From contig NZ_CP067140.1 in NCBI RefSeq assembly GCF_028553805.1, forward strand, positions 1,302,001 to 1,366,000: 64,000 bases of DNA, in the 5' to 3' direction. The translations under genes were made by a program, and so were the position numbers. This document shows positions 1 through 64,000 of the stretch, in pieces; the stretch's first letter is position 1, and every line of letters starts with the position of its first letter. Under the pieces are notes generated by a model, which did not search any database, was not told the origin of the DNA, and saw only the letters and a list, made by a program, of their open reading frames with translations. Source of the DNA: Paracoccus saliphilus (GTDB lineage: Bacteria; Pseudomonadota; Alphaproteobacteria; Rhodobacterales; Rhodobacteraceae).

Positions 1-148
1 CGGCTGGATCCGTGCCGTCGGGGGGAAGCTCCGGTTCGGCCAGCAATTGCTCCATGGGCAGAAGCTGCGGGTAATCTCCGCCCTGATCGGCGCAGGCCGA
101 CACAAGGGGCAATGCGGCGCAAAGCGCGATCTGGGCAATTCGTGTCAT
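1..148 (-). CDS. Putative lipoprotein, N-terminal fragment (cut by window edge)
   Basis: An open frame reads leftward from an ATG at 148 and runs off the window. The first 20 or so residues are a lipoprotein signal: basic MTRIAQ start, hydrophobic stretch, then a lipobox LVSAC at about residues 15-19, so the mature protein would begin with a lipidated cysteine followed by ADQGGDYPQL. The 49 visible residues contain no recognisable domain and are proline- and acid-rich after the cysteine. It is divergent from the TetR gene at 234, so the 85-bp gap may hold promoters for both. Function unknown; a small envelope lipoprotein is the only supported call. Confidence 0.6.
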   Translation of the reverse strand, partial: MTRIAQIALCAALPLVSACADQGGDYPQLLPMEQLLAEPELPPDGTDPA

Positions 149-233
149 GAGGCTAGACTAGGCCTGCCGGGGCTCGGCCACAACGGCCGATCACCGCTTC
201 CACATCGGTCGCCTTCCTCGTAAGAGTGGACCC

Positions 234-821
234 ATGGCCCGCACCCAAGGATCCCGTGCAGATATTACCGGTCCGCTCATCCGTGACCACGCCCGCCGCC
301 TCTTCGCGCGACAGGGCTATGCCGCCGTGTCGATGCGCCAGATCGCCTCGGCGGTAGGAGTGCAGGCCGGGGCGCTCTATGCCTATACGCCCGACAAGCA
401 GGCGCTGCTGTTTGATCTCATGGAAAGCCATATGCGGGATCTGCTTGCCGCGTGGCAGGACGAACCCGCGGCCGATCCTCTTCAACGGCTGGAGAATTTC
501 GTCCGCTTCCATATCGGCTTCAGTCTCGATCACTCCGATGCGGTGTTCCTGTCCTATATGGAGTTGCGCAACCTGACACCCGACAATCACGCCCGGATCG
601 CCGATCTGCGCGGGCGCTACGAGACGGCGCTGGAAAACATCCTCCGCGACGGGATCGAGTCGGGGATGATGTTCGTCGACGATCCGAAACTCGCGACCAT
701 GGCCCTGATCGCCATGCTGACGGGCGTCACGAACTGGTATCGCGAGGGCGGGCGCCTCGACCGCCAGCGGATAGGCGACATCTATTGGGGTCTTGCCCGT
801 GGCGCTGTCGGTGCGGCATGA
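234..821 (+). CDS. TetR/AcrR-family transcriptional regulator
   Basis: 195-residue protein with an N-terminal TetR helix-turn-helix at about residues 12-58 (ARRLFARQGYAAVSMRQIA, then AGALYAYTPDKQALL), the usual length and layout of the family. The C-terminal all-helical part (residues 60-195) is the ligand-binding and dimer domain, which does not reveal the ligand. The ATG at 234 follows a GAGTGGA-type ribosome site. It is divergent from the lipoprotein at 148 and is followed 76 bp downstream by a DUF1801 gene. Family call is firm; target genes and inducer are unknown, though autoregulation and control of the divergent lipoprotein are plausible. Confidence 0.85.
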   Translation: MARTQGSRADITGPLIRDHARRLFARQGYAAVSMRQIASAVGVQAGALYAYTPDKQALLFDLMESHMRDLLAAWQDEPAADPLQRLENFVRFHIGFSLDHSDAVFLSYMELRNLTPDNHARIADLRGRYETALENILRDGIESGMMFVDDPKLATMALIAMLTGVTNWYREGGRLDRQRIGDIYWGLARGAVGAA

Positions 822-897
822 TGGCTTCTTCTTCACATCGGCGGTCGATCAGGGCCGCGCCCACTGCTACAGTCACAAACAATCGAAAGGACCGGCG

Positions 898-1263
898 ATG
901 GTGCAATCGAAAGCTGCGACCGTCGATGATTGGCTGAGCGATCTTGCGGCGTCCGACCAGCAGGTCTTCAAGCATTTGCGCGCAGCATGCCTGCAGGAAT
1001 TGCCTAATTGGGAAGAGCGAATGCAATGGGGCATGCCCGGCTACGGGCCACCCGGTCAGGACAATGCCGTCAGCTTCAATGCGCAAAAGCGGCACATCGC
1101 CTTCTACGCTGGCCCGACGGCGATCGAGCGGTTCCAAGAACGGCTTGCCGGCATCGATTGTGGCAAAGGCTGCGTACGTTATCGCAATGCCGATGACATA
1201 GACTTCGACGTAGTGCGAGCGATACTGCGCGATATCCATACGCGCGGCGAACCCATGTGCTGA
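898..1263 (+). CDS. DUF1801 (YdhG-like) family protein
   Basis: 121-residue protein that looks like the DUF1801 / iron-chaperone-like YdhG fold: an N-terminal VDDWLSDLAASDQQVFKHLR helix pair, the central MQWGMPGYGP segment typical of the family, then the HIAFYAG strand and C-terminal CVRYRNADDIDFDVVRAIL. I start it at 898 because GAAAGGA lies just upstream and because residues before it do not resemble the family. Biochemical role in bacteria is not established; a cytoplasmic protein is expected. It lies alone between the TetR gene and dnaG. Confidence 0.75.
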   Translation: MVQSKAATVDDWLSDLAASDQQVFKHLRAACLQELPNWEERMQWGMPGYGPPGQDNAVSFNAQKRHIAFYAGPTAIERFQERLAGIDCGKGCVRYRNADDIDFDVVRAILRDIHTRGEPMC

Positions 1264-1402
1264 AGCGAGACGCGAACAATACGCAAATGGTAAGCCATTC
1301 ACTGCAACAGCGCCCGTCCGCCCAATCCCGTTGCCTCACAGGCCATCAAATATCCAAATTCCACCGCTTGCCCGCACGCGCTTCTGGCCCGATAATCACC
1401 CC

Positions 1403-3328
1403 ATGAGTCTGCCCCCCGGTTTCCTCGATGAACTTCGCGCCCGTGTTCCGATCAGCCGCGTGATCGGGCGCAAGGTGGTTTGGGACCAGCGCAAATCCAA
1501 TCAGGCGCGCGGGGATTGGTGGTCGCCATGTCCGTTCCACCAGGAAAAGACAGCCAGCTTCCACTGTGACGACCAGAAGGGCTTCTATTATTGCTTCGGC
1601 TGCCATGCCAAGGGCGACGCGCTGACCTTCCTGCGCGAAGCGGACGGGATGGAGTTCATGGAGGCGGTCAAGCATCTGGCGGCCGAGGCTGGCATGACGA
1701 TGCCCGAACAGGATCCCCGCGAACGCCAGCGCAGCGACCGCCGCAGCCAGTTGCTGGAGGTGACCGAGGCCGCCTGCCGCTGGTTCCGCCTGCAACTCCA
1801 GACCGGGGCAGCCGCCGAGGCGCGCGACTACCTGGCCCGCCGGGGGCTGGACCAGGCGGCGCAGGATCGCTTTGAAATCGGCTTTGCCCCGGGAAATCGA
1901 AATGCTCTGATCCAGGCACTGCGCGAAAAGGGATATGACGAGGCGCGGATCATCGAGGCGGGGGTGGCCGCCAAGCCCGACGATGGCGGGGCGGCCTATA
2001 GCCGATTCCGCGACCGGATCATCTTTCCGATCCGCGACGGGCGGGATCGCTGCATCGGCTTCGGCGGCCGGGCGATGGATCCGAATGCGCGGGCGAAATA
2101 TCTCAACAGCCCTGAAAACCCGCTCTTCGACAAGGGCCGCAATCTCTACAATATCGGCCCGGCCCGTGCTGCTGTCGCCAAGGGGCAGCCGCTGGTCGTG
2201 GCCGAAGGCTATATGGACGTGATCGCCCTAGCGCTGGCAGGGTTCGAGGGCGCCGTTGCCCCTCTTGGCACGGCGGTTACCGAAGATCAGCTTCGCCTGA
2301 TGTGGCGGATCAGCCCCGAGCCGGTCATTGCGCTGGATGGCGACATTGCCGGGCAGCGCGCCGCGCAGCGGCTGGTCGATCTGGCGCTGCCATTGACCGG
2401 TCCGGGGCAGGCGCTGCGCTTTGTGCTGCTGCCCGCCGGCCAGGACCCCGACGATCTAATCAAATCCGCGGGGCAGGGCGCGATGGCCGCATTGCTGGAT
2501 CAGGCCCGCCCGCTGGTCGACCTGCTCTGGACACGTGAAACCGAGGGCCAGAGCTTCGACAGTCCCGAACGCAAGGCCGCGCTGGATCGCCGCCTGCAAG
2601 AGGCGATCGCGAAAATCCCCGATGAACTGACCCGCCGTCACTACACCGACGAAATCCGCCGCAAGCGCCGTGACCTGTTCAGTGGCGACTGGAAACGTGG
2701 CACCCAGCATGACCAGAGAAAGCCCGGCAAGGGTGGTCGCGGAATGGACCGACGCGGATCAGGTCGGGTGCCGGCTTCGTTCACCCCTCTCCCGACCGTT
2801 CCGCTAGACGGACCCAATGCGACAGGCACATTTCTCGAAGGGGCTTGCCTGCTGATATGTGCCCTGCGAACCGAATTGCTGGCGACGATCGAAACGCGGC
2901 TGGAACGGCTCTTGCCCCAGGATTCCGACCGGGCGGCGCTGCTGCATGACCTGCTGACGGGAACCGATAGCGATGCTGGTCGCCGCGCCCTTGAAACGCT
3001 GCGCGCCGACGCCCATTTGGGCCTCACCCCCAGTCTGATCGAAAGTCAGGAGGCCGAGAATGTCTTGGCGATCCTGAGCAATCTTTTCGACCGGTTGGAG
3101 GCGCAACGTGCCGCAGGTGCCGAACTTGCCCGGGCCGAAGCAGAGATCCAGGGCGAGGTCGACGAAGGGCTGACCTGGCGCATGCAACAGATTACCCGCG
3201 CCCGGCACCGTGCCGAGCGCCCCGATATGGAGGATACCGGAGATCTGAACGAAGATCGCGATGCCTTGTCCGCCCAGCTCGAACAGTTTCTCAGCGGGCA
3301 GATCTGGCGCAAACCGCCGCGCCGTTGA
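1403..3328 (+). CDS. dnaG: DNA primase DnaG
   Basis: 641-residue primase that synthesises RNA primers at the replication fork. The N-terminal CHC2 zinc-binding domain is clear (CPFHQEKTASF and YYCFGCHAKGDA, about residues 41-68). The central Toprim core has the acidic motifs VVAEGYMDVI (about residue 272) and ALDGDIAGQRAAQR (about 312). The C-terminal part, beyond residue 440, is the poorly conserved helicase-binding domain. The ATG at 1403 gives the family start MSLPPGFLDELRARVPIS; an in-frame ATG at 1331 adds residues that do not fit. It is followed by rpoD after 148 bp, the classical dnaG-rpoD macromolecular synthesis order. Confidence 0.97.
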   Translation: MSLPPGFLDELRARVPISRVIGRKVVWDQRKSNQARGDWWSPCPFHQEKTASFHCDDQKGFYYCFGCHAKGDALTFLREADGMEFMEAVKHLAAEAGMTMPEQDPRERQRSDRRSQLLEVTEAACRWFRLQLQTGAAAEARDYLARRGLDQAAQDRFEIGFAPGNRNALIQALREKGYDEARIIEAGVAAKPDDGGAAYSRFRDRIIFPIRDGRDRCIGFGGRAMDPNARAKYLNSPENPLFDKGRNLYNIGPARAAVAKGQPLVVAEGYMDVIALALAGFEGAVAPLGTAVTEDQLRLMWRISPEPVIALDGDIAGQRAAQRLVDLALPLTGPGQALRFVLLPAGQDPDDLIKSAGQGAMAALLDQARPLVDLLWTRETEGQSFDSPERKAALDRRLQEAIAKIPDELTRRHYTDEIRRKRRDLFSGDWKRGTQHDQRKPGKGGRGMDRRGSGRVPASFTPLPTVPLDGPNATGTFLEGACLLICALRTELLATIETRLERLLPQDSDRAALLHDLLTGTDSDAGRRALETLRADAHLGLTPSLIESQEAENVLAILSNLFDRLEAQRAAGAELARAEAEIQGEVDEGLTWRMQQITRARHRAERPDMEDTGDLNEDRDALSAQLEQFLSGQIWRKPPRR

Positions 3329-3338
3329 CCTTTGTCGC

Positions 3339-3433
3339 GAATCACACGAATCAGGTCAGCGAATCGTTAACCAACCCCGCCTATGATTCGCCCGCCAAGC
3401 GCGATAAAAGTAACCGATTCTATTCCCCGATTC
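3339..3433. promoter_or_regulatory. Cluster of six GANTC (CcrM-type) methylation sites upstream of rpoD
   Basis: Read directly: GAATC at 3339, 3348 and 3361, GATTC at 3385, 3416 and 3429, that is six GANTC pentamers in 95 bp of the dnaG-rpoD gap. All but one have a flanking C or G giving CGAATC or GATTCG. In Caulobacter-like alphaproteobacteria GANTC is methylated by CcrM in a cell-cycle-dependent way and recognised by GcrA together with the sigma-70 holoenzyme. A TTAACC CtrA-like half-site follows the third GAATC, at 3367. Regulation of rpoD through these sites is inference. Confidence 0.6.
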
Positions 3434-3476
3434 GCGGACAGGCCCCGCGAAAGACCGCCCTGAGAAGGAGCCATGG

Positions 3477-5465
3477 ATGGCCACCAAGGACGAAGAACGA
3501 GACAAGACCGACAAGGATGAGAACGCCCATTCGCTGGATATGAGCCAGGCCGCGGTCAAGAAGATGATCGCCGAGGCGAAAGAGCGTGGCTTTATCACCT
3601 ATGATCAATTGAATACCGTCCTGCCGCCCGATCAGGTCAGTAGCGAACAGATCGAGGATGTGATGTCGATGCTCTCCGAGATGGGCATCAACGTCATCGA
3701 GGACGAGGAAGGCTCCGAGGAGGGCGAAGGCGGGGCCGTCGTGACGACCGATTCGGGCTCACGCGAGGTTGCGGTCGCTGCGACCGAGACCGAGAAACTC
3801 GACCGCACCGATGACCCGGTCCGGATGTATCTGCGCGAAATGGGCTCGGTCGAACTGCTTAGCCGCGAGGGCGAGATCGCCATCGCCAAGCGCATCGAGG
3901 CCGGCCGCAACACCATGATCGCGGGGCTGTGCGAAAGCCCGCTGACCTTCAAGGCCATCACCATGTGGCGCGACGAGCTTCTCGAGGAAGAGATCCTGCT
4001 GCGCGACGTGATCGATCTGGAAACCACCTTCGGCCAGTCGATGGAGGATGAGGACGGCGAGGATGTGGTGGGACTTGCACGTGCCGCCGAGAACGCGACC
4101 GCGTCCAATCAGCCCGCCGAAAAGCCGCAGGAAGAGCTGGATGCCGACGGCAATCCCATCGTCAACGATGATGATGAGGAGGACGATGGCGCCAACCTGT
4201 CCCTCGCCGCGATGGAGGCCAGCCTAAAGCCCAAGGTCCTGGAGACGCTGGACATCATTGCCGGCGATTACGAAAAGCTGGCAAACATGCAGGATCTGCG
4301 CATGTCCGCCACGCTGAACGAGGATAACAGTTTCTCGGAAGTCGCGGAATCCGACTATCAGAAGTTGCGCAGCGAGATCGTGACGCTGGTCAATTCGCTG
4401 CATCTGCATAACAACCGCATCGAGGCGCTGGTCGATCAGCTTTACGGGATCAATCGCCGTATCGTCACCATCGACAGCGGCATGGTCAAGCTGGCCGACG
4501 CGGCCCGCATCAACCGGCGCGAATTCATCGAGACCTATCGAGGTGCCGAGTTGGACCCGACCTGGGTCGACCGCATGTCGCAACAATCCGGCCGCGGCTG
4601 GCAGGCGCTGTTCGAACGTTCCCGCGACAAGGTGGAAAAGCTGCGCAACGACATGGCCGAGGTCGGCCAATATGTCGGCGTGGACATCCAGGAATTCCGC
4701 CGCATCGTCAGCCAGGTCCAGCGCGGCGAGAAAGAGGCGCGGCAGGCCAAGAAGGAAATGGTCGAGGCGAATCTGCGGCTGGTGATCTCGATTGCCAAGA
4801 AATACACCAATCGCGGCTTGCAGTTCCTTGATCTCATCCAGGAAGGCAATATCGGCCTGATGAAAGCAGTGGACAAGTTCGAGTACCGCCGCGGTTACAA
4901 GTTCTCGACCTATGCGACCTGGTGGATCCGGCAGGCGATCACTCGCTCCATTGCCGATCAGGCCCGCACGATCCGCATTCCGGTGCATATGATCGAAACG
5001 ATCAACAAGCTGGTCCGCACCGGCCGCCAGATGCTGCATGAAATCGGCCGCGAGCCCACGCCCGAGGAACTGGCCGAGAAGCTGCAGATGCCGCTGGAGA
5101 AGGTCCGCAAGGTGATGAAGATCGCCAAGGAACCGATCAGCCTGGAAACGCCGATCGGCGACGAAGAGGACAGCCAGCTTGGCGATTTCATCGAGGACAA
5201 GAATGCCGTCCTGCCGCTCGATTCCGCCATTCAGGAGAACCTGAAGGAAACCACGACACGGGTTCTGTCCAGCCTGACGCCACGCGAGGAACGGGTTTTG
5301 CGGATGCGTTTCGGCATCGGCATGAACACCGATCACACGCTGGAAGAGGTCGGGCAACAGTTCAGCGTGACGCGCGAACGTATCCGGCAGATCGAGGCCA
5401 AGGCGTTGCGCAAGCTGAAACATCCCTCGCGCAGCCGCAAGCTTCGGTCCTTCCTGGATCAGTAG
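3477..5465 (+). CDS. rpoD: RNA polymerase primary sigma factor RpoD (sigma-70)
   Basis: 662-residue housekeeping sigma factor. Region 1.1 lies at the N-terminus, region 1.2 at [18 protein letters not shown] (about residue 117), a long non-conserved acidic insert (rich in D/E, about 190-250) follows, then region 2 with [19 protein letters not shown] and the -10-recognising [18 protein letters not shown] (about 470-500), region 3, and the region 4 helix-turn-helix [20 protein letters not shown] (about 620-640). Length and architecture are those of proteobacterial RpoD. The start at 3477 is preceded by GAGAAGGAG. An 11-bp-stem terminator follows at 5523. Confidence 0.98.
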
Positions 5466-5522
5466 CGGGGGCGACTGCGGCTGTTTCGTCGCGATGGCAA
5501 GTGACGACGGTTATCATTGCGA

Positions 5523-5560
5523 ACGACCGGATGTGAAGGCATCCGGTCGTTTCAATTTTA
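5523..5560 (+). terminator. Rho-independent terminator after rpoD
   Basis: Perfect 11-bp inverted repeat ACGACCGGATG / CATCCGGTCGT with a 6-base loop, followed by TTCAATTTTA. It ends the rpoD transcript before rmuC. Confidence 0.8.
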
Positions 5561-5636
5561 TGTAGCTGTCGGGTTGCGTGACGGGCACAAAAAGTGAACA
5601 CTGCCGAGAGGCTCGCATTCACGAACAGGGGGAATT

Positions 5637-7124
5637 ATGCCGCAAGGCTTGGGCGCGCAAATAAGTCTCTGGTTCAGCGATCTTGGGCAGGTTCAGATGT
5701 TGCTGGGGGCGGTGGTCGTCGTCTTGCTGCTATTGGCCCTTCTGGCGGCTCGCTGGCGGCGCGAGACCGGGGCTCTGCGGCAATCCACGCGGCGTGATGC
5801 CGATAGGATCGCCGGGTTGGAGCAGGAGCGATCCGATCTGGGCGAACGGCTCCACGCGCTGGAATTGCGTCTTGGTCAGCAGGATGTCCGATTGGAAGGG
5901 CAGGGCGCCCGCATGGCCGAACTGGCCGAGGAACGCGACGAGTTGACCGATGCCCTGCACCAGACCCGGCAACAGTTGTCGAATAGCAGGACGGAACTGG
6001 CCGAGGCGCATCTGCGTGCGGAAAAGGACCGTGAAGCGGCTGAGCGTGAAATCAAGACCCTGCGCGAATTGCGCGACGAGATGAGCGGGCAGTTCAAGCT
6101 GCTGGCCGCCGAAACCTTGCGCGTTCAGGGTGCGGATATGCAGAAGACGCAAAGCGAGCAACTCAGCACCTTGCTGACCCCGTTCCGCGACCAGGTGCAT
6201 CGGTTCCAGACGGAATTGCAGGCCCGGAACAAGGTCCTCGACGAAGAGGGGGCAAGGCTGCGCGAGCAGATCGCCTCACTTCACAAGCGATCCGAGGAAA
6301 TCTCGCGCGAGGCGGTGAACCTGACCCGTGCGCTCAAGGGGGAAAAACAGCGCCAGGGTGCCTGGGGCGAGATGATCCTTGAACGTATTCTCGAGGAATC
6401 GGGCCTGGAGGCGGGAACGCATTACGATATCCAGGCAAGTTGGCGCGACGAAGAGGGCAAGCTGTGGCGACCCGATGTCGTGGTCAAGATGCCGCGCCAG
6501 AAGATCATGGTGATCGACAGCAAGGTCTCGCTGAACGATTACGAGCAGGCGGTGAACAGCGAGGACCCGGTCGAGGTTCAGGCCGCCTTGCGCCGCCATG
6601 TCGCGGCGATCCGCACCCATATCGCGACCTTGGGCGAAAAGGGGTATCACCGGATGGACGATCATTCGGTGGATTACGTGCTGATGTTCATTCCCGTCGA
6701 GGGCGCTTTTTCCGAGGCATTGCGCACCGATCCCGACCTGGCCAGCTTCGCGCTGGAACGCGGGGTAGGGCTGACGACCCCGACCACATTGATGCTGACC
6801 CTGCGCACCGTCGAGCATATCTGGGCGGTGGAGCGGCGCGAAACCAATGCGCTGGAAATCGCGCGCCGCGCCGGACAGCTTTATGACAAGGTCGCCGGCT
6901 TCGTGGACTCCATGGAAACGGTCGGGAAATCCCTGGATCAGGCTGCCCGCGCTCATGGTCAGGCGATGGACCGTCTGTCCCGTGGTCCCGGCAATGTCAT
7001 CCGGCAGGTCGAGATGTTGCGCGAACTCGGGGCCAGGGCGCAAAAGAAGATCGAGCTCGACCACGATCGTGACGATACCGCGGCACTGGAGGCACCTGAC
7101 ATGGACAGGCGGGCAGCGGAATGA
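5637..7124 (+). CDS. rmuC: DNA recombination protein RmuC
   Basis: 495-residue RmuC, a membrane-tethered predicted nuclease-like protein that limits DNA inversions at inverted repeats in E. coli. A membrane segment is at about residues 20-40 (LLGAVVVVLLLLALLAA), a long coiled coil covers about 55-170, and the RmuC core includes GEKQRQGAWGEMILERILE, YDIQASWRDEEGKLWRPDVV and KIMVIDSKVSLNDYE (about 230-305). The conserved VDYVLMFIPVEGAFSEAL follows. AGGGGGA precedes the ATG. It overlaps yjbQ by 4 bases (ATGA), so the two are probably co-transcribed. Confidence 0.95.
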   Translation: MPQGLGAQISLWFSDLGQVQMLLGAVVVVLLLLALLAARWRRETGALRQSTRRDADRIAGLEQERSDLGERLHALELRLGQQDVRLEGQGARMAELAEERDELTDALHQTRQQLSNSRTELAEAHLRAEKDREAAEREIKTLRELRDEMSGQFKLLAAETLRVQGADMQKTQSEQLSTLLTPFRDQVHRFQTELQARNKVLDEEGARLREQIASLHKRSEEISREAVNLTRALKGEKQRQGAWGEMILERILEESGLEAGTHYDIQASWRDEEGKLWRPDVVVKMPRQKIMVIDSKVSLNDYEQAVNSEDPVEVQAALRRHVAAIRTHIATLGEKGYHRMDDHSVDYVLMFIPVEGAFSEALRTDPDLASFALERGVGLTTPTTLMLTLRTVEHIWAVERRETNALEIARRAGQLYDKVAGFVDSMETVGKSLDQAARAHGQAMDRLSRGPGNVIRQVEMLRELGARAQKKIELDHDRDDTAALEAPDMDRRAAE

Positions 7125-7543
7125 ACCGGGCTTTCATGATCCGGACCGACGGGCCCGCATGTTACGAGTTCACAGACGAGGTTGGATCATGGCTCGATGA
7201 ATTGCCGCCCTGTGACGGCGTGCTGAGCTTGATGGTGCGGCATACCTCTTGTTCGCTCCTGATACAGGAAAATGCCGATCCTGATGTGCAGCGGGATTTG
7301 CTTGCCTGGCTGGAGCGGCTCGCCCCGCCATCCGATCATCCCTCGATGAGCTGGATCACGCATCGCCATGAGGGGCCCGACGATATGTCTGCGCATTTGA
7401 AAGCCGCCATCCTGCCGGTCAGCCTGCAAATCCCTGTGGTGCGGGGGCGAATGCAGCTGGGACAATGGCAGGGGATCTATCTGGTAGAACACCGAGCCGC
7501 GCCGCATTCACGACAGGTCGCGGCCATTTTCCAGGCAAGCTGA
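7121..7543 (+). CDS. YjbQ / UPF0047 family protein
   Basis: 140-residue protein of the YjbQ (UPF0047) family, small trimeric enzymes with a weak thiamine-phosphate synthase activity reported for E. coli YjbQ. Family hallmarks are visible: VRHTSCSLLIQENADP (about residues 40-55), HRHEGPDDMSAHLKAAIL with the metal-site-like histidines (about 85-102), and the GQWQGIYLVEHR C-terminal motif. It overlaps rmuC by 4 bases. True physiological role is unclear; I keep only the family name. Confidence 0.9.
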   Translation: MNRAFMIRTDGPACYEFTDEVGSWLDELPPCDGVLSLMVRHTSCSLLIQENADPDVQRDLLAWLERLAPPSDHPSMSWITHRHEGPDDMSAHLKAAILPVSLQIPVVRGRMQLGQWQGIYLVEHRAAPHSRQVAAIFQAS

Positions 7544-7665
7544 ACCACCGCCGGGATGGTTCGCGCCAGGCCCTGCCAGAAGATGGAGGCGCTTGAAATA
7601 GAGATGAATTTTCGGCCTGAGCGCGGCTTTCGTGTCACAGTTGCGTGTTTCCGTATTTTGTGGTC

Positions 7666-7674
7666 TGTGGATAA
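7666..7674 (-). promoter_or_regulatory. Perfect DnaA box upstream of nrdR
   Basis: The plus strand reads TGTGGATAA, the exact complement of the DnaA consensus TTATCCACA. It lies 65 bp before the nrdR start codon, in the 195-bp non-coding gap after yjbQ. A single box occurs by chance fairly often, so only its position before a ribonucleotide-reductase regulator makes it worth noting. Confidence 0.45.
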
Positions 7675-7738
7675 CGCTACCCAAGCTCTGCCATGTTCCC
7701 TATAGTGGATGCGAAACAGGGGCCGAGGGGACCACAAT

Positions 7739-8203
7739 ATGCGCTGCCCGTTTTGCGGAAATATAGATACGCAAGTGAAGGATTCGCGTCCGGCCGAGGA
7801 TAATGCCGCGATCCGACGCAGACGGTTTTGTCCTGCTTGCAGCGGTCGTTTTACCACCTATGAACGGGTTCAGCTTCGCGATCTGATTGTCGTCAAGTCC
7901 AACGGCAAGCGCGAGGATTTCGACCGCGACAAGATGGCTCGTTCGATCCGCATCGCCATGCAGAAACGCGCGGTCGAGCCCGAGCGTATCGAACAGATGA
8001 TCTCGGGGATCGTGCGGCGGCTGGAAAGTACCGGCGAGACGGATATCCCCTCCAAGATGATCGGCGAAATCGTGATGGAGGCGCTGTCCCGGATCGACAA
8101 TGTCGCCTATGTACGTTTTGCCAGCGTCTACAAGAATTTTCAGGATGCCGACGATTTCGATAAATTCGTATCTGAGCTTCGTCCTGATCTTCTGAACGAT
8201 TGA
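7739..8203 (+). CDS. nrdR: Transcriptional repressor NrdR
   Basis: 154-residue NrdR, the nucleotide-sensing repressor of ribonucleotide reductase genes. The N-terminal zinc ribbon has two CxxC pairs ([13 protein letters not shown] at residue 3 and [15 protein letters not shown] at about 31), and the ATP-cone domain follows ([20 protein letters not shown], about 54-73). Length is exactly that of the family. A few in-frame residues upstream (from 7709) are ignored because the family starts MRCPFCG. A matching NrdR-like box precedes nrdJ at 59.8 kb. The 3' end overlaps ribD, as in many alphaproteobacterial nrdR-ribD pairs. Confidence 0.97.
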
Positions 8204-9210
8204 AACATCCCGAGGACAGCATCCATATGGCGCATGCGCTGCGGTTGGCGCGGCGCGGATTGGGGAATGTCTGGCCGAATCCGGCCGTCGGCTGTGTGCT
8301 GATACGCGAGGGCCGGGTGGTTGGCCGTGGCTGGACCCAACCCGGGGGACGCCCGCATGCCGAGCGCGTTGCCCTGGCGCAGGCCGGGCCCTTGGCGCAT
8401 GGCGCGACAGCCTATGTGACGCTGGAGCCATGCGCGCATCATGGCCGTACCTCTCCATGCGCCGAGGCGTTGGTCGAGGCCGGAATTTCCCGCGTCGTGA
8501 CGGCCCATACCGACCCTGACCCGCGTGTCGCGGGGCGCGGCCACGCGATCCTGCGGGCGGCGGGCATCGAGGTGACGGAAGGGATCGGCGAAACTGAGGC
8601 CCGTCACATGCAGTCCGGTTTCCTTATGCGGGTACAGCGGGGCAGGCCTTTCCTGACGCTGAAATTGGCGACCAGTTTCGATGGCCGCATCGCGACGGCG
8701 AATGGTGAGAGCCAGTGGATCACCGGTCCCGCCGCCCGCATTCACTCCCATGGATTACGCCTGGTCCATGACGCGGTCATGGTCGGTGGCGGAACCGCGC
8801 GCGCGGATCGCCCCTCGCTGAACGTTCGGGGCATGGGCGCGGTCCGGCAGCCGGTGCGCGTCATCGTCTCGAATGGCCCGATCCCCGATCTTCCTCCTGA
8901 AGGGCCGGATTTTGGCCCACTCTGGCAGATGGCCGGTCCGGTCGATGACGTGATGAAAGAACTTGCCCAAGCTGGCATCACGCGGGTTTTCTGCGAGGGG
9001 GGAGGACAGCTTGCAGCGGGTTTGCTGCGCGCGGGGCTTGTCGACCAGCTTGTCGGCTATACCGCAGGGCTGATCCTTGGCGGCGATAGCCGGCCGGCGA
9101 TTGGTTCGCTGGATATGCAGCGCCTCGCGGATGGAGCAAGGTTCCGGCTGGTCGAGACCCGCCGGGTAGGAGAAGATCTATTCCATCGATGGCGGCGCGC
9201 CGGGCAATAG
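8200..9210 (+). CDS. ribD: Bifunctional riboflavin deaminase/reductase RibD
   Basis: 336-residue RibD: diaminohydroxyphosphoribosylaminopyrimidine deaminase then 5-amino-6-(5-phosphoribosylamino)uracil reductase. The deaminase zinc site is intact: [13 protein letters not shown] (about residue 49) and [16 protein letters not shown] (about 75-90). The reductase half starts near [19 protein letters not shown] (about 150) and ends with [13 protein letters not shown] use the TTG at 8200, which overlaps the nrdR stop by 4 bases and supplies the usual family N-terminus; an ATG at 8227 is the alternative. Its partners ribE-ribBX-ribH lie 4.8 kb further right, beyond the capsule genes. Confidence 0.95.
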
Positions 9211-9222
9211 GCGCCGGGGAAC

Positions 9223-11235
9223 CTATCGCCGCCAGATCCATGAATATCCTGCCAATGCCCCCTGTGCCTTGGCCAGAATTCGCAGAAAGGGGCCTTCAGG
9301 GTTGGCCTGCGGCTCCAGCAGGCGTTCCATCGTGACCTCGACAGGGCAGGGCAGACCGGAAGCGGGATCGTGATAGCGCGGATAGGCGATCAGGCAGGCA
9401 TAGGCCAATGCGGCGATGTTGGGGCGGGCTTGCCGCCGCGCCGGGATATTCCCAAGATCGCGCGTCAGTCCCCAACCGGCATAGAAGGGTGCGCCAAGTA
9501 CCGTGACCGGAACATCGCGCAGCAGGGCTTCGAAGCCCAGGGTCGAGGTGATCGTCCAGACTTCGTCGACCTTGTCCAGCAGGGCGATGGGATCGGCGTT
9601 CAGGGCGACATCATCGGCCAGCCGCGATAGCTCCGCTTGGGGGATGATGCCGGGACGCAGCCCCGCCTCGACATCGGGATGTGGCTTGTAGACGATCACC
9701 GCTTCGGGGTTTTCCGCCCGGGCCCGTTCCAGCAGGGCAAGATTGCTGCGCTCCTTACCGGCGCCGAGACGGATCGATGCGTCATCCTCGACCTGCCCGG
9801 GGACCAGGATCACCGGCTTGCCCATGCGGCGCGGCAGGTCGGGGGCGGTCCCGCTCAGGTTATATTTCGACAACCCTGCCGCCCGGATCGCCCAGATCAG
9901 GTCATGGGCCCGCCTTTCTCCCTCGGGCGGAGGTCCCTCGGCGATCAGCCGTTCCAACCGGCTTTCACGGGTCGGATCGTAATAGATGCCCAGATCATCT
10001 GCGACCAGCGAAAGGGCGGGAACCAGTGCGGCGCCAAGCCCGCGCGAACGCAGGAACCCGTCCTCGACACGGATCGCCTGTGGCACGGGTTCCGCCTTGC
10101 CCGCCCAGGACAGGGTGACATCCCCCGATGACTTGTCGGTGAAGCGGACCCCCCGCCCGTTCCCGAACACCCGGGCGATGGATGGCCGCTTCCACAGCCG
10201 CATGCCATAGGCCAGATGGCCATCCCGGTCTTGCCGATAGGCGCGTGTTTCGGCCTCGAGCTGATCCACGGCACCGTTGAAATCCGTCAGCCGGTCGCGG
10301 CAGGGATCGTACCAGGCCGGGGCAATCAGATGGCTGGCGGCGAATAACGCCTCACGCGTGGCCATGCCCCTGCGGGTTTCAGGCAGCGGTGCGCGATCAT
10401 CGCTCAGTCCCCATCCGGCATAGAATGGCTGGCCGAAAAGCACCGGGCGATGCCCGGCCAGCAGGGCCTCGTAACCAAGCTGCGAACTGACAGCGTATAC
10501 CGCATCGGCATTGTCGATCAGCCGCCACGGGGAAACCGGCCCGTCGCAGAATTGCTCGTCCGGGCGGAGATCCCCGGCGGTCAGATGGCCTGCACGCAGC
10601 CCGGCGGATGTCTCGGGATGGGTGCGAACCACGATCCGGGCTCCGGGATGTTTGTCCCGGGCGGCGTGCAACATTTCCAGGAAGCGAGACCGATCCGCCC
10701 CCATCAGCGAGGCATCCCCGCAGGTCTGGTCTATCACCAGGACATAACCTGCCTTGGGCAGATCGGCATCGTGGCGATGGCTGTTATATTTCGACATGTC
10801 CAACCGACGAAGCCGGTCGATCCCGTCGCGGGCTGCATCGCTCAGCCCGGCGGCCTCCGGCGAGGCCACAAGCATTTCCAACCGCGAAGGGCGGGCCGGG
10901 TCGAAATGCAAACCATCCGTATCGATCAGCAGGCCCATTGGGCCGCGCCGGGCAAGGTGGCCTTTCGCCCGGCCCGGCAGGACAGAGCGCAGGAACGCAT
11001 CCTCCACGGTCACAACTCCCGCGCCCCGGCGTCCGGCGATTATGCGCCCTCGCCATGCCGTAGGGCTTGCACCCCAGATGCCGATCCTGTCACCCGGACC
11101 GGGCAGGCCGAGAGCCAGCTGCCACCCGGAGAGCTCGAGGATGCGCTTCAACCGTGGCTTGAACCAGAATCCGCCATTATAGACGAAAAGCCGCCGGGGA
11201 TTGTCCCCGGCGGCTGTCATGTCAGGCTGTGCCAT
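9223..11235 (-). CDS. kpsC: Capsular polysaccharide biosynthesis protein KpsC (beta-Kdo transferase)
   Basis: 670-residue protein with two tandem Capsule_synth repeats, as in KpsC, which builds the poly-Kdo linker on the phospholipid anchor of group 2 capsules. The duplication shows in paired motifs: RIGIWGASPTAWRG...VTVEDAFLRSVLPGR near the N-terminus and RVEDGFLRSRGLGAALVPAL near residue 390, and in paired FYAGWGLSDDR (about 290) and FYAGWGLTRDLGN (about 605). It starts 8 bp after kpsD and is last in a kpsS-kpsD-kpsC order on the minus strand. Cytoplasmic, membrane-associated. Confidence 0.9.
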   Translation of the reverse strand: MAQPDMTAAGDNPRRLFVYNGGFWFKPRLKRILELSGWQLALGLPGPGDRIGIWGASPTAWRGRIIAGRRGAGVVTVEDAFLRSVLPGRAKGHLARRGPMGLLIDTDGLHFDPARPSRLEMLVASPEAAGLSDAARDGIDRLRRLDMSKYNSHRHDADLPKAGYVLVIDQTCGDASLMGADRSRFLEMLHAARDKHPGARIVVRTHPETSAGLRAGHLTAGDLRPDEQFCDGPVSPWRLIDNADAVYAVSSQLGYEALLAGHRPVLFGQPFYAGWGLSDDRAPLPETRRGMATREALFAASHLIAPAWYDPCRDRLTDFNGAVDQLEAETRAYRQDRDGHLAYGMRLWKRPSIARVFGNGRGVRFTDKSSGDVTLSWAGKAEPVPQAIRVEDGFLRSRGLGAALVPALSLVADDLGIYYDPTRESRLERLIAEGPPPEGERRAHDLIWAIRAAGLSKYNLSGTAPDLPRRMGKPVILVPGQVEDDASIRLGAGKERSNLALLERARAENPEAVIVYKPHPDVEAGLRPGIIPQAELSRLADDVALNADPIALLDKVDEVWTITSTLGFEALLRDVPVTVLGAPFYAGWGLTRDLGNIPARRQARPNIAALAYACLIAYPRYHDPASGLPCPVEVTMERLLEPQANPEGPFLRILAKAQGALAGYSWIWRR

Positions 11236-11243
11236 CGTTCAGA

Positions 11244-12374
11244 TCAATTCGAGAGGTTCTCAACGGAATTCGCCGAATTCAGGCCCCCGGTAATCGCCCC
11301 GATTGTTTTCTGCCACTGCACATAGGGTGCCTCGGTGACATAGACGGTGTCCTCGTCGCGGATCAGGAAATCGCGCGCCAGGAACAGCCCGTTGGGGCGC
11401 GTCAGGTCCAGAACATAGGCCATGCGCTGTGTGCCGTGGACCGGTTTGCCCAGAACCTTGGACGCAACCGATGCCGGTTCGTCGCGCAGGATGAAAACGC
11501 CCGTCGGATCGGCAAGATTCGAGTTGAGACCACCAACCATCGCGATGGCTTCGACACCATTGATCATCTCGTTGCCCAGGGGCACACGGGTCTGTCCGCC
11601 AAGTGCGCCAAGCGCGGTGAAGCTGCGCTGATCCTCTTCGACCAGGATGATGTCTCCGGGACGCAGGGCGATATCGTTCGACGGCGCGGAATAGAGATCG
11701 GTCAGCCAGACCTTGCCGCTCTCGCCGCCGCGCTTGACGGTCACCACCGCGACTTCGGGTTCGATGGCGACGCCGCCGGCCTTGGCCAGCATGGCCGAAA
11801 GGGTGCGGGTCGGACGTTCGATCGGATAGACCCCTTGCGAGACGATCTTGCCCATCACGGAAACCGTGGCGCCATCGCCTGCGACTCGGGCGACCGTGAC
11901 CTGCGGATCGGGGGTCTGCTCGCTCAGGCGATCGGTGATGATCTGGCGAAGCTGGTCGGGACTGTTTCCTGCCGCGCGAACGCGCCCGGCATAGGGCACG
12001 AAGATATATCCCGCACTGTCGACCTGGATCTCTTGCAATTGGGTCGAGCTCGACCCGAGCGAAGCAAGCAATCCGTCATCGACGTTTTCCCAGACCGACA
12101 GTCCCAGGACATCGCCGGGACGGATTTCATCGGCGCCGACGGTTGCTGTAGAACGGAACGCCTGCGAAAACCCGTAGCTCGGGCTGAAATTGGCCGCGCG
12201 CGCAACATGTTCGTTGACATAGATGATCTGGGCGTTTCCACCCCGCTCGACCGCGCCGGCATAGATTTCATTCTTGCTCGGACCGGATCGCGGCAAGCCG
12301 CAGGCCGTCAACAGGCCAAGTGCCGCGATCACGAGGACGCGCATTGTCGGTTTGCGTAGAGTGAGACCTGTCAC
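11244..12374 (-). CDS. Polysaccharide export lipoprotein (Wza/KpsD family)
   Basis: 376-residue outer-membrane polysaccharide export protein. Lipoprotein signal with lipobox LLTAC near residue 25, then the Poly_export domain (IRPGDVLGLSVWENVDDGL, about 100-118, and SAGYIFVPYAGRVRAAG) and SLBB-type repeats (VSVMGKIVSQGVYPIERP, about 170; PSNDIALRPGDIILVEED). Start: GTG at 12374, because AGGAGCT lies 6 bases before it, whereas the ATG at 12344 has no ribosome site. It would form the exit channel for capsule made by the flanking kpsS and kpsC. The KpsE/M/T transporter genes are not in the window. Confidence 0.88.
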   Translation of the reverse strand: MTGLTLRKPTMRVLVIAALGLLTACGLPRSGPSKNEIYAGAVERGGNAQIIYVNEHVARAANFSPSYGFSQAFRSTATVGADEIRPGDVLGLSVWENVDDGLLASLGSSSTQLQEIQVDSAGYIFVPYAGRVRAAGNSPDQLRQIITDRLSEQTPDPQVTVARVAGDGATVSVMGKIVSQGVYPIERPTRTLSAMLAKAGGVAIEPEVAVVTVKRGGESGKVWLTDLYSAPSNDIALRPGDIILVEEDQRSFTALGALGGQTRVPLGNEMINGVEAIAMVGGLNSNLADPTGVFILRDEPASVASKVLGKPVHGTQRMAYVLDLTRPNGLFLARDFLIRDEDTVYVTEAPYVQWQKTIGAITGGLNSANSVENLSN

Positions 12375-12472
12375 CTCGATAGCTCCTGTATTCTTATCTT
12401 CATTCCGCCATTAATGCGAATTTGTTAATAATCTAGCGTTTATGCCGACTCATGACCACAATGAGTTGTGGT

Positions 12473-13780
12473 TTAATTGTCTATATCGGTTATTTGTTGC
12501 CGAAGAGTAATAGGGCCGGAGGCCAGCGATTGATAAGGATCCTCAGGTGCGAGGATCAGATCGCTGACGATTCGCAGCGCATGGGCGCGCGAACGTTCCG
12601 AATAGAATCCCCCGGGGATCTGGCTTGTTTGCAGCAGGTAATCCCTGAGTATTCTGTAGGCGTTCGGGTCCGGGGGATCGGGTTGGGCAAGGAAATCGGC
12701 CAGCGTCTGCTCCGATACGAGGCCCGGTTTGTTATAAATGGCCTTTCCAAGGGTCTTGACCGGCAGGCTGCGCCACAGAGCCTGTTGCGCGGCCGTCGAG
12801 TTGACCGTCACGATCGAGCGGGCCTGAGAAAGCAGCATGGCAAGTTTGCCGCCGCGCAAGTAATGGACCCGGTTTGAAATTCCGTGACGTGCGGCAGCGT
12901 CGCGGATCGCGGCGCGATTGTCGGCCCGGCCATCTTCGAGCGGATGCGCCTTGAATAGCAGATGATGGTGCTGCGGCGCGCTGCGGGCGAATTCTTCCAC
13001 CACCGTTTCGACGAAATCGGCATTGCTGCTGAAGGATGAATGGCCGAGAAAATTCGAGTCATGTTCGAGCTGCATCAGCACGAGGGAATAGGGCCAGCCC
13101 GCGCGGCGGAACTTGTTCCACTGTGTGGAGGTCGCGATGTTATGCACCGGCCCCAGCAGGAAGCGCCGCAGGTTCAGGCGGAATTCGCGCATCACGGAAA
13201 CGGTGCGATGGCTGCGATAATGGCGATAGGCCCGGTTTGCGACCAACACCAGGAAATGATAGAAAGCCCCATAGAACTTGTGATGGCGCATGTCGCCCCA
13301 ACGCGCGGGGGGACGTCGGATCTCGTTCATCGTGTCACGTAGCACGGTGCGCATCTCGGCCAGCGGGATATGCATCAGCGCCGAATTGCCGTTGGAACCT
13401 CCGCGCTCGTAGCTGATCCAATAGGGGCGCAGGTAGCCCTCCTCGAAGACATGAATGCGCAGCCCGCGCTGCGAGGCAAGCTTGCGTGCCGTCGCATGTA
13501 TCGGGCGGACATCGCCGTAGAGCACGATATCGGTGACATTCTTCTCGCTCAGGATCTGCTCGAGATGGGCAGGCCAGTCCTCTGACGTTCCGGTATGGCG
13601 GATGAAGCGAAGCTTGTCGGACCAGAAGAACTCGTCGCCGGCATTGAAGCCGCAGCGCCAGACATCGGCCCCGGATGCCCGCAGAATCCGGCTCAGGCGA
13701 TCGAAGAATGGGCCATGCGGACCCTGAAGCAGCAGGAAAACTCTTTGTGCTGGGGATGCTGGCAACTGGGGGTTCTTCAT
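12473..13780 (-). CDS. kpsS: Capsular polysaccharide biosynthesis protein KpsS (beta-Kdo transferase)
   Basis: 435-residue KpsS, which transfers the first Kdo to phosphatidylglycerol for capsule anchoring. The hallmark N-terminus RVFLLLQGPHGPFFDRL is at residues 13-29, followed by GADVWRCGFNAGDEFFW and the Capsule_synth core with HVFEEGYLRPYWISYERGG and FLLGPVHN. The C-terminus has LFKAHPLEDGRADN and VTVNSTAAQQALW. The start is uncertain: ATG at 13780 (used, GAGAAA upstream), 13825 or 13885 are in frame, and KpsS proteins usually begin close to RVFLLLQGPHG. First gene of the minus-strand capsule block. Confidence 0.88.
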   Translation of the reverse strand: MKNPQLPASPAQRVFLLLQGPHGPFFDRLSRILRASGADVWRCGFNAGDEFFWSDKLRFIRHTGTSEDWPAHLEQILSEKNVTDIVLYGDVRPIHATARKLASQRGLRIHVFEEGYLRPYWISYERGGSNGNSALMHIPLAEMRTVLRDTMNEIRRPPARWGDMRHHKFYGAFYHFLVLVANRAYRHYRSHRTVSVMREFRLNLRRFLLGPVHNIATSTQWNKFRRAGWPYSLVLMQLEHDSNFLGHSSFSSNADFVETVVEEFARSAPQHHHLLFKAHPLEDGRADNRAAIRDAAARHGISNRVHYLRGGKLAMLLSQARSIVTVNSTAAQQALWRSLPVKTLGKAIYNKPGLVSEQTLADFLAQPDPPDPNAYRILRDYLLQTSQIPGGFYSERSRAHALRIVSDLILAPEDPYQSLASGPITLRQQITDIDN

Positions 13781-14014
13781 ATTTTCTCTGTCGGGCAAAG
13801 GTTGCTCGAGGTTGACGTGAAGCATTTCGACCCCAAAATCAGTAAAAAGATAACTTGGTAAAACTAGCTGAGCTGCATTTTGCATGTCACGTGACTGAAT
13901 GCCAGTGAAATCTGAGGCGTGAAAATCGGCTCAGGCGAAGGATTGCTGTTTCCTTATCTTGCGTGAGCGGATTTGATACCATACTGCGAGGCACGACAAA
14001 GACGGGAGCATTGC

Positions 14015-14620
14015 ATGTTTACGGGCATCGTCACCGATATCGGGCAGGTGCGGGCAGTTGAAATGCGCGGCGATATGCGCGCGCGGATCGGCTGTGGCTA
14101 TGATATGGCCGGTGTGGATATCGGCGCCTCGATCGCTTGCGACGGCATTTGCCTGACCGTGATCGCCAAGGGCGAGGATTGGTTCGATGTCGATATCTCG
14201 GCCGAGACGGTCTCGAAGACCAATATCGGGGCGAATGGCTGGCAGGTCGGGCGGCGGCTGAATCTCGAACGGGCCCTGAAGGTCGGGGACGAATTGGGCG
14301 GTCATATCGTCAGCGGCCATGTCGACGGTATCGCCATGATAGAGGAGATCCATGACGAGGGCGACAGCCTGCGCGTGACATTTGCCGCTCCCGATACGCT
14401 TGCACGGTTCATCGCGCAGAAGGGGTCGGTTGCGCTGAATGGAACCTCGCTGACCGTAAATGAGGTGCAGGATCGCCGATTTGGCGTTAACCTGATCCCA
14501 CATACCCGGCAGGTGACCAATTGGGGAGAGATTGCAGTGGGGGACGCGGTGAATCTCGAGATCGATACGCTGGCCCGCTATGTGGCGCGTCTGGCAGAGG
14601 CGAATGCGGCAGGGATCTAG
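14015..14620 (+). CDS. ribE: Riboflavin synthase alpha chain
   Basis: 201-residue riboflavin synthase, which dismutates two 6,7-dimethyl-8-ribityllumazines to riboflavin. Two homologous lumazine-binding repeats are visible: MFTGIVTDIGQV at residue 1 with IACDGICLTV, and LGGHIVSGHVDGIAMI at about residue 97 with VALNGTSLTVNEV. ATG at 14015 has GGGAG 7 bases upstream and gives the family start MFTGIV. No FMN-riboswitch sequence (RFN element) was recognised in the gap before it. First gene of ribE-(unknown)-ribBX-ribH-nusB. Confidence 0.97.
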   Translation: MFTGIVTDIGQVRAVEMRGDMRARIGCGYDMAGVDIGASIACDGICLTVIAKGEDWFDVDISAETVSKTNIGANGWQVGRRLNLERALKVGDELGGHIVSGHVDGIAMIEEIHDEGDSLRVTFAAPDTLARFIAQKGSVALNGTSLTVNEVQDRRFGVNLIPHTRQVTNWGEIAVGDAVNLEIDTLARYVARLAEANAAGI

Positions 14621-14632
14621 GCAAAGAAGAAG

Positions 14633-15202
14633 ATGAACGCAGGAATCGGACATAATCGCGGCCCGTCGATGAAATCGGTCGGATGGCGTGTGCATTGCTG
14701 GCGTCGGGCACGGGCAGAGTTGCTGCCGGTCCTGCCGGTTGAGGTCGTTCGGACGCGGGTTCGGCGCGCCAAGTCCCTGGGATTGGATTACAAGACCTAT
14801 GCCGGTGTGCGTGCCACGACCGGACGCGATCTGATTGCCTTCCTGTTTTCCTCCAACGCGCTTGGGGTGTTCCGTGACGATCATCCCCTTGCCGAAGGGC
14901 GGGGGGACAAGCTGATCGCCCTGGCCGCAGACCGGCATCTGGGGGTCGGGCCGGGATTGGATGCCGAAGCCTTGGGTCAGCGAATCGCGGCAGAATCGGC
15001 TCGTAGCCTGCCTCCTTTCGGCAGCCATTGGGGCGAGATGCGGGCGGAAGCCAAGGCGTGGTTGCGGGCACAGGGTCTGCCGGGCGACGCCGTCCTGATG
15101 ATCGGGGAAACCGATCACGAGCGCGAATTGATGGCGGCAGGCGGTCTCGCCGGGTTCATCACCGGCACGCGATATTTCACGGGAGAGCGTCATGCAGTAT
15201 GA
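14633..15202 (+). CDS. Conserved-looking protein of unknown function inside the rib operon
   Basis: 189-residue soluble protein that I cannot assign to a named family. It begins MNAGIGHNRGPSM; a GHN(R/G)GP motif near the N-terminus recurs in small alphaproteobacterial proteins of unknown role. It is arginine-rich, has no membrane segment and no cysteine cluster (single Cys near residue 22), and has a distinctive YKTYAGVRATTGRDLIAFLF block at about residues 51-70. It starts 12 bp after ribE and overlaps ribBX by 11 bases, so it is translated with the riboflavin genes. A role in flavin synthesis is only a guess from position. Confidence 0.75.
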   Translation: MNAGIGHNRGPSMKSVGWRVHCWRRARAELLPVLPVEVVRTRVRRAKSLGLDYKTYAGVRATTGRDLIAFLFSSNALGVFRDDHPLAEGRGDKLIALAADRHLGVGPGLDAEALGQRIAAESARSLPPFGSHWGEMRAEAKAWLRAQGLPGDAVLMIGETDHERELMAAGGLAGFITGTRYFTGERHAV

Positions 15203-16310
15203 AAAGCCCGGCCCGGTTGAAAATCAACTGTCCGAGGCGGTCTCGCCCATCGAGGAGATCATCGAGGATGCGCGCAACGGGCGCATGTTCATCCTCGTCG
15301 ATCACGAGGATCGCGAGAATGAGGGGGATCTGGTCATCCCCGCGCAGATGGCCACCCCGGATGCGATCAATTTCATGGCGACCCATGGACGCGGATTGAT
15401 CTGCCTGTCGCTGTTGGGCGAGCGGATCGATGCCTTGGGATTGTCGCTGATGAGCCCCCGGAACTCGTCGCGTCACGAAACCGCCTTCACCATGTCCATC
15501 GAAGCGCGAGAAGGCGTGACGACCGGCATCAGTGCGCATGACCGCGCCCGGACAGTCAGCGTCGCGATCGATCCGGCCAAGGGTGCATCGGATATCGCGA
15601 CGCCCGGCCATGTCTTCCCGCTGCGCGCCCGCGAGGGCGGGGTGCTGGTCCGCGCGGGACATACCGAGGCGGCAGTCGATATCGCGCGCCTCGCGGGGCT
15701 GAACCCTTCGGGCGTGATCTGCGAGATCATGAACGAGGATGGCAGCATGGCGCGGTTGCCCGACCTGGTGGCCTTCGCGCAGCGGCACGGCCTGAAGATC
15801 GGCACCATCAGCGACCTGATCCGCTATCGCCGCCGCCATGACAACCTGATCGCCGAGCGCACGCAGCGTGCGGTGCGCTCGATCCACGGTGGCGACTGGA
15901 TGATGCGGGTTTTTGCCGACGAAACGCAGGGCGCCGAGCATATCGTGCTGACCAAGGGCGATCTGACCGGGTCCGAGCCGGTGCTGGTCAGGATGCATGC
16001 TCTCGATCCGCTGCACGATGTGCTGGGGGTCGGCCGCGAGGAGGCCGGTAGCCTTGGTTCTGCCATGCAGGCCATCGCCGAAGAGGGGCGGGGAGTTGTC
16101 GTGCTGATCCGCGATCTGAGCAATGCATTGCCTCAGCCGGGCGAGACCGGGCCGCACACCTTGCGCCAATACGGTCTGGGCGCACAGATCCTGTCGGCGC
16201 TCGGGCTGTCGGAACTGATCCTGCTGACCAATTCGACACCGGTAAAGATCGTGGGGCTCGATGCCTATGGCCTTTCGATCCATTCCACCCGGCCTATTCC
16301 CAAGGATTGA
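15192..16310 (+). CDS. ribB: RibB fused to a degenerate GTP cyclohydrolase II domain (RibBX type)
   Basis: 372-residue protein. Residues about 18-212 are 3,4-dihydroxy-2-butanone-4-phosphate synthase with intact motifs (VDHEDRENEGDL, AFTMSIEAREGVTTGISA, RAGHTEAAVDIARLAG). The C-terminal third resembles GTP cyclohydrolase II in its ends (AEEGRGVVVLI, LRQYGLGAQIL, LLTNSTPVKI) but the zinc-binding block CLTGDxFGSxRCDCG is replaced by a cysteine-free ALDPLHDVLGVGREEAGS. It can therefore make the butanone phosphate but should not open GTP, so a separate ribA is expected elsewhere. Such hybrids are known as RibBX. Confidence 0.9.
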   Translation: MQYEKPGPVENQLSEAVSPIEEIIEDARNGRMFILVDHEDRENEGDLVIPAQMATPDAINFMATHGRGLICLSLLGERIDALGLSLMSPRNSSRHETAFTMSIEAREGVTTGISAHDRARTVSVAIDPAKGASDIATPGHVFPLRAREGGVLVRAGHTEAAVDIARLAGLNPSGVICEIMNEDGSMARLPDLVAFAQRHGLKIGTISDLIRYRRRHDNLIAERTQRAVRSIHGGDWMMRVFADETQGAEHIVLTKGDLTGSEPVLVRMHALDPLHDVLGVGREEAGSLGSAMQAIAEEGRGVVVLIRDLSNALPQPGETGPHTLRQYGLGAQILSALGLSELILLTNSTPVKIVGLDAYGLSIHSTRPIPKD

Positions 16311-16314
16311 ACCG

Positions 16315-16866
16315 ATGGCCTCGAACACCCAGCATTACCAGCTCGACCTGCCGAAATTCGATGCGCCCGTGAGACTGTTGATCGTTGTTGCCCCTTACTA
16401 CAAGGCAATCGCCGACAACCTGGTGGCGGGCGCCCGTGCCACGGCGGAAGAGGCCGGAGCAGCCGTCGATCTGGTCGAGGTGCCCGGTGCGCTTGAAATT
16501 CCCGCCGCAATCGGCATGGCCAGTCGGGGGGCGAATTATGACGGTTATGTCGCGCTTGGTTGCGTGATCCGGGGCGAGACAACGCATTATGACACTGTTT
16601 GCAATGACAGTTCGCGTGGATTGACCCTTTTGGGCCTGCAGGGTCTGGCGGTCGGCAACGGTATCCTGACGGTCGAGAACGTGACCCAGGCAGAGGTGCG
16701 GGCCGATCCGGCAGGGCAGAACAAGGGTGGCGGAGCGGCTGCCGCAGCCCTGCATCTGGTCGCGCTCGCCCGCAAATGGGGAAAACGCAGCGTTCCGGGT
16801 GGCCATGACACGGATCTTGACGTAATCCGTCTGGCCGGACAACTGGAAGGATCGACACGGACATGA
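16315..16866 (+). CDS. ribH: 6,7-dimethyl-8-ribityllumazine synthase
   Basis: 183-residue lumazine synthase, which condenses the pyrimidinedione from RibD with the butanone phosphate from RibB. Family motifs: VPGALEIPAAIGMA (about residue 56-69), LGCVIRGETTHYDTVCNDSSRG (about 81-102, with the catalytic histidine) and GNGILTVENVTQAEVRA. ATG at 16315, four bases after the ribBX stop. The last four bases overlap nusB. Slightly longer than many RibH because of extended N- and C-termini. Confidence 0.97.
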   Translation: MASNTQHYQLDLPKFDAPVRLLIVVAPYYKAIADNLVAGARATAEEAGAAVDLVEVPGALEIPAAIGMASRGANYDGYVALGCVIRGETTHYDTVCNDSSRGLTLLGLQGLAVGNGILTVENVTQAEVRADPAGQNKGGGAAAAALHLVALARKWGKRSVPGGHDTDLDVIRLAGQLEGSTRT

Positions 16867-17339
16867 GCAGGCCCGACAAACGCGCATTGAGCAGTGCTGC
16901 ACGACTTTATGCAGTGCAGGCATTGTTCCAGATGGAGGCTGCCGGGCAGTCCATCGATCGGGTGATGGGTGAGTTCCGTGATTTCCGGATAGGCGCGAGC
17001 GATGACGAGGGTACTCACCCCGATGCCGATCAAGCGCTGTTTTCTCGCATCCTCGACGACGCGGTGACTTGGCAATCCAAGATTGATCAGGCAACGGATC
17101 GCGGATTGGTGGCCAAATGGCCGATAGACCGGATAGATCCGGTATTGCGGGCCTTGTTCCGTGCAGCGGGTGCTGAATTGGCGACATCGGGAACTCCGCC
17201 CAAGGTCGTGATCAGCGAATATGTCCGCCTGGCCGAAGCGTTCTTTCCGGAAGGGCGTGAGCCGAAATTCGTCAACGCGGTTCTCGATCACGTTGCACGC
17301 GGCCTGCGGCCCGAGGCCTTTGGCGGGGCGGCTGTCTGA
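16863..17339 (+). CDS. nusB: Transcription antitermination factor NusB
   Basis: 158-residue NusB, the RNA-binding helical partner of NusE in rRNA antitermination. The family signature ALSSAARLYAVQALFQMEA is at residues 7-25, and the C-terminal TPPKVVISEYVRLAEAFF plus FVNAVLDHVARGLRPE matches NusB. It overlaps ribH by 4 bases (ATGA), the common ribH-nusB arrangement. An 8-bp hairpin (TGAAGCAC / GTGCTTCA) lies 48 bp downstream but has no T-run. Confidence 0.97.
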   Translation: MSRPDKRALSSAARLYAVQALFQMEAAGQSIDRVMGEFRDFRIGASDDEGTHPDADQALFSRILDDAVTWQSKIDQATDRGLVAKWPIDRIDPVLRALFRAAGAELATSGTPPKVVISEYVRLAEAFFPEGREPKFVNAVLDHVARGLRPEAFGGAAV

Positions 17340-17882
17340 ACGGATATTGTCCGATGGCCCGATGTGATTTGCATGAGCGGCTTCCCTGAAGCACAATCAA
17401 AGTGCTTCATGTGTCTTGCCGAGTCGCGTCATTTCTTGCGGACAAGGATATGTCCTTCGCGGAAACAGTCGTGTTTAGTTCATTTTTACATGGTAACGGA
17501 TGGTTGCGTGTCGATTGCGCAACAGTCTTGGTGAGAGTATTTCCGGTTGTGATTGCCTATTTTTTAGGCGGTAACAAAAATATTTCTACTTTGAAAACAA
17601 GCCGTTTTGTACTTTTTTGTTTGCTTCCGAGAAAAATCGACTGTCAGGCAGTGGCTTGGTAAGCATTCTGAACAATTCTGTTTTTGTTCCATCACAAGAA
17701 TATTTCGGCACCTTTCTGCCATCCTCACTGGCGGTCACGCAGCATCACTTTTTCGAGAAAATTCGATGTCGTCCGAAGGGCTTTGAACCCGAATGAGGCG
17801 GCGTTATTTGATCTCCAGCAGAGATGCACTGGCACCCGGATGGGGGTCAGGAATTTGAAACTCAGCCAATGAGGATTCACAG
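17340..17882 (+). other. 543-bp AT-rich gap, no supported gene; leader of the outer-membrane gene
   Basis: No reading frame here has family resemblance or a good ribosome site. An 86-codon frame at 17402-17662 looks like chance. The gap is visibly richer in A and T than its neighbours, with runs such as TTTTTTAGG near 17560. Small hairpins occur: TGAAGCAC/GTGCTTCA at 17387-17409, GTTGCG/CGCAAC near 17500, and GCCTA/TAGGC around a T-run near 17555. It most likely contains the promoter and a long 5' untranslated leader for the DUF481 gene. Horizontal origin or an unrecognised small RNA cannot be excluded. Confidence 0.5.
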
Positions 17883-18788
17883 ATGAAAAAGATTACCCTT
17901 CTCAGCGGTGCGACCGCCATTCTGACGGCTCTGTCGGTTCCGGCCTTTGCCCAAACCGAAATCGCAACCGGTGCCGGCGCGACCGGCGTCGCAGACGTGA
18001 ATGACGGTATCACGGATATCGAAGACGCCGTGGAAGACAGCTTCGAGCGTTCGGCCGATCCCGACCGTTTTGGCCCCTCGGACCGCCGTCAGGGTCTGTT
18101 CGGCAACATGTCCCTGAGCTATACCGGCCGTACCGGCAACACCGAGAATCAGGATTTCGCCCTGGCCGGCCGTCTTCAGCATAACCAGGCGCCTTTCGCG
18201 CAGAGCATCGGTCTCGCGATCGAGTTCGGCGAGGATGACGATGGCAACAAGGACAAGGAAGAAGTCAGCGCGATCTATGACGCGCAGTACTACTTCAACG
18301 ATCGCTTCTATGCCTTCGCCCTGGGCCGCATCAATATCGACGGTCTGGTCGATGGCTATGACAACACCGATGAGAGTGTTCGCGATTTTGACGAGGATGA
18401 CGATCTGCGCCGCGACGGCTTCCTCGGCTTCGGTCCGGGTTACCGCGTGATCAACACCGACACGACCACCTGGCGCGTTCAGGCCGGTGTCGGCGTTCGC
18501 TACACCCAGACTGGTCTGCAGCACCTGCAGGACGAGTCGGAAACCGAAGTCGGTTACATCGCCTCGTCGCGTGTCTATCACCGCTTCAACGAAACGGTGT
18601 TCGTGACCAACGATACCGACTACCTGACCTCGAGCGAGGGCGGAGACGTTCTGACCAACGAATTCGGCGTCAACTTCAAGATGTCGGATCAGCTGGCAAC
18701 CCGTCTCAGCTACACCACCGAGTACCAGTCGGATCGTGAAATCCGCACCGACAACACGCTTGGTGTTGCGGTCGTTTACGGCTTCTGA
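17883..18788 (+). CDS. DUF481 (YdiY-like) outer-membrane beta-barrel protein
   Basis: 301-residue secreted protein with a clear Sec signal peptide (MKKITLLSGATAILTALSVP, cleavage after AFA at about residue 22). The mature part is a DUF481 barrel, the family called salt-induced outer membrane proteins: GLFGNMSLSYTGRTGNTENQ, then alternating aromatic strands with acidic turns (FGEDDDGNKDKEE, RDFDEDDDLRRDG), ending in the outer-membrane C-terminal phenylalanine VVYGF. The very acidic turns suggest surface exposure and salt tolerance. AATGAGGA precedes the ATG, and a strong terminator follows. Confidence 0.85.
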   Translation: MKKITLLSGATAILTALSVPAFAQTEIATGAGATGVADVNDGITDIEDAVEDSFERSADPDRFGPSDRRQGLFGNMSLSYTGRTGNTENQDFALAGRLQHNQAPFAQSIGLAIEFGEDDDGNKDKEEVSAIYDAQYYFNDRFYAFALGRINIDGLVDGYDNTDESVRDFDEDDDLRRDGFLGFGPGYRVINTDTTTWRVQAGVGVRYTQTGLQHLQDESETEVGYIASSRVYHRFNETVFVTNDTDYLTSSEGGDVLTNEFGVNFKMSDQLATRLSYTTEYQSDREIRTDNTLGVAVVYGF

Positions 18789-18819
18789 TCCGTTCCCTCT
18801 GATCAGTAGTCTCTCTGGG

Positions 18820-18851
18820 AAGGGCGGGTGCAAACCCGTCCTTCTTTTTTG
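18820..18851 (+). terminator. Rho-independent terminator after the DUF481 gene
   Basis: Stem AAGGGCGGGT / ACCCGTCCTT (10 bp with one G-T pair), loop GCAA, then CTTTTTTG. It lies back to back with the opposite-strand terminator of the 6S RNA gene. Confidence 0.85.
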
Positions 18852-18866
18852 TTTGACCGGAATAAT

Positions 18867-18901
18867 GAAAACCCCGCCACGCATCACAGACGGGGCGGGG
18901 T
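18867..18901 (-). terminator. Rho-independent terminator of the 6S RNA gene
   Basis: On the minus strand, ACCCCGCC / GGCGGGGT form an 8-bp stem around a 15-base loop, then TTTTC. No protein gene on the minus strand ends here, which points to a non-coding transcript upstream. Confidence 0.7.
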
Positions 18902-19013
18902 ATCTGGTGGCGGGAACCGCAGCGACCGCGGCAGCTTGAGATTTCCCGAAAGCCTGAACGATCAGGTGGGCGCCAGATAACGAGACCAAGGCCCCGACAG
19001 AGCCAGCTCCCTC
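18888..19013 (-). ncRNA. ssrS: 6S RNA
   Basis: A minus-strand transcript of about 125-150 nt is bounded by a perfect TATAAT at 19025-19020 (predicted start 19013) and the terminator ending near 18867. The RNA folds like 6S: closing stem GGG..CUGG with CCAG..CCC, GGGGCC with GGUUCC, a central bubble with the small CCGC/GCGG hairpin on its 3' side, and an apical stem capped by CCUG/CAGG. The stretch CCCACCUG...CAGGCUUUCGGG and the following UCUCAAGCUGCCGCGG resemble the matching part of E. coli 6S (CACCU...AGGG...AGCCUGCGGCGG). It would bind the RpoD holoenzyme by mimicking an open promoter. Exact ends are estimates. Confidence 0.78.
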
Positions 19014-19150
19014 GGAAAAATTATAGGCCAGTGGAAAAATGGCCGCTCGCGAGAAGAACAGAAGCCCGCCAAGACGGACAGATAAGCCGTGGCGGACCGG
19101 CTTTCAAGCGGCGCGGGCATAAAAGCTATGGAACGGGCGACTTGTCAGAT

Positions 19151-19165
19151 GTTTCTGTTTCGTTC
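19151..19165 (+). promoter_or_regulatory. Candidate LexA (SOS) box upstream of mmcB
   Basis: GTTT-N7-GTTC, one mismatch from the alphaproteobacterial LexA consensus GTTC-N7-GTTC, ends 13 bp before the mmcB start. mmcB is a LexA-regulated, damage-induced gene in Caulobacter, which supports the call. Confidence 0.5.
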
Positions 19166-19178
19166 TATATCTACTCAT

Positions 19179-19622
19179 ATGGAACACACTTTGCCTTCCT
19201 TGCCGGGGCAACGACTGGCTCGCGGCGTCGCGCGGCTGTTGCGCAGCATGGATCATGCGGTGCTGACCGAATTCGTGCCGATACGGGGTTTGCGTGTCGA
19301 TGTGATCAGCCTTGGCCCAAAGGGGGAGCTGTGGATCGTCGAATGCAAGAGCAGCCGGGCGGATTTCTCGAGTGATCGGAAATGGCAGGGCTACCTGGAA
19401 TGGTGCGATCGATATTTCTGGGCGGTGGATGCGGATTTCCCGACCGACCTGCTGCCCGCGGATCATGGATTGATCCTCGCCGATCCCTATGATGCCGAAA
19501 TCCAGCGCATGGCCCCCGAGACGCGCCTTGCCGGGGCGAGGCGCGCCAAGGTCACGCGTGATTTCGCACGGGCCGCGGCGCTACGATTGCAGGGCAGTAT
19601 CGATCCTCAGCCATTCGCTTGA
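19179..19622 (+). CDS. mmcB: MmcB family DNA repair protein (putative endonuclease)
   Basis: 147-residue MmcB-like protein (restriction-endonuclease-like fold; needed for mitomycin C resistance in Caulobacter). The nuclease-like core is visible: LRVDVISLGPKGELWIVECKSS, an Asp ... ExK pattern at about residues 38-59, followed by DFSSDRKWQGYLEWCDRYFW and LILADPYDAEIQR. I start at the ATG at 19179, which gives the family N-terminus; an in-frame ATG at 19089 would overlap the candidate SOS box. It is divergent from the 6S RNA. Confidence 0.85.
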   Translation: MEHTLPSLPGQRLARGVARLLRSMDHAVLTEFVPIRGLRVDVISLGPKGELWIVECKSSRADFSSDRKWQGYLEWCDRYFWAVDADFPTDLLPADHGLILADPYDAEIQRMAPETRLAGARRAKVTRDFARAAALRLQGSIDPQPFA

Positions 19623-19627
19623 GGATA

Positions 19628-20521
19628 TCAGCGATTTGGCCACAATGCCGCGTGGCGATTCACATCCTTGTAAAGCAGATAGCGGAACCGTCCCGGTCCC
19701 CCCGCATAGCAGGCCTGTGGGCAGAAGGCGCGCAGCCACATGAAATCGCCGGGTCCGACCTCGGCCCAATCGCGGTTGAGGCGATAGACGGCCTTGCCTT
19801 CCAGCACGAAGAGCCCGTGTTCCATCACATGGGTTTCGGCGAAGGGAATCGAGCCGCCGGGTTGGAATGTGACCACGGTGATATGCATGTCGTGGCGCAG
19901 ATCGGCCGGGTCCATGAAGCGGGTCGTGGCCCAGGCCCCGTCGGTATCGGGCATGGGCGAGGGGGCGATATCCTGCTCCTGCGCGACGATCGGGTCGGGA
20001 TGGTTGAGGCCATGGACAGGCTGCCAGCGCTTGCGCCACCAGTGGAACCCGGCCTCGCCGGTGGTGATATTGCGCAGCGACCATGCCGTTCCCGGCGGCA
20101 CATAGGCGAAACCGCCCGGTGTCAGGTCATGGGCGGTGCCGTCGATGGTGACGCGCAAGCTGCCGCCGGTCACAAAGATCGCGTGCTGGATCTCGGGATC
20201 GTCATCGGGATGGTCGCTGCCGCCGCCCTCGGCCAGTTCCACGATATATTGACTGAAGGTCTCGGCAAAACCGGAAAGCGGGCGGGCAAGCACCCACATC
20301 CGCATTCCTTCCCATCCCGGCAGGTAGCTGGTGACGATATCGCGCATCACCGTGCGTGGGATGATCGCATAGGCATCGGTGAAGACAGCGGTATCGGTCG
20401 TCAGCCCGGCCTGTGGAGGCAGCCCCGCCACGGGACCGGCATAAGAGCCGGTCGGATGCGTGCTACGGGGCACGGAGGCGGGATCGCCGGTCGGAGCACC
20501 TTTTGGCGGCTGATCGCTCAT
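19628..20521 (-). CDS. allE: (S)-ureidoglycine aminohydrolase
   Basis: 297-residue bicupin enzyme that converts (S)-ureidoglycine, the product of allantoate amidohydrolase, to ureidoglycolate and ammonia. Two cupin halves are visible: QHAIFVTGGSLRVTIDG with GGFAYVPPGTAWSLRN (about 110-150), and the metal-binding second half ETHVMEHGLFVLEGKAVY (about 235-252) with GDFMWLRAFCPQ. It overlaps the upstream puuE-uraD gene by 4 bases (ATGA), so the two form one catabolic operon. Also called uglY/ylbA. Confidence 0.92.
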   Translation of the reverse strand: MSDQPPKGAPTGDPASVPRSTHPTGSYAGPVAGLPPQAGLTTDTAVFTDAYAIIPRTVMRDIVTSYLPGWEGMRMWVLARPLSGFAETFSQYIVELAEGGGSDHPDDDPEIQHAIFVTGGSLRVTIDGTAHDLTPGGFAYVPPGTAWSLRNITTGEAGFHWWRKRWQPVHGLNHPDPIVAQEQDIAPSPMPDTDGAWATTRFMDPADLRHDMHITVVTFQPGGSIPFAETHVMEHGLFVLEGKAVYRLNRDWAEVGPGDFMWLRAFCPQACYAGGPGRFRYLLYKDVNRHAALWPNR

Positions 20522-21921
20522 TTCAGGACCTCCTTGAGCCGAAGTTCGGCGATACGCATGACCTGCGCCTCGGCCTCTCCGCGTTCGGTAGGGGTGTCGT
20601 TATCCGCCCGCGCCTGCATGGCGGCGAGGATGCCTGCCTTGTCATGGTCGCGCACGGCGATGATGAAGGGAAAACCGTGCTTGGCCGTGTAGGCGTCGTT
20701 CAGGCGGGTGAACTCCGTGCGCTCGGCATCGGTCAGCGCGTCCAGCCCGGCGCTGGCCTGTTCGGCGGTGCTCTCGGCGGTCAGGCGCTTTGCGGCGGCC
20801 AGCTTGCCCGCCAGGTCGGGATGGGCGGTCAGCACGCCAAGCCGTTCCTCGTCGCTGGCGGCACGGAAGACCTGAGCCATCCGGGCGGCAAGCCCCGCCG
20901 CGCTGTCATGCACGGCCCCCATTTCCCCATCCCAGACACGTTCCGCGATGAAGGGAGAGTGCTCGTAGATACCGCCGAAGGATTCGACGAAGGCGGCGCG
21001 GTCCATTTGCGAGGGGCGGGTGCGGTCCTGGTAGGGATGCACCTGCTTCCAGTGGCGCGCGATATCGAGGCGGGTCGCAAACCACACGCCCTCATGCGCA
21101 CGGGCATGTTCGATGAAGCGGCGCACTGCCTCGGCCCGCCCGGGGCGTCCGGCCAACCGGCAATGCAGGCCGATGGACAGCATCTTGGGTGCGCCCTCGA
21201 GCCCTTCGCGATACAGGTTGTCAAATGCATCGCGCAGGTAGATGAAGAATTCCTCGCCATTGGTAAAGCCGCCATTGGCGAAACGCATGTCATTGGCGTC
21301 CAGCGTATAGGGCACCATCAGCTGCGGCTTGCCCTTATGGATATGCCAGAAGGGCAGTTCGTCGGCATAGGTGTCGGCAAGATACTCGAACCCGCCTTCT
21401 TCACAACCAAGCGCCACCGTGTTCATCGAGGCGCGGCCCTGGTAGAATCCCAGGGGACGGCTGCCGGTGACCTCGGTATGGATGCGGACCGCCTCGGCGA
21501 TATGCTCGGCCTCGGTCTCGCGCGAGACATCCTTGTATTCGATCCATTTATAGCCATGGGTGGCCATTTCCCACCCGGCATCCATCATGGCACGGGTCTG
21601 TTCGGGGCTGCGCTGCAGGGCAGTGGCGACGCCATAGACCGTGACGGGGATATCCTTGAGGATGCGGTGCAGGCGCCAGAACCCGGCGCGGGCGCCGTAT
21701 TCATAGATCGTTTCCATGTTCCAGTGCCGCTGGCCGGGCCAGGGCTGTGCGCCGGGGATTTCCGACAGGAAGCCTTCCGAGGCGGCGTCGCCATGCTCGA
21801 TGCTGTTCTCGCCGCCTTCCTCGTAATTGACGACGATCTGGATGGCGATTCTCGCGCCTCCGGGCCATTGCGGATCCGGGGTGTTTTCGCCATATCCTCG
21901 CATGTCGCGGCTGTAGCGCAT
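20518..21921 (-). CDS. puuE: Fusion of allantoinase PuuE and OHCU decarboxylase UraD
   Basis: 467-residue two-domain protein. Residues 1 to about 305 are the PuuE-type, polysaccharide-deacetylase-fold allantoinase (RIAIQIVVNYEEGGENSI, WEMATHGYKWIEYKDVS, and GLHCRLAGRPGRAEAVRRF), which opens allantoin. Residues from about 308 are 2-oxo-4-hydroxy-4-carboxy-5-ureidoimidazoline decarboxylase (FVESFGGIYEHSPFIAERV, VLTAHPDLAGKLA with the catalytic HPDLA, and LNDAYTAKHGFPFIIAVR). The two domains act on consecutive ring-opening steps after urate oxidation. Operon with the ureidoglycine aminohydrolase; divergent from the purine permease. Confidence 0.93.
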   Translation of the reverse strand: MRYSRDMRGYGENTPDPQWPGGARIAIQIVVNYEEGGENSIEHGDAASEGFLSEIPGAQPWPGQRHWNMETIYEYGARAGFWRLHRILKDIPVTVYGVATALQRSPEQTRAMMDAGWEMATHGYKWIEYKDVSRETEAEHIAEAVRIHTEVTGSRPLGFYQGRASMNTVALGCEEGGFEYLADTYADELPFWHIHKGKPQLMVPYTLDANDMRFANGGFTNGEEFFIYLRDAFDNLYREGLEGAPKMLSIGLHCRLAGRPGRAEAVRRFIEHARAHEGVWFATRLDIARHWKQVHPYQDRTRPSQMDRAAFVESFGGIYEHSPFIAERVWDGEMGAVHDSAAGLAARMAQVFRAASDEERLGVLTAHPDLAGKLAAAKRLTAESTAEQASAGLDALTDAERTEFTRLNDAYTAKHGFPFIIAVRDHDKAGILAAMQARADNDTPTERGEAEAQVMRIAELRLKEVLK

Positions 21922-22143
21922 CGTGCCTGTCCTCCGGTTGGCTCATCAGTCTACAACAAACATCGCGGGGCATGGCCCGGCAAGCGGGCAAGAGTGAAAT
22001 TCTGTATCAATGAAACGGCGAAGATCGGTTGCGGTTTCAATCCAGCATTGAAAGACTTCCGGTTTCGGGCAGATTGCAGGACGGATCGCGACACCAATAA
22101 GCTGCGGCATGGCGGCCTCGCTGGCCGCGCGGAGGGAGAATTC

Positions 22144-23445
22144 ATGGAACGTTACTTCAAGCTGGCCGAGCATGGCAGCAGTATCAGGACCGAGGTGATC
22201 GCAGGCGTGACCACCTTCCTGACAATGGCCTATATTATTTTCGTCAATCCCGACATCCTGTCCTCGACCGGCATGGACCGGGACGCGGTCTTCGTGGCGA
22301 CTTGCCTTGCGGCCGCAATCGGCTCGGCCATCATGGGGCTGTGGGCGAACTGGCCCATCGGCATGGCACCGGGAATGGGGCTGAACGCGTTTTTCGCCTT
22401 TACCGTCGTGGGGGCGATGGGCTTTACGTGGCAAGAGGCGCTCGGCGCGGTGTTCGTCAGCGGGATCATCTTCCTGATCCTGTCGGTGACGGGAATCCGT
22501 CGCTGGCTGATCTCGGGCATTCCGACCTCGATGCGCAGCGCGATTGCCGCCGGGATCGGCTTGTTCCTGGCGATCATCGCGATGAAATCGTCGGGGATTG
22601 TCGTGGCCAGCGATGCGACCTTCGTCATGCTTGGCGACCTGACCTCGACGGGGACGCTGCTGACGATTGCCGGCTTCTTCATTATCGCGGCACTGGATGC
22701 GCTCAAGGTTCCCGGATCGATCCTGATCGGCATCCTCGTCATTACCGTGGCGGCGATGCTGCTGGGCGTGACCCAGTTCAGCGGCGTGATGTCCGCACCG
22801 CCCTCTATCGCGCCGACTTTCATGCAGCTCGATCTGCTGGGCGCGCTGAGCTTCGGCATCTTCCACGTGATCCTGGTCATGGTGCTGGTCGAGGTATTCG
22901 ATGCTACCGGGACCCTGATCGGTGTCGCCAAGCGCGGGGGGCTTCTGACCGAGGGGCCGACGCATAAGAACAAGAATCTCGGCCGTGCGCTGATGGCGGA
23001 TTCATCGGCGATCCTGGCGGGCTCGATGCTGGGGACCTCTTCGACCACCGCCTATGCCGAAAGCGCCTCGGGCGTGCAGGCGGGTGGCCGGACCGGTCTG
23101 ACGGCGCTGGTTGTCGCGGCATTATTCCTGCTGGCGATGTTCTTTGCGCCGCTTGCGGGCGCGGTGCCCGCTGTCGCGACCGCTCCGGCATTGCTCTACG
23201 TGGCGGCGTTGATGGTGCGGGAACTGACCGAGGTCGATTTCGACGACGTGACCGAGGCCGCGCCAGCCGTGCTGACCGCGATTGCCATGCCCTTCACCTA
23301 TTCCATCGCCAACGGGCTGGCCTTTGGCTTTGTCAGCTACGCGGTGCTGAAGCTGTTGACCGGCCGTGCGCGCGAGGTTCACGCGGCGACATGGATCGTC
23401 GCCGCGCTGTTCGTGATCCGCTTCGCCTTCTTCCCCGAAGGGTAA
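22144..23445 (+). CDS. NCS2 / AzgA-family purine permease
   Basis: 433-residue, 12-14-helix transporter of the AzgA-like branch of the NCS2 family, importing adenine, guanine, hypoxanthine or related purines with protons. Signatures: TEVIAGVTTFLTMAYIIFVNP at residues 16-36, IGMAPGMGLNAFFAFTVVGA (about 75-95), VEVFDATGTLIGVAKRGGLL and the SSTTAYAESASGVQAGGRTG motif (about 300-320). ATG at 22144 with GGAGGGAG upstream; the reading frame stays open far upstream, but that part is antisense to the ureide genes. The divergent ureide operon suggests purine salvage or catabolism as a nitrogen source. Confidence 0.92.
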   Translation: MERYFKLAEHGSSIRTEVIAGVTTFLTMAYIIFVNPDILSSTGMDRDAVFVATCLAAAIGSAIMGLWANWPIGMAPGMGLNAFFAFTVVGAMGFTWQEALGAVFVSGIIFLILSVTGIRRWLISGIPTSMRSAIAAGIGLFLAIIAMKSSGIVVASDATFVMLGDLTSTGTLLTIAGFFIIAALDALKVPGSILIGILVITVAAMLLGVTQFSGVMSAPPSIAPTFMQLDLLGALSFGIFHVILVMVLVEVFDATGTLIGVAKRGGLLTEGPTHKNKNLGRALMADSSAILAGSMLGTSSTTAYAESASGVQAGGRTGLTALVVAALFLLAMFFAPLAGAVPAVATAPALLYVAALMVRELTEVDFDDVTEAAPAVLTAIAMPFTYSIANGLAFGFVSYAVLKLLTGRAREVHAATWIVAALFVIRFAFFPEG

Positions 23446-23471
23446 GGGGCGCGTTCGCCTGACGGGAAATA

Positions 23472-23491
23472 CGGGGGCTGAAAAGCCCCCG
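23472..23491. terminator. Hairpin between convergent permease and membrane-protein genes
   Basis: Perfect 8-bp stem CGGGGGCT / AGCCCCCG with a GAAA tetraloop in the 54-bp gap between the stop codons at 23445 and 23500. No T-run, so it may stop either transcript only weakly. Confidence 0.5.
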
Positions 23492-23499
23492 GAAACGTC

Positions 23500-23976
23500 T
23501 CAGCGAACCATGACGGCTTCGCGTGTTTCCATGATCCACGCAGCGACAACGGCAAAGAGCACATGGCCGATAAGCGCGACCCATGTGATTCCGGTAAAGC
23601 CCAGGAAGGGCGGGTTGCCCGCGACCAGATGCGCCATGATGTAAAGCGCAAAGACCCAGAGCACCACGCCATAGGCAAGAGCCGTCACGATCCATGGCAG
23701 GGCGGGCATGAGTTTCTGCTGGATGGGCCGGGCGATCAGATACCAGCCGAGCGGGTAGAAGATCAGTCCGGTGATGACATGCAGAAGATAGCCGAGCTCG
23801 GGGGACCTGAATCCGGTCAACACCTGGATAGTTTGGGTCGCCAGCGGCACCGGTGCCAGTTTCGACATGCCGATCAGGGGGCTGATCGCCTGACCATATG
23901 AATCGAAGGCAAGCGTGGCAAGCGCACCTGCGGCGAGTATCGTGAAGATATGAGATTCCGATTTTTGTTCGATCAT
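23500..23976 (-). CDS. Integral membrane protein of unknown function, four segments
   Basis: 158-residue hydrophobic protein with about four membrane segments (around residues 10-25, 58-82, 95-115 and 130-150). It begins MIEQKSESHIFTILAAGALA and carries the pattern LLHVITGLIFYPLGWYLIARP followed by ALAYGVVLWVFALYIMAHLV, reminiscent of small uncharacterised membrane proteins such as the DUF6789 group. No catalytic motif is visible. It stands alone, convergent with the purine permease and separated from the FKBP gene by a 584-bp gap. Confidence 0.7.
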   Translation of the reverse strand: MIEQKSESHIFTILAAGALATLAFDSYGQAISPLIGMSKLAPVPLATQTIQVLTGFRSPELGYLLHVITGLIFYPLGWYLIARPIQQKLMPALPWIVTALAYGVVLWVFALYIMAHLVAGNPPFLGFTGITWVALIGHVLFAVVAAWIMETREAVMVR

Positions 23977-24126
23977 GGGCTGTCCCGTTCATAAACGCGC
24001 GGCCGGGTAATTCGTGCCGACTGTTTGCTGATACGTTAATAAACGGCGATCTGTTACAGCCACGCCCCGAATGTCGCATCCGGGCGATGTCTTTTAGAGC
24101 GTGTTGCGCTCATCCGGATTCGATCC

Positions 24127-24231
24127 CTTCTTCTTCATCCAAATACCCCGGGGGGTCGCCGGGAGGTCGCGCCACTGGTTCGAGAGACCTGCCGACGACG
24201 GGGCAGCGCCCCCGGCCATCGCGGGACGCAA
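24127..24231 (+). repeat. Interspersed repeat, long form (copy 1)
   Basis: Begins CTTCTTCTTCATCCAAATAC followed by a G-rich arm, then a block starting GCCACTGGTTCGAGAGACC and ending CATCGCGGGACGCAA. The second block (from about 24171) recurs almost base for base in the copy at 51044-51150. Confidence 0.7.
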
Positions 24232-24520
24232 ATGCCCGACATTTCCGAACCAACGCGACAGGCTCTAGGTATCGACAGTGCCTTGCAGCTTTCCGGCGCA
24301 TCCTGGGACACAAGATTGTCGCCTTCGCCCGCCGAAAACGGATCGGCCATAGCCCAAGGCCGCCGATGTACTCGGGGCGGCCTCGGTCGGCAGTCGGGCA
24401 AAATGCAGGAAATGCGTGAAGGAGGTGTGATCGAAATCACCAGGCCAATCTCGCAATCGCAGGCGTTTGCCGCTTGAAACGACAGCAAAGCCCCTCCGAA
24501 TTTCTCGTTGGGATGGTGGT

Positions 24521-24547
24521 AAGGCGGGCGCAATCCGCGCCCACCTT
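24521..24547 (-). terminator. Hairpin just downstream of the FKBP gene
   Basis: AAGG-GGGCGC / GCGCCC-CCTT arms with one mismatch and a short AATCC loop, immediately after the FKBP stop on the minus strand. Lacks a clear T-run, so confidence is modest. Confidence 0.45.
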
Positions 24548-24560
24548 GTTTCAAAATGGT

Positions 24561-24995
24561 TCAGGCTTCGACGATTTCCACCACTTCGACGTCGAAGATC
24601 AGATCCTGGCCGGCCAACGGATGGTTGGCGTCGACCGTCACTTCCTCTTCGGTCAGATCAACGACAGTAAGGGCGATCTGGCCACCGTCCTGAGTCGTCG
24701 CCTGAAGGTTGGTGCCGAGGGAAAGCTCGAGATCCGGCGGAAGCGTTGTACGAGACACGGTCTGGATCTGGTTTTCGTCGCGCGGGCCATAGGCTTCGTC
24801 TGCGGGAATGGTGAGCGTTCCGCTCTCGCCCACAGCCATGCCCTCGATCTGGCGGTCGAGGCCTGGAATGATCTGGCCACCGCCGACCTTGAATTCCAGG
24901 GGTTCGCGCCCGGAGGAGGAATCGAACTGGGTGCCATCGGGCAGTCTGCCGGTATAGTGAATACGGACAACATCGCCGCTGCTTACTTGGCTCAT
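24561..24995 (-). CDS. FKBP-type peptidyl-prolyl isomerase, SlyD-like
   Basis: 144-residue cytoplasmic prolyl isomerase and chaperone of the SlyD/FkpB type. The FKBP half is VRIHYTGRLPDGTQFDSS, GQIIPGLDRQIEGMAVGE and IPADEAYGPRDEN (residues 10-75); the insert-in-flap domain is residues about 75-120; the terminal NHPLAGQDLIFDVEVVEI is typical of SlyD-like proteins. The histidine-rich metal-binding tail of E. coli SlyD is missing. Start at 24995 gives MSQVSSGDVVRIHYTG; the frame continues upstream without family resemblance. Confidence 0.93.
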   Translation of the reverse strand: MSQVSSGDVVRIHYTGRLPDGTQFDSSSGREPLEFKVGGGQIIPGLDRQIEGMAVGESGTLTIPADEAYGPRDENQIQTVSRTTLPPDLELSLGTNLQATTQDGGQIALTVVDLTEEEVTVDANHPLAGQDLIFDVEVVEIVEA

Positions 24996-25275
24996 GTCTA
25001 TATCTCGATCGTTTTTGTGTGAGAAGAAGGTGGCGCAAGGACGCCACATGGGCGGCCGGGGGCGCGCCGGCGGTAAGGATGAGGGCAACGGCCTCATCAT
25101 CCTTTCAACCCCAGCCTAGTGCGTTGTTCGACCAGATGCAAACCGATGGGCGGGAATTTCGGTTCACCCGTTTCCATGCGTCATCTGTGATCGAAACACG
25201 AGATTTGGCCGCTATGCGCCGGTTCCGCTTCACCATGAGGTCGCAGGTGTCCCGCCAACCGATCTTCCGCAGATG

Positions 25276-26195
25276 TCAGCCTTGCTCGTAAGGCGTCGGC
25301 AGGGGACGGCCCGCGAAATAGGCGTCGATATTGTCCAGCACCAGTTGTGCCATCGCGCGCCGCGCCTCTGTGGTGGCCGAGCCGATATGCGGGGCCAGAA
25401 CGCAATTCGGCGCCTCCAGCAGGGAGGGCGGCACATTCGGCTCGTCATCGAAGACATCCAGCCCGGCACCGGCGATCTGGCCGGATTGCAGCGCATGCGC
25501 CAGCGCGGCGGTCTCGACCACCGGGCCGCGGGCGACATTGACCACGACCCCCCGAGGCCCGAGCGCCGTCAGGATCTCCGCATCGACGAGGCCACGGTTT
25601 TCGGCTCCTCCGGCGGCGGTGACGAAAAGCAGGTCACAATCGCGCGCCAGGGAAAGCGGGTCGGGACGATAGCTGTCGGGCACCCCCGGTTTTTCGGAGC
25701 GGGCGGTATAAAGAACCTCCATCCCCATGCCGCGCAGCAGATCGGCCAGCTTGCGCCCGATCCGCCCATAACCGAGGATTCCCGCCCGGCGTTCCAGCAC
25801 CGACATGCCCAGGGGCAGCTTGTTCTTGTCAGCCCAGGCCCCGGAGCGGATGAAGCGATCTCCCTCGGCGATGCGGCGACCGGCGGCTAATGCCAGGCCA
25901 AGCGCCATTTCGGCCACGGCGAGGGACAGCACGTCGGGGGTCGTGGTCACGGCAATGCCGCGGCGGCGCGCCTCGGGCAGATCGACGGCATCGACGCCGA
26001 CACCGTTCACCGCGATCAGCCGCAGGGCAGGCAGCGCCGCCATCTGCTTGGCGGACAGCCCGAGGCCGCCGGTGGTCAGCACCACCTCGACATCCGTCGC
26101 TGCGGCGATGTCGCGGATGACCTGGTAAGTCGTGGTCAGGCGATCAGCCACGTCCTGCGGTTCGAGTTTGGCAAGGCTCAGAATGCGTGGAAGGC

Positions 26196-26199
<4 letters not shown>
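25276..26199 (-). CDS. D-2-hydroxyacid dehydrogenase (glyoxylate/hydroxypyruvate reductase type)
   Basis: 307-residue NAD(P)-dependent dehydrogenase. The Rossmann motif is [16 protein letters not shown] (about residue 149-164), with catalytic Arg in [15 protein letters not shown] (about 231), Glu in [10 protein letters not shown] (about 260) and His in [16 protein letters not shown] (about 283). NADP preference is suggested by TARSEK after the second strand. It shares a 4-base overlap with the upstream ABC ATPase gene, an unusual pairing that suggests the transported compound is reduced by, or derived from, this enzyme. Substrate unproven. Confidence 0.9.
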
Positions 26200-26930
<731 letters not shown>

Positions 26931-26945
26931 GATCGGTTTTCCCTT

Positions 26946-27021
26946 GAAAACTGCCCGGTGGTTGGTGGCCGGACATGTCATCGCTCGGTATTCTTCAACG
27001 AAACCGGGCAGGGGCTGCCCG
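26946..27021 (-). promoter_or_regulatory. Attenuator-like leader with mutually exclusive hairpins
   Basis: On the minus strand three short arms occur in order: CGGGCAG (27021-27015), CTGCCCGGT (27011-27003) and ACCGGGCAG (26959-26951), the last followed by TTTTC. Arm 2 can pair perfectly with arm 1 (7 bp) or with arm 3 (9 bp), not both, and the second pairing ends next to the AAGGG ribosome site of the ABC ATPase. This is the layout of a transcription attenuator or a translation switch. The fold and any ligand are inference. Confidence 0.4.
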
Positions 27022-27181
27022 ACCATGTCTCGTGCCCCGCGTGGCCGTTGATACGGGGTTCATCGACGAAAATGCCGGTATTTTCAAGTGATGCCCCTCG
27101 AACCGGGGCGATGGCGAGAGCCAGTATCCGGAGTGGCGGGTCGAAAGTCCGGCTAAAACAGCGGATATTCGTTATTTTTAC

Positions 27182-28090
27182 TCAAAGCAAAACCATCACC
27201 AGCAGCATGATTCCGCCCGCGATGATTGCCCGGCGATAGAGCGCCAGTGCCGGCTCGAAATCCTGGGCCACGGGGTCGCGATCCTCGCCATTCAGCCAGG
27301 GCTCTTGGGCGATCCGCTGACCATAAGCGCGTGGCCCCGACAGGCGCACGCGCAATGCGGCGGCCATTGCGGCCTCGGGCCAGCCCGCATTGGGCGAGCG
27401 ATGGGCACCCGCATCGCGTCTTGCAATCCGCCAAGGATGCAGCGAACCCGAAGCGAGCGTAAACAGCAATGCCGTCAGCCGGGCCGGCAGCCAGTTCGCC
27501 GCATCGTCCAATCGCGCCGCGAAACGGCCGAATTCCTCGTGGCGCGGCGTTCGGTGCCCGATCATCGAATCCAGCGTGTTGATCGCCTTGTAGGCGGCGA
27601 TCCCCGGCAGCCCGGCTACCGCAGCCCAGAACAGCGGCGCAACCACACCATCCGAGGCATTCTCTGCCAGGCTCTCGATGCTGGCCCGCGCAAGCGCGGC
27701 TTCGTCCGCACGGGTGACATCACGTCCCACGATCATCGAGGTCGCCTCGCGGGCGGCACCGAGATTGTCGGCCAGAAGCGGCCTCTCGACCGCCCGCAAA
27801 TGGTCATGCAGGGATCGAGCCGCGACCAGCGGCCATGCGAGCAATCCGGCGATGACCGGCCCCAGCAAGGATTGCAGAAACAGCGCGGGCAAGACCGCCG
27901 CAGCTATGACGATCAGGCTGGCCGCCATTCCCTTGCCGAAGCGCTGTGCGCCCCGATTCATCTGGTTGTCCAACCGCGCGATCAGGTTGCCGATCCAGAC
28001 GACCGGGTGGCCAAGGCGGCGATGGATCGCATCGGGCCAGCCGAAAAGCGCATCGACCAGCAATGCGATCAGGGCGGTCAGGGGGAACAT
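27182..28090 (-). CDS. cobD: Adenosylcobinamide-phosphate synthase CobD/CbiB
   Basis: 302-residue membrane enzyme that attaches aminopropanol (phosphate) to adenosylcobyric acid. Family features: ALLVDALFGWPDAIHRRLGHPVVWIG (residues 9-34 region), RDVTRADEAALARASIESLAENASDGVVAPLFW (about 123-155), YKAINTLDSMIGH and SPNAGWPEAAMAAAL (about 230-245). Four to five membrane segments. It overlaps the phosphatase gene upstream by 13 bases. B12 made by this pathway is the cofactor of NrdJ encoded at 59.9 kb. Confidence 0.94.
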   Translation of the reverse strand: MFPLTALIALLVDALFGWPDAIHRRLGHPVVWIGNLIARLDNQMNRGAQRFGKGMAASLIVIAAAVLPALFLQSLLGPVIAGLLAWPLVAARSLHDHLRAVERPLLADNLGAAREATSMIVGRDVTRADEAALARASIESLAENASDGVVAPLFWAAVAGLPGIAAYKAINTLDSMIGHRTPRHEEFGRFAARLDDAANWLPARLTALLFTLASGSLHPWRIARRDAGAHRSPNAGWPEAAMAAALRVRLSGPRAYGQRIAQEPWLNGEDRDPVAQDFEPALALYRRAIIAGGIMLLVMVLL

Positions 28091-28632
28091 CCTGCCTCCG
28101 CCGTCAGGTTCACTGCCTCGACCGCCCAGCCACTGCCGGTGTTTCGCATGATCGTCAGTGATAACGGGGAGATCGAAAAGGACAGTGCCGCCGGTCCCAC
28201 GACCAGCGATAATGCCGCGCGGACCGTTCCGGCATGGGCGACGATCAAGGTATCATCCGTCAAAGCCTGCAACTCGGGTAAGACGCGGGCGGTCATGTCG
28301 TCGAAGCTTTCGCCCCCCTCGGGCCGATGGGCGGCGATCTGCTCTGGGGAGAGATCGCCGAGATCGGGTAAATCCTCGTAGCGCAGCCCTTCCCAATCGC
28401 CGTAATCCTGTTCCCATATGGCGGGATTGGTTCCGGCGATGTCCAGCCCCAACGCGGCGGCGGTCTGCAGGCATCGTTGCGCCGGGCTGCAGATCACCTG
28501 ACCGGGATCGCCGATCATGTGCCGCATCCGCGCGCAGACGGTCGAATCGCTGCAATCGGCATCCACGTCGCGGCGCCCGGCCAGCCGTCCTCCGGTCACC
28601 GGGGGTGCATGGCGCAGAAGTTTCAGCCGCAT
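28078..28632 (-). CDS. Histidine phosphatase family protein (possible alpha-ribazole phosphatase)
   Basis: 184-residue phosphoglycerate-mutase-like phosphatase. The phospho-accepting histidine is in LKLLRHAPPV (residue 8), followed by VICSPAQRCLQTAAAL with the conserved arginine, an acidic WEQDYGDWEG motif typical of CobC-type enzymes, and the second histidine in LIVAHAGTVRAAL. The overlap with cobD suggests it removes the phosphate from alpha-ribazole phosphate in cobalamin assembly, but family members vary in substrate. Confidence 0.75.
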   Translation of the reverse strand: MRLKLLRHAPPVTGGRLAGRRDVDADCSDSTVCARMRHMIGDPGQVICSPAQRCLQTAAALGLDIAGTNPAIWEQDYGDWEGLRYEDLPDLGDLSPEQIAAHRPEGGESFDDMTARVLPELQALTDDTLIVAHAGTVRAALSLVVGPAALSFSISPLSLTIMRNTGSGWAVEAVNLTAEAGCSP

Positions 28633-28771
28633 GGATCCGTATCCCTGTATTCCACAATGCAGGCAGGACTAGCGCAATCCGGTCATGTCCAAAAGCTGCA
28701 ATATTGACCTGCAGGGGGATCGGGCGCAGGCTTTGCTTGACGGAAGGCATCCGCTTGGCATAATCATATTA

Positions 28772-28785
28772 AATGAACGTATGTT
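28772..28785. promoter_or_regulatory. Palindromic operator candidate upstream of the leucine-degradation operon
   Basis: TGAAC-N4-GTTCA inverted repeat lies about 25-37 bp before the isovaleryl-CoA dehydrogenase start. Its symmetry and place suit a dimeric regulator of the operon, but it does not match the MerR-type LiuR motif as I know it, and no regulator gene lies beside it. Confidence 0.4.
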
Positions 28786-28808
28786 CAATAAATGGGAGGA
28801 GGGGCGCG

Positions 28809-29969
28809 ATGTTCACCCAGGGAATGCAATTCGATCTTGGCGAGGATGTGAACGCGTTGCGCGATATGGTGCATCGTTGGGCGCAGGAACGCGTCAAGCC
28901 CCTGGCGGGCGAGGTGGACAGCAAGAACGAGTTTCCCAACGAGCTCTGGACCGAGATGGGCGAATTGGGCCTTCTGGGCATGACCGTATCCGAGGAATAT
29001 GGCGGCTCCGGCATGGGCTATCTGGCGCATGTGGTCGCAGTCGAGGAGATCGCCCGGGCATCGGCCTCGGTCAGCCTGTCCTATGGGGCACATTCGAACC
29101 TGTGTGTGAATCAGATCAAGCTGAACGGCACGGATGAGCAGCGGGCGAAATACCTGCCCCGGCTGTGCAGTGGCGAGGATGTCGGCGCGCTGGCCATGTC
29201 CGAGGAAGGGGCGGGCAGCGATGTCGTCAGCATGAAGCTGCGGGCCGAGAAGAAGAATGACCGCTACGTCCTGAACGGCAACAAATACTGGATCACCAAC
29301 GCGCCGGATGCGCAGACGCTGGTGGTCTATGCCAAGACTGACCCGGATGCCGGCAGTAAGGGCATCACCGCCTTTATCGTCGAGCGCGGGATGCAGGGTT
29401 TCTCGACCAGCCCGCATTTCGACAAGCTGGGAATGCGCGGCTCGAACACCGGCGAGTTGATCTTCGAGAATTGCGAGATCCCCTTTGAGAATGTTCTGGG
29501 CGAGGAAGGCCGTGGCGTGCGCGTGTTGATGTCGGGCCTCGATTACGAGCGGCTGGTGCTGTCGGGCATCGGCACCGGGATCATGGCAGCCTGTCTGGAC
29601 GAGGTGATGCCCTATGTCGCCGAGCGCAAGCAGTTCGGCCAGCCGATCGGGTCGTTCCAGCTCATGCAGGGCAAGATCGCCGATATGTATGTCGCCCTGA
29701 ACACCGCGCGCGCCTATGTCTACGAGGTGGCCAGGGCCTGCGACGCGGGCAAGGTGACGCGGCAGGACGCGGCGGGCGCGGTGCTTTACGCCTCCGAGCA
29801 GGCGATGGTTCAGGCGCATCAGGCGGTGCAGGCCCTTGGTGGTGCCGGTTTCCTGAATGACAGCGTGGTCAGCCGCCTGTTCCGCGATGCCAAGCTGATG
29901 GAGATCGGCGCGGGCACCAGCGAAATCCGCCGGATGTTGATCGGGCGAGAGCTGATGGGGCTGGTCTGA
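28809..29969 (+). CDS. ivd: Isovaleryl-CoA dehydrogenase
   Basis: 386-residue flavoprotein acyl-CoA dehydrogenase that oxidises isovaleryl-CoA to 3-methylcrotonyl-CoA in leucine breakdown. Visible family parts: [33 protein letters not shown] (isovaleryl-type), [23 protein letters not shown]/substrate motif YWITNAPDA, and the C-terminal catalytic-base region AIQ-like [30 protein letters not shown]. Start at 28809 because GGGAGGAGG lies just before it. The following genes encode the next pathway steps, which fixes the substrate better than sequence alone. Confidence 0.93.
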
Positions 29970-30499
29970 TGCGGGGACTCGTCATTGCATTCACGGTGAT
30001 CGCGGGTGGGGCGATGGCGCAGGATGCCGAGCTGCCTGCCTTTGACCCGACTCTGCTGGAGACCTGCCTCGACAACGCCTCGCTACGCGCCGAGCAAGGC
30101 GACGACAAGGACGCGGAAAGCTGCATCGGCGTGGCCGCCGAGCAATGCATGGAAGGAGAGGGCGGTTATTCGACCTCTGGGATGTTCCAATGCCTGCAGC
30201 AAGAATCGGATTGGTGGGACGCGCGTCTGAACGATTCCTATTCCGCGTTGATGGCATCGGCGGAGAACATGGATCGCGAAGCCGCCGAGGGGGACTCTCC
30301 CGCTGGCGAGCAGGCACCGTTGCTGAAGGATATGCAGCGGCGCTGGATCGAGTTTCGTGACGCCGCCTGTGCCTATGAATATTCGCGGTGGGGCATGGGC
30401 TCGGGCCGGATTCCCGCCGGAGAGAATTGCCATATGATCCTGACCGCAAGGCAGGCGCTCTGGCTGGAGGAGTATCGCCGTGAGGATGGTGGAAACTGA
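29969..30499 (+). CDS. Secreted LprI/DUF1311 family protein
   Basis: 176-residue exported protein. Signal peptide [17 protein letters not shown] with cleavage before QDAEL. The mature part has the DUF1311 (LprI, lysozyme-inhibitor-like) pattern: several spaced cysteines (CLDNAS, CIGVAAEQC, CLQQESDWWDARLNDSYSAL) and MQRRWIEFRDAACAYEYSRW. Starts exactly at the ivd stop region (shared base), so it is co-transcribed. Function in a leucine catabolic operon is unknown; periplasmic location expected. Confidence 0.8.
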   Translation: MRGLVIAFTVIAGGAMAQDAELPAFDPTLLETCLDNASLRAEQGDDKDAESCIGVAAEQCMEGEGGYSTSGMFQCLQQESDWWDARLNDSYSALMASAENMDREAAEGDSPAGEQAPLLKDMQRRWIEFRDAACAYEYSRWGMGSGRIPAGENCHMILTARQALWLEEYRREDGGN

Positions 30500-30574
30500 C
30501 CTCGCCTCACGAGGCTTTGCTTGAACGCCCGCGGTCTGGCGGGGTTGGGGGAGCATAGCCGTTTGGAGGACATC

Positions 30575-31072
30575 ATGAAGCTGACGAGATCGATCACGAT
30601 TGCCGCTTTCGCCATCAACCTCAACGCGTTGCCTGTCTTCGCCGGCGATGCCTCGGGGTTGGACCCGGCGGCGATCGACCAATGCATCGAGGCGGGAGAG
30701 GGCGGCGATTGCGCGGATGCCGGAATGCAGGCTTGCCGTGAATATGCAGAGACGAAATATACTGGGGACGATCCCGATTTCGTCGAGAAGAACTGTCTCG
30801 ACGCCTCGCATCAGGCTTGGGAAGCCAAGTTGAGCGATATTTATCAGGCGCTGTTGGACAAAGAGGGCGACGCCGGGATCAAACCCCAGGAAATGCTGCG
30901 CCAGACCGAGCATGCCTGGATCGGTTTCCGTGATAGCCTGTGCAATTATGCGATGGAAGCGGCCAAAGCGCGCGAGGCAGGCGGTGATCTCGCCCGGTTG
31001 AAATGCCAAAGGGACGAGGCCGCGCGGCATTGGGCACTGCTGAATACCCGTCTGGAGGGGATGCGGGAATGA
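30575..31072 (+). CDS. Second secreted LprI/DUF1311 family protein
   Basis: 165-residue exported paralogue of the preceding gene. Signal peptide MKLTRSITIAAFAINLNALP with cleavage after VFA. Same pattern: CIEAGEGGDCADAGMQACREYAE, CLDASHQAWEAKLSDIYQALL and RQTEHAWIGFRDSLCNY. TTGGAGGA precedes the ATG at 30575. It overlaps the acyl-CoA synthetase gene by 4 bases. Side-by-side copies suggest local duplication followed by divergence, since identity is confined to the cysteine frame and the W-x-x-FRD motif. Confidence 0.8.
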   Translation: MKLTRSITIAAFAINLNALPVFAGDASGLDPAAIDQCIEAGEGGDCADAGMQACREYAETKYTGDDPDFVEKNCLDASHQAWEAKLSDIYQALLDKEGDAGIKPQEMLRQTEHAWIGFRDSLCNYAMEAAKAREAGGDLARLKCQRDEAARHWALLNTRLEGMRE

Positions 31073-32622
31073 CCACATTGACCTGCCATGACTATCCGGC
31101 ACTGCGGCGCGATTTCCGTTGGGATTTCCCCGCCCGTCTGAACATGGCCGATCAATGCCTGTCGCATCATGGATCGCGCGTGGCGATCATCGAATATGAC
31201 GGCACGCCGCATCCCGTGACCTATGCGGAACTGGCGCAAATGGCCGCGACATTGGCCCATGCATTGCAGGCGCAGCGGGGCGAGCGGGTGGCGGTTCTGC
31301 GCACGCAATCGGCCTGGACGGCGGCGGCGCATCTGGCAGTGTGGAAATCGGCGGCGATCTCGATCCCGTTGTTCAAGCTGTTCGGTCCCGAGGCGCTGGA
31401 ACTGCGTCTGCGCGATGCCGGTGTCCGCACGGTGATCGCCGATGCCGAGGGGCGCGAGATGCTGCGCAGTTTCCCCGATCTTCGGGTGATCGTGCCCGAA
31501 GACGGGTTGCCTGAGGCAGGCCCCTTCGCCCCCCTGCCGACGGGCCCTGAAGACCCTGCGGTGATCATCTATACATCAGGCACGACCGGGGCACCCAAGG
31601 GCGCGCTGCATGGTCACCGCGTGCTGACCGGCCATCTGCCGGGCGTCGAGATGAGCCACGACCTGCTCGGCCAGCCCGGCGATTGCCTGTGGACGCCTGC
31701 GGATTGGGCATGGATCGGCGGATTGTTCGACGTGCTGATGCCGGGACTCGCGCTTGGCGTGCCGGTGGTGGCGGTCCGGATGCCCAAATTCGATCCTTCC
31801 GAAATGACCCGGCTGATCGCCGATTGCGGGGTGCGGAACATCTTTTTCCCACCGACCGCGCTGAAAATGTTGAAGGCCGCCGATATCTCCATCACCGGGT
31901 TGCGCTCGGTCGCATCCGGCGGAGAGACGCTCGGGGCCGAGATGCTGGATTGGGGGTGGCAGGCCTTTGGCCTGACGATCAACGAATTCTACGGCCAGAC
32001 CGAATGCAACATGGTGGCTTCCTCGACCGCGTCGATGTTCGCCGCCCGTCCGGGGTCGATCGGCAAGGCCGTGCCGGGCTTCGATGTGCAGGTGATCGAC
32101 GAAAGCGGCCAGCCGACCGATGCCGAGGGCGATATCGCCGTGCGGCGCGGGGCCGGGTCGATGATGCTGGAATACTGGAACCGCCCCGACGCGACGGCCG
32201 AGAAATTCCGCGGCGAGTGGCTGGTGACCGGTGACCGTGGCGTGATCGAGGATGGCTATATCCGCTTTGTGGGACGCGACGATGACGTGATCACATCGGC
32301 GGGCTATCGCATCGGCCCCTCCGAGATCGAGGATTGCCTGCTGAAACATCCCGCGGTCGCGCAGGCGGGGGTCGTCGGCAAGCCCGATCCCGTAAGAACG
32401 GAAATCGTCAAGGCTTACATCGTGTTGCGGGACGGGTTCGATCCATCGACAGATCTGGCCTCCGAGTTGCAATCCCACGCCAAACGATTTTCTGCCGCGC
32501 ATTCCTACCCGCGCGAGATCGCCTTTCTCGACGCCCTTCCGATGACCGTGACCGGCAAGGTGATGCGGCGGGAATTGCGGAATCTGGCGATTGCCGAAAT
32601 CGAGGGAGGCAGCGATGGATAG
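31069..32622 (+). CDS. AMP-forming acyl-CoA synthetase
   Basis: 517-residue ANL-superfamily ligase. The P-loop-like AMP motif IIYTSGTTGAPKGALHGH is at about residue 164, with TPADWAWIGGLFDVLMPGL, NEFYGQTECNMV (about 305), YRIGPSEIEDCLLKHPAV (about 410) and the C-terminal lysine motif MTVTGKVMRRELR. The short N-terminus and WIGG segment resemble medium-chain acyl-CoA or acetyl-CoA synthetases. In this operon it could activate acetoacetate from HMG-CoA lyase, or isovalerate. Overlaps the upstream gene by 4 bases; a 63-bp gap follows. Confidence 0.85.
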   Translation: MTTLTCHDYPALRRDFRWDFPARLNMADQCLSHHGSRVAIIEYDGTPHPVTYAELAQMAATLAHALQAQRGERVAVLRTQSAWTAAAHLAVWKSAAISIPLFKLFGPEALELRLRDAGVRTVIADAEGREMLRSFPDLRVIVPEDGLPEAGPFAPLPTGPEDPAVIIYTSGTTGAPKGALHGHRVLTGHLPGVEMSHDLLGQPGDCLWTPADWAWIGGLFDVLMPGLALGVPVVAVRMPKFDPSEMTRLIADCGVRNIFFPPTALKMLKAADISITGLRSVASGGETLGAEMLDWGWQAFGLTINEFYGQTECNMVASSTASMFAARPGSIGKAVPGFDVQVIDESGQPTDAEGDIAVRRGAGSMMLEYWNRPDATAEKFRGEWLVTGDRGVIEDGYIRFVGRDDDVITSAGYRIGPSEIEDCLLKHPAVAQAGVVGKPDPVRTEIVKAYIVLRDGFDPSTDLASELQSHAKRFSAAHSYPREIAFLDALPMTVTGKVMRRELRNLAIAEIEGGSDG

Positions 32623-32685
32623 CGCATGTCCCTGCAACCGACGCCAGATGACGACCGAATTTTTCCAGATCGGAGCCCGCCGCGT

Positions 32686-34290
32686 ATGAAACTCAAATCC
32701 GCAGCCCTGACCACGTCCGACGCATTCAAGGCCAATCGCGAAGCGCATGTGGCCCTGCTCGCCACCGCTCGCGAGGCCGCCGAGGCAGCCGCCGCCGGGG
32801 GCGGGACCAAGTCGATGGAGCGCCATGTCAGCCGCGGCAAGATGCCTCCGCGCGAACGGGTGGCGAACCTGCTCGATCCCGGCTCGCCCTTTCTCGAAAT
32901 TGGCGCGACGGCGGCGCATGGCATGTATGATGGCGCGGCGCCCGGTGCCGGTGTGATTGCCGGGATCGGGCGGGTTCATGGCCAGGACGTGATGGTCGTC
33001 GCCAATGACGCGACGGTGAAGGGCGGCACCTATTACCCGATATCGGTGAAAAAACACCTCCGCGCCCAAGAGATCGCGGCGGAATGCCATCTGCCCTGCG
33101 TCTACCTTGTGGATAGCGGCGGCGCGAACCTGCCCAACCAGGACGAGGTCTTTCCCGACCGCGATCATTTCGGACGCATCTTTTACAATCAGGCGCAGAT
33201 GTCGGCCAAGGGCATTCCGCAGATCGCCGTGGTCATGGGCTCCTGCACCGCGGGCGGCGCCTATGTGCCCGCCATGTCGGATGTGACGATCATCGTCCGC
33301 GATCAGGGCACGATCTTCCTCGCCGGTCCACCGCTGGTCAAGGCCGCCACCGGAGAGGTCGTGACGGCCGAGGATCTGGGCGGCGGCGACGTCCATACCC
33401 GCCTGTCCGGCGTCGCCGATTATCTGGCCGAGGACGATGCCCATGCGCTCGCGCAGGCCCGTCGCGCCATCGGCAATCTCAACCGCCGGATGCCCGAAAG
33501 CGTCCTCTGGCAATCGCCCGAACCCCCGGCTTATGACCCCGACGAGATCCTCGGAGTGGTGCCCGCCGATCTGCGTACACCCTATGACATCCGCGAGGTG
33601 ATAGCCCGCACCGTGGACGGCTCGCGCTTCGACGAGTTCAAGGCGCGTTTCGGCGAGACGCTGGTGACGGGTTTCGCCCATGTCGAGGGCTGCCCGGTCG
33701 GCATTGTCGCCAATAACGGCGTGCTGTTCTCGGAAGCAGCGCAGAAAGGCGCGCATTTCATCGAGCTTTGCTCGCAACGCGGCATTCCGCTGGTGTTCCT
33801 GCAGAACATCACCGGCTTCATGGTCGGCCGGAAATACGAGAACGAGGGCATCGCCCGCCACGGCGCCAAGATGGTGACGGCGGTCGCCACGAGTTCGGTG
33901 CCCAAGATCACCATGCTGGTCGGCGGCTCTTTCGGGGCGGGGAACTATGGCATGGCGGGCCGCGCCTATTCGCCCCGCTTCCTGTGGACATGGCCCAATA
34001 GCCGGATCTCGGTGATGGGCGGGGAACAGGCGGCGGGCGTGCTGGCCACCGTCAAGCGCGACGGGATCGAGCGGCAGGGCGGCAGCTGGTCCGCCGAGGA
34101 AGAGGCGGAATTCAAGCGCCCCACGATCGAGATGTTCGAGCGCCAGTCGCACCCGCTCTATGCCTCGGCGCGGCTTTGGGATGACGGCATCATCGACCCG
34201 CGGAAAAGCCGCGAGGTGCTGGCCCTGTCGCTGCGCGCCAGCCTGAACGCGCCGATTGAACCGACGCGCTTCGGTGTCTTCCGGATGTGA
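32686..34290 (+). CDS. liuB: Methylcrotonyl-CoA carboxylase, carboxyltransferase (beta) subunit
   Basis: 534-residue carboxyltransferase that moves CO2 from biotin to 3-methylcrotonyl-CoA. Family start [21 protein letters not shown] at 32686; [30 protein letters not shown]; paired crotonase-fold halves with [15 protein letters not shown] (about 185-199) and the C-terminal [20 protein letters not shown] (about 412-430). The [20 protein letters not shown] stretch is typical of MCC rather than propionyl-CoA carboxylase. Partner alpha subunit is 620 bp downstream, separated by a macrodomain gene. Confidence 0.95.
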
Positions 34291-34310
34291 TTGTGGCGAT
34301 GATGGATGCC

Positions 34311-34343
34311 TCCGGCGGGGATATTTTCATGAAGAAGAAGGGG
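34311..34343 (-). repeat. Interspersed repeat, short form, inverted (copy 2)
   Basis: The plus strand reads GGCGGGGATATTTTCATGAAGAAGAAGG in two parts, the reverse complement of the CTTCTTCTTCATG-AAATA-CCCC head of the other copies. It ends at the ribosome-binding region of the macrodomain gene. Confidence 0.65.
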
Positions 34344-34348
34344 CCGGA

Positions 34349-34834
34349 ATGATACGGGTCTGGCAGGGAGATATCACCACATTGACCGTTGATGCCATCG
34401 TCAACGCGGCCAACGAGACGCTGCTTGGCGGCGGCGGTGTCGATGGAGCGATCCATCGCGCGGCAGGGCCCGGCTTGCTGGAGGAATGCCGCAGGATCGG
34501 TGGCTGCCCGACGGGGGAGGCGCGCATCACCGGCGGCTACGATCTGCCCGCCCGGCATGTCATCCATACGGTCGGCCCGATCTGGCGAGGGGGTGATCAG
34601 GGCGAGGACGACCTGCTTGCCTCGGCCTATCGCAACAGCCTCATGCTGGCCCGCGAGCACGGGTTCGCCAGCATCGCCTTCCCGGCGATCTCGACCGGCA
34701 TCTACGGTTTTCCACCCGACCGCGCCGCTCGTATCGCCGTCGAGACGATCCGGGAACATGGCGAATCCTTTCAGGTGACGCTGGTCGCCTTTGACCACGC
34801 TGCTGCCCGGTATCTCGAAGAGGCGCTCGGATGA
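34349..34834 (+). CDS. Macrodomain protein, O-acetyl-ADP-ribose deacetylase type (YmdB-like)
   Basis: 161-residue single macrodomain of the MacroD/YmdB type, which hydrolyses O-acetyl-ADP-ribose or mono-ADP-ribosyl-aspartate/glutamate. Motifs: [23 protein letters not shown] (about residues 14-36, catalytic loop Asn/Asp), [22 protein letters not shown] (about 59-80) and [20 protein letters not shown] (about 119-138). It lies inside the leucine operon between the carboxylase subunit genes and is flanked by inverted repeat copies, suggesting insertion as a unit. A link to sirtuin-type deacylation of acyl-lysines made by reactive CoA esters is possible but unproven. Confidence 0.93.
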
Positions 34835-34835
34835 C

Positions 34836-34893
34836 CTCTTCTTCTTCATGCAAATATCCCGCGGGGGTCCGGGGGCGCGAAGCCCCCGGCGGC
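34836..34893 (+). repeat. Interspersed repeat, short form (copy 3) with strong hairpin
   Basis: CTCTTCTTCTTCATGCAAAT followed by ATCCCGCGGGGG, then an 8-bp stem CCGGGGGC/GCCCCCGG at 34869-34889 with a GCGAA loop. It begins one base after the macrodomain stop and ends 20 bp before the carboxylase alpha start. Confidence 0.7.
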
Positions 34894-34913
34894 CGCCAAG
34901 CCAAGGACCTGCC

Positions 34914-36839
34914 ATGTTCCAGAAGATCCTGATTGCCAATCGCGGCGAAATCGCCTGCCGTGTCATTGTTTCCTGCCGCCGCATGGGCGTTGCAAGCGTC
35001 GCCGTCTATTCCGATGCCGACCGCGCCGCCCGCCATGTCGCCATGGCTGACGAGGCCGTGCATCTGGGCGGACCCGCTCCGGCTGACAGTTACCTGCAAG
35101 GTGACCGGATCATCGAAGCCGCCAAGGCCACCGGGGCGCAGGCGATCCATCCCGGTTACGGTTTCCTGTCCGAGAATCCCGATTTCGTGGATGCGGTCGA
35201 GGCAGCAGGGCTGGTCTTTATCGGCCCATCGGCCAAGGCGATCCGGGCGATGGGGCTGAAGGATGCCGCCAAGGCACTGATGGAAGAGGCCGGGGTGCCG
35301 GTCGTGCCGGGCTATCACGGTGCGGATCAGGACCCCGCCCACCTGGCGCAGGAGGCCGGGAGGATCGGCTACCCGGTGCTGATCAAGGCCGTTGCGGGTG
35401 GTGGCGGCAAGGGGATGCGCCGGGTGGACGATCCCGGCGAGTTCGCCGATGCGCTGGCCTCGGCGCAATCCGAGGCGAGGAATGCTTTCGGCAATCCCGA
35501 TGTGCTGATCGAGAAATACATCCTGCAGCCCCGCCATATCGAGGTGCAGGTCTTTGGCGACGGGCATCGCGCGGTTCACCTGTTCGAGCGGGATTGCTCC
35601 CTGCAGCGCCGCCACCAGAAGGTGATCGAGGAAGCCCCGGCCCCCGGCATGACGCCCGAGATGCGCAAGGTCATGGGCGCCGCCGCCACCCGCGCCGCCG
35701 AGGCGATCGGCTACAAGGGCGCGGGCACGATCGAGTTCATCGTCGATGGCAGCGAGGGGCTGCGGCCCGATGGTTTCTGGTTCATGGAGATGAATACCCG
35801 GCTGCAGGTCGAGCATCCCGTGACCGAGGCGATCACCGGCATCGATCTGGTCGAATGGCAGCTGCGCGTCGCCAGTGGCGAGCCCTTGCCCGCCCGGCAG
35901 GAGGATCTGCGGATCACCGGCCATGCCTTCGAGGCGCGGCTGTATGCCGAGGATGTCCCTGCGGGTTTCCTGCCCGCGACCGGACGGCTGGCGCATCTGC
36001 AATTCCCCGATGCCGCGCGGATCGAGACCGGCGTGCGGCAGGGCGATGCGATCAGCCCGTGGTACGATCCGATGATCGCCAAGATCGTGACCCATGGCCC
36101 GACCCGCGCGGTCGCCTTGCGAGCGCTGGAATCGGCCCTTGTCGATACCGAGGTGGCGGGCTCGGTCACCAATCTGGATTTCCTGATCGCGCTGACCCGG
36201 CATGAGGGCTTTCGCGAGGGCGAGGTGGATACCGGGCTGATCGGCAGCGACCTCGATGCTCTGGTCGCCGCCGCCGAAGCCGATCCCCGTGTCAGGGCGC
36301 TGGCGGTGGTCGGGCTGGCCGGGCTGGCCGACCCGCAGGTGAAGGGCGGGGCGACGCTCTGGCAGCCGCTGCGCCGGACAATCGCGTGGGAGGGCGGCGA
36401 GGCGGTGCTGGAGGTGCTTGGCCCCGGTGCCGCTCGGGTCACGCTGGACGGCACCGGCCACGAGGTGCGCTGGCAGGGCGGGCGCTGGTGGGTGGACGAG
36501 ACCCTGATGCGTCACCGGATCGTCAGCCATGATGCCGGGGTCAGCGTCTTCGGGGGCCGCACCGTGCATCTGGTGCCGCTCGACCCGCTGGCCCGCGATG
36601 CCGCCGCCGCGGGTGACGAGGTCACGCTGGCGCCCATGCCGGGGCTGGTGAAATCCGTGCATGTGAAGGCCGGGCAGGCGGTGAAGGCGGGCGACCGGCT
36701 CGCCGTGCTGGAAGCGATGAAGATGGAGCACAGCTTGACCGCATGGCGCGACGGCGTGGTGGCCGAGGTGATGGCGAGCGCCGGGGATCAGGTCGAGGCG
36801 GGCGCGCCGCTGATCCGGCTGGAGGAGGAAGAGGAATGA
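34914..36839 (+). CDS. liuD: Methylcrotonyl-CoA carboxylase, biotin-carrying (alpha) subunit
   Basis: 641-residue biotin carboxylase plus biotin carrier. Biotin carboxylase start MFQKILIANRGEIACRVI, ATP-grasp loop KAVAGGGGKGMRRV (about residues 158-171), FERDCSLQRRHQKVIEEAPAPG (about 225-246), EMNTRLQVEHPVTE (about 293), and the C-terminal biotinyl lysine in LEAMKMEHSL (about 607). ATG at 34914. It overlaps the glutathione transferase gene by 4 bases. Pairs with the beta subunit at 32.7 kb. Confidence 0.95.
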   Translation: MFQKILIANRGEIACRVIVSCRRMGVASVAVYSDADRAARHVAMADEAVHLGGPAPADSYLQGDRIIEAAKATGAQAIHPGYGFLSENPDFVDAVEAAGLVFIGPSAKAIRAMGLKDAAKALMEEAGVPVVPGYHGADQDPAHLAQEAGRIGYPVLIKAVAGGGGKGMRRVDDPGEFADALASAQSEARNAFGNPDVLIEKYILQPRHIEVQVFGDGHRAVHLFERDCSLQRRHQKVIEEAPAPGMTPEMRKVMGAAATRAAEAIGYKGAGTIEFIVDGSEGLRPDGFWFMEMNTRLQVEHPVTEAITGIDLVEWQLRVASGEPLPARQEDLRITGHAFEARLYAEDVPAGFLPATGRLAHLQFPDAARIETGVRQGDAISPWYDPMIAKIVTHGPTRAVALRALESALVDTEVAGSVTNLDFLIALTRHEGFREGEVDTGLIGSDLDALVAAAEADPRVRALAVVGLAGLADPQVKGGATLWQPLRRTIAWEGGEAVLEVLGPGAARVTLDGTGHEVRWQGGRWWVDETLMRHRIVSHDAGVSVFGGRTVHLVPLDPLARDAAAAGDEVTLAPMPGLVKSVHVKAGQAVKAGDRLAVLEAMKMEHSLTAWRDGVVAEVMASAGDQVEAGAPLIRLEEEEE

Positions 36840-37501
36840 GCGATAATCCCGTCCTGTGGCATGTGCCGCTGTCGCGCTCGATGCGGGTGCGCTGGCTGCT
36901 CGAGGAAATCGGCTGCGATTACGAGCTGCGCGAATTGTCGTTCTTCGACAAGTCCATGCGCCAGCCTCCCTATAGCGATATCCATCCGGCGGGGCGTGTT
37001 CCCGCGCTGCAGGTGGACGGGCACCTGATCCGCGAATCCGGCGCCTGCATCGAGTATCTCTGCGAGACCCGCGCCCCTGAACTGATGCGCGCGCCCGGCG
37101 CCGAGGGGCGGGCCGATTGGCTGAACTGGCTGCATTTCGCCGAGACATTGGGACAGCATCTGGCCAACCTGACCCAGCATCACATCGTGCTGCGCGAGGA
37201 TTACATGCGCTCGCCCACCGTGATGCGGCTGGAGGCGGCGCGCCTGTCGCGCACGCTCGGGCTGGTGGCGCAGACCGTCGCCGGGCAGGACTGGCTGATG
37301 CCCGAGGGTTTCTCGGGCGTCGATTGCGCGGTGGGTTATTCCGTCTATATCGCCGCGCGTTTCGTGCGCTTCGATGACCGCCCCGCGCTGATCGCCTATC
37401 TGGAGCGTTGCAAGGCGCGTCCGGCTTTCCGTGCGACCCTGCCAAAACCGGGCGATCAGTTGATCTATGCCAAGGAATTCTACGAGGTGCCCGATGCCTG
37501 A
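36836..37501 (+). CDS. Glutathione S-transferase family protein
   Basis: 221-residue GST: N-terminal thioredoxin-like domain (VLWHVPLSRSMRVRWLLEEIG, HPAGRVPALQVDGHLIRESGACIEYL with the glutathione-binding VPAL-x-ESxA) and C-terminal helical domain (FSGVDCAVGYSVYIAARFV). It is locked into the leucine operon by a 4-base overlap at its start and an 8-base overlap at its end, implying a pathway role such as thioester or unsaturated-acyl detoxification rather than general stress. Substrate unknown. Confidence 0.9.
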   Translation: MSDNPVLWHVPLSRSMRVRWLLEEIGCDYELRELSFFDKSMRQPPYSDIHPAGRVPALQVDGHLIRESGACIEYLCETRAPELMRAPGAEGRADWLNWLHFAETLGQHLANLTQHHIVLREDYMRSPTVMRLEAARLSRTLGLVAQTVAGQDWLMPEGFSGVDCAVGYSVYIAARFVRFDDRPALIAYLERCKARPAFRATLPKPGDQLIYAKEFYEVPDA

Positions 37502-38357
37502 GACGGTCGAGATATTCGAGATGGGCCCCCGTGACGGGCTGCAGAATGAAAAGCGCCTGATCCCGGCGGCGGAAAAGATCGCGCTGGTCGATCTGCTCTC
37601 GACGGCCGGTTTCCGGCGGATCGAGGTGACCAGCTTCGTCTCTCCGAAATGGGTGCCGCAGATGGGCGACGCCGCCGAGGTCATGGCCGGGATCACCCGC
37701 AGGCCCGGAGTCAGCTATGCGGTACTGACGCCGAACATGAAGGGTTACGAGGGGGCGAAAGCTGCGCGGGCCAGCGAGGTGGCGATCTTCGCCAGCGCAT
37801 CCGAGGGCTTCAGCAAGGCCAATCTGAACGCGACGATCGCCGAGTCGCTGGAACGCTTCGCCCCTGTGGCCGAGGCCGCGCAGGCCGACGGAATTCCCGT
37901 GCGCGGCTATATCAGCGTCGTGACGGATTGCCCCTTTGACGGCCCTACGCCCCCGGCCAATGTGGCCCGCGTGGCGGCGGCGCTGCGCGAGTTGGGCTGC
38001 TACGAGGTCAGCCTTGGCGACACGATCGGCCAGGGCCGCCCTGAAACCATCGACGCAATGCTGTCGGCGGTTCTGAACGAGTTGCCGCCGGAACGGCTCG
38101 CCGGACATTATCACGACACCGCTGGCCGGGCGCTCGAGAATATCGACGCTTCACTGGCACGCGGGCTGCGCGTGTTCGATGCGGCGGTCGGGGGATTGGG
38201 CGGCTGCCCCTATGCGCCCGGTGCCAAGGGAAATGTCGCGACCGAGGCTGTGGCGGCGCATCTGGCGGCGGTCGGTCATGCGACCGGGCTGGACATGGAG
38301 GTGATCGAAAGGGCCGCGGCAATGGCGCGTGCCATGCGGGAGGATGAAGATGTTTGA
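37494..38357 (+). CDS. liuE: Hydroxymethylglutaryl-CoA lyase
   Basis: 287-residue TIM-barrel lyase that splits HMG-CoA to acetyl-CoA and acetoacetate, the last step of leucine degradation. Motifs: VEIFEMGPRDGLQNEKRLIP (residues 4-23, metal/substrate arginine), VTSFVSPKWVPQMGDAAEV (about 45), GHYHDTAGRALENIDASL (metal-binding H-x-H) and the signature VGGLGGCPYAPGAKGNVATE (about 226-245) with the active-site cysteine. ATG at 37494; 8-base overlaps with both neighbours. Confidence 0.95.
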   Translation: MPETVEIFEMGPRDGLQNEKRLIPAAEKIALVDLLSTAGFRRIEVTSFVSPKWVPQMGDAAEVMAGITRRPGVSYAVLTPNMKGYEGAKAARASEVAIFASASEGFSKANLNATIAESLERFAPVAEAAQADGIPVRGYISVVTDCPFDGPTPPANVARVAAALRELGCYEVSLGDTIGQGRPETIDAMLSAVLNELPPERLAGHYHDTAGRALENIDASLARGLRVFDAAVGGLGGCPYAPGAKGNVATEAVAAHLAAVGHATGLDMEVIERAAAMARAMREDEDV

Positions 38358-39132
38358 GACGATCCGGATCGAGACCGATGCGCGCGGCGTCGCCAAATTA
38401 TGGATGGCGCGCCCCGACAAGCATAACGCGCTCTCGCAGCAACTGATCGAGGATCTGACGGCGGCGGCGGCGCAGCTTGGCGCCGATCCGGCGGTGCGGG
38501 TCGTGGTGCTTGCGGGCGAGGGGGCCAGCTTCTGCGCCGGCGGGGATCTGGGCTGGATGAAGCAGCAGATCGCCGCCGATGCCGGGACAAGGCGGGCGGG
38601 CGCACGGGTTCTGGCCGGGATGCTTTCGGCGCTGAACCTTTTGCCCAAGCCCTTGATCGCGCGGGTGCATGGCAATGCCTTTGGCGGCGGAATCGGGATG
38701 ATGTCGGTCTGCGATATCGCCATCGCCGCCGAGACCGCGAAATTCGGACTGACCGAGGTCAAGCTTGGCCTGATCCCGGCGACCATCGGCCCCTATGTGC
38801 TGGCCCGGATGGGCGAGGACCGGGCGCGGCGGGTGTTCTTTTCCGGGCGGATCTTCGATGCGTCCGAGGCGCTGGCGCTGAACCTTGTCGCGCGGGTCGT
38901 TGCTCCGGAGGATCTCGACAAGGCGGTCGAGGCCGAGATCGCGCCTTTCCTTCTTGGCGCGCCAGGTGCGATCGCGGCGGCCAAGGCGCAGTGCCGCTTT
39001 CTCGGTCCGCGCATCACGGAAGCCGAGATCGAGGACAGCATCGACCGGCTGGTCGCGGTCTGGGAAGGGCAGGAGGCCCCCGAGGGCATCAGCGCCTTCT
39101 TCGAGAAACGTAAACCGGGCTGGCAGAGCTGA
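38350..39132 (+). CDS. liuC: Enoyl-CoA hydratase, methylglutaconyl-CoA hydratase (LiuC type)
   Basis: 260-residue crotonase. Oxyanion-hole segments VVVLAGEGASFCAGGDLGWM (about residues 56-75) and ARVHGNAFGGGIGMMSVCDIAIA (about 104-126), followed by FGLTEVKLGLIPATIGPYVL. The GGDLGWMKQQ and HGNAFGGGIGM wording fits 3-methylglutaconyl-CoA hydratase, and the operon supports that. Start 38350 rather than 38344 because GGGAGG sits immediately before the first ATG. Its 3' end overlaps the opposite-strand DUF817 gene by 44 bp. Confidence 0.92.
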   Translation: MFETIRIETDARGVAKLWMARPDKHNALSQQLIEDLTAAAAQLGADPAVRVVVLAGEGASFCAGGDLGWMKQQIAADAGTRRAGARVLAGMLSALNLLPKPLIARVHGNAFGGGIGMMSVCDIAIAAETAKFGLTEVKLGLIPATIGPYVLARMGEDRARRVFFSGRIFDASEALALNLVARVVAPEDLDKAVEAEIAPFLLGAPGAIAAAKAQCRFLGPRITEAEIEDSIDRLVAVWEGQEAPEGISAFFEKRKPGWQS

Positions 39133-40012
39133 GGGCTTCCGGGGACGGGGTCGGATGATCGGCCTGCGTGGTGCGTTCCGGGCGTTCGGGGGCAGCGGAG
39201 CGGATCGCATCTCGCGCGGCAATGGTCACGGTCACGAAGCTGACATAGAGCAGCAGGTACCACGACCCGATCTTGGCGAATGAGACATGGTCCAGCGCGG
39301 ACTGCCCGGCATAGATCCATGTGCCGGTCAGGGTGCCGATATTCTCGGCGATCCACAGGAACAGGCTGGTCAGGAAGGCCGCGACGGGCAGGGGCATCCA
39401 GTACCAGCCGTTCAGCCTGAACCAGATGCGCGTCCGGCCGAAAAGCAGGACCGTTGCCGCGAACAGGACCAGCCTTATATCGGGCAGAAAATGATGCGCG
39501 AAGAAATTGACATAGATCGCGACGGCCAGCAGCACCGTCAGGGCGAATGGCGGATAGGGCGAAAATCGCATGTCGAAGATACGGATCACCCGCGCCATGT
39601 AGGACCCGACCGAGGCATACATGAAGCCCGAGAACAGCGGCACACCCCATAGCTTGAACAGCCCCGCCTCGGGATAGGCCCATGATCCGGCACCGACCTT
39701 GAAGATCTCCATCGCGGTGCCGGTCAGGTGGAACAGCAGGATCACGCGGGCCTCGGTCAGGCTCTCCAGCCGGAAGATCAGGAAAGCGGCCTGCGTTAGC
39801 AGCGCGAACAGGAACAGCGCGTCATAGCGTTGCAGCGCCCAGTCCGGCGACCAGACGGCACGGGTGACAAGGATCGCGAGCAGCATGAGCCCGCCGAACA
39901 GGCAGGCCCATCCCTGTTTGAGCACGAACATGGAGAACTCGACTGCCCAATGGGGCAGCCGGGTCCGCGCCCAGTCACCAAGACTGCGTTCAAGGCGCCG
40001 TGTCGGCCTCAC
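39089..40012 (-). CDS. DUF817 (YoaT-like) integral membrane protein
   Basis: 307-residue polytopic membrane protein of the DUF817 family. Eight or so membrane segments; motifs such as [23 protein letters not shown] (about 95-117), [22 protein letters not shown] and [17 protein letters not shown] (about 220-236) mark the family. No catalytic activity is known. It shares a 4-base overlap with the upstream glyA gene and overlaps the convergent liuC by 44 bp. The C-terminal 30 residues are hydrophilic and proline-rich. Confidence 0.88.
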
Positions 40013-41304
40013 AGATCCGGATAGAGCGGGAAGCGCGCGCAGAGTTCGGCCACTTCAGCGCGAACCTTGTCCTCGGTGGCGCCGTTGCCCTCTTCGCCAT
40101 TGGCGGCAAGGCCATCGACGACCTCGACGATCCAGCGGGCAATCAGCCGGAACTCGGCCTCTCCGAAACCGCGCGTGGTGCCTGCGGGGGTACCAAGGCG
40201 GATGCCCGAGGTGACAAAGGGCTTTTCGGGATCGAAGGGCACGCCGTTCTTGTTGCAGGTGATATGCGCGCGGCCCAGGGCGGCCTCGGTCGCCTTGCCT
40301 GTCACGCCCTTGGGACGCAGGTCGGCGAGGCACAGATGGTTGTCGGTGCCGCCCGACACGATGTCGATGCCGCCCTTCATCAGCTCGTCCGCCATGGCGC
40401 GGGCATTGGTGACGACCTGTGCCGCGTAATCCTTGAAGCTGGGCTCGAGGGCCTCTCCGAAAGCTACCGCCTTGGCGGCGATCACATGCATCAGCGGACC
40501 GCCCTGCAGGCCGGGGAAGACCGCCGAATTGATCTTTTTCGCGATATCGGCGTCATTGGTCAGCACCATCCCGCCACGCGGACCGCGCAGCGATTTATGC
40601 GTGGTGGTGGTCACCACATGCGCATGCGGCAGCGGCGAGGGATGCTGTCCGCCCGCGACCAGCCCGGCGATATGGGCCATGTCCACCATCAGGTAGGCAC
40701 CCACCTCGTCGGCGATCTTGCGGAATGCCGCCCAGTCCCAGATGCGGCTATAGGCGGTGCCGCCAGCCAGGATCAGCTTGGGCTTGTGCTGGCGCGCGGC
40801 CTCGGCAACCGCCTCCATGTCCAGCAGCTGATCCTGCTGGCGCACGCCATAGCTGAGAACGTTGAACCATTTGCCCGACATGTTGACGGGCGAGCCATGG
40901 GTCAGGTGACCGCCGGAATTCAGGTCCAGCCCCATGAAGGTGTCGCCGGGTTTCAGCAGCGCCAGGAACACGGCCTGGTTCATCTGGCTGCCGCTATTGG
41001 GTTGGACATTGGCGAATTCGCAGTCGAACAGCTTCTTGGCGCGTTCGATGGCCAGGTTCTCGACGATGTCCACATATTGGCAGCCGCCATAATAGCGCTT
41101 GCCCGGATAGCCTTCGGCATATTTGTTGGTCAGGACCGTGCCCTGAGCCTCGAGAACCGCCTTCGAGACGATGTTCTCCGACGCGATCAGTTCGATCTCG
41201 TCGCGCTGACGGCCAAGTTCCTTACCGATGGCGCCGGCGATCTCGGGGTCGCGGTTGGTCAGGGCTTCGGTGAAAAATCCGTTGTCGCGGGTGGGTGCGT
41301 TCAT
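40009..41304 (-). CDS. glyA: Serine hydroxymethyltransferase
   Basis: 431-residue PLP enzyme interconverting serine and glycine with tetrahydrofolate. Landmarks: [37 protein letters not shown] (about 62-79), [20 protein letters not shown] (about 207-226), and the PLP lysine motif [19 protein letters not shown] (about 230-248). Length is typical. Divergent from nadK with a 174-bp gap in which I recognised no riboswitch. Confidence 0.97.
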
Positions 41305-41478
41305 CTGTCACGCGTCCTTTCTGGCTAAGCTGCGGCAGGGATGTTGCCCTCATAACGCAAGCCCGGCCAGGCTAAAAGCAACAAAACGACCGCTTCGGGA
41401 CCGCTTGCGGCGCGACGGGGCTTGTCTTCGACCCATTCAGCGCCGATGCTGCCCGGCAAGAGGAGCCAGCCGTAGCAG

Positions 41479-42240
41479 ATGATGCCGAAAATCCACTTCA
41501 CCGCCAGCCAGGCCGATATCGCGCGCGAGGCGCTGGCCAGCCTCTCAGAGCGATATGGTTGCGCCGATGCGGATGACGCCGATCTGGTCGTGGCGCTTGG
41601 CGGAGACGGCTTCATGCTGCAGACGCTGCATGCCATGGAAGGGCGTGCCCTGCCGGTCTACGGGATGAACCGGGGTACAGTCGGGTTCCTGATGAACGCC
41701 TATAGCATGGACGATCTGCCGCGCAGGCTTGCCGAGGCCGAGGAAACGATCATCAACCCGCTGCGGATGAGCGCCACCTGCCAGGACGGATCGCTGCACG
41801 AGGCGCTGGCCATCAACGAGGTCAGCCTGCTGCGCGAAGGTCCGCAAGCCGCCAAGCTGCGCATCCATGTGGACGGCAAGAAACGCATGGATGAACTGGT
41901 CTGCGACGGCGCGCTGGTCTCGACCCCGGCCGGGTCCACCGCCTATAACTATTCCGCGCATGGCCCGATCTTACCCATAGATTCCGAAGTGTTGGCCCTG
42001 ACGGCCATCGCGCCTTTCCGGCCCCGCCGCTGGCGGGGGGCGCTCTTGCCGAAGGATGCGCAGGTCGAGATCGAGGTGCTGAACCCCGAACGCCGCCCGG
42101 TCATGGCCGATGCCGATTCGGGTTCGATCCGGCATGTGACGCGGGTGCATATCCACAGCGCCGCCGAGATCTCGCACCGGCTGCTGTTCGACCGGGGGCA
42201 CGGGCTGGAGGAACGGCTGATCCGCGAGCAATTCGTCTAG
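41479..42240 (+). CDS. nadK: NAD kinase
   Basis: 253-residue NAD kinase making NADP. The GGDG motif is in LVVALGGDGFMLQTLH (about residues 38-53), the diacylglycerol-kinase-like YGMNRGTVGFLMN follows, then LAINEVSLLRE and VSTPAGSTAYNYSAHGPIL (about 155-173). Short, alphaproteobacterial-type form. It is divergent from glyA and convergent with the amidase gene; the gap beyond its stop holds the composite repeat. Confidence 0.95.
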   Translation: MMPKIHFTASQADIAREALASLSERYGCADADDADLVVALGGDGFMLQTLHAMEGRALPVYGMNRGTVGFLMNAYSMDDLPRRLAEAEETIINPLRMSATCQDGSLHEALAINEVSLLREGPQAAKLRIHVDGKKRMDELVCDGALVSTPAGSTAYNYSAHGPILPIDSEVLALTAIAPFRPRRWRGALLPKDAQVEIEVLNPERRPVMADADSGSIRHVTRVHIHSAAEISHRLLFDRGHGLEERLIREQFV

Positions 42241-42295
42241 GGCCTCATGCAACGGCACCGTGCGCCGCATCTGCACCATCCGCAACAGGGACGCG

Positions 42296-42320
42296 ATCCA
42301 GCCAGCAAATGCTGGATTTT
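42296..42320 (+). terminator. Hairpin plus T-run after nadK, part of repeat A1
   Basis: Perfect 7-bp stem ATCCAGC / GCTGGAT with an 8-base loop, followed by TTTTCG. The matching place in A2 (50821-50841) has ACCCA / TGGGT and TTTTCG, with one compensatory T-A to C-G change. Confidence 0.6.
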
Positions 42321-42323
42321 CGC

Positions 42324-42367
42324 CCGCACAGCGCGTACACAACCTGTACACCGCCCGCACACCGGCA
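42324..42367. repeat. 11-bp phased array, four units
   Basis: GTRCACA-like units start at 42324 (CCGCACA), 42335 (GTACACA), 42346 (GTACACC) and 42357 (GCACACC), each exactly 11 bp after the last. Eleven bases is about one helical turn, so all units face the same side of the DNA. Confidence 0.65.
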
Positions 42368-42524
42368 GCCTGCATTACGCAGCTTCGAGGGTGATTTTAC
42401 GCGTCGAGGCGCAGGAGACGGGTTCCATTTCAAGCACAATCTTTCGACAACGCGCCTGATTATTTCCATAATGGAATAAGTGATCATCGACAGAATCCCG
42501 GCCAGGCGGGAAAACCCGGACCTG

Positions 42525-42597
42525 TCTCTTCTTCTTCATGCAAATATCCCCGGGGGACCGGGGGGCAGGCAGCCCCCCGGCCAGCGCGGGACGCAAG
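42525..42597 (+). repeat. Interspersed repeat (copy 4) with hairpin
   Basis: TCTTCTTCTTCATGCAAATA followed by TCCCCGGGGG, a GGGGGG-CAGGCAG-CCCCCC arm pair, and the terminal block GGCC-GCGCGGGACGCAAGG shared with copies 1 and 5. It ends 12 bp before the amidase stop. Confidence 0.7.
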
Positions 42598-42608
42598 GAA
42601 CCACCCGG

Positions 42609-44021
42609 CTACAGCCCGGGCGGAAGATGGTCGGTCCAGCCGGTGGCCTCATGCCATGCCTGCCCCAGGTGCAGGATCGCCGCATCGCTGCCTGCCCCCC
42701 CGGCCAGTTGCATCCCCATCGGCAGGCCATTCGCGCCGAATCCGACCGGCACCGACAGGCAGGGCAATCCGGCGAGGCTGACCGGCACCACGATTTCCAT
42801 CCAGCGGTGATAGGTGTCGGCGGGCTTGTCGCCCACGGTCTCGGGCCAGCGCCATTCGACCGGGAAAGGCCAGAACTGCGCGCTGGGCAGGGCAATGGTA
42901 TCCACCTGCTCGAAGATCCGGGCGGCGCGGCGATACCATTGGCTGCGGATCGCGCTGGCCTCGTAAACCTCGGCGGCGGACAGGTTCAGCCCCTGCTCGA
43001 TCTCCCATACCGCTTCGGGCTTCAGCAGGGCGCGCTTCGCCGGGTCCTCGTAAAGTGCCCGTTTCGCCCCGGCATTCAGGAAGGCGCGCAGGGTCATCCA
43101 GCTTTGCCACAGCCTTTCGGCCGGGAAGGGCGGGGAGAGGGGAACGATCTCGCAGCCGATTTCCCGCAGTTTCTCCAGCGCGGTCTCGCAAAGCGGCAGG
43201 ATGCCGTCCTCGCAGGGATAGGCGCCGCCCCAATCGCCCAGCCAGCCGATCCGGGTTCCCTTCACCGGGGCGTCGAGCGTGGCGGCGAAATCACCGCCGG
43301 GGCGGCTGAAGGGCAGGGACGAATGCGGTCCGGCCATGATCGACAGCAGATGCGCCAGGTCGCGCGGGCTGCGCGCCATCGGGCCGAGCGTCGCCAGGCT
43401 GGACATGAAGCTTTCGCCCGCAGGCTCGCCCGGCACCAGTCCCCAGCTTGGCCGGAAACCATAGACATTGCAGAAACCTGCCGGATTGCGCAGGCTTCCC
43501 ATCATGTCCGAGCCATCCGCCACCGGCACCATCCGTGCCGCCAGTGCCGCCGCCGCCCCGCCCGAGGATCCACCGGCGCTGCGATCCGGGTCATAGGGGT
43601 TGCGGGTTGCCCCGAAGACCTCGTTGAAACTATGCGATCCAAGCCCCCATTCGGGCGTATTCGTCTTGCCGATAAAGATCGCCCCGGCGTCCCGCATCCG
43701 TGCCACGACCACATCGTCGGCGGGCGGGACGTGATCGCGGAAGATGGGCGAGCCCCAGGTCGTGCGGATTCCCTTCACCGCCGCCAGGTCCTTGACCGCC
43801 ACGGGCATGCCATGCAGCCAGCCCTTGCGCGGGGCTTGATCGGCCTGCCGTGCCTCGGCCAGCAATTCGTCGCGGGGCCGCAGGCTGACGATGGCGTTGA
43901 TTTGCGGATTGACCGTCTCGATCCGGTCCAGATGCGCTTCCATCACCTCTACGGCGCTGAGGCTGCGATCTGCCATCGCATGGGAGAGAGCGTCGGCGTC
44001 AAGTCGGGTGGGGTCGGTCAT
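42609..44021 (-). CDS. Amidase signature family hydrolase
   Basis: 470-residue amidase with the Ser-cisSer-Lys triad: lysine in GMPVAVKDLAAVKGIRT (about residue 76), the signature DRSAGGSSGGAAAALAARMVP with both serines (about 145-165), and SDMMGSLRNPAGFCNVYGFRPSWG. GATRNPYDPDRSAGGSSGG is the AS-family core. It is not next to gatB or gatC and lacks features of GatA, so it is probably a general amide, ester or carbamate hydrolase; substrate unknown. Starts 27 bp after the stop of the following minus-strand neighbour (44049). Confidence 0.9.
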   Translation of the reverse strand: MTDPTRLDADALSHAMADRSLSAVEVMEAHLDRIETVNPQINAIVSLRPRDELLAEARQADQAPRKGWLHGMPVAVKDLAAVKGIRTTWGSPIFRDHVPPADDVVVARMRDAGAIFIGKTNTPEWGLGSHSFNEVFGATRNPYDPDRSAGGSSGGAAAALAARMVPVADGSDMMGSLRNPAGFCNVYGFRPSWGLVPGEPAGESFMSSLATLGPMARSPRDLAHLLSIMAGPHSSLPFSRPGGDFAATLDAPVKGTRIGWLGDWGGAYPCEDGILPLCETALEKLREIGCEIVPLSPPFPAERLWQSWMTLRAFLNAGAKRALYEDPAKRALLKPEAVWEIEQGLNLSAAEVYEASAIRSQWYRRAARIFEQVDTIALPSAQFWPFPVEWRWPETVGDKPADTYHRWMEIVVPVSLAGLPCLSVPVGFGANGLPMGMQLAGGAGSDAAILHLGQAWHEATGWTDHLPPGL

Positions 44022-44048
44022 CGGGGCTCCGTTCCGTCGGGTGATGGT

Positions 44049-45071
44049 TTATCCCGCGCAAATCTGTTGCAGGGCCAGCCATTGCTGATCGGTCAGCAGC
44101 GGGTCCGGGGGAGGGGTGTCACGGAACGGATCCGCCTCGATCAGGGCCATGAGCGAGCTTCCGGTGGGATCGAGCGCGCGCGCATAGGGTTCGCTCGATA
44201 TGCCCTTTTCCTCGAAAGCGCCCAACAGTGTTTCGTCGTCCGGGGCGGGGGCGGGTCGCTGGAGAAGCCGTTCGCCATAGCCGCGGAGCGCATCTTCGGG
44301 CAGGGTGCCGAGCGTCAGCAGGCGCAGGACCGCGCCGGTGCCGGCATATTCCAGCGCGTCCAGCAGCAAATCCCGGTCCGAGACGGCCATCTGCGCGGCG
44401 ATCAGGTGGCCCGCGGCGGCTTCGGGGCCGGGGGCGGTGAGCAGCATGTCATTGCCAAGGACATAGATCTGGCCGGGCAGGCGGCGGGCGCCATTGACGG
44501 GCGAGGGGACGACATGGATTTCTGCCCCTTCGGCGATGAGCTTGGGGGCGATCCAGTCAAGCACCGCCCGCCCCGAACTGCGTTCGCAGGTGGTGCCGGT
44601 ACTGCGGGTCATATCGGCCAGAACCGCCTTGCCGATGGCACGGGCCTGCGCCGGAGGGGCGATCTTGGCGGCGTGGCGAGTCATGGCGTCGGGCAGCCAG
44701 ATCACCGCTGCCGCTGCCATGGCCAGTGCCGCGATCAGCATGAGCCCGCCCCTGAGCCGCCCCGGATGGGCGCGGCGCGAGGCGATGGCGCGCTCGACCC
44801 GCTCGATCGCGTCGATCATCAGCGGATCGTCAACTTCCAGCGTTTCGTCGGGTCCGTCTGCGCGGGGACTGTAGATCGCCGGGATCTTGCCGGGGTTGAG
44901 CCGGGTCACGGCGGGTAGAGACCAATGCGACAGTGGCTGGTCGGATTTCGGATCCGAAAGCGTGAGCGTCGCGTCGCCCACCGATACGATCACCTCGCGC
45001 AGCCGCGCCTCGGGCGTTTCGCGCCACGAGCCCTGCGCCTCCAGGCGTTCGAATTCCGTCAGCGCCGTCAT
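44049..45071 (-). CDS. Membrane-anchored M48-like protein with degenerate active site
   Basis: 340-residue protein with one membrane segment at about residues 107-130 (GGLMLIAALAMAAAAVIWLP). The part beyond follows the order of M48 metallopeptidases: VNGARRLPGQIYVLGNDMLL (compare the family NAFALPGG...GLL), then EAAAGHLIAAQMAVSDRDLL, where the zinc-binding HExxH would be. Here it reads HLIAA, so both the glutamate and second histidine are missing. A further LRLLTLGTLPEDALRGYGERLL matches the family tail. It is probably not a peptidase; partner or regulator roles are possible. The N-terminal 90 residues are unassigned. Confidence 0.6.
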   Translation of the reverse strand: MTALTEFERLEAQGSWRETPEARLREVIVSVGDATLTLSDPKSDQPLSHWSLPAVTRLNPGKIPAIYSPRADGPDETLEVDDPLMIDAIERVERAIASRRAHPGRLRGGLMLIAALAMAAAAVIWLPDAMTRHAAKIAPPAQARAIGKAVLADMTRSTGTTCERSSGRAVLDWIAPKLIAEGAEIHVVPSPVNGARRLPGQIYVLGNDMLLTAPGPEAAAGHLIAAQMAVSDRDLLLDALEYAGTGAVLRLLTLGTLPEDALRGYGERLLQRPAPAPDDETLLGAFEEKGISSEPYARALDPTGSSLMALIEADPFRDTPPPDPLLTDQQWLALQQICAG

Positions 45072-45101
45072 GGGGTTGGGTCATGCCTGTTGTTTTCCAC
45101 G

Positions 45102-45129
45102 ACCATAGCGTGGTGGCGGGGCTGGTCAA
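45102..45129 (-). promoter_or_regulatory. Possible promoter for the M48-like gene
   Basis: On the minus strand TTGACC and TATGGT are separated by 16 bp, about 30 bp before the start codon at 45071. Confidence 0.35.
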
Positions 45130-45293
45130 TGCCCGGGATATGCTCGGAAGGGAGGATGGGCGGTATATTCTTGCGAAGAATTTTTCGAGTATATTGCAGT
45201 AATGAGCTGAATATAATTTATTTTATAATTTTATTGGGTTTGACGACCGGCAGGGGTGCCCACCGGTCGCCTGTCGATTTGTGATCCGATGAC

Positions 45294-45311
45294 GGCGCCC
45301 TGTCGGGCGCC
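45294..45311 (-). terminator. Hairpin downstream of rpoH
   Basis: Perfect 7-bp stem GGCGCCC / GGGCGCC with a 4-base loop, 10 bp beyond the rpoH stop on the minus strand. No T-run. A second imperfect GACCGG/CCGGTC pair follows near 45244-45268, then a strongly AT-rich 70 bp (about 45170-45240). Confidence 0.5.
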
Positions 45312-45320
45312 TTGCCATCT

Positions 45321-46229
45321 TCATTCGACCGTTTCAGGCACCCGCATTCCCTTGTCGCGGGCAAGGACACGCATCCGGTCCTGCAGTTTCTCGAAGGCGC
45401 GCACCTCGATCTGGCGAATCCGCTCGCGCGAGACATCGTAGCGACCGGACAGATCCTCCAGCGTCATCGGGTCGTCGCGCAGGCGGCGCTCCATCAGGAT
45501 GTCCTTCTCGCGGTCGTTCAGCACGTCCATCGCCTCGATCAGCATCTGGCGGCGGGTGTCCAGCTCTTCGGATTCGGCATAGGAATCGGCCTGGTTGGCG
45601 TCTTCGTCCTCAAGCCAGTCCTGCCATTGCGCCGTCGAATCCCCCTCGGCCGAGCCGACCGTCGCGTTCAGCGAGGCGTCGCCCCCCGAAAGGCGGCGGT
45701 TCATGTCGGTCACCTCCTTCTCGGTCACGTTCAGATCATTGGCGATCTGGGCGACGTGATCGGGGCGCAGGTCGCCCTCTTCCAGCGCGCCGATGCGGGA
45801 TTTGGCCTTGCGCAGGTTGAAGAACAGCTTTTTCTGCGCGCTGGTCGTGCCCATCTTCACCAATGACCAGGACCGCAGGATATATTCCTGGATCGAGGCG
45901 CGAATCCACCACATCGCATAGGTGGCCAGCCGGAAGCCCTTTTCGGGATCGAAGCGCTTGACCGCCTGCATCAGGCCGACATTCGCCTCGGAAATCACCT
46001 CGGCCTGGGGCAGGCCATAGCCGCGATAGCCCATGGCGATCTTGGCGGCGAGCCGCAGGTGACTGGTCACCAGCCTGTGCGCGGCCTCGGAATCCTCGTG
46101 GTCGGCCCATGCCTTGGCCAGCATGTATTCCTCTTCGGGTTCCAGCAGGGGGAACTTGCGGATCTCCTGAAGATAGCGGTTCAGACCCTGCTCGGGACTG
46201 GGGGCGGGAAGATTGCCATAATTAGCCAT
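45321..46229 (-). CDS. rpoH: RNA polymerase heat-shock sigma factor RpoH (sigma-32)
   Basis: 302-residue sigma-32. Region 1.2/2.1 QGLNRYLQEIRKFPLLEPEEE (about residue 14), region 2.4 ATYAMWWIRASIQEYILRSW (about 98-117), and the RpoH box just after it (SLVKMGTTSAQKKLFFNLRKAK), which is the hallmark distinguishing it from other sigmas. Region 4 is [19 protein letters not shown] (about 260-278). Start 46229 (MANYGNLPAPSP) with AAAGG upstream. Alphaproteobacteria often have two RpoH copies; only one is here. Confidence 0.97.
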   Translation of the reverse strand: MANYGNLPAPSPEQGLNRYLQEIRKFPLLEPEEEYMLAKAWADHEDSEAAHRLVTSHLRLAAKIAMGYRGYGLPQAEVISEANVGLMQAVKRFDPEKGFRLATYAMWWIRASIQEYILRSWSLVKMGTTSAQKKLFFNLRKAKSRIGALEEGDLRPDHVAQIANDLNVTEKEVTDMNRRLSGGDASLNATVGSAEGDSTAQWQDWLEDEDANQADSYAESEELDTRRQMLIEAMDVLNDREKDILMERRLRDDPMTLEDLSGRYDVSRERIRQIEVRAFEKLQDRMRVLARDKGMRVPETVE

Positions 46230-46360
46230 ATCGGTGGCCTTTCGCAGAGATAAAGATAACGCAGACGAGGCGGTCACGGTTCCGCGACGAGAGATTGCGC
46301 TTGCCCTTCGTGGGGCAGGTTGGGGCTTGAAATTACTCTGGCTGGATTTTGCGGAATGGT

Positions 46361-46381
46361 AACGTGGGAACGGTTCACGTT
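46361..46381. promoter_or_regulatory. Palindrome between rluD and rpoH
   Basis: AACGTG-N9-CACGTT, perfect 6-base arms, five bases beyond the rluD stop and about 135 bp before the rpoH start. It could be an operator for rpoH or a weak end-of-gene hairpin. Confidence 0.35.
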
Positions 46382-46385
46382 CATG

Positions 46386-47411
46386 TCAAGTCTTCGCGAT
46401 CCGCAACGCTTCCAGCAGGGATTTCATGTCGGCGGGGAGCGGACTGTCGAATTCCATCATAACACCGCTGACCGGATGTTCAAAGCCCAGATGCGCGGCA
46501 TGCAGCGCCTGCCGGGGGAATGCCGTCGCCGCATGGGCCGCCTCGCCAAGCGCCTTTGCCGATGCCCGCCGCGCCCCACCATAAACCGGATCGCCGATCA
46601 GGCCCAGCCCTGCATGGGCCATATGCACGCGGATTTGATGGGTTCGCCCGGTCTCCAGCCGGCATTCGACCAGCATGGCCGAGGCAGGGCGTCCAAAGCT
46701 CTCAACCATCCGCGCCCGTGTCACCGCATGTCGGCCCCTGTCGAAATAGACCGCCTGTTTCTGCCGGTCGCTGGCATGGCGGGTCAGGCGCGAGGTGATC
46801 TTCAGCACGCCGCCATCCTCGAAGCTGACACCGGGGGTTCCGCGCAGCCGCGGATCGGCGGCATCGATCACCCCATGCGCCAGCGCCAGATAGCGGCGCT
46901 GCGCGCTATGCGCCTCGAACTGCGCGGCAAGCCCGTGATGGGCGCGGTCGGATTTCGCTACGACCAGAAGGCCCGAGGTATCCTTGTCGATCCGGTGCAC
47001 GATGCCGGGGCGCCGTTCGCCCCCGATCCCCGAGAGCGTCTCGCCGCAATGCGCCAGCAGCGCGTTGACCAGCGTGCCCGAGGGCGATCCCGGCGCGGGA
47101 TGGACGACCATCCCGGCGGGCTTGTCGATCACGATCAGGTCGCCATCCTCATGGGCGATATTCAGCGGAATCGCCTCGGGTCGGGTCTCGACCGGTTCCG
47201 GCTCGGGCAGGGTGATGAGATATTCCTGCCCCTCGGCCACTTTCGCCTTGCCGTCCCGCGCCACGCCACCGGGCCCGCTGACCGCGCCATCGGCGATCAG
47301 CCGGGCAAGCCGGGACCGCGACAGCGCCGCTTCCTCTGGCACTGCCAGCGCAAGGGCCTTATCAAGCCGTTCAGGCGGATTGGCCGGGATGGTGATGACA
47401 AGGTTCGACAT
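46386..47411 (-). CDS. rluD: 23S rRNA pseudouridine synthase RluD family
   Basis: 341-residue RluA/RluD-type pseudouridine synthase. An S4-like N-terminal RNA-binding part (RLDKALALAVPEEAALSRSRLARLI, residues 14-38) is followed by the catalytic domain with the aspartate in GIVHRIDKDTSGLLVVAKS (about 137-155) and the LETGRTHQIRVHMAHAGLGL motif (about 245-264). Start 47411 lies in a CATG that also supplies the start codon of the opposite-strand gene at 47410. Length and domain order favour RluD over RluA or RluC. Confidence 0.92.
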   Translation of the reverse strand: MSNLVITIPANPPERLDKALALAVPEEAALSRSRLARLIADGAVSGPGGVARDGKAKVAEGQEYLITLPEPEPVETRPEAIPLNIAHEDGDLIVIDKPAGMVVHPAPGSPSGTLVNALLAHCGETLSGIGGERRPGIVHRIDKDTSGLLVVAKSDRAHHGLAAQFEAHSAQRRYLALAHGVIDAADPRLRGTPGVSFEDGGVLKITSRLTRHASDRQKQAVYFDRGRHAVTRARMVESFGRPASAMLVECRLETGRTHQIRVHMAHAGLGLIGDPVYGGARRASAKALGEAAHAATAFPRQALHAAHLGFEHPVSGVMMEFDSPLPADMKSLLEALRIAKT

Positions 47412-47718
47412 GAGCGATGATGATAGCGACTGGAAAGAGGCAGCGAAAGCGGTTCCCGAACTGCGCTTCCTGAAAACGCTGGTTACCGGGCTGACGCTGG
47501 TGATGGGATTGGGGATGGTGGCGATCGTCGTGCTGCTATGGACCCGGCTCGGCCAGCCGATGCTGCCGGAACTGCCCGACAGCATAGCCCTGCCCGAAGG
47601 CGCGACGGCCGAGGCCGTCACCTTCGCCCGCGACTGGATCGTGGTGGTCACGGATGGCGGAGAGATACTGCTCTACACCCGGGAGGGTAGCCTGAAGGAT
47701 CGGATTCAGTCGCCCTGA
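47410..47718 (+). CDS. Small single-pass membrane protein (DUF6476-like)
   Basis: 102-residue protein with an acidic N-terminus MSDDDSDWKEAAKAVPELRF, one membrane segment at about residues 25-50 (TLVTGLTLVMGLGMVAIVVLL), and a short C-terminal domain ending GGEILLYTREGSLKDRIQ. It resembles the DUF6476 proteins that sit beside rluD in Rhodobacterales. Its start codon shares CATG with the rluD start, and its 3' end overlaps the opposite ubiK by 13 bp. Function unknown. Confidence 0.7.
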   Translation: MSDDDSDWKEAAKAVPELRFLKTLVTGLTLVMGLGMVAIVVLLWTRLGQPMLPELPDSIALPEGATAEAVTFARDWIVVVTDGGEILLYTREGSLKDRIQSP

Positions 47719-47957
47719 CGCCCGGCCTCGAGCGCGTCCAGCCTGGCCTTCAGCTCGGCATTCTCGGTGCGGGCCTTGATGGCCATCTCGCGGACGGCGT
47801 CGAATTCCTCGCGGGTCACGAAGTCGCGATCCGCCAGCCAGCGGTCAACCCAGCCTTTCATCGCCGTCTCGGCCTCGGTCTTGGCGCCCTGGGCCACACC
47901 CATCGCATTTGTCATCAATTGCGAGACATCGTCGAAAAACTTGTTCTGTGTCGCCAT
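47706..47957 (-). CDS. ubiK: UbiK-like accessory factor (BMFP/YqiC family)
   Basis: 83-residue protein: an N-terminal amphipathic helix (NKFFDDVSQLMTNAMGVAQG) and a C-terminal coiled coil (FVTREEFDAVREMAIKARTE, then ELKARLDALE), the layout of the membrane-fusogenic BMFP/YqiC family. UbiK supports ubiquinone synthesis by binding UbiJ and lipids in gammaproteobacteria; in alphaproteobacteria the role is assumed. Divergent from lgt with 117 bp between starts. Confidence 0.85.
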   Translation of the reverse strand: MATQNKFFDDVSQLMTNAMGVAQGAKTEAETAMKGWVDRWLADRDFVTREEFDAVREMAIKARTENAELKARLDALEAGRQGD

Positions 47958-48074
47958 TTAGCCTGATCCCTTGCTTTGCTTGCCCCCTATATGGGCCGCG
48001 CCGCGCCGGGGTTCAATATTGACACCGCCGGGCGCGGCGCTAGCGTGCGCCTCGACAACCGGCCCAGAGGCAGC

Positions 48075-48962
48075 ATGATCCCCTTTCCCGATATATCGCC
48101 CGAGATTTTCACCATCCAGATCGGAGGGTTTTCGCTGAGTTTGCGCTGGTACGCGCTGGCCTATCTGGCCGGGTTGCTGATCGGCTGGCGGATCATGGTT
48201 CGGATGATGCGGGGCGACGCCATCTGGGGCGACAAGGCGCCGATGGAGGGCGAGGCCGTCGATGACCTGCTGACCTGGGTGATCCTCGGGGTGATTCTCG
48301 GCGGGCGATTGGGCTTCGTGCTGTTCTATGAGCCGGGCTATTACCTCGCCAATCCCGCCGAGATCGCAAAGGTCTGGCAGGGCGGGATGAGCTTTCACGG
48401 CGGTTTTGCCGGGGTGATCGTGGCGGCATGGCTGTTCTGCCGGTCGCGCGGGATTCCCCCGCTTCGCCTGGCCGATGCGATGGCGGTGGTCGCGCCCATC
48501 GGGCTGTTCTTTGGCCGTATCGCCAATTTCATCAATGCCGAGCTGTGGGGCCGTCCGACCGATCTGCCCTGGGGGGTGATCTTCCCCGGCGAGGCCGCGC
48601 AATCCTGCCCCGGTATCGAGGGGCTTTGCGCTCGCCATCCAAGCCAGCTCTACGAGGCGGGGCTTGAAGGGCTGCTTCTGGGGCTGATTCTTTGGGCCGT
48701 GGTGCGGGCCAAAGGACTGCACCGTCCCGGGCTCGCATTCGGGATTTTCCTTTCCGGATACGGGCTTGCACGCATATTCGTGGAATTGTTCCGACTTGCT
48801 GATGCGCAGTTCATCACCCCCGACAACCCGCTTGGCCATGTCATCGGCGGGCCGGTGATCGGGCTGACCATGGGACAGGTTCTGTCACTGCCGATGCTGT
48901 TGGTCGGGCTGTTCTTTATCCTTCGCGCATGGCGCCGTGCCCCGGTCGCCACCGCTGCATGA
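48075..48962 (+). CDS. lgt: Prolipoprotein diacylglyceryl transferase
   Basis: 295-residue inner-membrane enzyme adding diacylglycerol to the lipobox cysteine of prolipoproteins. Seven-helix pattern with the family motifs [15 protein letters not shown] (about 22-36), [11 protein letters not shown] (about 108-118), the Lgt signature [21 protein letters not shown] (about 148-168) and [14 protein letters not shown] (about 190). Start 48075 gives [12 protein letters not shown]. Overlaps the methyltransferase gene by 4 bases. Confidence 0.96.
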
Positions 48963-50017
48963 CCCCGCTAGCCGAGATCATCGCGCAGCGCATCCGGGCC
49001 ACCGGGCCGATCACGCTGGCTGATTACATGGAGCTTTGCCTGCTCCATCCCCGCTATGGTTACTACGCTACCCGCGATCCTTTCGGACAGGCCGGGGATT
49101 TCACTACCGCGCCGGAAATCTCGCAGATTTTCGGAGAGTTATGCGGTCTTGCTCTTGCACAAACCTGGATGGATCAGGGCCGCCCTGCGCCCTTCACGCT
49201 GGCCGAGCCGGGGCCGGGGCGCGGCACGCTGATGGCGGATATGCTGCGGGCCATGCGGGCCGTGCCGGGGATGTTCAAAGCCGCCGATGTCACGCTGATC
49301 GAGGCTTCACCGCATCTGCGCGGCGTGCAGAGTGAGAATCTTGGCGATGTCCGGCATCTCGACGGGATCGAGGAATTGCCGGATAAGCCCCTGTTCATGA
49401 TGGCAAACGAGTTTTTCGATGCTTTACCGGTCCGGCAGTTCCAGCGGGTCGAGGAAGGTTGGGCCGAGCGCGTCGTCGGTCTGGACAAGGACGGGTTGCG
49501 TATGGGACTGGCCCCGCCGGTCGATCTGCCGCGCGCGGGGCGGATCGGCGATATCGTCGAGGATTGCTCTGCCGCTGTCGCCATCATCGAGGCGATAGCG
49601 GGGCGGATCGCGGCGCGTGGCGGGGCGGCGATCATCGTCGATTACGGCGGCTGGAACGGTTATGGCGACACCTTTCAGGCGCTGCGTGCGCATGCGCCCG
49701 AGGACCCGTTGGCCCATCCCGGCGAGGCCGATCTTACCGCGCATGTCGATTTCGCGCCTTTGGCCGCCGCCGCGATCCGGGCCGGGGCAGAGGTGTCGCG
49801 GCCGCTGCATCAGGGCGATTGGCTGTTGTCGCTTGGGGCCGAGGCACGGGCACGGCGGCTGGCGGATGCCGGCGACGCGGGCGCGATGGATGCGCTTCGG
49901 CGCTTGACCCGCCCGGATGAAATGGGTCACCTGTTCAAGGCGATGGCCATCTGGCCGAAAGGGGCGCTGCCGGTGCCCGGATTTGACGCGCTGAGGCATC
50001 ATGCAGACGACGCTTGA
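48959..50017 (+). CDS. SAM-dependent methyltransferase, MidA/NDUFAF7 family
   Basis: 352-residue class I methyltransferase of COG1565, whose mitochondrial member NDUFAF7 dimethylates an arginine of complex I subunit NDUFS2. Features: [41 protein letters not shown] (residues 21-61, with the SAM-fold start), [32 protein letters not shown] (about 141-156) and LSWL-like [12 protein letters not shown] complex I role is plausible since Paracoccus-type complex I is mitochondrion-like, but unproven. Overlaps lgt by 4 bases and the next gene by 17. Confidence 0.88.
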
Positions 50018-50765
50018 GATCCTGACAAACCCGTTGCTTGCCGATGTAAGGCACGGTTTTTTCACGCGAAAGGGCGGGGCTTCCTCGGGGCTTTTCGCGG
50101 GGCTGAATTGTGGACGCGGCAGCAGCGATCAAGGCGACATGGTCTCGCTGAACCGGGCAAGAGTCGCCGAGGCGATGGGCGTGCCGGCGAATGGGCTGGC
50201 CACGGTCAAGCAGGTGCATTCGGCGGATGTGGTCACACTGAACGACGGCGATGACTTGGAAAAGATCAGCGAAATCAAGGCGGATGGGCTGGTCACCATG
50301 CGGCGTGGCGTGGCGCTTGCGGTGTTGACCGCGGATTGCCAGCCGATCCTTCTGGCCGATGCGGAGGCCGGAATCGTCGGGGCATGTCACGCGGGATGGC
50401 GTGGCGCACTGGGCGGCATCATCGAGGCGACGGTCGAGGCGATGCGGGCGCTTGGGGCACAGGACATCCGGGCAGTGATCGGGCCGACGATCAGCCAGCG
50501 CGCCTACGAAGTCGGCGAGGATTTCATGGAGGACTTCCTTCTCGAAGATCCTGATCATACGAGGTTTTTCAGCGGTGGCCCGAATGGCCACCCGATGTTC
50601 GATCTGCCGTCTTTCGGCCTGTCGCGGCTGCGTGGGGCGGGCGTCGAGGCGGAATGGTCCGGGCATTGCACCTATTCCGATCCCGAGCGTTTCTTCAGCT
50701 ATCGCCGCTCCACGCATGAGGGGCAGGTGGATTACGGACGGTTGATCTCGGTCATCACGCTATAA
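50001..50765 (+). CDS. pgeF: Polyphenol oxidase / purine nucleoside phosphorylase family protein (YfiH/PgeF-like)
   Basis: 254-residue member of the YfiH/LACC1 family, described both as a multicopper-oxidase-like protein and as a peptidoglycan editing factor with purine nucleoside phosphorylase activity. Zinc/copper-site motifs: GFFTRKGGASSGLFAGLNCG (about 14-33), VKQVHSADVV (about 70, His), LTADCQPILLAD (about 110, Cys) and GACHAGWRGALGG (about 127, His). Last gene of the lgt run; the gap after it holds composite repeat A2. Confidence 0.9.
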   Translation: MQTTLEILTNPLLADVRHGFFTRKGGASSGLFAGLNCGRGSSDQGDMVSLNRARVAEAMGVPANGLATVKQVHSADVVTLNDGDDLEKISEIKADGLVTMRRGVALAVLTADCQPILLADAEAGIVGACHAGWRGALGGIIEATVEAMRALGAQDIRAVIGPTISQRAYEVGEDFMEDFLLEDPDHTRFFSGGPNGHPMFDLPSFGLSRLRGAGVEAEWSGHCTYSDPERFFSYRRSTHEGQVDYGRLISVITL

Positions 50766-50820
50766 GTTGCAACGCCTGCGTGCGCTGCATCTGTCACCCC
50801 ACGCAACGCGGATGCGTTTC

Positions 50821-50841
50821 ACCCAACAAATGCTGGGTTTT
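50821..50841 (+). terminator. Hairpin plus T-run after pgeF, part of repeat A2
   Basis: 5-bp stem ACCCA / TGGGT with an 8-base loop, then TTTTCG. Same position in the repeat as the stronger hairpin at 42296. Confidence 0.5.
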
Positions 50842-50844
50842 CGT

Positions 50845-50899
50845 CTGCACAACCCGTGCACCGCGCGTGCACAACCTGTACACAGGGCGTACACAGGGC
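50845..50899. repeat. 11-bp phased array, five units
   Basis: Units start at 50845 (CTGCACA), 50856 (GTGCACC), 50867 (GTGCACA), 50878 (GTACACA) and 50889 (GTACACA), each exactly 11 bp apart. Spacer bases are mostly ACC, GCGC or GGGC. Confidence 0.7.
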
Positions 50900-51043
50900 T
50901 ACGAAACTTGGCGATGGGTTCGACGGTGATTTCGCGTATCAAGGCGCGGGGACAGATTCCATTCGCTGGATGATCTTTCTGATATGCGGCTAATTGCTTT
51001 CCTATCGGAATGGATGATCGCGCAGGCAAAACCTGAACCCGCT

Positions 51044-51150
51044 TCCTCTTCTTCTTTGGGAAAAATACCTCGGGATCGCCGGTTGGTGCGCCACTGGTTC
51101 GAGAGACCTGCCGGCGACGGGGCGGAGCCCCCGGCCATCGCGGGACGCAA
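51044..51150 (+). repeat. Interspersed repeat, long form (copy 5)
   Basis: Starts CTTCCTCTTCTTCTTTGGG and AAAAATACCTCGGG, a degenerate head, then the GCCACTGGTTCGAGAGACC to GCGGGACGCAA block nearly identical to 24171-24231. It ends 17 bp before the tyrS stop. Confidence 0.7.
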
Positions 51151-51167
51151 CAATCAGCTGCTTCCGG

Positions 51168-52415
51168 TCAGCCGACCCGCACCATCCGGTGTTTCTTCTT
51201 GCCGACCGATACCTTCAGCCCATCGCCGATCAACGCCGCATCGACCGGTAGTTGCGGATCGTTCACGGCGTCGTTGTTCAAGCGCAAGCCGCCCTCGGCG
51301 ATCAGGCGCTTGGCCTCCTTGCCGCTGGCGGTGATGCCGGTCTGGACCAGCATCTGCACCACCGTCAGCCCGTCGCTCAGCGCATTCGACGGCAGCAGGG
51401 CCACCTCCAGGTCGCCGCCTGCGCCGCCTTGCTCGAACACTTCGCGCGCGGTCGCTTCGGCGCTTGCCGCGGCCTCGGCGCCATGCAGCAGGGTGGTCAC
51501 CTCGTTGGCCAGCCGCACTTTCGCCTCGTTGATCTCGGATCCCTCCAGCGCGCCCATCCGTTCGCATTCGGCGACCGGCAACTCGGTGTAGAGCTTCAGG
51601 AAGCGGCCCACATCGGCATCGGTGGTATTGCGCCAGAACTGCCAGAAATCATAGGCCGACAGCATCTCGCCGTTCAGCCAGACCGCGCCGCCCTGCGATT
51701 TGCCCATCTTGCGCCCGTCGCTGGTGGTCAGCAAGGGCGAGGTCAGCCCCCAGATGGTCGCATCATCGACACGACGGGTCAGGTCGATCCCGTTGACGAT
51801 ATTGCCCCATTGATCCGAGCCGCCCATCTGCAGGCTGCAATCGTAACGCCGATGCAGCTCGAGGAAATCATAGGCCTGCAGGATCATGTAGTTGAATTCG
51901 AGGAAGGACAGCGATTGCTCGCGATCCAGCCGCGATTTCACCGATTCGAAGGACAGCATCCGGTTGACGCTGAAATGCCGGCCGATATCGCGCAGGAATT
52001 CCAGGTAGTTCAGCCCGTCGAGCCATTCGGCATTGTTCAGCATCATCGCGCCGCCATCCTCGCGGTAATCGAGATAGCGGGCAAAGACCTTCTGCATTCC
52101 GTCGATATTGGCCTGGATCGCGGCTTGGTCCAGAAGCGGACGCTCGTCGGAGCGGAAGGAGGGATCGCCGACCTTGGTCGTTCCGCCGCCCATCAGCGTG
52201 ATCGGGCGGTTGCCGGTCTTCTGGAACCAGCGCAGCATCATCACGTTCAGCAGATGCCCGACATGCAGGCTGGCCGCCGTCGCGTCATAGCCGATATAGG
52301 CGGTGACCGACCCGGCCAGCAGTGCCTTGTCCAGCCCTTCGTAATCCGTGCAATCGGCCAGATAGCCGCGCTCGAGCATGATTTGCAGGAAATCGGATTT
52401 CGGCTGGTAGGTCAT
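51168..52415 (-). CDS. tyrS: Tyrosyl-tRNA synthetase
   Basis: 415-residue class I aminoacyl-tRNA synthetase. HIGH-like motif in [15 protein letters not shown] (about residue 45-59), tyrosine-binding YIGYDATA and [23 protein letters not shown]-like [16 protein letters not shown] (about 229-244), and a C-terminal S4 domain ([21 protein letters not shown]). Start at 52415 ([13 protein letters not shown]); the frame continues upstream antisense to anmK. Divergent from anmK with 57 bp between. Confidence 0.97.
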
Positions 52416-52472
52416 GGGCTGTTTCCTCTTGTGCGGGGCGGATATACCGGCTGAGAAGGCAAAGGAAAAGGC

Positions 52473-53573
52473 ATGATGATCCGAGCTTTGGGAATGATGT
52501 CGGGCACCTCGCTTGACGGGGTGGACGCGGCGGTGATCGAAACCGACGGGGTTCGTATCGGTGGTTTCGGCCGCAGCGCTTTCCGCGCCTATTCGGATAA
52601 CGAGGCGGCGGCGCTGCACGCGGCGCTCGGGCGCTGGCCGGGCGAGGAAGGCGTGGCGGATGCCGCAGAGATTTCCGTGGCCAGCCATGCGGCCCTGGCG
52701 GAAGGTTTCCCCGAGGCAGAGCTGATCGGTTATCACGGCCAGACGCTTGCGCATGATCCGCAGGGGCGCGGCACCCATCAGGCCGGGGACGGGGCGGCGC
52801 TGGCGCGTGTGTCGGATCGCCCGGTTGTCTGGGATTTCCGTAGCGAGGATGTCAGGCAGGGCGGCGAGGGCGCACCGCTTGCCCCGTTCTTTCACTGGGC
52901 CTGTGCCGAATGGGCGGTCAGGGAGGGGAAGCTGCCCCCTGCGCCGGTGGCCTTCCTGAACCTTGGCGGGGTGGGCAATATCACCTGGGTGGATACCGCG
53001 TCAGCGGCGCCCGAAGCCCCCGGTGCCTGTGTCGCTTTCGATACCGGCCCGGCGAATGCGCCGATCAATGACCTGATGCGCGCGCGCCGCAGGCAGGCCA
53101 GAGACGAGGGCGGCGCGCTGGCCGCCTCTGGCAAAGCGGATCAAGGCATCGTCGCCGAATTTCTGCGGCACCCCTATTTCGATCGTCCCCCGCCCAAATC
53201 GCTGGACCGGGACCAGTTCACCGGGCTGAGCGACGCGGTGGCATCTTTGCCAGATGCCGATGCGGCGGCCACCCTGGTCGCGGCGCTGGCGGGATCGGTC
53301 GCAGCGGGAATGCGCTGGCTGCCCTCGATGCCGACCGTTCTGATGGTCTGCGGCGGTGGGCGGCATAACGGCACCATCATGCAGGCGCTCGGCACGGCCA
53401 TCGCGGCCGATGTGCGCCCGGTCGAGTCGGCGGGACTGGATGGTGACATGCTCGAGGCGCAGGCTTTCGGATGGCTGGCGGTGCGCGTGCAGCGGGGCCT
53501 GCCGATATCGGGACCAATGACCACCGGCGTGCCCGCACCGGTCTGCGGCGGACGGATCAGCCATCCGCGTTAG
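52473..53573 (+). CDS. anmK: Anhydro-N-acetylmuramic acid kinase
   Basis: 366-residue sugar kinase that opens and phosphorylates 1,6-anhydro-MurNAc during cell-wall recycling. Motifs: [20 protein letters not shown] (residues 7-26), [24 protein letters not shown] (about 89), [14 protein letters not shown] (about 155-168), [17 protein letters not shown] (about 178-194) and the C-terminal [14 protein letters not shown]. Two consecutive ATG codons at 52473 and 52476 are possible starts. A strong terminator follows at 53704. Confidence 0.95.
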
Positions 53574-53703
53574 GCTCATTTTTCCGGGCTTGGGCCGCTC
53601 CTGTCGTCATGCGGTCGAAACATGTCGGGAATATGCTCTTGCGCCTGCGGGTGGCGTGAAAGGATGGCATGACCCGCCTCTCCTCCATGCGGGTGTCAAA
53701 TGG

Positions 53704-53740
53704 CATCCGCGCATTGTCCTCCGATGCGCGGATGTTTTTT
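53704..53740 (+). terminator. Rho-independent terminator after anmK
   Basis: Perfect 11-bp stem CATCCGCGCAT / ATGCGCGGATG with a 9-base loop and six T's. It separates anmK from the tRNA-Asp promoter. Confidence 0.9.
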
Positions 53741-53751
53741 CTTCAGCTATC

Positions 53752-53780
53752 TTGACGCGGCTTCACGGCCCGCTTAAACC
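53752..53780 (+). promoter_or_regulatory. Sigma-70 promoter for the tRNA-Asp genes
   Basis: TTGACG (53752) and TAAACC (53775) with a 17-bp spacer, about 40 bp before the first mature tRNA. TTGACG is a good -35 element and the placement suits a stable-RNA promoter. Confidence 0.6.
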
Positions 53781-53820
53781 CCGCTCACCCGGCGGGCGAT
53801 CAGCCGGGGAAGGTAAGTGT

Positions 53821-53897
53821 GCGGTTGTAGCTCAGTTGGTTAGAGTGCCGGCCTGTCACGCCGGAGGTCGCGGGTTCGAGCCCCGTCAACCGCGCCA
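53821..53897 (+). tRNA. tRNA-Asp (GTC), first copy
   Basis: 77 bases including encoded CCA. Acceptor GCGGTTG / CAACCGC, D-arm with AGTTGGTTA, anticodon stem CCGGC/GCCGG around loop CTGTCAC (anticodon GTC), T-loop TTCGAGC. All arms pair perfectly. Confidence 0.97.
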
Positions 53898-53924
53898 CTT
53901 TCACCCTTTCGCCCGGATATATGC

Positions 53925-54001
53925 GCGGTTGTAGCTCAGTTGGTTAGAGTGCCGGCCTGTCACGCCGGAGGTCGCGGGTTCGAGCCCCGTCAACCGCGCC
54001 A
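53925..54001 (+). tRNA. tRNA-Asp (GTC), second identical copy
   Basis: Identical in all 77 bases to the copy at 53821, separated by 27 bases. Probably one transcript processed into two tRNAs. Confidence 0.97.
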
Positions 54002-54059
54002 TTTCCCAGATGAAAGCAATGATTTCAGGGCGCTTCTGCCAGGATCAAGCCCTATGCCG

Positions 54060-55136
54060 TCAGTTTCCGGCTTTCCCGAACTGACCCGCCTTTACCATCT
54101 GCGCGAACATCTCGACGATTCCCGGCTCGACGCCGCGGTAAGTCAGCCCCAAGCCTTCGCGGGATTTGCGATTGTCCGCTTGCCAGCGATGGCCGAGATT
54201 GCGCGCGACGAAACGGCGGGTGAAGCGCTTGTCCACCAATGGTCCGACCAGCCAGAGAAGCCATTTCGGCAGTTCCCGCCGGGGCAGGGGGAAATCCTTG
54301 CCGAATCGGGGGCGCAGTGTTTCGGCGATATCGAGAAAGCTCAGCGTCTTCTCGGACAGGATATGCCGCCCGGTGGCAGGACCGAAGCCCGCAAGAATAT
54401 GCGCCATGGCGACATCGCGCACATCGACCATTCCGACCTCGAACTGCGGGACACCCGTCCTCAGGGTGCCATTGCCGAAACCCCGGATGATGTCGAAGCT
54501 TTCCGCCTTGGGCGGGGTGCCGACGGCGGGGCCGAGAATCACCGCGGGATTGATGACCGCCAGCGACCAGCGGTCCTGCGCGTCATGCATGTCCCACGCG
54601 GCTTTCTCGGCCAGCGTCTTGGAATAGGCATAGGGATTATGGGTGATGCCTGACGAGTTGTTCCAGATCTCCTCGGTCAGGATTCCGCCGGGCGCTTGCG
54701 CGCAATCGGCGACATCTCCGAAAATCGCGGCACAGGAACTCGTCAGCACGATCTTGCGAATGTCCGCGTTGCGATTGGCGGCTGCCAGCACGTGCCGCGT
54801 GCCTTCGATGGCAGGGCGGATCAGGTCGCTTTCCGGATCATCGACGGTCAGCCTGTAAGGCGAGGCGGTGTGGATCACCACCGCACAGCCCTGCATCGGC
54901 GCATCGAAGCTTTCCGCATCGGCCAGGTCGGCGGCAAAGAGCCTGAGTTCGCCCGGTTTCCCCGTAGCCATGTCGCGCAGCGCCGCCGCCTTGGCGCTGT
55001 CGGGATCGCGCACCGTCGCGTGAACTGTCAGGCCGAGTTCCAGCAGATCATGCAGGATCCAGCTTGCGAGATAGCCGGTTGCCCCTGTCAACATGACCGG
55101 AACGTTCCGGTCCATATCCAGATCCTGGTAATTCAT
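54060..55136 (-). CDS. NAD(P)-dependent epimerase/reductase (dihydroflavonol reductase-like SDR)
   Basis: 358-residue extended short-chain dehydrogenase. Cofactor motif VMLTGATGYLASWIL (about 14-28), HTASPYRLTVDDPE, KIVLTSSCAAIFGD (catalytic Ser, about 127), and catalytic NPYAYSKTLAEKAAWD (Tyr-x3-Lys, about 165-176). The TVRDPDSAK after the second strand favours NADPH. It resembles dihydroflavonol-4-reductase-type enzymes acting on aldehydes or ketones; the natural substrate is not evident. Monocistronic, convergent with the tRNAs. Confidence 0.85.
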   Translation of the reverse strand: MNYQDLDMDRNVPVMLTGATGYLASWILHDLLELGLTVHATVRDPDSAKAAALRDMATGKPGELRLFAADLADAESFDAPMQGCAVVIHTASPYRLTVDDPESDLIRPAIEGTRHVLAAANRNADIRKIVLTSSCAAIFGDVADCAQAPGGILTEEIWNNSSGITHNPYAYSKTLAEKAAWDMHDAQDRWSLAVINPAVILGPAVGTPPKAESFDIIRGFGNGTLRTGVPQFEVGMVDVRDVAMAHILAGFGPATGRHILSEKTLSFLDIAETLRPRFGKDFPLPRRELPKWLLWLVGPLVDKRFTRRFVARNLGHRWQADNRKSREGLGLTYRGVEPGIVEMFAQMVKAGQFGKAGN

Positions 55137-55238
55137 CCTGCCTCCGGGCGTGATCGCGGTCGCACGAGCGATTAGAACACGGGCGGCGGCAGGATGGAAA
55201 TGAACCCTTTGTCTGCTTCGTCGGGAAGCCGTGCAGGA

Positions 55239-55706
55239 TCAGCCGCGCTCGACCCGGCAGTGAAAGCAGTTGTTGCTGGCCGAGCGGATATGGATGAAGG
55301 CGATCTCGTCCCGTGCGAAAAGCTCTTTGCACCTGTCCTCGATCTCGCCGGTCGGTGTCACGGCTCCCGTGCCATAGACGATCCGCTCATCTGCCGAGTA
55401 TCCGCGGACGATATATTGTTCCGACGCCAGAAAGCGCTTGGGAAAGTCGGGTCCGCCCGCGACGCAATCCTGAGCACACAGAAAGATCGGACCGGTCTCG
55501 GTATAGGGGTTCAGCCCCTTGAACGGGCGATGCGCGGCGATCAGGTAAGGTTGGCCCGCCGGAACCTGGTCGAGGCAGTGGCGGCAAGGGGTGCCGCTGC
55601 CGGTCGAGGTTTCCACTCGTTCGGGCGCAAGCTCGTAGGCGTCGGGGAAGCCGTCACGCCAGGCTTGGGCGGTATCGGACGGAATGGGGCAAAAACGGAT
55701 CTGCAT
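55239..55706 (-). CDS. DUF1203 family protein
   Basis: 155-residue protein of the DUF1203 family. Family look: N-terminal IRFCPIPSDTAQAWRDG, a CxxC pair in SGTPCRHCLDQVPAGQPYLI (about 40-44), YTETGPIFLC, and the C-terminal IHIRSASNNCFHCRVERG with another CxxC. The cysteine pairs suggest metal binding, but no activity is established for the family. It stands alone between the reductase and proA. Confidence 0.85.
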   Translation of the reverse strand: MQIRFCPIPSDTAQAWRDGFPDAYELAPERVETSTGSGTPCRHCLDQVPAGQPYLIAAHRPFKGLNPYTETGPIFLCAQDCVAGGPDFPKRFLASEQYIVRGYSADERIVYGTGAVTPTGEIEDRCKELFARDEIAFIHIRSASNNCFHCRVERG

Positions 55707-55806
55707 TTCGGGACTCCTGTTTCGATGCGAAAATGGTTATGCAGGGGGCTCGGAATATTGGGGCGCTGAAATCGGGCGTTTCATTCGATAAACGGAGTCA
55801 TGGGCG

Positions 55807-57072
55807 ATGAAGGACATGGTCGAAGCTGATGCATTGATTGCGAAGATGGGCGACGCCGCGCGTGCCGCCGCAGTCGAGCTGGCACAGGCCCCGGCTGAGC
55901 GGAAATACGCGGCGCTGATCGGCGCGGCCCATGAAATCCGCAATCGCCTGCCCGAGATCCTCGAAGCCAATGCAAGCGACCTTGAGTTCGGGCGCGAAAA
56001 GGGGCTGTCCGACGCGATGATGGACCGGCTGCGGCTGGACGAGGACCGGCTGCGCGGCATCGAGGACGGCCTGCGCGCCGTGGCCGAGCAGCGCGACCCG
56101 GTGGGCGAGGTCATCACCGAATGGGACCGTCCGACCGGGCTGCATATTCAGCGCGTACGCACGCCCATCGGAGTGATCGGGGTGATCTATGAAAGCCGCC
56201 CGAACGTGACTGCTGATGCCGGCGCGCTGGCGCTGAAATCCGGCAATGCGGTGATCTTGCGCGGCGGCTCGGAAAGCCTGCATTCATCGAAGGCGATCCA
56301 TGGCTGCATGGTCGAGGGGCTGCGTCAGGCGGGCTTGCCCGAGGCATCGATCCAGCTTGTGCCGACGCGCGACCGGGCGGCGGTCAGCGCCATGCTGGGC
56401 GCGCAAGGGCTCATCGATGTGATCATCCCGCGCGGCGGCAAGGGGTTGGTCGGGCTTGTCCAGCGCGAGGCACGGGTGCCGGTTTTCGCGCATCTGGAAG
56501 GCATCTGTCATATCTATGTGGACCGCGATGCCGATCCCGAGATGACGCGGCAGGTGGTGCTGAACGCCAAGACGCGGCGCACCGGCATCTGCGGCGCGGC
56601 CGAATGCCTGCTGATCGACTGGCAGTTCTATACGAAACACGGGGCTGCGGTGATCGAGGATTTGCTCGCCGCCGGTGTCGAGGTTCGCGCCGAGGGCGAG
56701 TTGGCGAAAATCCCCGGCACGACCAAGGCGCAACCCGACGATTTCGGGCGCGAGTTCCTGGACATGATCATTGCCGCGAAGCTGGTCGATGGCGTGGATG
56801 AGGCCATCGCGCATATCCGCCATTTCGGCAGCCAGCACACCGAATCGATCCTGACCGAAAGCGATGCCACCGCCGACCGCTTCTTTGCCGGTCTCGACAG
56901 TGCGATCCTGATGCGCAACGCCTCGACTCAATTCGCCGATGGCGGAGAGTTCGGCATGGGTGCCGAGATCGGCATCGCCACGGGCAAGCTGCATGCGCGC
57001 GGCCCGGTGGGGGCGGAACAACTGACCAGCTTCAAATACCTGGTCACGGGGCAGGGCACGGTCCGGGACTGA
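55807..57072 (+). CDS. proA: Gamma-glutamyl phosphate reductase
   Basis: 421-residue NADPH-dependent reductase in proline synthesis. Motifs: [21 protein letters not shown] (about 112-132), [12 protein letters not shown] (about 144), [21 protein letters not shown] (about 201-221), the catalytic cysteine in [17 protein letters not shown] (about 253-269), and [22 protein letters not shown] near the C-terminus. The usual partner proB is not upstream, so it is unlinked here. A 7-bp hairpin lies between it and the convergent chpT. Confidence 0.96.
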
Positions 57073-57107
57073 GCCTGTCTCGCTCGCCGCCGGTAAACGG
57101 GAAGAGG

Positions 57108-57126
57108 CGGGCGGATGATCCGCCCG
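57108..57126. terminator. Hairpin between convergent proA and chpT
   Basis: CGGGCGG / CCGCCCG stem with a 5-base loop in the 57-bp gap. No T-run, symmetrical enough to act on either strand. Confidence 0.45.
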
Positions 57127-57129
57127 TGC

Positions 57130-57762
57130 TCAGAACGTGATTTCGGCGCTTTTCCCGTTGAGTTTCCAGTGGATTGTGCGACCGGCTTCCGCTGCGGCCT
57201 CGGGCAGCAATGCGAATTGCACCTCGGAAGGGGCGGGGGTGCGTTCAGGGATCGTGCCGGAGTAATCGAGCCATGACCACAGGGCATTATCGGGGCGCAT
57301 CTGCTCGCCCTGTGCCATGAGCTTCCAGCCCGCGGGGCCGTGCAGCAGTGAAACCCGCCCTTTTCGCGGCACGGCGTGCTCGATGCACATCATCGCCAGA
57401 ATGACCATGCGGATCTCGATGCGGGGAAAGGTGCCATAGGCAATCAGTTCAACCTGAAATTGCCGCTGCTCGGCCATTCCCTCGATCAGTTTCTCGAGAT
57501 CGGCGCGGGTGATGTGCTGGCTGTTGCCCGCAGGACCAAAGGCTATCCGGAATGCTTGAATGCGATTTCGCGCCGCATTGACCGATTCCGCGATCAGCCG
57601 CATCTCGGGCGTCTTCGTTAGGCCGGAAAATTCGTCCGACAATTCAAGCAGTTCGATGCCGTTCCCTATCGCGCCAAGCGGTGACACGAGATCATGGCAC
57701 AACCGTGACCCGACCAGTGCGGCCAGTTGGCGGGGATCGATACGCATTGTATGGGCACTCAT
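57130..57762 (-). CDS. chpT: Histidine phosphotransferase ChpT
   Basis: 210-residue ChpT, the phosphotransfer protein that in alphaproteobacteria passes phosphate from CckA to CtrA and CpdR. The phospho-accepting histidine is in SRLCHDLVSPLGAIGNGIELL (about residues 18-38), followed by a two-helix dimer bundle and a degenerate HATPase-like C-terminal half (IRMVILAMMCIEHAVPRKG) that no longer binds ATP. In Rhodobacteraceae this relay controls motility and gene transfer agents. Divergent from a DUF3553 gene with 38 bp between starts. Confidence 0.9.
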   Translation of the reverse strand: MSAHTMRIDPRQLAALVGSRLCHDLVSPLGAIGNGIELLELSDEFSGLTKTPEMRLIAESVNAARNRIQAFRIAFGPAGNSQHITRADLEKLIEGMAEQRQFQVELIAYGTFPRIEIRMVILAMMCIEHAVPRKGRVSLLHGPAGWKLMAQGEQMRPDNALWSWLDYSGTIPERTPAPSEVQFALLPEAAAEAGRTIHWKLNGKSAEITF

Positions 57763-57800
57763 GAAAACATACCTTTTGAACGTGGTATCAGGGGTTGGAT

Positions 57801-57980
57801 ATGAATGAATTGCTCGAGCCAGGCATGATCGTGCGCCATCCCGGAGCGCCGGAATGGGGCGAGGGGCAGGTGCAATCCCGCATCGGCGACCGCATCACGG
57901 TGAATTTTGCCGAGGCCGGCAAGCAGGTGATCGATGGCAAGCGCGTTACGCTCGAGATCCTGCGCTGGAACGAATCGTAA
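57801..57980 (+). CDS. DUF3553 family small protein
   Basis: 59-residue protein: MNELLEPGMIVRHPGAPEWG followed by EGQVQSRIGDRITVNFAEAG and VTLEILRW, the DUF3553 SH3-like pattern also found as a tail on UvrD-type helicases. ATG at 57801 has AGGGG at the right distance; a TTG two codons upstream is possible. It adjoins chpT head to head. Function unknown. Confidence 0.85.
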   Translation: MNELLEPGMIVRHPGAPEWGEGQVQSRIGDRITVNFAEAGKQVIDGKRVTLEILRWNES

Positions 57981-58132
57981 GGTTTCATGGTCAGCATGAT
58001 ACAATTTAAAGTTGTTAACTGCCGGTAAATAGCTTCCTCTGCTTGTAACCGATTTGCGCAAATGGTTGCAATGCGACATTTGCGCACTTAGACAATCGGT
58101 CCAAGCTCACCTCCGCAATCCCGGCAGGCCCG

Positions 58133-58915
58133 ATGAAATCCGACCCGTCCTATTTCGATATCCGCATCGCAACCTGCGAGCGTGATCTGCAAGCGGCTCA
58201 ACGCCTGCGTTACCGGGTCTTTGTCGAGGAACTGGGCGGCGACGGTGCCCTGGTCGATCACGAGAAACGGCTGGAACGCGATGAATTCGATCCGGTTGTC
58301 GATCATCTCTGCCTGATCGACACGAGGCGCTCGCCCGAGGAGCTGGATCATGTCGTGGGTGTCTATCGCCTGCTGCCGGGGCTGCGGGCCGAGGAGTTCG
58401 GGCGGTTCTATTGCGATGGCGAATATGACCTGACGAAGCTGCGCGGATCCGGGCGGTCGCTTCTGGAACTGGGCCGGTCCTGCGTCGATGCCGCCTATCG
58501 CGGTGGTTCGGGGATGTTCCTGCTGTGGAATGCCCTTGCCGATTACGTGCTGGATCTGCGGGTCGAGTTGCTATTCGGCGTGGCCAGCTTTCATGGCACC
58601 GATACGCAGGCGCTGGCGCCTTCGCTCAGCTGGCTGCATCACAATCACCTGGCCGCCGAAGCGCTGCGTCCCAAGGCCCTGCCAGAGGGCTATCAGCCGA
58701 TGGACCTGATCCCCGCCGAGAACCTGGAGCGGCGCGAGGCGCTGATCGGCATGCCGGCATTGATCAAGGCCTATCTGAGGCTTGGCGGACGTGTCGGCGA
58801 TGGGGCCTATATCGACCGCGATTTCAACACCACGGATGTGTTCCTGCTCATGGATACGGCGGCGATGTCAGAAAAGCACCGGAAATTCTACGAAGGCCGT
58901 TGGCAGGGACAATGA
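58133..58915 (+). CDS. olsB: Ornithine N-acyltransferase OlsB
   Basis: 260-residue GNAT-fold enzyme that transfers a 3-hydroxyacyl group from ACP to ornithine, giving lyso-ornithine lipid. Family motifs: ERDLQAAQRLRYRVFVEELGGDGA (about 16-39), DEFDPVVDHLCLID, VVGVYRLLPGLRA, ELGRSCVDAAYRGGSGMFLLWNAL (about 114-137) and LFGVASFHGTD. It overlaps olsA by 4 bases, the standard olsBA operon that supplies phosphorus-free membrane lipids. Confidence 0.95.
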   Translation: MKSDPSYFDIRIATCERDLQAAQRLRYRVFVEELGGDGALVDHEKRLERDEFDPVVDHLCLIDTRRSPEELDHVVGVYRLLPGLRAEEFGRFYCDGEYDLTKLRGSGRSLLELGRSCVDAAYRGGSGMFLLWNALADYVLDLRVELLFGVASFHGTDTQALAPSLSWLHHNHLAAEALRPKALPEGYQPMDLIPAENLERREALIGMPALIKAYLRLGGRVGDGAYIDRDFNTTDVFLLMDTAAMSEKHRKFYEGRWQGQ

Positions 58916-59796
58916 ACGAGACCCGCGTCTCACCGACTGACCCCCGCCGGGATGGAACGACCTGGCGCGAGGGCAAAGCCCCTGAATTGCCGCGCCCGAA
59001 GGGGATCGGCGGCTGGTGGCGGGTGATCCGGCGCGGCCTGCCCGCGATTCTGATCCTGCTGATCGGTGTGATCCTGATCCTGCCCCTGCGGGGTATCGAA
59101 AAACTGTTCCACGGCCCCCGCCGCCCATGGAGCGGTCCGCATGTGCAGATGGTATGCCGGCTCGTGCTGTTCTGCATCGGTTTGCGTTGGCGGCGAGAGG
59201 GGCAGGCGCTGCGCGGTCCCGGCGCGATCGTGGCGAATCATTCGAGCTGGCTGGACATACTGACGATGAATGCCGCCCTGCCGGTATTCTTCGTCTCCAA
59301 GGCCGAAGTGCGCGGCTGGCCGGGCATCAATATCTTGACTACCGTCACCAATACGCATTTCGTCATCCGCGACCCGAAATTCGCCCGCGCGCAGGCCGAG
59401 GAATTCGCCGCTCGCATCCGGGCCGGGCACCGGTTGTTGTTCTTTCCCGAGGGCACTTCGACCGATGGCCGCAGGGTGCTGCCCTTCAAACCGACGCTGT
59501 TCCAGGGCTTTCTCGATCCCGAGCTGCCCGATGCCCTGGCGATCCAGCCGATGAGTGTCACCTATCATGCGCCCGAGGGCAGCGATCCGCGTTTTTACGG
59601 CTGGTGGGGCGATATGGCCCTGGCCGATCACCTGCTGGCGGTGCTGTCTGCGCCGCGACAGGGCCGTGTCGAGGTAAAGCTGCACAGGCCGGTTCCCGTC
59701 GCGGGCGAGACCCGCAAGACATTGGCTGCAAAGACCCGAGAATCGGTGCGGAATGGACTTGATACGGCACTGCTCGAATCCGATAATCGGGGTTGA
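58912..59796 (+). CDS. olsA: Lyso-ornithine lipid O-acyltransferase OlsA
   Basis: 294-residue membrane-bound PlsC-family acyltransferase completing ornithine lipid. One membrane segment at about residues 45-62 (AILILLIGVILILPL). Catalytic HX4D motif is IVANHSSWLDIL (about 104-115); the substrate motif is FFPEGTSTDGRRVLPFK (about 178-194). It begins inside the olsB stop (ATGA). PlsC activity on lysophosphatidate is also possible for the family; the operon favours OlsA. Confidence 0.92.
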   Translation: MNETRVSPTDPRRDGTTWREGKAPELPRPKGIGGWWRVIRRGLPAILILLIGVILILPLRGIEKLFHGPRRPWSGPHVQMVCRLVLFCIGLRWRREGQALRGPGAIVANHSSWLDILTMNAALPVFFVSKAEVRGWPGINILTTVTNTHFVIRDPKFARAQAEEFAARIRAGHRLLFFPEGTSTDGRRVLPFKPTLFQGFLDPELPDALAIQPMSVTYHAPEGSDPRFYGWWGDMALADHLLAVLSAPRQGRVEVKLHRPVPVAGETRKTLAAKTRESVRNGLDTALLESDNRG

Positions 59797-59809
59797 TGCC
59801 GCCACGCTT

Positions 59810-59825
59810 CAACTATATATTGTAT
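59810..59825. promoter_or_regulatory. NrdR-like box upstream of nrdJ
   Basis: CAACTATATATTGTAT matches 13 of 16 positions of the NrdR box consensus (acaCwAtATaTwGtgt), 32 bp before the nrdJ start. NrdR is encoded at 7.7 kb in this window. Many targets have two boxes about three turns apart; I do not see a second. Confidence 0.65.
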
Positions 59826-59856
59826 TTCCCTCTCTTAACGCCACTAAGGATGCCCG

Positions 59857-62121
59857 ATGACCCGCTTTGCCGCCCCCATCGCCGAACAGATCTGGGACAT
59901 GAAATACCGGATGAAGGGCGCCGATGGGCAGCCGGTGGATGCATCGGTCGAGGATAGCTGGCGCCGGGTCGCCCGCGATCTGGCGCGGGTCGAGAAGGAA
60001 CCGGCGAAATGGGAAGAGCGTTTCTATGCTGCGCTCGAGGATTTCAAGTTCCTGCCGGCAGGCCGTATCCTAGCCGGGGCAGGGACGGGGCGTGCGGTCA
60101 CGCTGTTCAACTGCTTTGTCATGGGCACCATCCCCGACAATATGGGCGGTATCTTCGAGATGCTGAAAGAGGCCGCGCTGACCATGCAGCAGGGCGGCGG
60201 GATCGGCTATGATTTCAGCACCATCCGCCCGCGCGGGGCCGAGGTGAAGGGCGTGGCCGCCGATGCCTCCGGTCCGCTGAGCTTCATGGATGTCTGGGAC
60301 GCGATGTGCCACACGATCATGTCGGCGGGCAGCCGCCGTGGCGCGATGATGGCGACGATGCGCTGCGATCACCCCGATATCGAACAATTCATCGAGGCCA
60401 AGCAGGACAGCGCAAGACTGCGCATGTTCAACCTGTCGGTTCTTGTGACGGATGATTTCATGGAGGCCGTGAAGGCCGACGGTCCATGGGAACTGAAATT
60501 CGACGGCAAGGTCTATCACACCCTGCAGGCGCGTGATCTGTGGAATCGCATCATGCGCGCGACCTATGATTATGCCGAGCCGGGGGTGATTTTCATCGAC
60601 CGGATTAACCAGGCCAATAACCTGCATTACGCCGAGACCATTTCGGCCACCAATCCCTGCGGCGAGCAGCCACTGCCGCCCTATGGCGCCTGCCTGTTGG
60701 GCTCGATCAACCTCGCGCGGTTGGTGGCCGACCCGTTCACGGATGCGGCCCGGCTGGACAAGGATGCGCTGGACGATCTGGTGCGCACCGCCGTGCGGAT
60801 GATGGATAACGTGGTGGATGCCTCGAAATTCCCGCTGGACCAGCAGGCAGCCGAGGCGCAGGCCAAGCGCCGGATCGGGCTGGGCGTGACCGGGCTGGCC
60901 GATGCGCTGCTGATGCTGGGCCTGCGCTATGGCGCGGCGGATGCGGTCGAACAGACCCGCAAATGGATGAAGGCGATTGCCCACTCGGCCTATCAGGCAT
61001 CGAGCGATCTGGCCCGCGAGAAGGGGGCATTCCCGCTTTTCGATGCGGATGAATTCCTGAAATCCGGCTTCATGTCGCAGATGGACGCGGATTTGCGCGA
61101 CTCCATCGCCAAGCATGGTGTCCGCAACGCGCTTCTGACCTCGATTGCGCCCACGGGGACGATCAGCCTCTATGCCGGGAATGTCTCGTCGGGGATCGAG
61201 CCGGTCTTTGCCTATGCCTATAGCCGCAAGGTGCTGCAAAAGGACGGCTCGCGGACCGAGGAAGAGGTCGTGGATTACGCCGTGCAGATGTGGCGCGATC
61301 TGCATGGCGATGCGCCCCTGCCGGATCATTTCGTCAATGCCCAGACCCTCGCGCCCAAGGATCACGTCGCCATGCAGGCGGCGGCGCAGGAATGGGTGGA
61401 CAGTTCGATCTCGAAGACCATCAACTGCCCCGAGGATATCTCCTTCGAGGAATTCAAGGATGTCTATCTCTCGGCATGGGACCTGGGCTGCAAGGGCTGC
61501 ACCACCTATCGCCCGAACGAGGTGACCGGCTCGGTCCTGTCGATCTCGGAAAAGACCGAGGACGCACCCGAGGCCGATCAGGGCGCCGATGTGGTCTATC
61601 TGACCGAACCGCTGGACCGGCCTGCCGCGCTTGAGGGCACGACCTACAAGCTGAAATGGCCGGGCAGCGAGCACGCCATCTATATCACCGTCAACGACAT
61701 CGTTCAGGGCGGCCACCGGCGGCCATTTGAAGTGTTCATCAATTCCAAGAACATGGAGCATTTCGCCTGGACTGTCGCCCTGACGCGGATGATCTCGGCG
61801 GTGTTCCGGCGCGGTGGAGACGTGTCCTTCGTGGTCGAGGAACTGAAAGCGGTCTTCGATCCGCGTGGTGGAGCATGGATGCAGGGGCGCTATGTTCCCT
61901 CGATCCTTGCCGCCATCGGCAGCGTGATCGAACGGCACATGATTTCGACCGGCTTTCTGGAAGGCGAAGGGCTTGGCTTGAAATCGGATCCGCAGGCCGA
62001 GGTCATGGCCGTGGGCGAACGCCCGCGCGGTCCCGCCTGCCCAAGCTGCGGCCAATATGGAATGCGCATGGTCGAGGGCTGCATGACCTGTCCAAGCTGT
62101 GGCCATTCCAAATGCGGGTGA
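59857..62121 (+). CDS. nrdJ: Adenosylcobalamin-dependent (class II) ribonucleotide reductase
   Basis: 754-residue class II reductase making deoxyribonucleotides with coenzyme B12. Landmarks: LARVEKEPAKWEERFYAALE at the N-terminus, active-site region FNCFVMGTIPDN and QQGGGIGYDFSTIRPRG (about 85-130), TNPCGEQPLPPYGACLLGSINL with a catalytic cysteine (about 266-287), SIAPTGTISLYAGNVSSGIEP (about 430-450), and a cysteine-rich tail with two CPSCG motifs (about 728 and 746). Start 59857 is 60 bp after olsA; the gap has an NrdR-like box. Confidence 0.96.
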   Translation: MTRFAAPIAEQIWDMKYRMKGADGQPVDASVEDSWRRVARDLARVEKEPAKWEERFYAALEDFKFLPAGRILAGAGTGRAVTLFNCFVMGTIPDNMGGIFEMLKEAALTMQQGGGIGYDFSTIRPRGAEVKGVAADASGPLSFMDVWDAMCHTIMSAGSRRGAMMATMRCDHPDIEQFIEAKQDSARLRMFNLSVLVTDDFMEAVKADGPWELKFDGKVYHTLQARDLWNRIMRATYDYAEPGVIFIDRINQANNLHYAETISATNPCGEQPLPPYGACLLGSINLARLVADPFTDAARLDKDALDDLVRTAVRMMDNVVDASKFPLDQQAAEAQAKRRIGLGVTGLADALLMLGLRYGAADAVEQTRKWMKAIAHSAYQASSDLAREKGAFPLFDADEFLKSGFMSQMDADLRDSIAKHGVRNALLTSIAPTGTISLYAGNVSSGIEPVFAYAYSRKVLQKDGSRTEEEVVDYAVQMWRDLHGDAPLPDHFVNAQTLAPKDHVAMQAAAQEWVDSSISKTINCPEDISFEEFKDVYLSAWDLGCKGCTTYRPNEVTGSVLSISEKTEDAPEADQGADVVYLTEPLDRPAALEGTTYKLKWPGSEHAIYITVNDIVQGGHRRPFEVFINSKNMEHFAWTVALTRMISAVFRRGGDVSFVVEELKAVFDPRGGAWMQGRYVPSILAAIGSVIERHMISTGFLEGEGLGLKSDPQAEVMAVGERPRGPACPSCGQYGMRMVEGCMTCPSCGHSKCG

Positions 62122-62433
62122 GCTGCTGCTGCTTGATTTGTACCTGCACCCATAGTTTTGCCATTTTGGCACCGAGAAGTGCCATTCTGGCCCCATAGAG
62201 CTGCCTGTGGTTTGCGATCAGCGGGGATGACGTCCCGCTGATTGCGTGGCGTTTGCGTGATGTGCAGAGGGTCGATAATCGGCTCCAATATTGCGCGGTC
62301 ATCAATGCTTCAAACAATCGCTCTGTCCCCTCACCACAAGTTTTGCTGCGGATGCGGGGGCAATATCTCACGCCGTAAGCTGTGACTTGCCGCGCCGGGT
62401 CAGCATGGTCTATCCTCACCGCAGGGAAAGGAG
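62122..62433. other. 312-bp gap after nrdJ, no supported gene
   Basis: Holds a direct repeat TGCCATTTTGGC / TGCCATTCTGGC (62160 and 62180) whose halves are themselves palindromic, a GCGGG...CCCGC hairpin near 62220-62240, and GGGAAAGGAG, the ribosome site of the next gene. Minus-strand frames are open through much of it (for example the stretch encoding ADRKPQAALWGQNGTSR), which could be a remnant of a broken gene, but I recognise no family. Confidence 0.45.
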
Positions 62434-62805
62434 ATGCCCATGCTGACGCGACGCAGACTGACCCTCTCGATCCTCATCACAGGACTTGCCGCACCTGCGC
62501 TGGCCCATCACGGCTGGCGCTGGACCAGCGGCGAAAACATCCGACTGACCGGCATCATCCAATCAGCCCGGCTTGGCAATCCGCATGGCGTGTTGCAGAT
62601 TGATGTCGAGGGTGAGCTCTGGCAGGTCGAGGTCGGTCAGCCCTGGCGTAATGAGCGCGCTGGTCTGACCGATGCCGATTTCGCCGAAGGCCGGGAGATC
62701 GTCATCGAGGGTGAGCCTGCGGCGGAGGTGGAAGATCGGCTGCTCAAGGCCGAGCGTATCTGGTTCGACGGCAATCTGCACGAACTCTATCCCGACCGCA
62801 GCTAG
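62434..62805 (+). CDS. Exported DUF6152-like protein
   Basis: 123-residue protein with a twin-arginine-like or Sec signal (MLTRRRLTLSILITGLAAPA, cleavage after ALA), then HHGWRWTSGENIRLTGIIQSARLGNPHGVLQID, the DUF6152 pattern starting with a pair of histidines after the signal. GGGAAAGGAG precedes it. The next gene is a small DUF6644-like membrane protein, a pairing that suggests the two act together in the envelope. Histidines at the mature N-terminus could bind metal; function unknown. Confidence 0.75.
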   Translation: MPMLTRRRLTLSILITGLAAPALAHHGWRWTSGENIRLTGIIQSARLGNPHGVLQIDVEGELWQVEVGQPWRNERAGLTDADFAEGREIVIEGEPAAEVEDRLLKAERIWFDGNLHELYPDRS

Positions 62806-62808
62806 GAC

Positions 62809-63267
62809 GTGGAGCCACTGATCGAGATGCTCGCGGTCAGCGATCCAGCGCAGATGATGCGCACTGGCCGCTGGATCTATGCTGCCGTCAGCGCCGGGCA
62901 TGTGCTGGGCATTGCGCTGCTGGTTGGCGCGATCGCCAGTCTCGATCTAAGGCTGATCGGGCTGTGGCCGACCGTTCCCGTGCCCGATCTAGCACAGGTT
63001 CTCGTGCCGGTTGCCGCCACCGGATTGACGCTGGCCGTGATGACCGGGCTGCTTCTGTTTCTGGCCGGGCCCGCGGATTACCTGCAGATGCGGGTGTTCT
63101 TGCTGAAACTGACTTTGATCGCCTGCGGTGCAGGCCATGCGGTGTGGTTTCATTCAACCAATAGTTTCGCGCGGCCAAACATCGGGCTTTGGCGTGTCGG
63201 GCTGCTCTCGCTCCTGATCTGGCTTGTGGTGTTGATCTGTGGCCGGATGCTGGCCTTCATCGACTAG
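62809..63267 (+). CDS. DUF6644-like four-helix membrane protein
   Basis: 152-residue membrane protein with four hydrophobic segments (about residues 22-48, 60-85, 92-112, 125-148) containing histidines within helices (VSAGHVLGIALLVG, CGAGHAVWFHSTN), reminiscent of cytochrome-b-like heme or quinone sites. GTG at 62809, three bases after the upstream stop, is the likely start; ATG at 62827 is an alternative. Probably co-translated with the DUF6152-like gene. Role unknown; a redox membrane subunit is a guess. Confidence 0.7.
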   Translation: MEPLIEMLAVSDPAQMMRTGRWIYAAVSAGHVLGIALLVGAIASLDLRLIGLWPTVPVPDLAQVLVPVAATGLTLAVMTGLLLFLAGPADYLQMRVFLLKLTLIACGAGHAVWFHSTNSFARPNIGLWRVGLLSLLIWLVVLICGRMLAFID

Positions 63268-63382
63268 ATGCCATTATGGGCCTGCGCTCCTCTGGTGGCC
63301 ATGAAGGTGGCTGTCCCCCAGAGTGATGATGTTGAAACGGGGTCCGCTGATTTCGGCCCCAGGCATCAAGCGAGGAACAGCC
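63268..63382 (+). ncRNA. Possible IS110 left end with structured leader (bridge-RNA candidate)
   Basis: 115 bp between the DUF6644 stop and the transposase ATG. Two potential stems are visible: CTCTGG / CCAGAG (63293-63330 region) and GGGG-CCG / CGG-CCCC (63340-63361 region). IS110-group elements encode their bridge RNA in this left-end position. The element boundary cannot be set from one end. Confidence 0.35.
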
Positions 63383-64000
63383 ATGGAGTATTATGCAGGA
63401 ATCGATGTGTCGCTGGAACAGTGCAGCGTTTGCGTGATGGATGCGTCGGGCAAGATCGTACGCGAAACGAAAGTGGCGAGTGAGCCGGCAGCGTTGTCTC
63501 GGTATTTTGCCGAGTTTGAGCTTCCGATCGTCAGGATCGGTCTCGAGGCGGGGCCATTGTCTCAATGGTTGCGCGAAGGCCTGGTCAACGCGGGTTTTGA
63601 TGTGGTGCTGCTGGAAACGCGGCATGTGAAGGCGGCGTTGTCAGCGATGACCGTGAAGACGGACCGCAAGGATGCCCGTGGGATCGCGCAATTGCTGCGC
63701 ATGGGCTGGTTTCGCCCGGTTCATGCAAAATCCGCGGACGCTCAGGCCGTGCGGGCATTGCTGGTCGGCCGCAAACTGCTGCAGGCCAAGCTGCGCGATG
63801 TCGAACTCAGCATTCGCGGCATTTTGCGTGGTTACGGGCTCAAGGTCGGCGAGGTAAGTCGCGGTCGTTTTGATGCCCGCATTCGCGACCTCATCGAAGG
63901 CCATGACATGCTGACGACGGTGATCAGTGCGATACTGAAGGCCCGGGCCGCCCTGTGGGACGAATTCACCCGGCTGCATCGTGAAATGCTGAAGATCGCC
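63383..64000 (+). mobile_element. IS110-family transposase, N-terminal part (cut by window edge)
   Basis: 206 codons are visible, with no stop. The DEDD-type N-terminal domain is recognisable: EYYAGIDVSLEQCSVCVMD (first Asp at residue 7), VRIGLEAGPLSQWLREGL (Glu at about 57), VVLLETRHVKAALS and TDRKDARGIAQLLRMGWFRPVH (two Asp at about 93-96). The start MEYYAGIDVS after GAGGAAC is typical. The C-terminal serine domain (transposase_20) would lie beyond the window. Likely an intact recent insertion, but intactness cannot be judged. Confidence 0.92.

Follow-up and report, generated by a model that had tools for sequence, protein, structure and literature searches.

The array of five 11-bp units that follows pgeF in the window (the whole stretch of 64,000 nucleotides that was analysed) is predicted, with a probability of roughly three in four, to be a phased multi-site binding array of a chromosome-wide ribbon-helix-helix (RHH) protein. 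It would offer five sites, approximately one helical turn apart and thus on the same face of the DNA, to an orphan RHH protein of the BrnA_antitoxin family, whose dimers would insert a beta-ribbon at each GTRCAC and would bind cooperatively on neighbouring sites. The same array is located in the promoter of the RHH gene, so the protein probably controls its own synthesis. The features of the window are as follows:

50001..50765, plus strand: pgeF, upstream of the array (gene name as in the initial annotation)
50769..50899, plus strand: element copy on the pgeF side (genome position 1352769; match to model R1 at 2.0e-28, model positions 1-129 of 146)
50769..50788, plus strand: 5' dyad of this element, GCAAC-N10-GCTGC (consensus GCAAC-N10-GTTGC), 3 nt past the pgeF stop codon
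50822..50837, plus strand: hairpin of this element, CCCAACAAATGCTGGG (consensus CCCAGCAAATGCTGGG), followed by TTTTCG
50845..50899, plus strand: five-unit 11-bp phased array, CTGCAC, GTGCAC, GTGCAC, GTACAC, GTACAC
51168..52895, minus strand: tyrS, convergent, downstream (name also from the initial annotation; longest ORF, the true start being inside it)
42249..42379, plus strand: other element copy (R1 match at 5.6e-19), with a four-unit array at 42324-42367 and a hairpin at 42302-42315

The letters of the window contain five units with an exact 11-bp step at 50845 (CTGCACAACCC), 50856 (GTGCACCGCGC), 50867 (GTGCACAACCT), 50878 (GTACACAGGGC) and 50889 (GTACACAGGGC), just as they were initially annotated. 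The opening unit, CTGCAC, departs from GTRCAC, and the remaining four are GTGCAC or GTACAC. GTRCAC occurs eight times on the plus strand of the 64 kb, and six of these occurrences lie, at 11-bp steps, inside two arrays: the one after pgeF and the one at 42324-42367, which has four units (CCGCACAGCGC GTACACAACCT GTACACCGCCC GCACACCGGCA). Both arrays are parts of one longer element. On the pgeF side the R1 match stops at 50897, and the customary 3' end of the element (GCGTGCGTTGCGCGG) is degenerate there; the other copy starts 8 nt past the stop codon of the gene at 41479-42240, which presumably encodes NAD kinase.

In the genome from which the window comes, the element is about 147 bp long and comprises, from 5' to 3', the dyad GCAAC-N10-GTTGC, CGCGCAACA, the hairpin CCCAGCAAATGCTGGG, TTTTCGG or AATCCGG, five units, the first of which is CTGCACAACCC or CTGTGACATCC, and GCGTGCGTTGCGCGG. 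Forty copies were read and aligned, and 32 of them form the alignment A1, from which the sequence-only model R1 was made. A search with R1 (E<=1e-16) finds 70 copies, these 32 included, all of them on the 4.38-Mb replicon C1, and no copy on the second contig (C2); ten weaker matches, nine of which are antisense echoes of the 70, were left out of this count. The three-unit pattern STRCAC(N5 STRCAC)x2 gives 147 matches in the genome, overlapping matches being counted separately, versus 0 for the reversed control, which excludes a chance origin of the arrays.

The initial annotation had proposed that the step is conserved and the copies are not recent, and this proves well founded. Within the 70 copies, the distance from one perfect GTRCAC unit to the next is 11 bp in 189 cases and 22 bp in two, and within 57 copies from other Paracoccus genomes it is 11 bp in 126 cases and 22 bp in 14; a distance of 10 or 12 bp was found in neither set, and the five leftover distances are each at least 51 bp. 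The copies used for this count were found by a model that tolerates indels, though it could favour regular arrays. In addition, when orthologous copies from other Paracoccus genomes are compared (14 pairs), the unit cores are 90% identical, the spacers 62%, and the downstream flanks 69% after alignment. The suggested check, that unit number should vary at a constant 11-bp step, holds for the step and fails for the number, which is nearly constant at about five, one or two whole units being missing in few copies. The longest chain of units is 4 or 5 in 63 of the 70 copies, 3 in five and 6 in two, the chain rule often missing the degenerate first unit. A minisatellite with variable unit number was therefore rejected, the unit number being nearly fixed.

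Outside this genome the element is patchily distributed. With R1 (E<=1e-6) at least one copy is found in 48 of the 125 genomes of the genus, copies being counted among the best 25 candidates, so that higher numbers are to be read as at least 25. The GTRCAC pattern occurs in 28 of 394 genomes of the family (nearly one per genus; overlapping and palindromic matches counted apart), 17 of the 28 having at least ten matches, and the control gives three single matches. At 80 loci from other genera the array is all that is common with the Paracoccus element; it is often opened by GTGACATGC and has 3 to 6 units under a rule allowing two mismatches, and these arrays are also found upstream of gene starts. 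Some neighbours recur: genes that we take to be lpd in five genera and the 3' end of gltD in three, a putative thiolase gene in the present genome and in four more, of which two are Paracoccus, as well as ttcA genes in other genera (loci L151-L179 were left out of the gap reading). The array is also found inside the coding sequence of bioD at 10 of the 29 loci printed, with varying degeneracy (by eye; 30 loci sampled), and one genome, G149, holds several arrays that lack the 5' part of the element. Such arrays, together with those inside bioD, suggest that the array is the working core, and argue against a pure 3'-UTR role. As a separate observation, the bioD array (L301, L292, L305-L312 and others) occurs in about ten Paracoccus genomes, in an open frame, as a linker of variable length.

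The element might also be a MITE- or REP-like mobile intergenic repeat with the array as its minisatellite-like inner part, in which case the link to the RHH protein would be secondary, either a host protein having been recruited or the element carrying the sites of a host regulator. The patchy spread, the arrays in bioD and the spacers, which by eye are alike within one genome and different between genomes, are consistent with this, and a published analogue exists in BrickBuilt of Porphyromonas gingivalis, a dispersed intergenic MITE that contains a tandem repeat, a minisatellite; its repeat, however, is of 23 nt without spacers, and the abstract reports no DNA-binding protein (PMC4596501). 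The explanation is nevertheless considered unlikely, since 68 of the 70 copies cover 130 or more of the 146 model positions despite a mean column identity of 75% over the 32 copies of A1, the unit number is nearly fixed, positions such as those at lpd and thiolase genes recur across genera, and the motif agrees with residues of the RHH protein (see below). In the Paracoccus element the array may have had a mobile carrier, of which the dyad and the hairpin would be traces. The element ends are GCAAC and GTTGC, and orthologous loci of the sister species hold remnants or no trace of it. In the present genome every match of the 5' dyad with up to one mismatch lies on an element copy or its antisense, so there is no separate family of solo dyads there. 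In BLAST searches with the element, plasmids gave no match and phages a single one of 21 bases.

The DnaA box complement is TGTGNATAA, and the unit TGTGCACAA is one base off it, hence the arrays could in principle be DnaA-like or replication-initiator iterons dispersed on the chromosome. In IMG/VR, GTRCAC arrays of 11-bp step are found on 22 viral contigs (L335-L356), which differ greatly in base composition, and a few of these arrays lie inside ORFs that, by impression, resemble replication proteins. Control patterns are found on 9, 14, 6 and 9 viral contigs, so that the viral excess is small and no claim is made from it; moreover, DnaA is universal while the arrays are patchy, and other genomes use GTATGG or GTCTTC instead. 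This origin of the arrays is thus highly improbable.

The RHH protein was found by clustering the ORFs beside 207 array loci and retaining families common to several genera. One recurrent cluster, a small protein with the array upstream and in the same direction, was present in 8 genomes, three of Paracoccus (G029 with a fragment only) and five of other genera; tblastn with the protein of the present genome confirmed seven of the eight and added G149, where the RHH gene is likewise downstream of an array and in the same direction. Of the 8 distinct RHH relatives from this tblastn search, 7 make up the alignment A2. The protein of the present genome has 175 aa, is encoded outside the window (C1:675.8-676.3 kb), has a five-unit array in its promoter, and belongs to Pfam PF14384, BrnA_antitoxin (52.7 bits versus a cut-off of 26.1, E=5.5e-14); its relatives are labelled 'BrnA antitoxin family protein' by NCBI. 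It thus shares its Pfam domain with BrnA, the antitoxin of the BrnTA system, but differs from that system in that no toxin domain was found among the 10 ORFs around its gene, where Hint_2 and BrnA_antitoxin were the sole domains. An AlphaFold monomer model (mean pLDDT 75.8, pTM 0.46) has an extended segment at residues 54-62 followed by helices at 63-71 and 76-97, which agrees with the order expected of an RHH protein. Comparison of the fold with the PDB returned no RHH entries, a PDB sequence search with the RHH profile no match, and PADLOC no match. In the literature searched, mostly outside subscription journals, no description of these arrays or of the role of the RHH protein was found.

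The array and the RHH protein tend to occur together. Among the 125 genomes of the genus, 33 have both, 15 the element only, 11 the RHH protein only and 66 neither (p=6.8e-10), the protein being called by its profile at E<=1e-40 in 44 genomes, three with internal stops; if at least five element copies are required, the corresponding numbers are 30, 6, 14 and 75 (p=1.3e-12). In the family, with the RHH protein at E<=1e-15 among the best 9 candidates per genome, they are 21, 7, 79 and 287 (p=1.4e-8). These p-values, like the association of residues and motifs given below, ignore phylogeny. Genomes with the element only hold fewer copies (p=1.6e-4), and there are exceptions with many copies or array matches and no RHH match: G112 (23 copies), G083 (9 copies) and G404 (11 array matches). 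G029, an 84% complete genome with 22 copies, has a fragment of the RHH gene beside its array, and a different motif is in use at least in G044, one of the 11 genomes of the genus that have the RHH protein without an R1 element.

When the regions preceding 59 RHH genes were read, some promoter arrays proved to be of a type other than GTRCAC. A blind operator search for four 6-mers at a step of 10, 11 or 12 (score out of 24) gives at least 21 in 41 of the 59 upstream regions, 39 with step 11, one with step 12 (G259) and one with a spurious step 10, and none of 100 base shuffles of 20 such regions reaches 21. By eye, 53 of the 59 operators could be assigned to motif classes: 41 GTRCAC, 5 ATGCAS, 4 GTATGG, and one each of GTCTGG, GTCTTG and GTCTTC, so that each rarer class stands on one to five genomes; 39 of the 53 score at least 21, and the 14 below this include degenerate GTRCAC arrays and G458. 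Six genomes (G380, G360, G455, G506, G259 and G299), in which the array is unclear or has a 12-bp step, were left out of the residue table.

Three residues of the putative ribbon, numbered as in the protein of the present genome, agree with the motif. Residue 56 is R where the last base is C or S (47/47) and K where it is G (6/6, with five of these six operators scoring at least 21); residue 58 is N where the fifth base is T (2/2) and T with any other fifth base (51/51); and residue 60 is R with GTRCAC (41/41), A, S, G or M with ATGCAS (5/5) and mixed with GTATGG. In RHH proteins alternate ribbon residues face the DNA bases, and the agreement of residues with motif therefore looks as direct recognition should.

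If the promoter motif is that of the protein, it would be expected dispersed in the same genome, and this was examined in four genomes, using 200 kb of each at a distance from the RHH gene. G300 has two four-unit GTATGG arrays, G204 has one GTATGGAAACC array, G346 has one three-unit match of its mixed motif, for which there is no matched control at that stringency, and in G520 no dispersed array of its own motif was found in the 200 kb. The dispersal of the own motif is thus clear in two of the four genomes, weak in one and absent in one. GTRCAC arrays were not found in these 800 kb. At steps other than 11 the tested motifs gave one weak match (GTATGG at 12 in G520), and in G346 a blind count of repeated 6-mers returned unrelated step-12 and step-13 repeats.

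The initial annotation had held that a lack of units in the orthologous gaps of close relatives would count against it, and at the pgeF locus the comparison does go against it. Among 20 named Paracoccus pgeF loci, read by eye, a full array is present in P. albicereus, a relic of one unit in P. saliphilus and an internally deleted remnant in P. methylarcula, and the other 17 have none. The explanation offered is loss in lineages without the RHH protein, and the array is under constraint at the loci that retain it, despite its absence at most pgeF loci. In the genome taken as P. methylarcula (G018), which has no full-length RHH protein, 22 orthologous gene ends (21 rows and pgeF, out of 27, chosen because the present genome has the element there) hold no intact element and 8 remnants (by eye); of the seven element copies that this genome has, one shares its locus with a copy of the present genome. 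In this sister species the array thus seems to be decaying. Between G019, G014 and G029 orthologous spacers have an identity of 0.60 versus 0.59 in 383 non-orthologous pairs, and in the close pair G006 and G149 the array is by eye more changed than its flanks; an exchange between copies is therefore possible, and saturation could also explain these data.

In the present genome, according to gene calls by an own codon-score script, the largest class of copies, 34 of the 70, lies between convergent genes; between co-directional genes there are 20 in sense and 10 in antisense orientation, divergent genes flank 4, and the remaining 2 were placed inside an ORF, one of these being the copy at the RHH promoter, whose array is covered by the called ORF. 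A sense upstream gene is present for 54 copies, and 39 of these start less than 50 nt from its stop codon (median 22 nt). Our guess is that the cellular role is architectural or linked to gene ends, as in a nucleoid-associated protein, and this is favoured over classical promoter control since about half of the sites (34 of the 70) have convergent neighbours, where no promoter is expected, and 39 of the 70 begin at most 50 nt from a stop codon. Regulation of the genes adjoining arrays could also take place. The sign of the GC skew changes near 0 and near 2 Mb in the stretches examined, and the element sites have no clear pattern relative to these switch points; a bias towards origin or terminus was rejected, the sites being spaced as if at random apart from a largest gap of 444 kb (p=0.04).

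Two further explanations bear on these positions. If the RHH protein were a transcription factor with ordinary operators, its regulon would consist of the genes adjoining the arrays. The array in its own promoter, the recurrence of arrays at lpd, thiolase and ttcA genes of other genera, and the 34 of the 70 copies that adjoin a gene start on one side or both (the two co-directional classes and the divergent one) agree with such a regulon; the equally numerous copies between convergent genes do not, and the explanation is regarded as rather doubtful. Alternatively, the element could be transcribed as part of the 3'-UTR, the hairpin and T-run acting as a terminator and the 11-nt repeats as a platform for RNA-protein or RNA-RNA contacts. 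The closeness of 39 of the 54 copies to the stop codon of a sense gene would fit, as would paired changes in the hairpin of several copies (by eye, A1) and the complementary co-variation of the spacers of units 3 and 4 (A1 columns 110-125; in columns 113-123, G-C in 11 and C-G in 10 of the 32 copies), a pattern of which the RHH model gives no account. A transcript is a poor explanation for the 10 antisense copies and the 4 between divergent genes, for the arrays upstream of gene starts in other genera and inside bioD, and for the lack of a visible hairpin at 20 loci of other genera. RNAalifold, moreover, predicted no pair with both sides changed, and the Rfam search of the window matched two tRNAs and nothing in the element region, so that identity as an RNA family was rejected and a 3'-UTR function is judged quite improbable.

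The binding array proposed here resembles several known systems. ParR/parC of plasmid R1 has the RHH fold and an 11-bp unit. Its parC has two sets of five repeats (PMC4949242), which the five sites one turn apart of the present array resemble, but it is a plasmid partition locus working with a ParM filament, whereas here many arrays are found on the chromosome. In plasmid R388 the stbDRs are two sets of five 9-bp repeats with a 2-nt spacing, which makes an 11-bp step; they lie in the stbABC promoter region, and two or three copies are reported in other promoters (PMC3098194). The likeness is that a DNA-binding protein has about five direct repeats with an 11-bp step in the promoter of its gene, an arrangement of the ParMRC and StbA type that is found here as a five-unit array in the RHH promoter and as step-11 arrays scoring at least 21 at 39 of 59 RHH loci; the differences are that the stbDRs are plasmid-borne and have the motif TTGCATCAT. 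CdbA of Myxococcus xanthus is described as an RHH protein that bends DNA at many chromosomal sites and matters for nucleoid organisation, with 569 ChIP peaks and a direct repeat whose halves are one helical turn apart (PMC7156744). It is comparable as an RHH protein with chromosome-wide sites one helical turn apart, which in the present case are predicted; its motif is a two-copy direct repeat, whereas arrays of about five sites occur here at about 70 places. The evidence for a CdbA-like dispersal is the distribution of sites, with 70 copies on C1 and 0 on C2.

A broader reading, put forward tentatively and at somewhat less than even odds, is that of a chromosome-organising system of Rhodobacteraceae, in which an antitoxin-derived RHH protein would occupy dozens of phased multi-site clamps at the ends of genes all around the chromosome, protein and arrays would co-evolve as lineage dialects through three ribbon residues, and whole sets of arrays would be rewritten or lost together. 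The analysis offers a candidate function for an orphan BrnA-family protein, full length in 44 of 125 genomes of the genus, and for a repeat family that resembles junk. It also provides natural data on a DNA-binding protein whose specificity seems to have switched several times with its chromosomal sites following, offers a readable RHH recognition code, and yields a testable prediction of which motif is to be found at which loci in which genome.

Some other features of the window may be mentioned. Two tandem tRNA genes with equal Rfam scores are located at 53821-53894 and 53925-53998. A second dispersed repeat, composed of CTTCTTCTT, AAATATCC or similar, a G-run/C-run and GCCATCGCGGGACGCAA, is found at 51040-51150 and 42520-42600; it lies 3' of many element copies and in relatives also at loci without an intact array. 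An AT-rich hairpin is present at 50950-51010 and 42430-42475 and downstream of the array at other loci of the same genome; 3' of many copies it is of a CCAGTACGAAAAACATACTGG-like or a TTCCATTT...GGAAT-like type, and P. methylarcula and P. alkanivorans also have it at loci where an intact array is missing.
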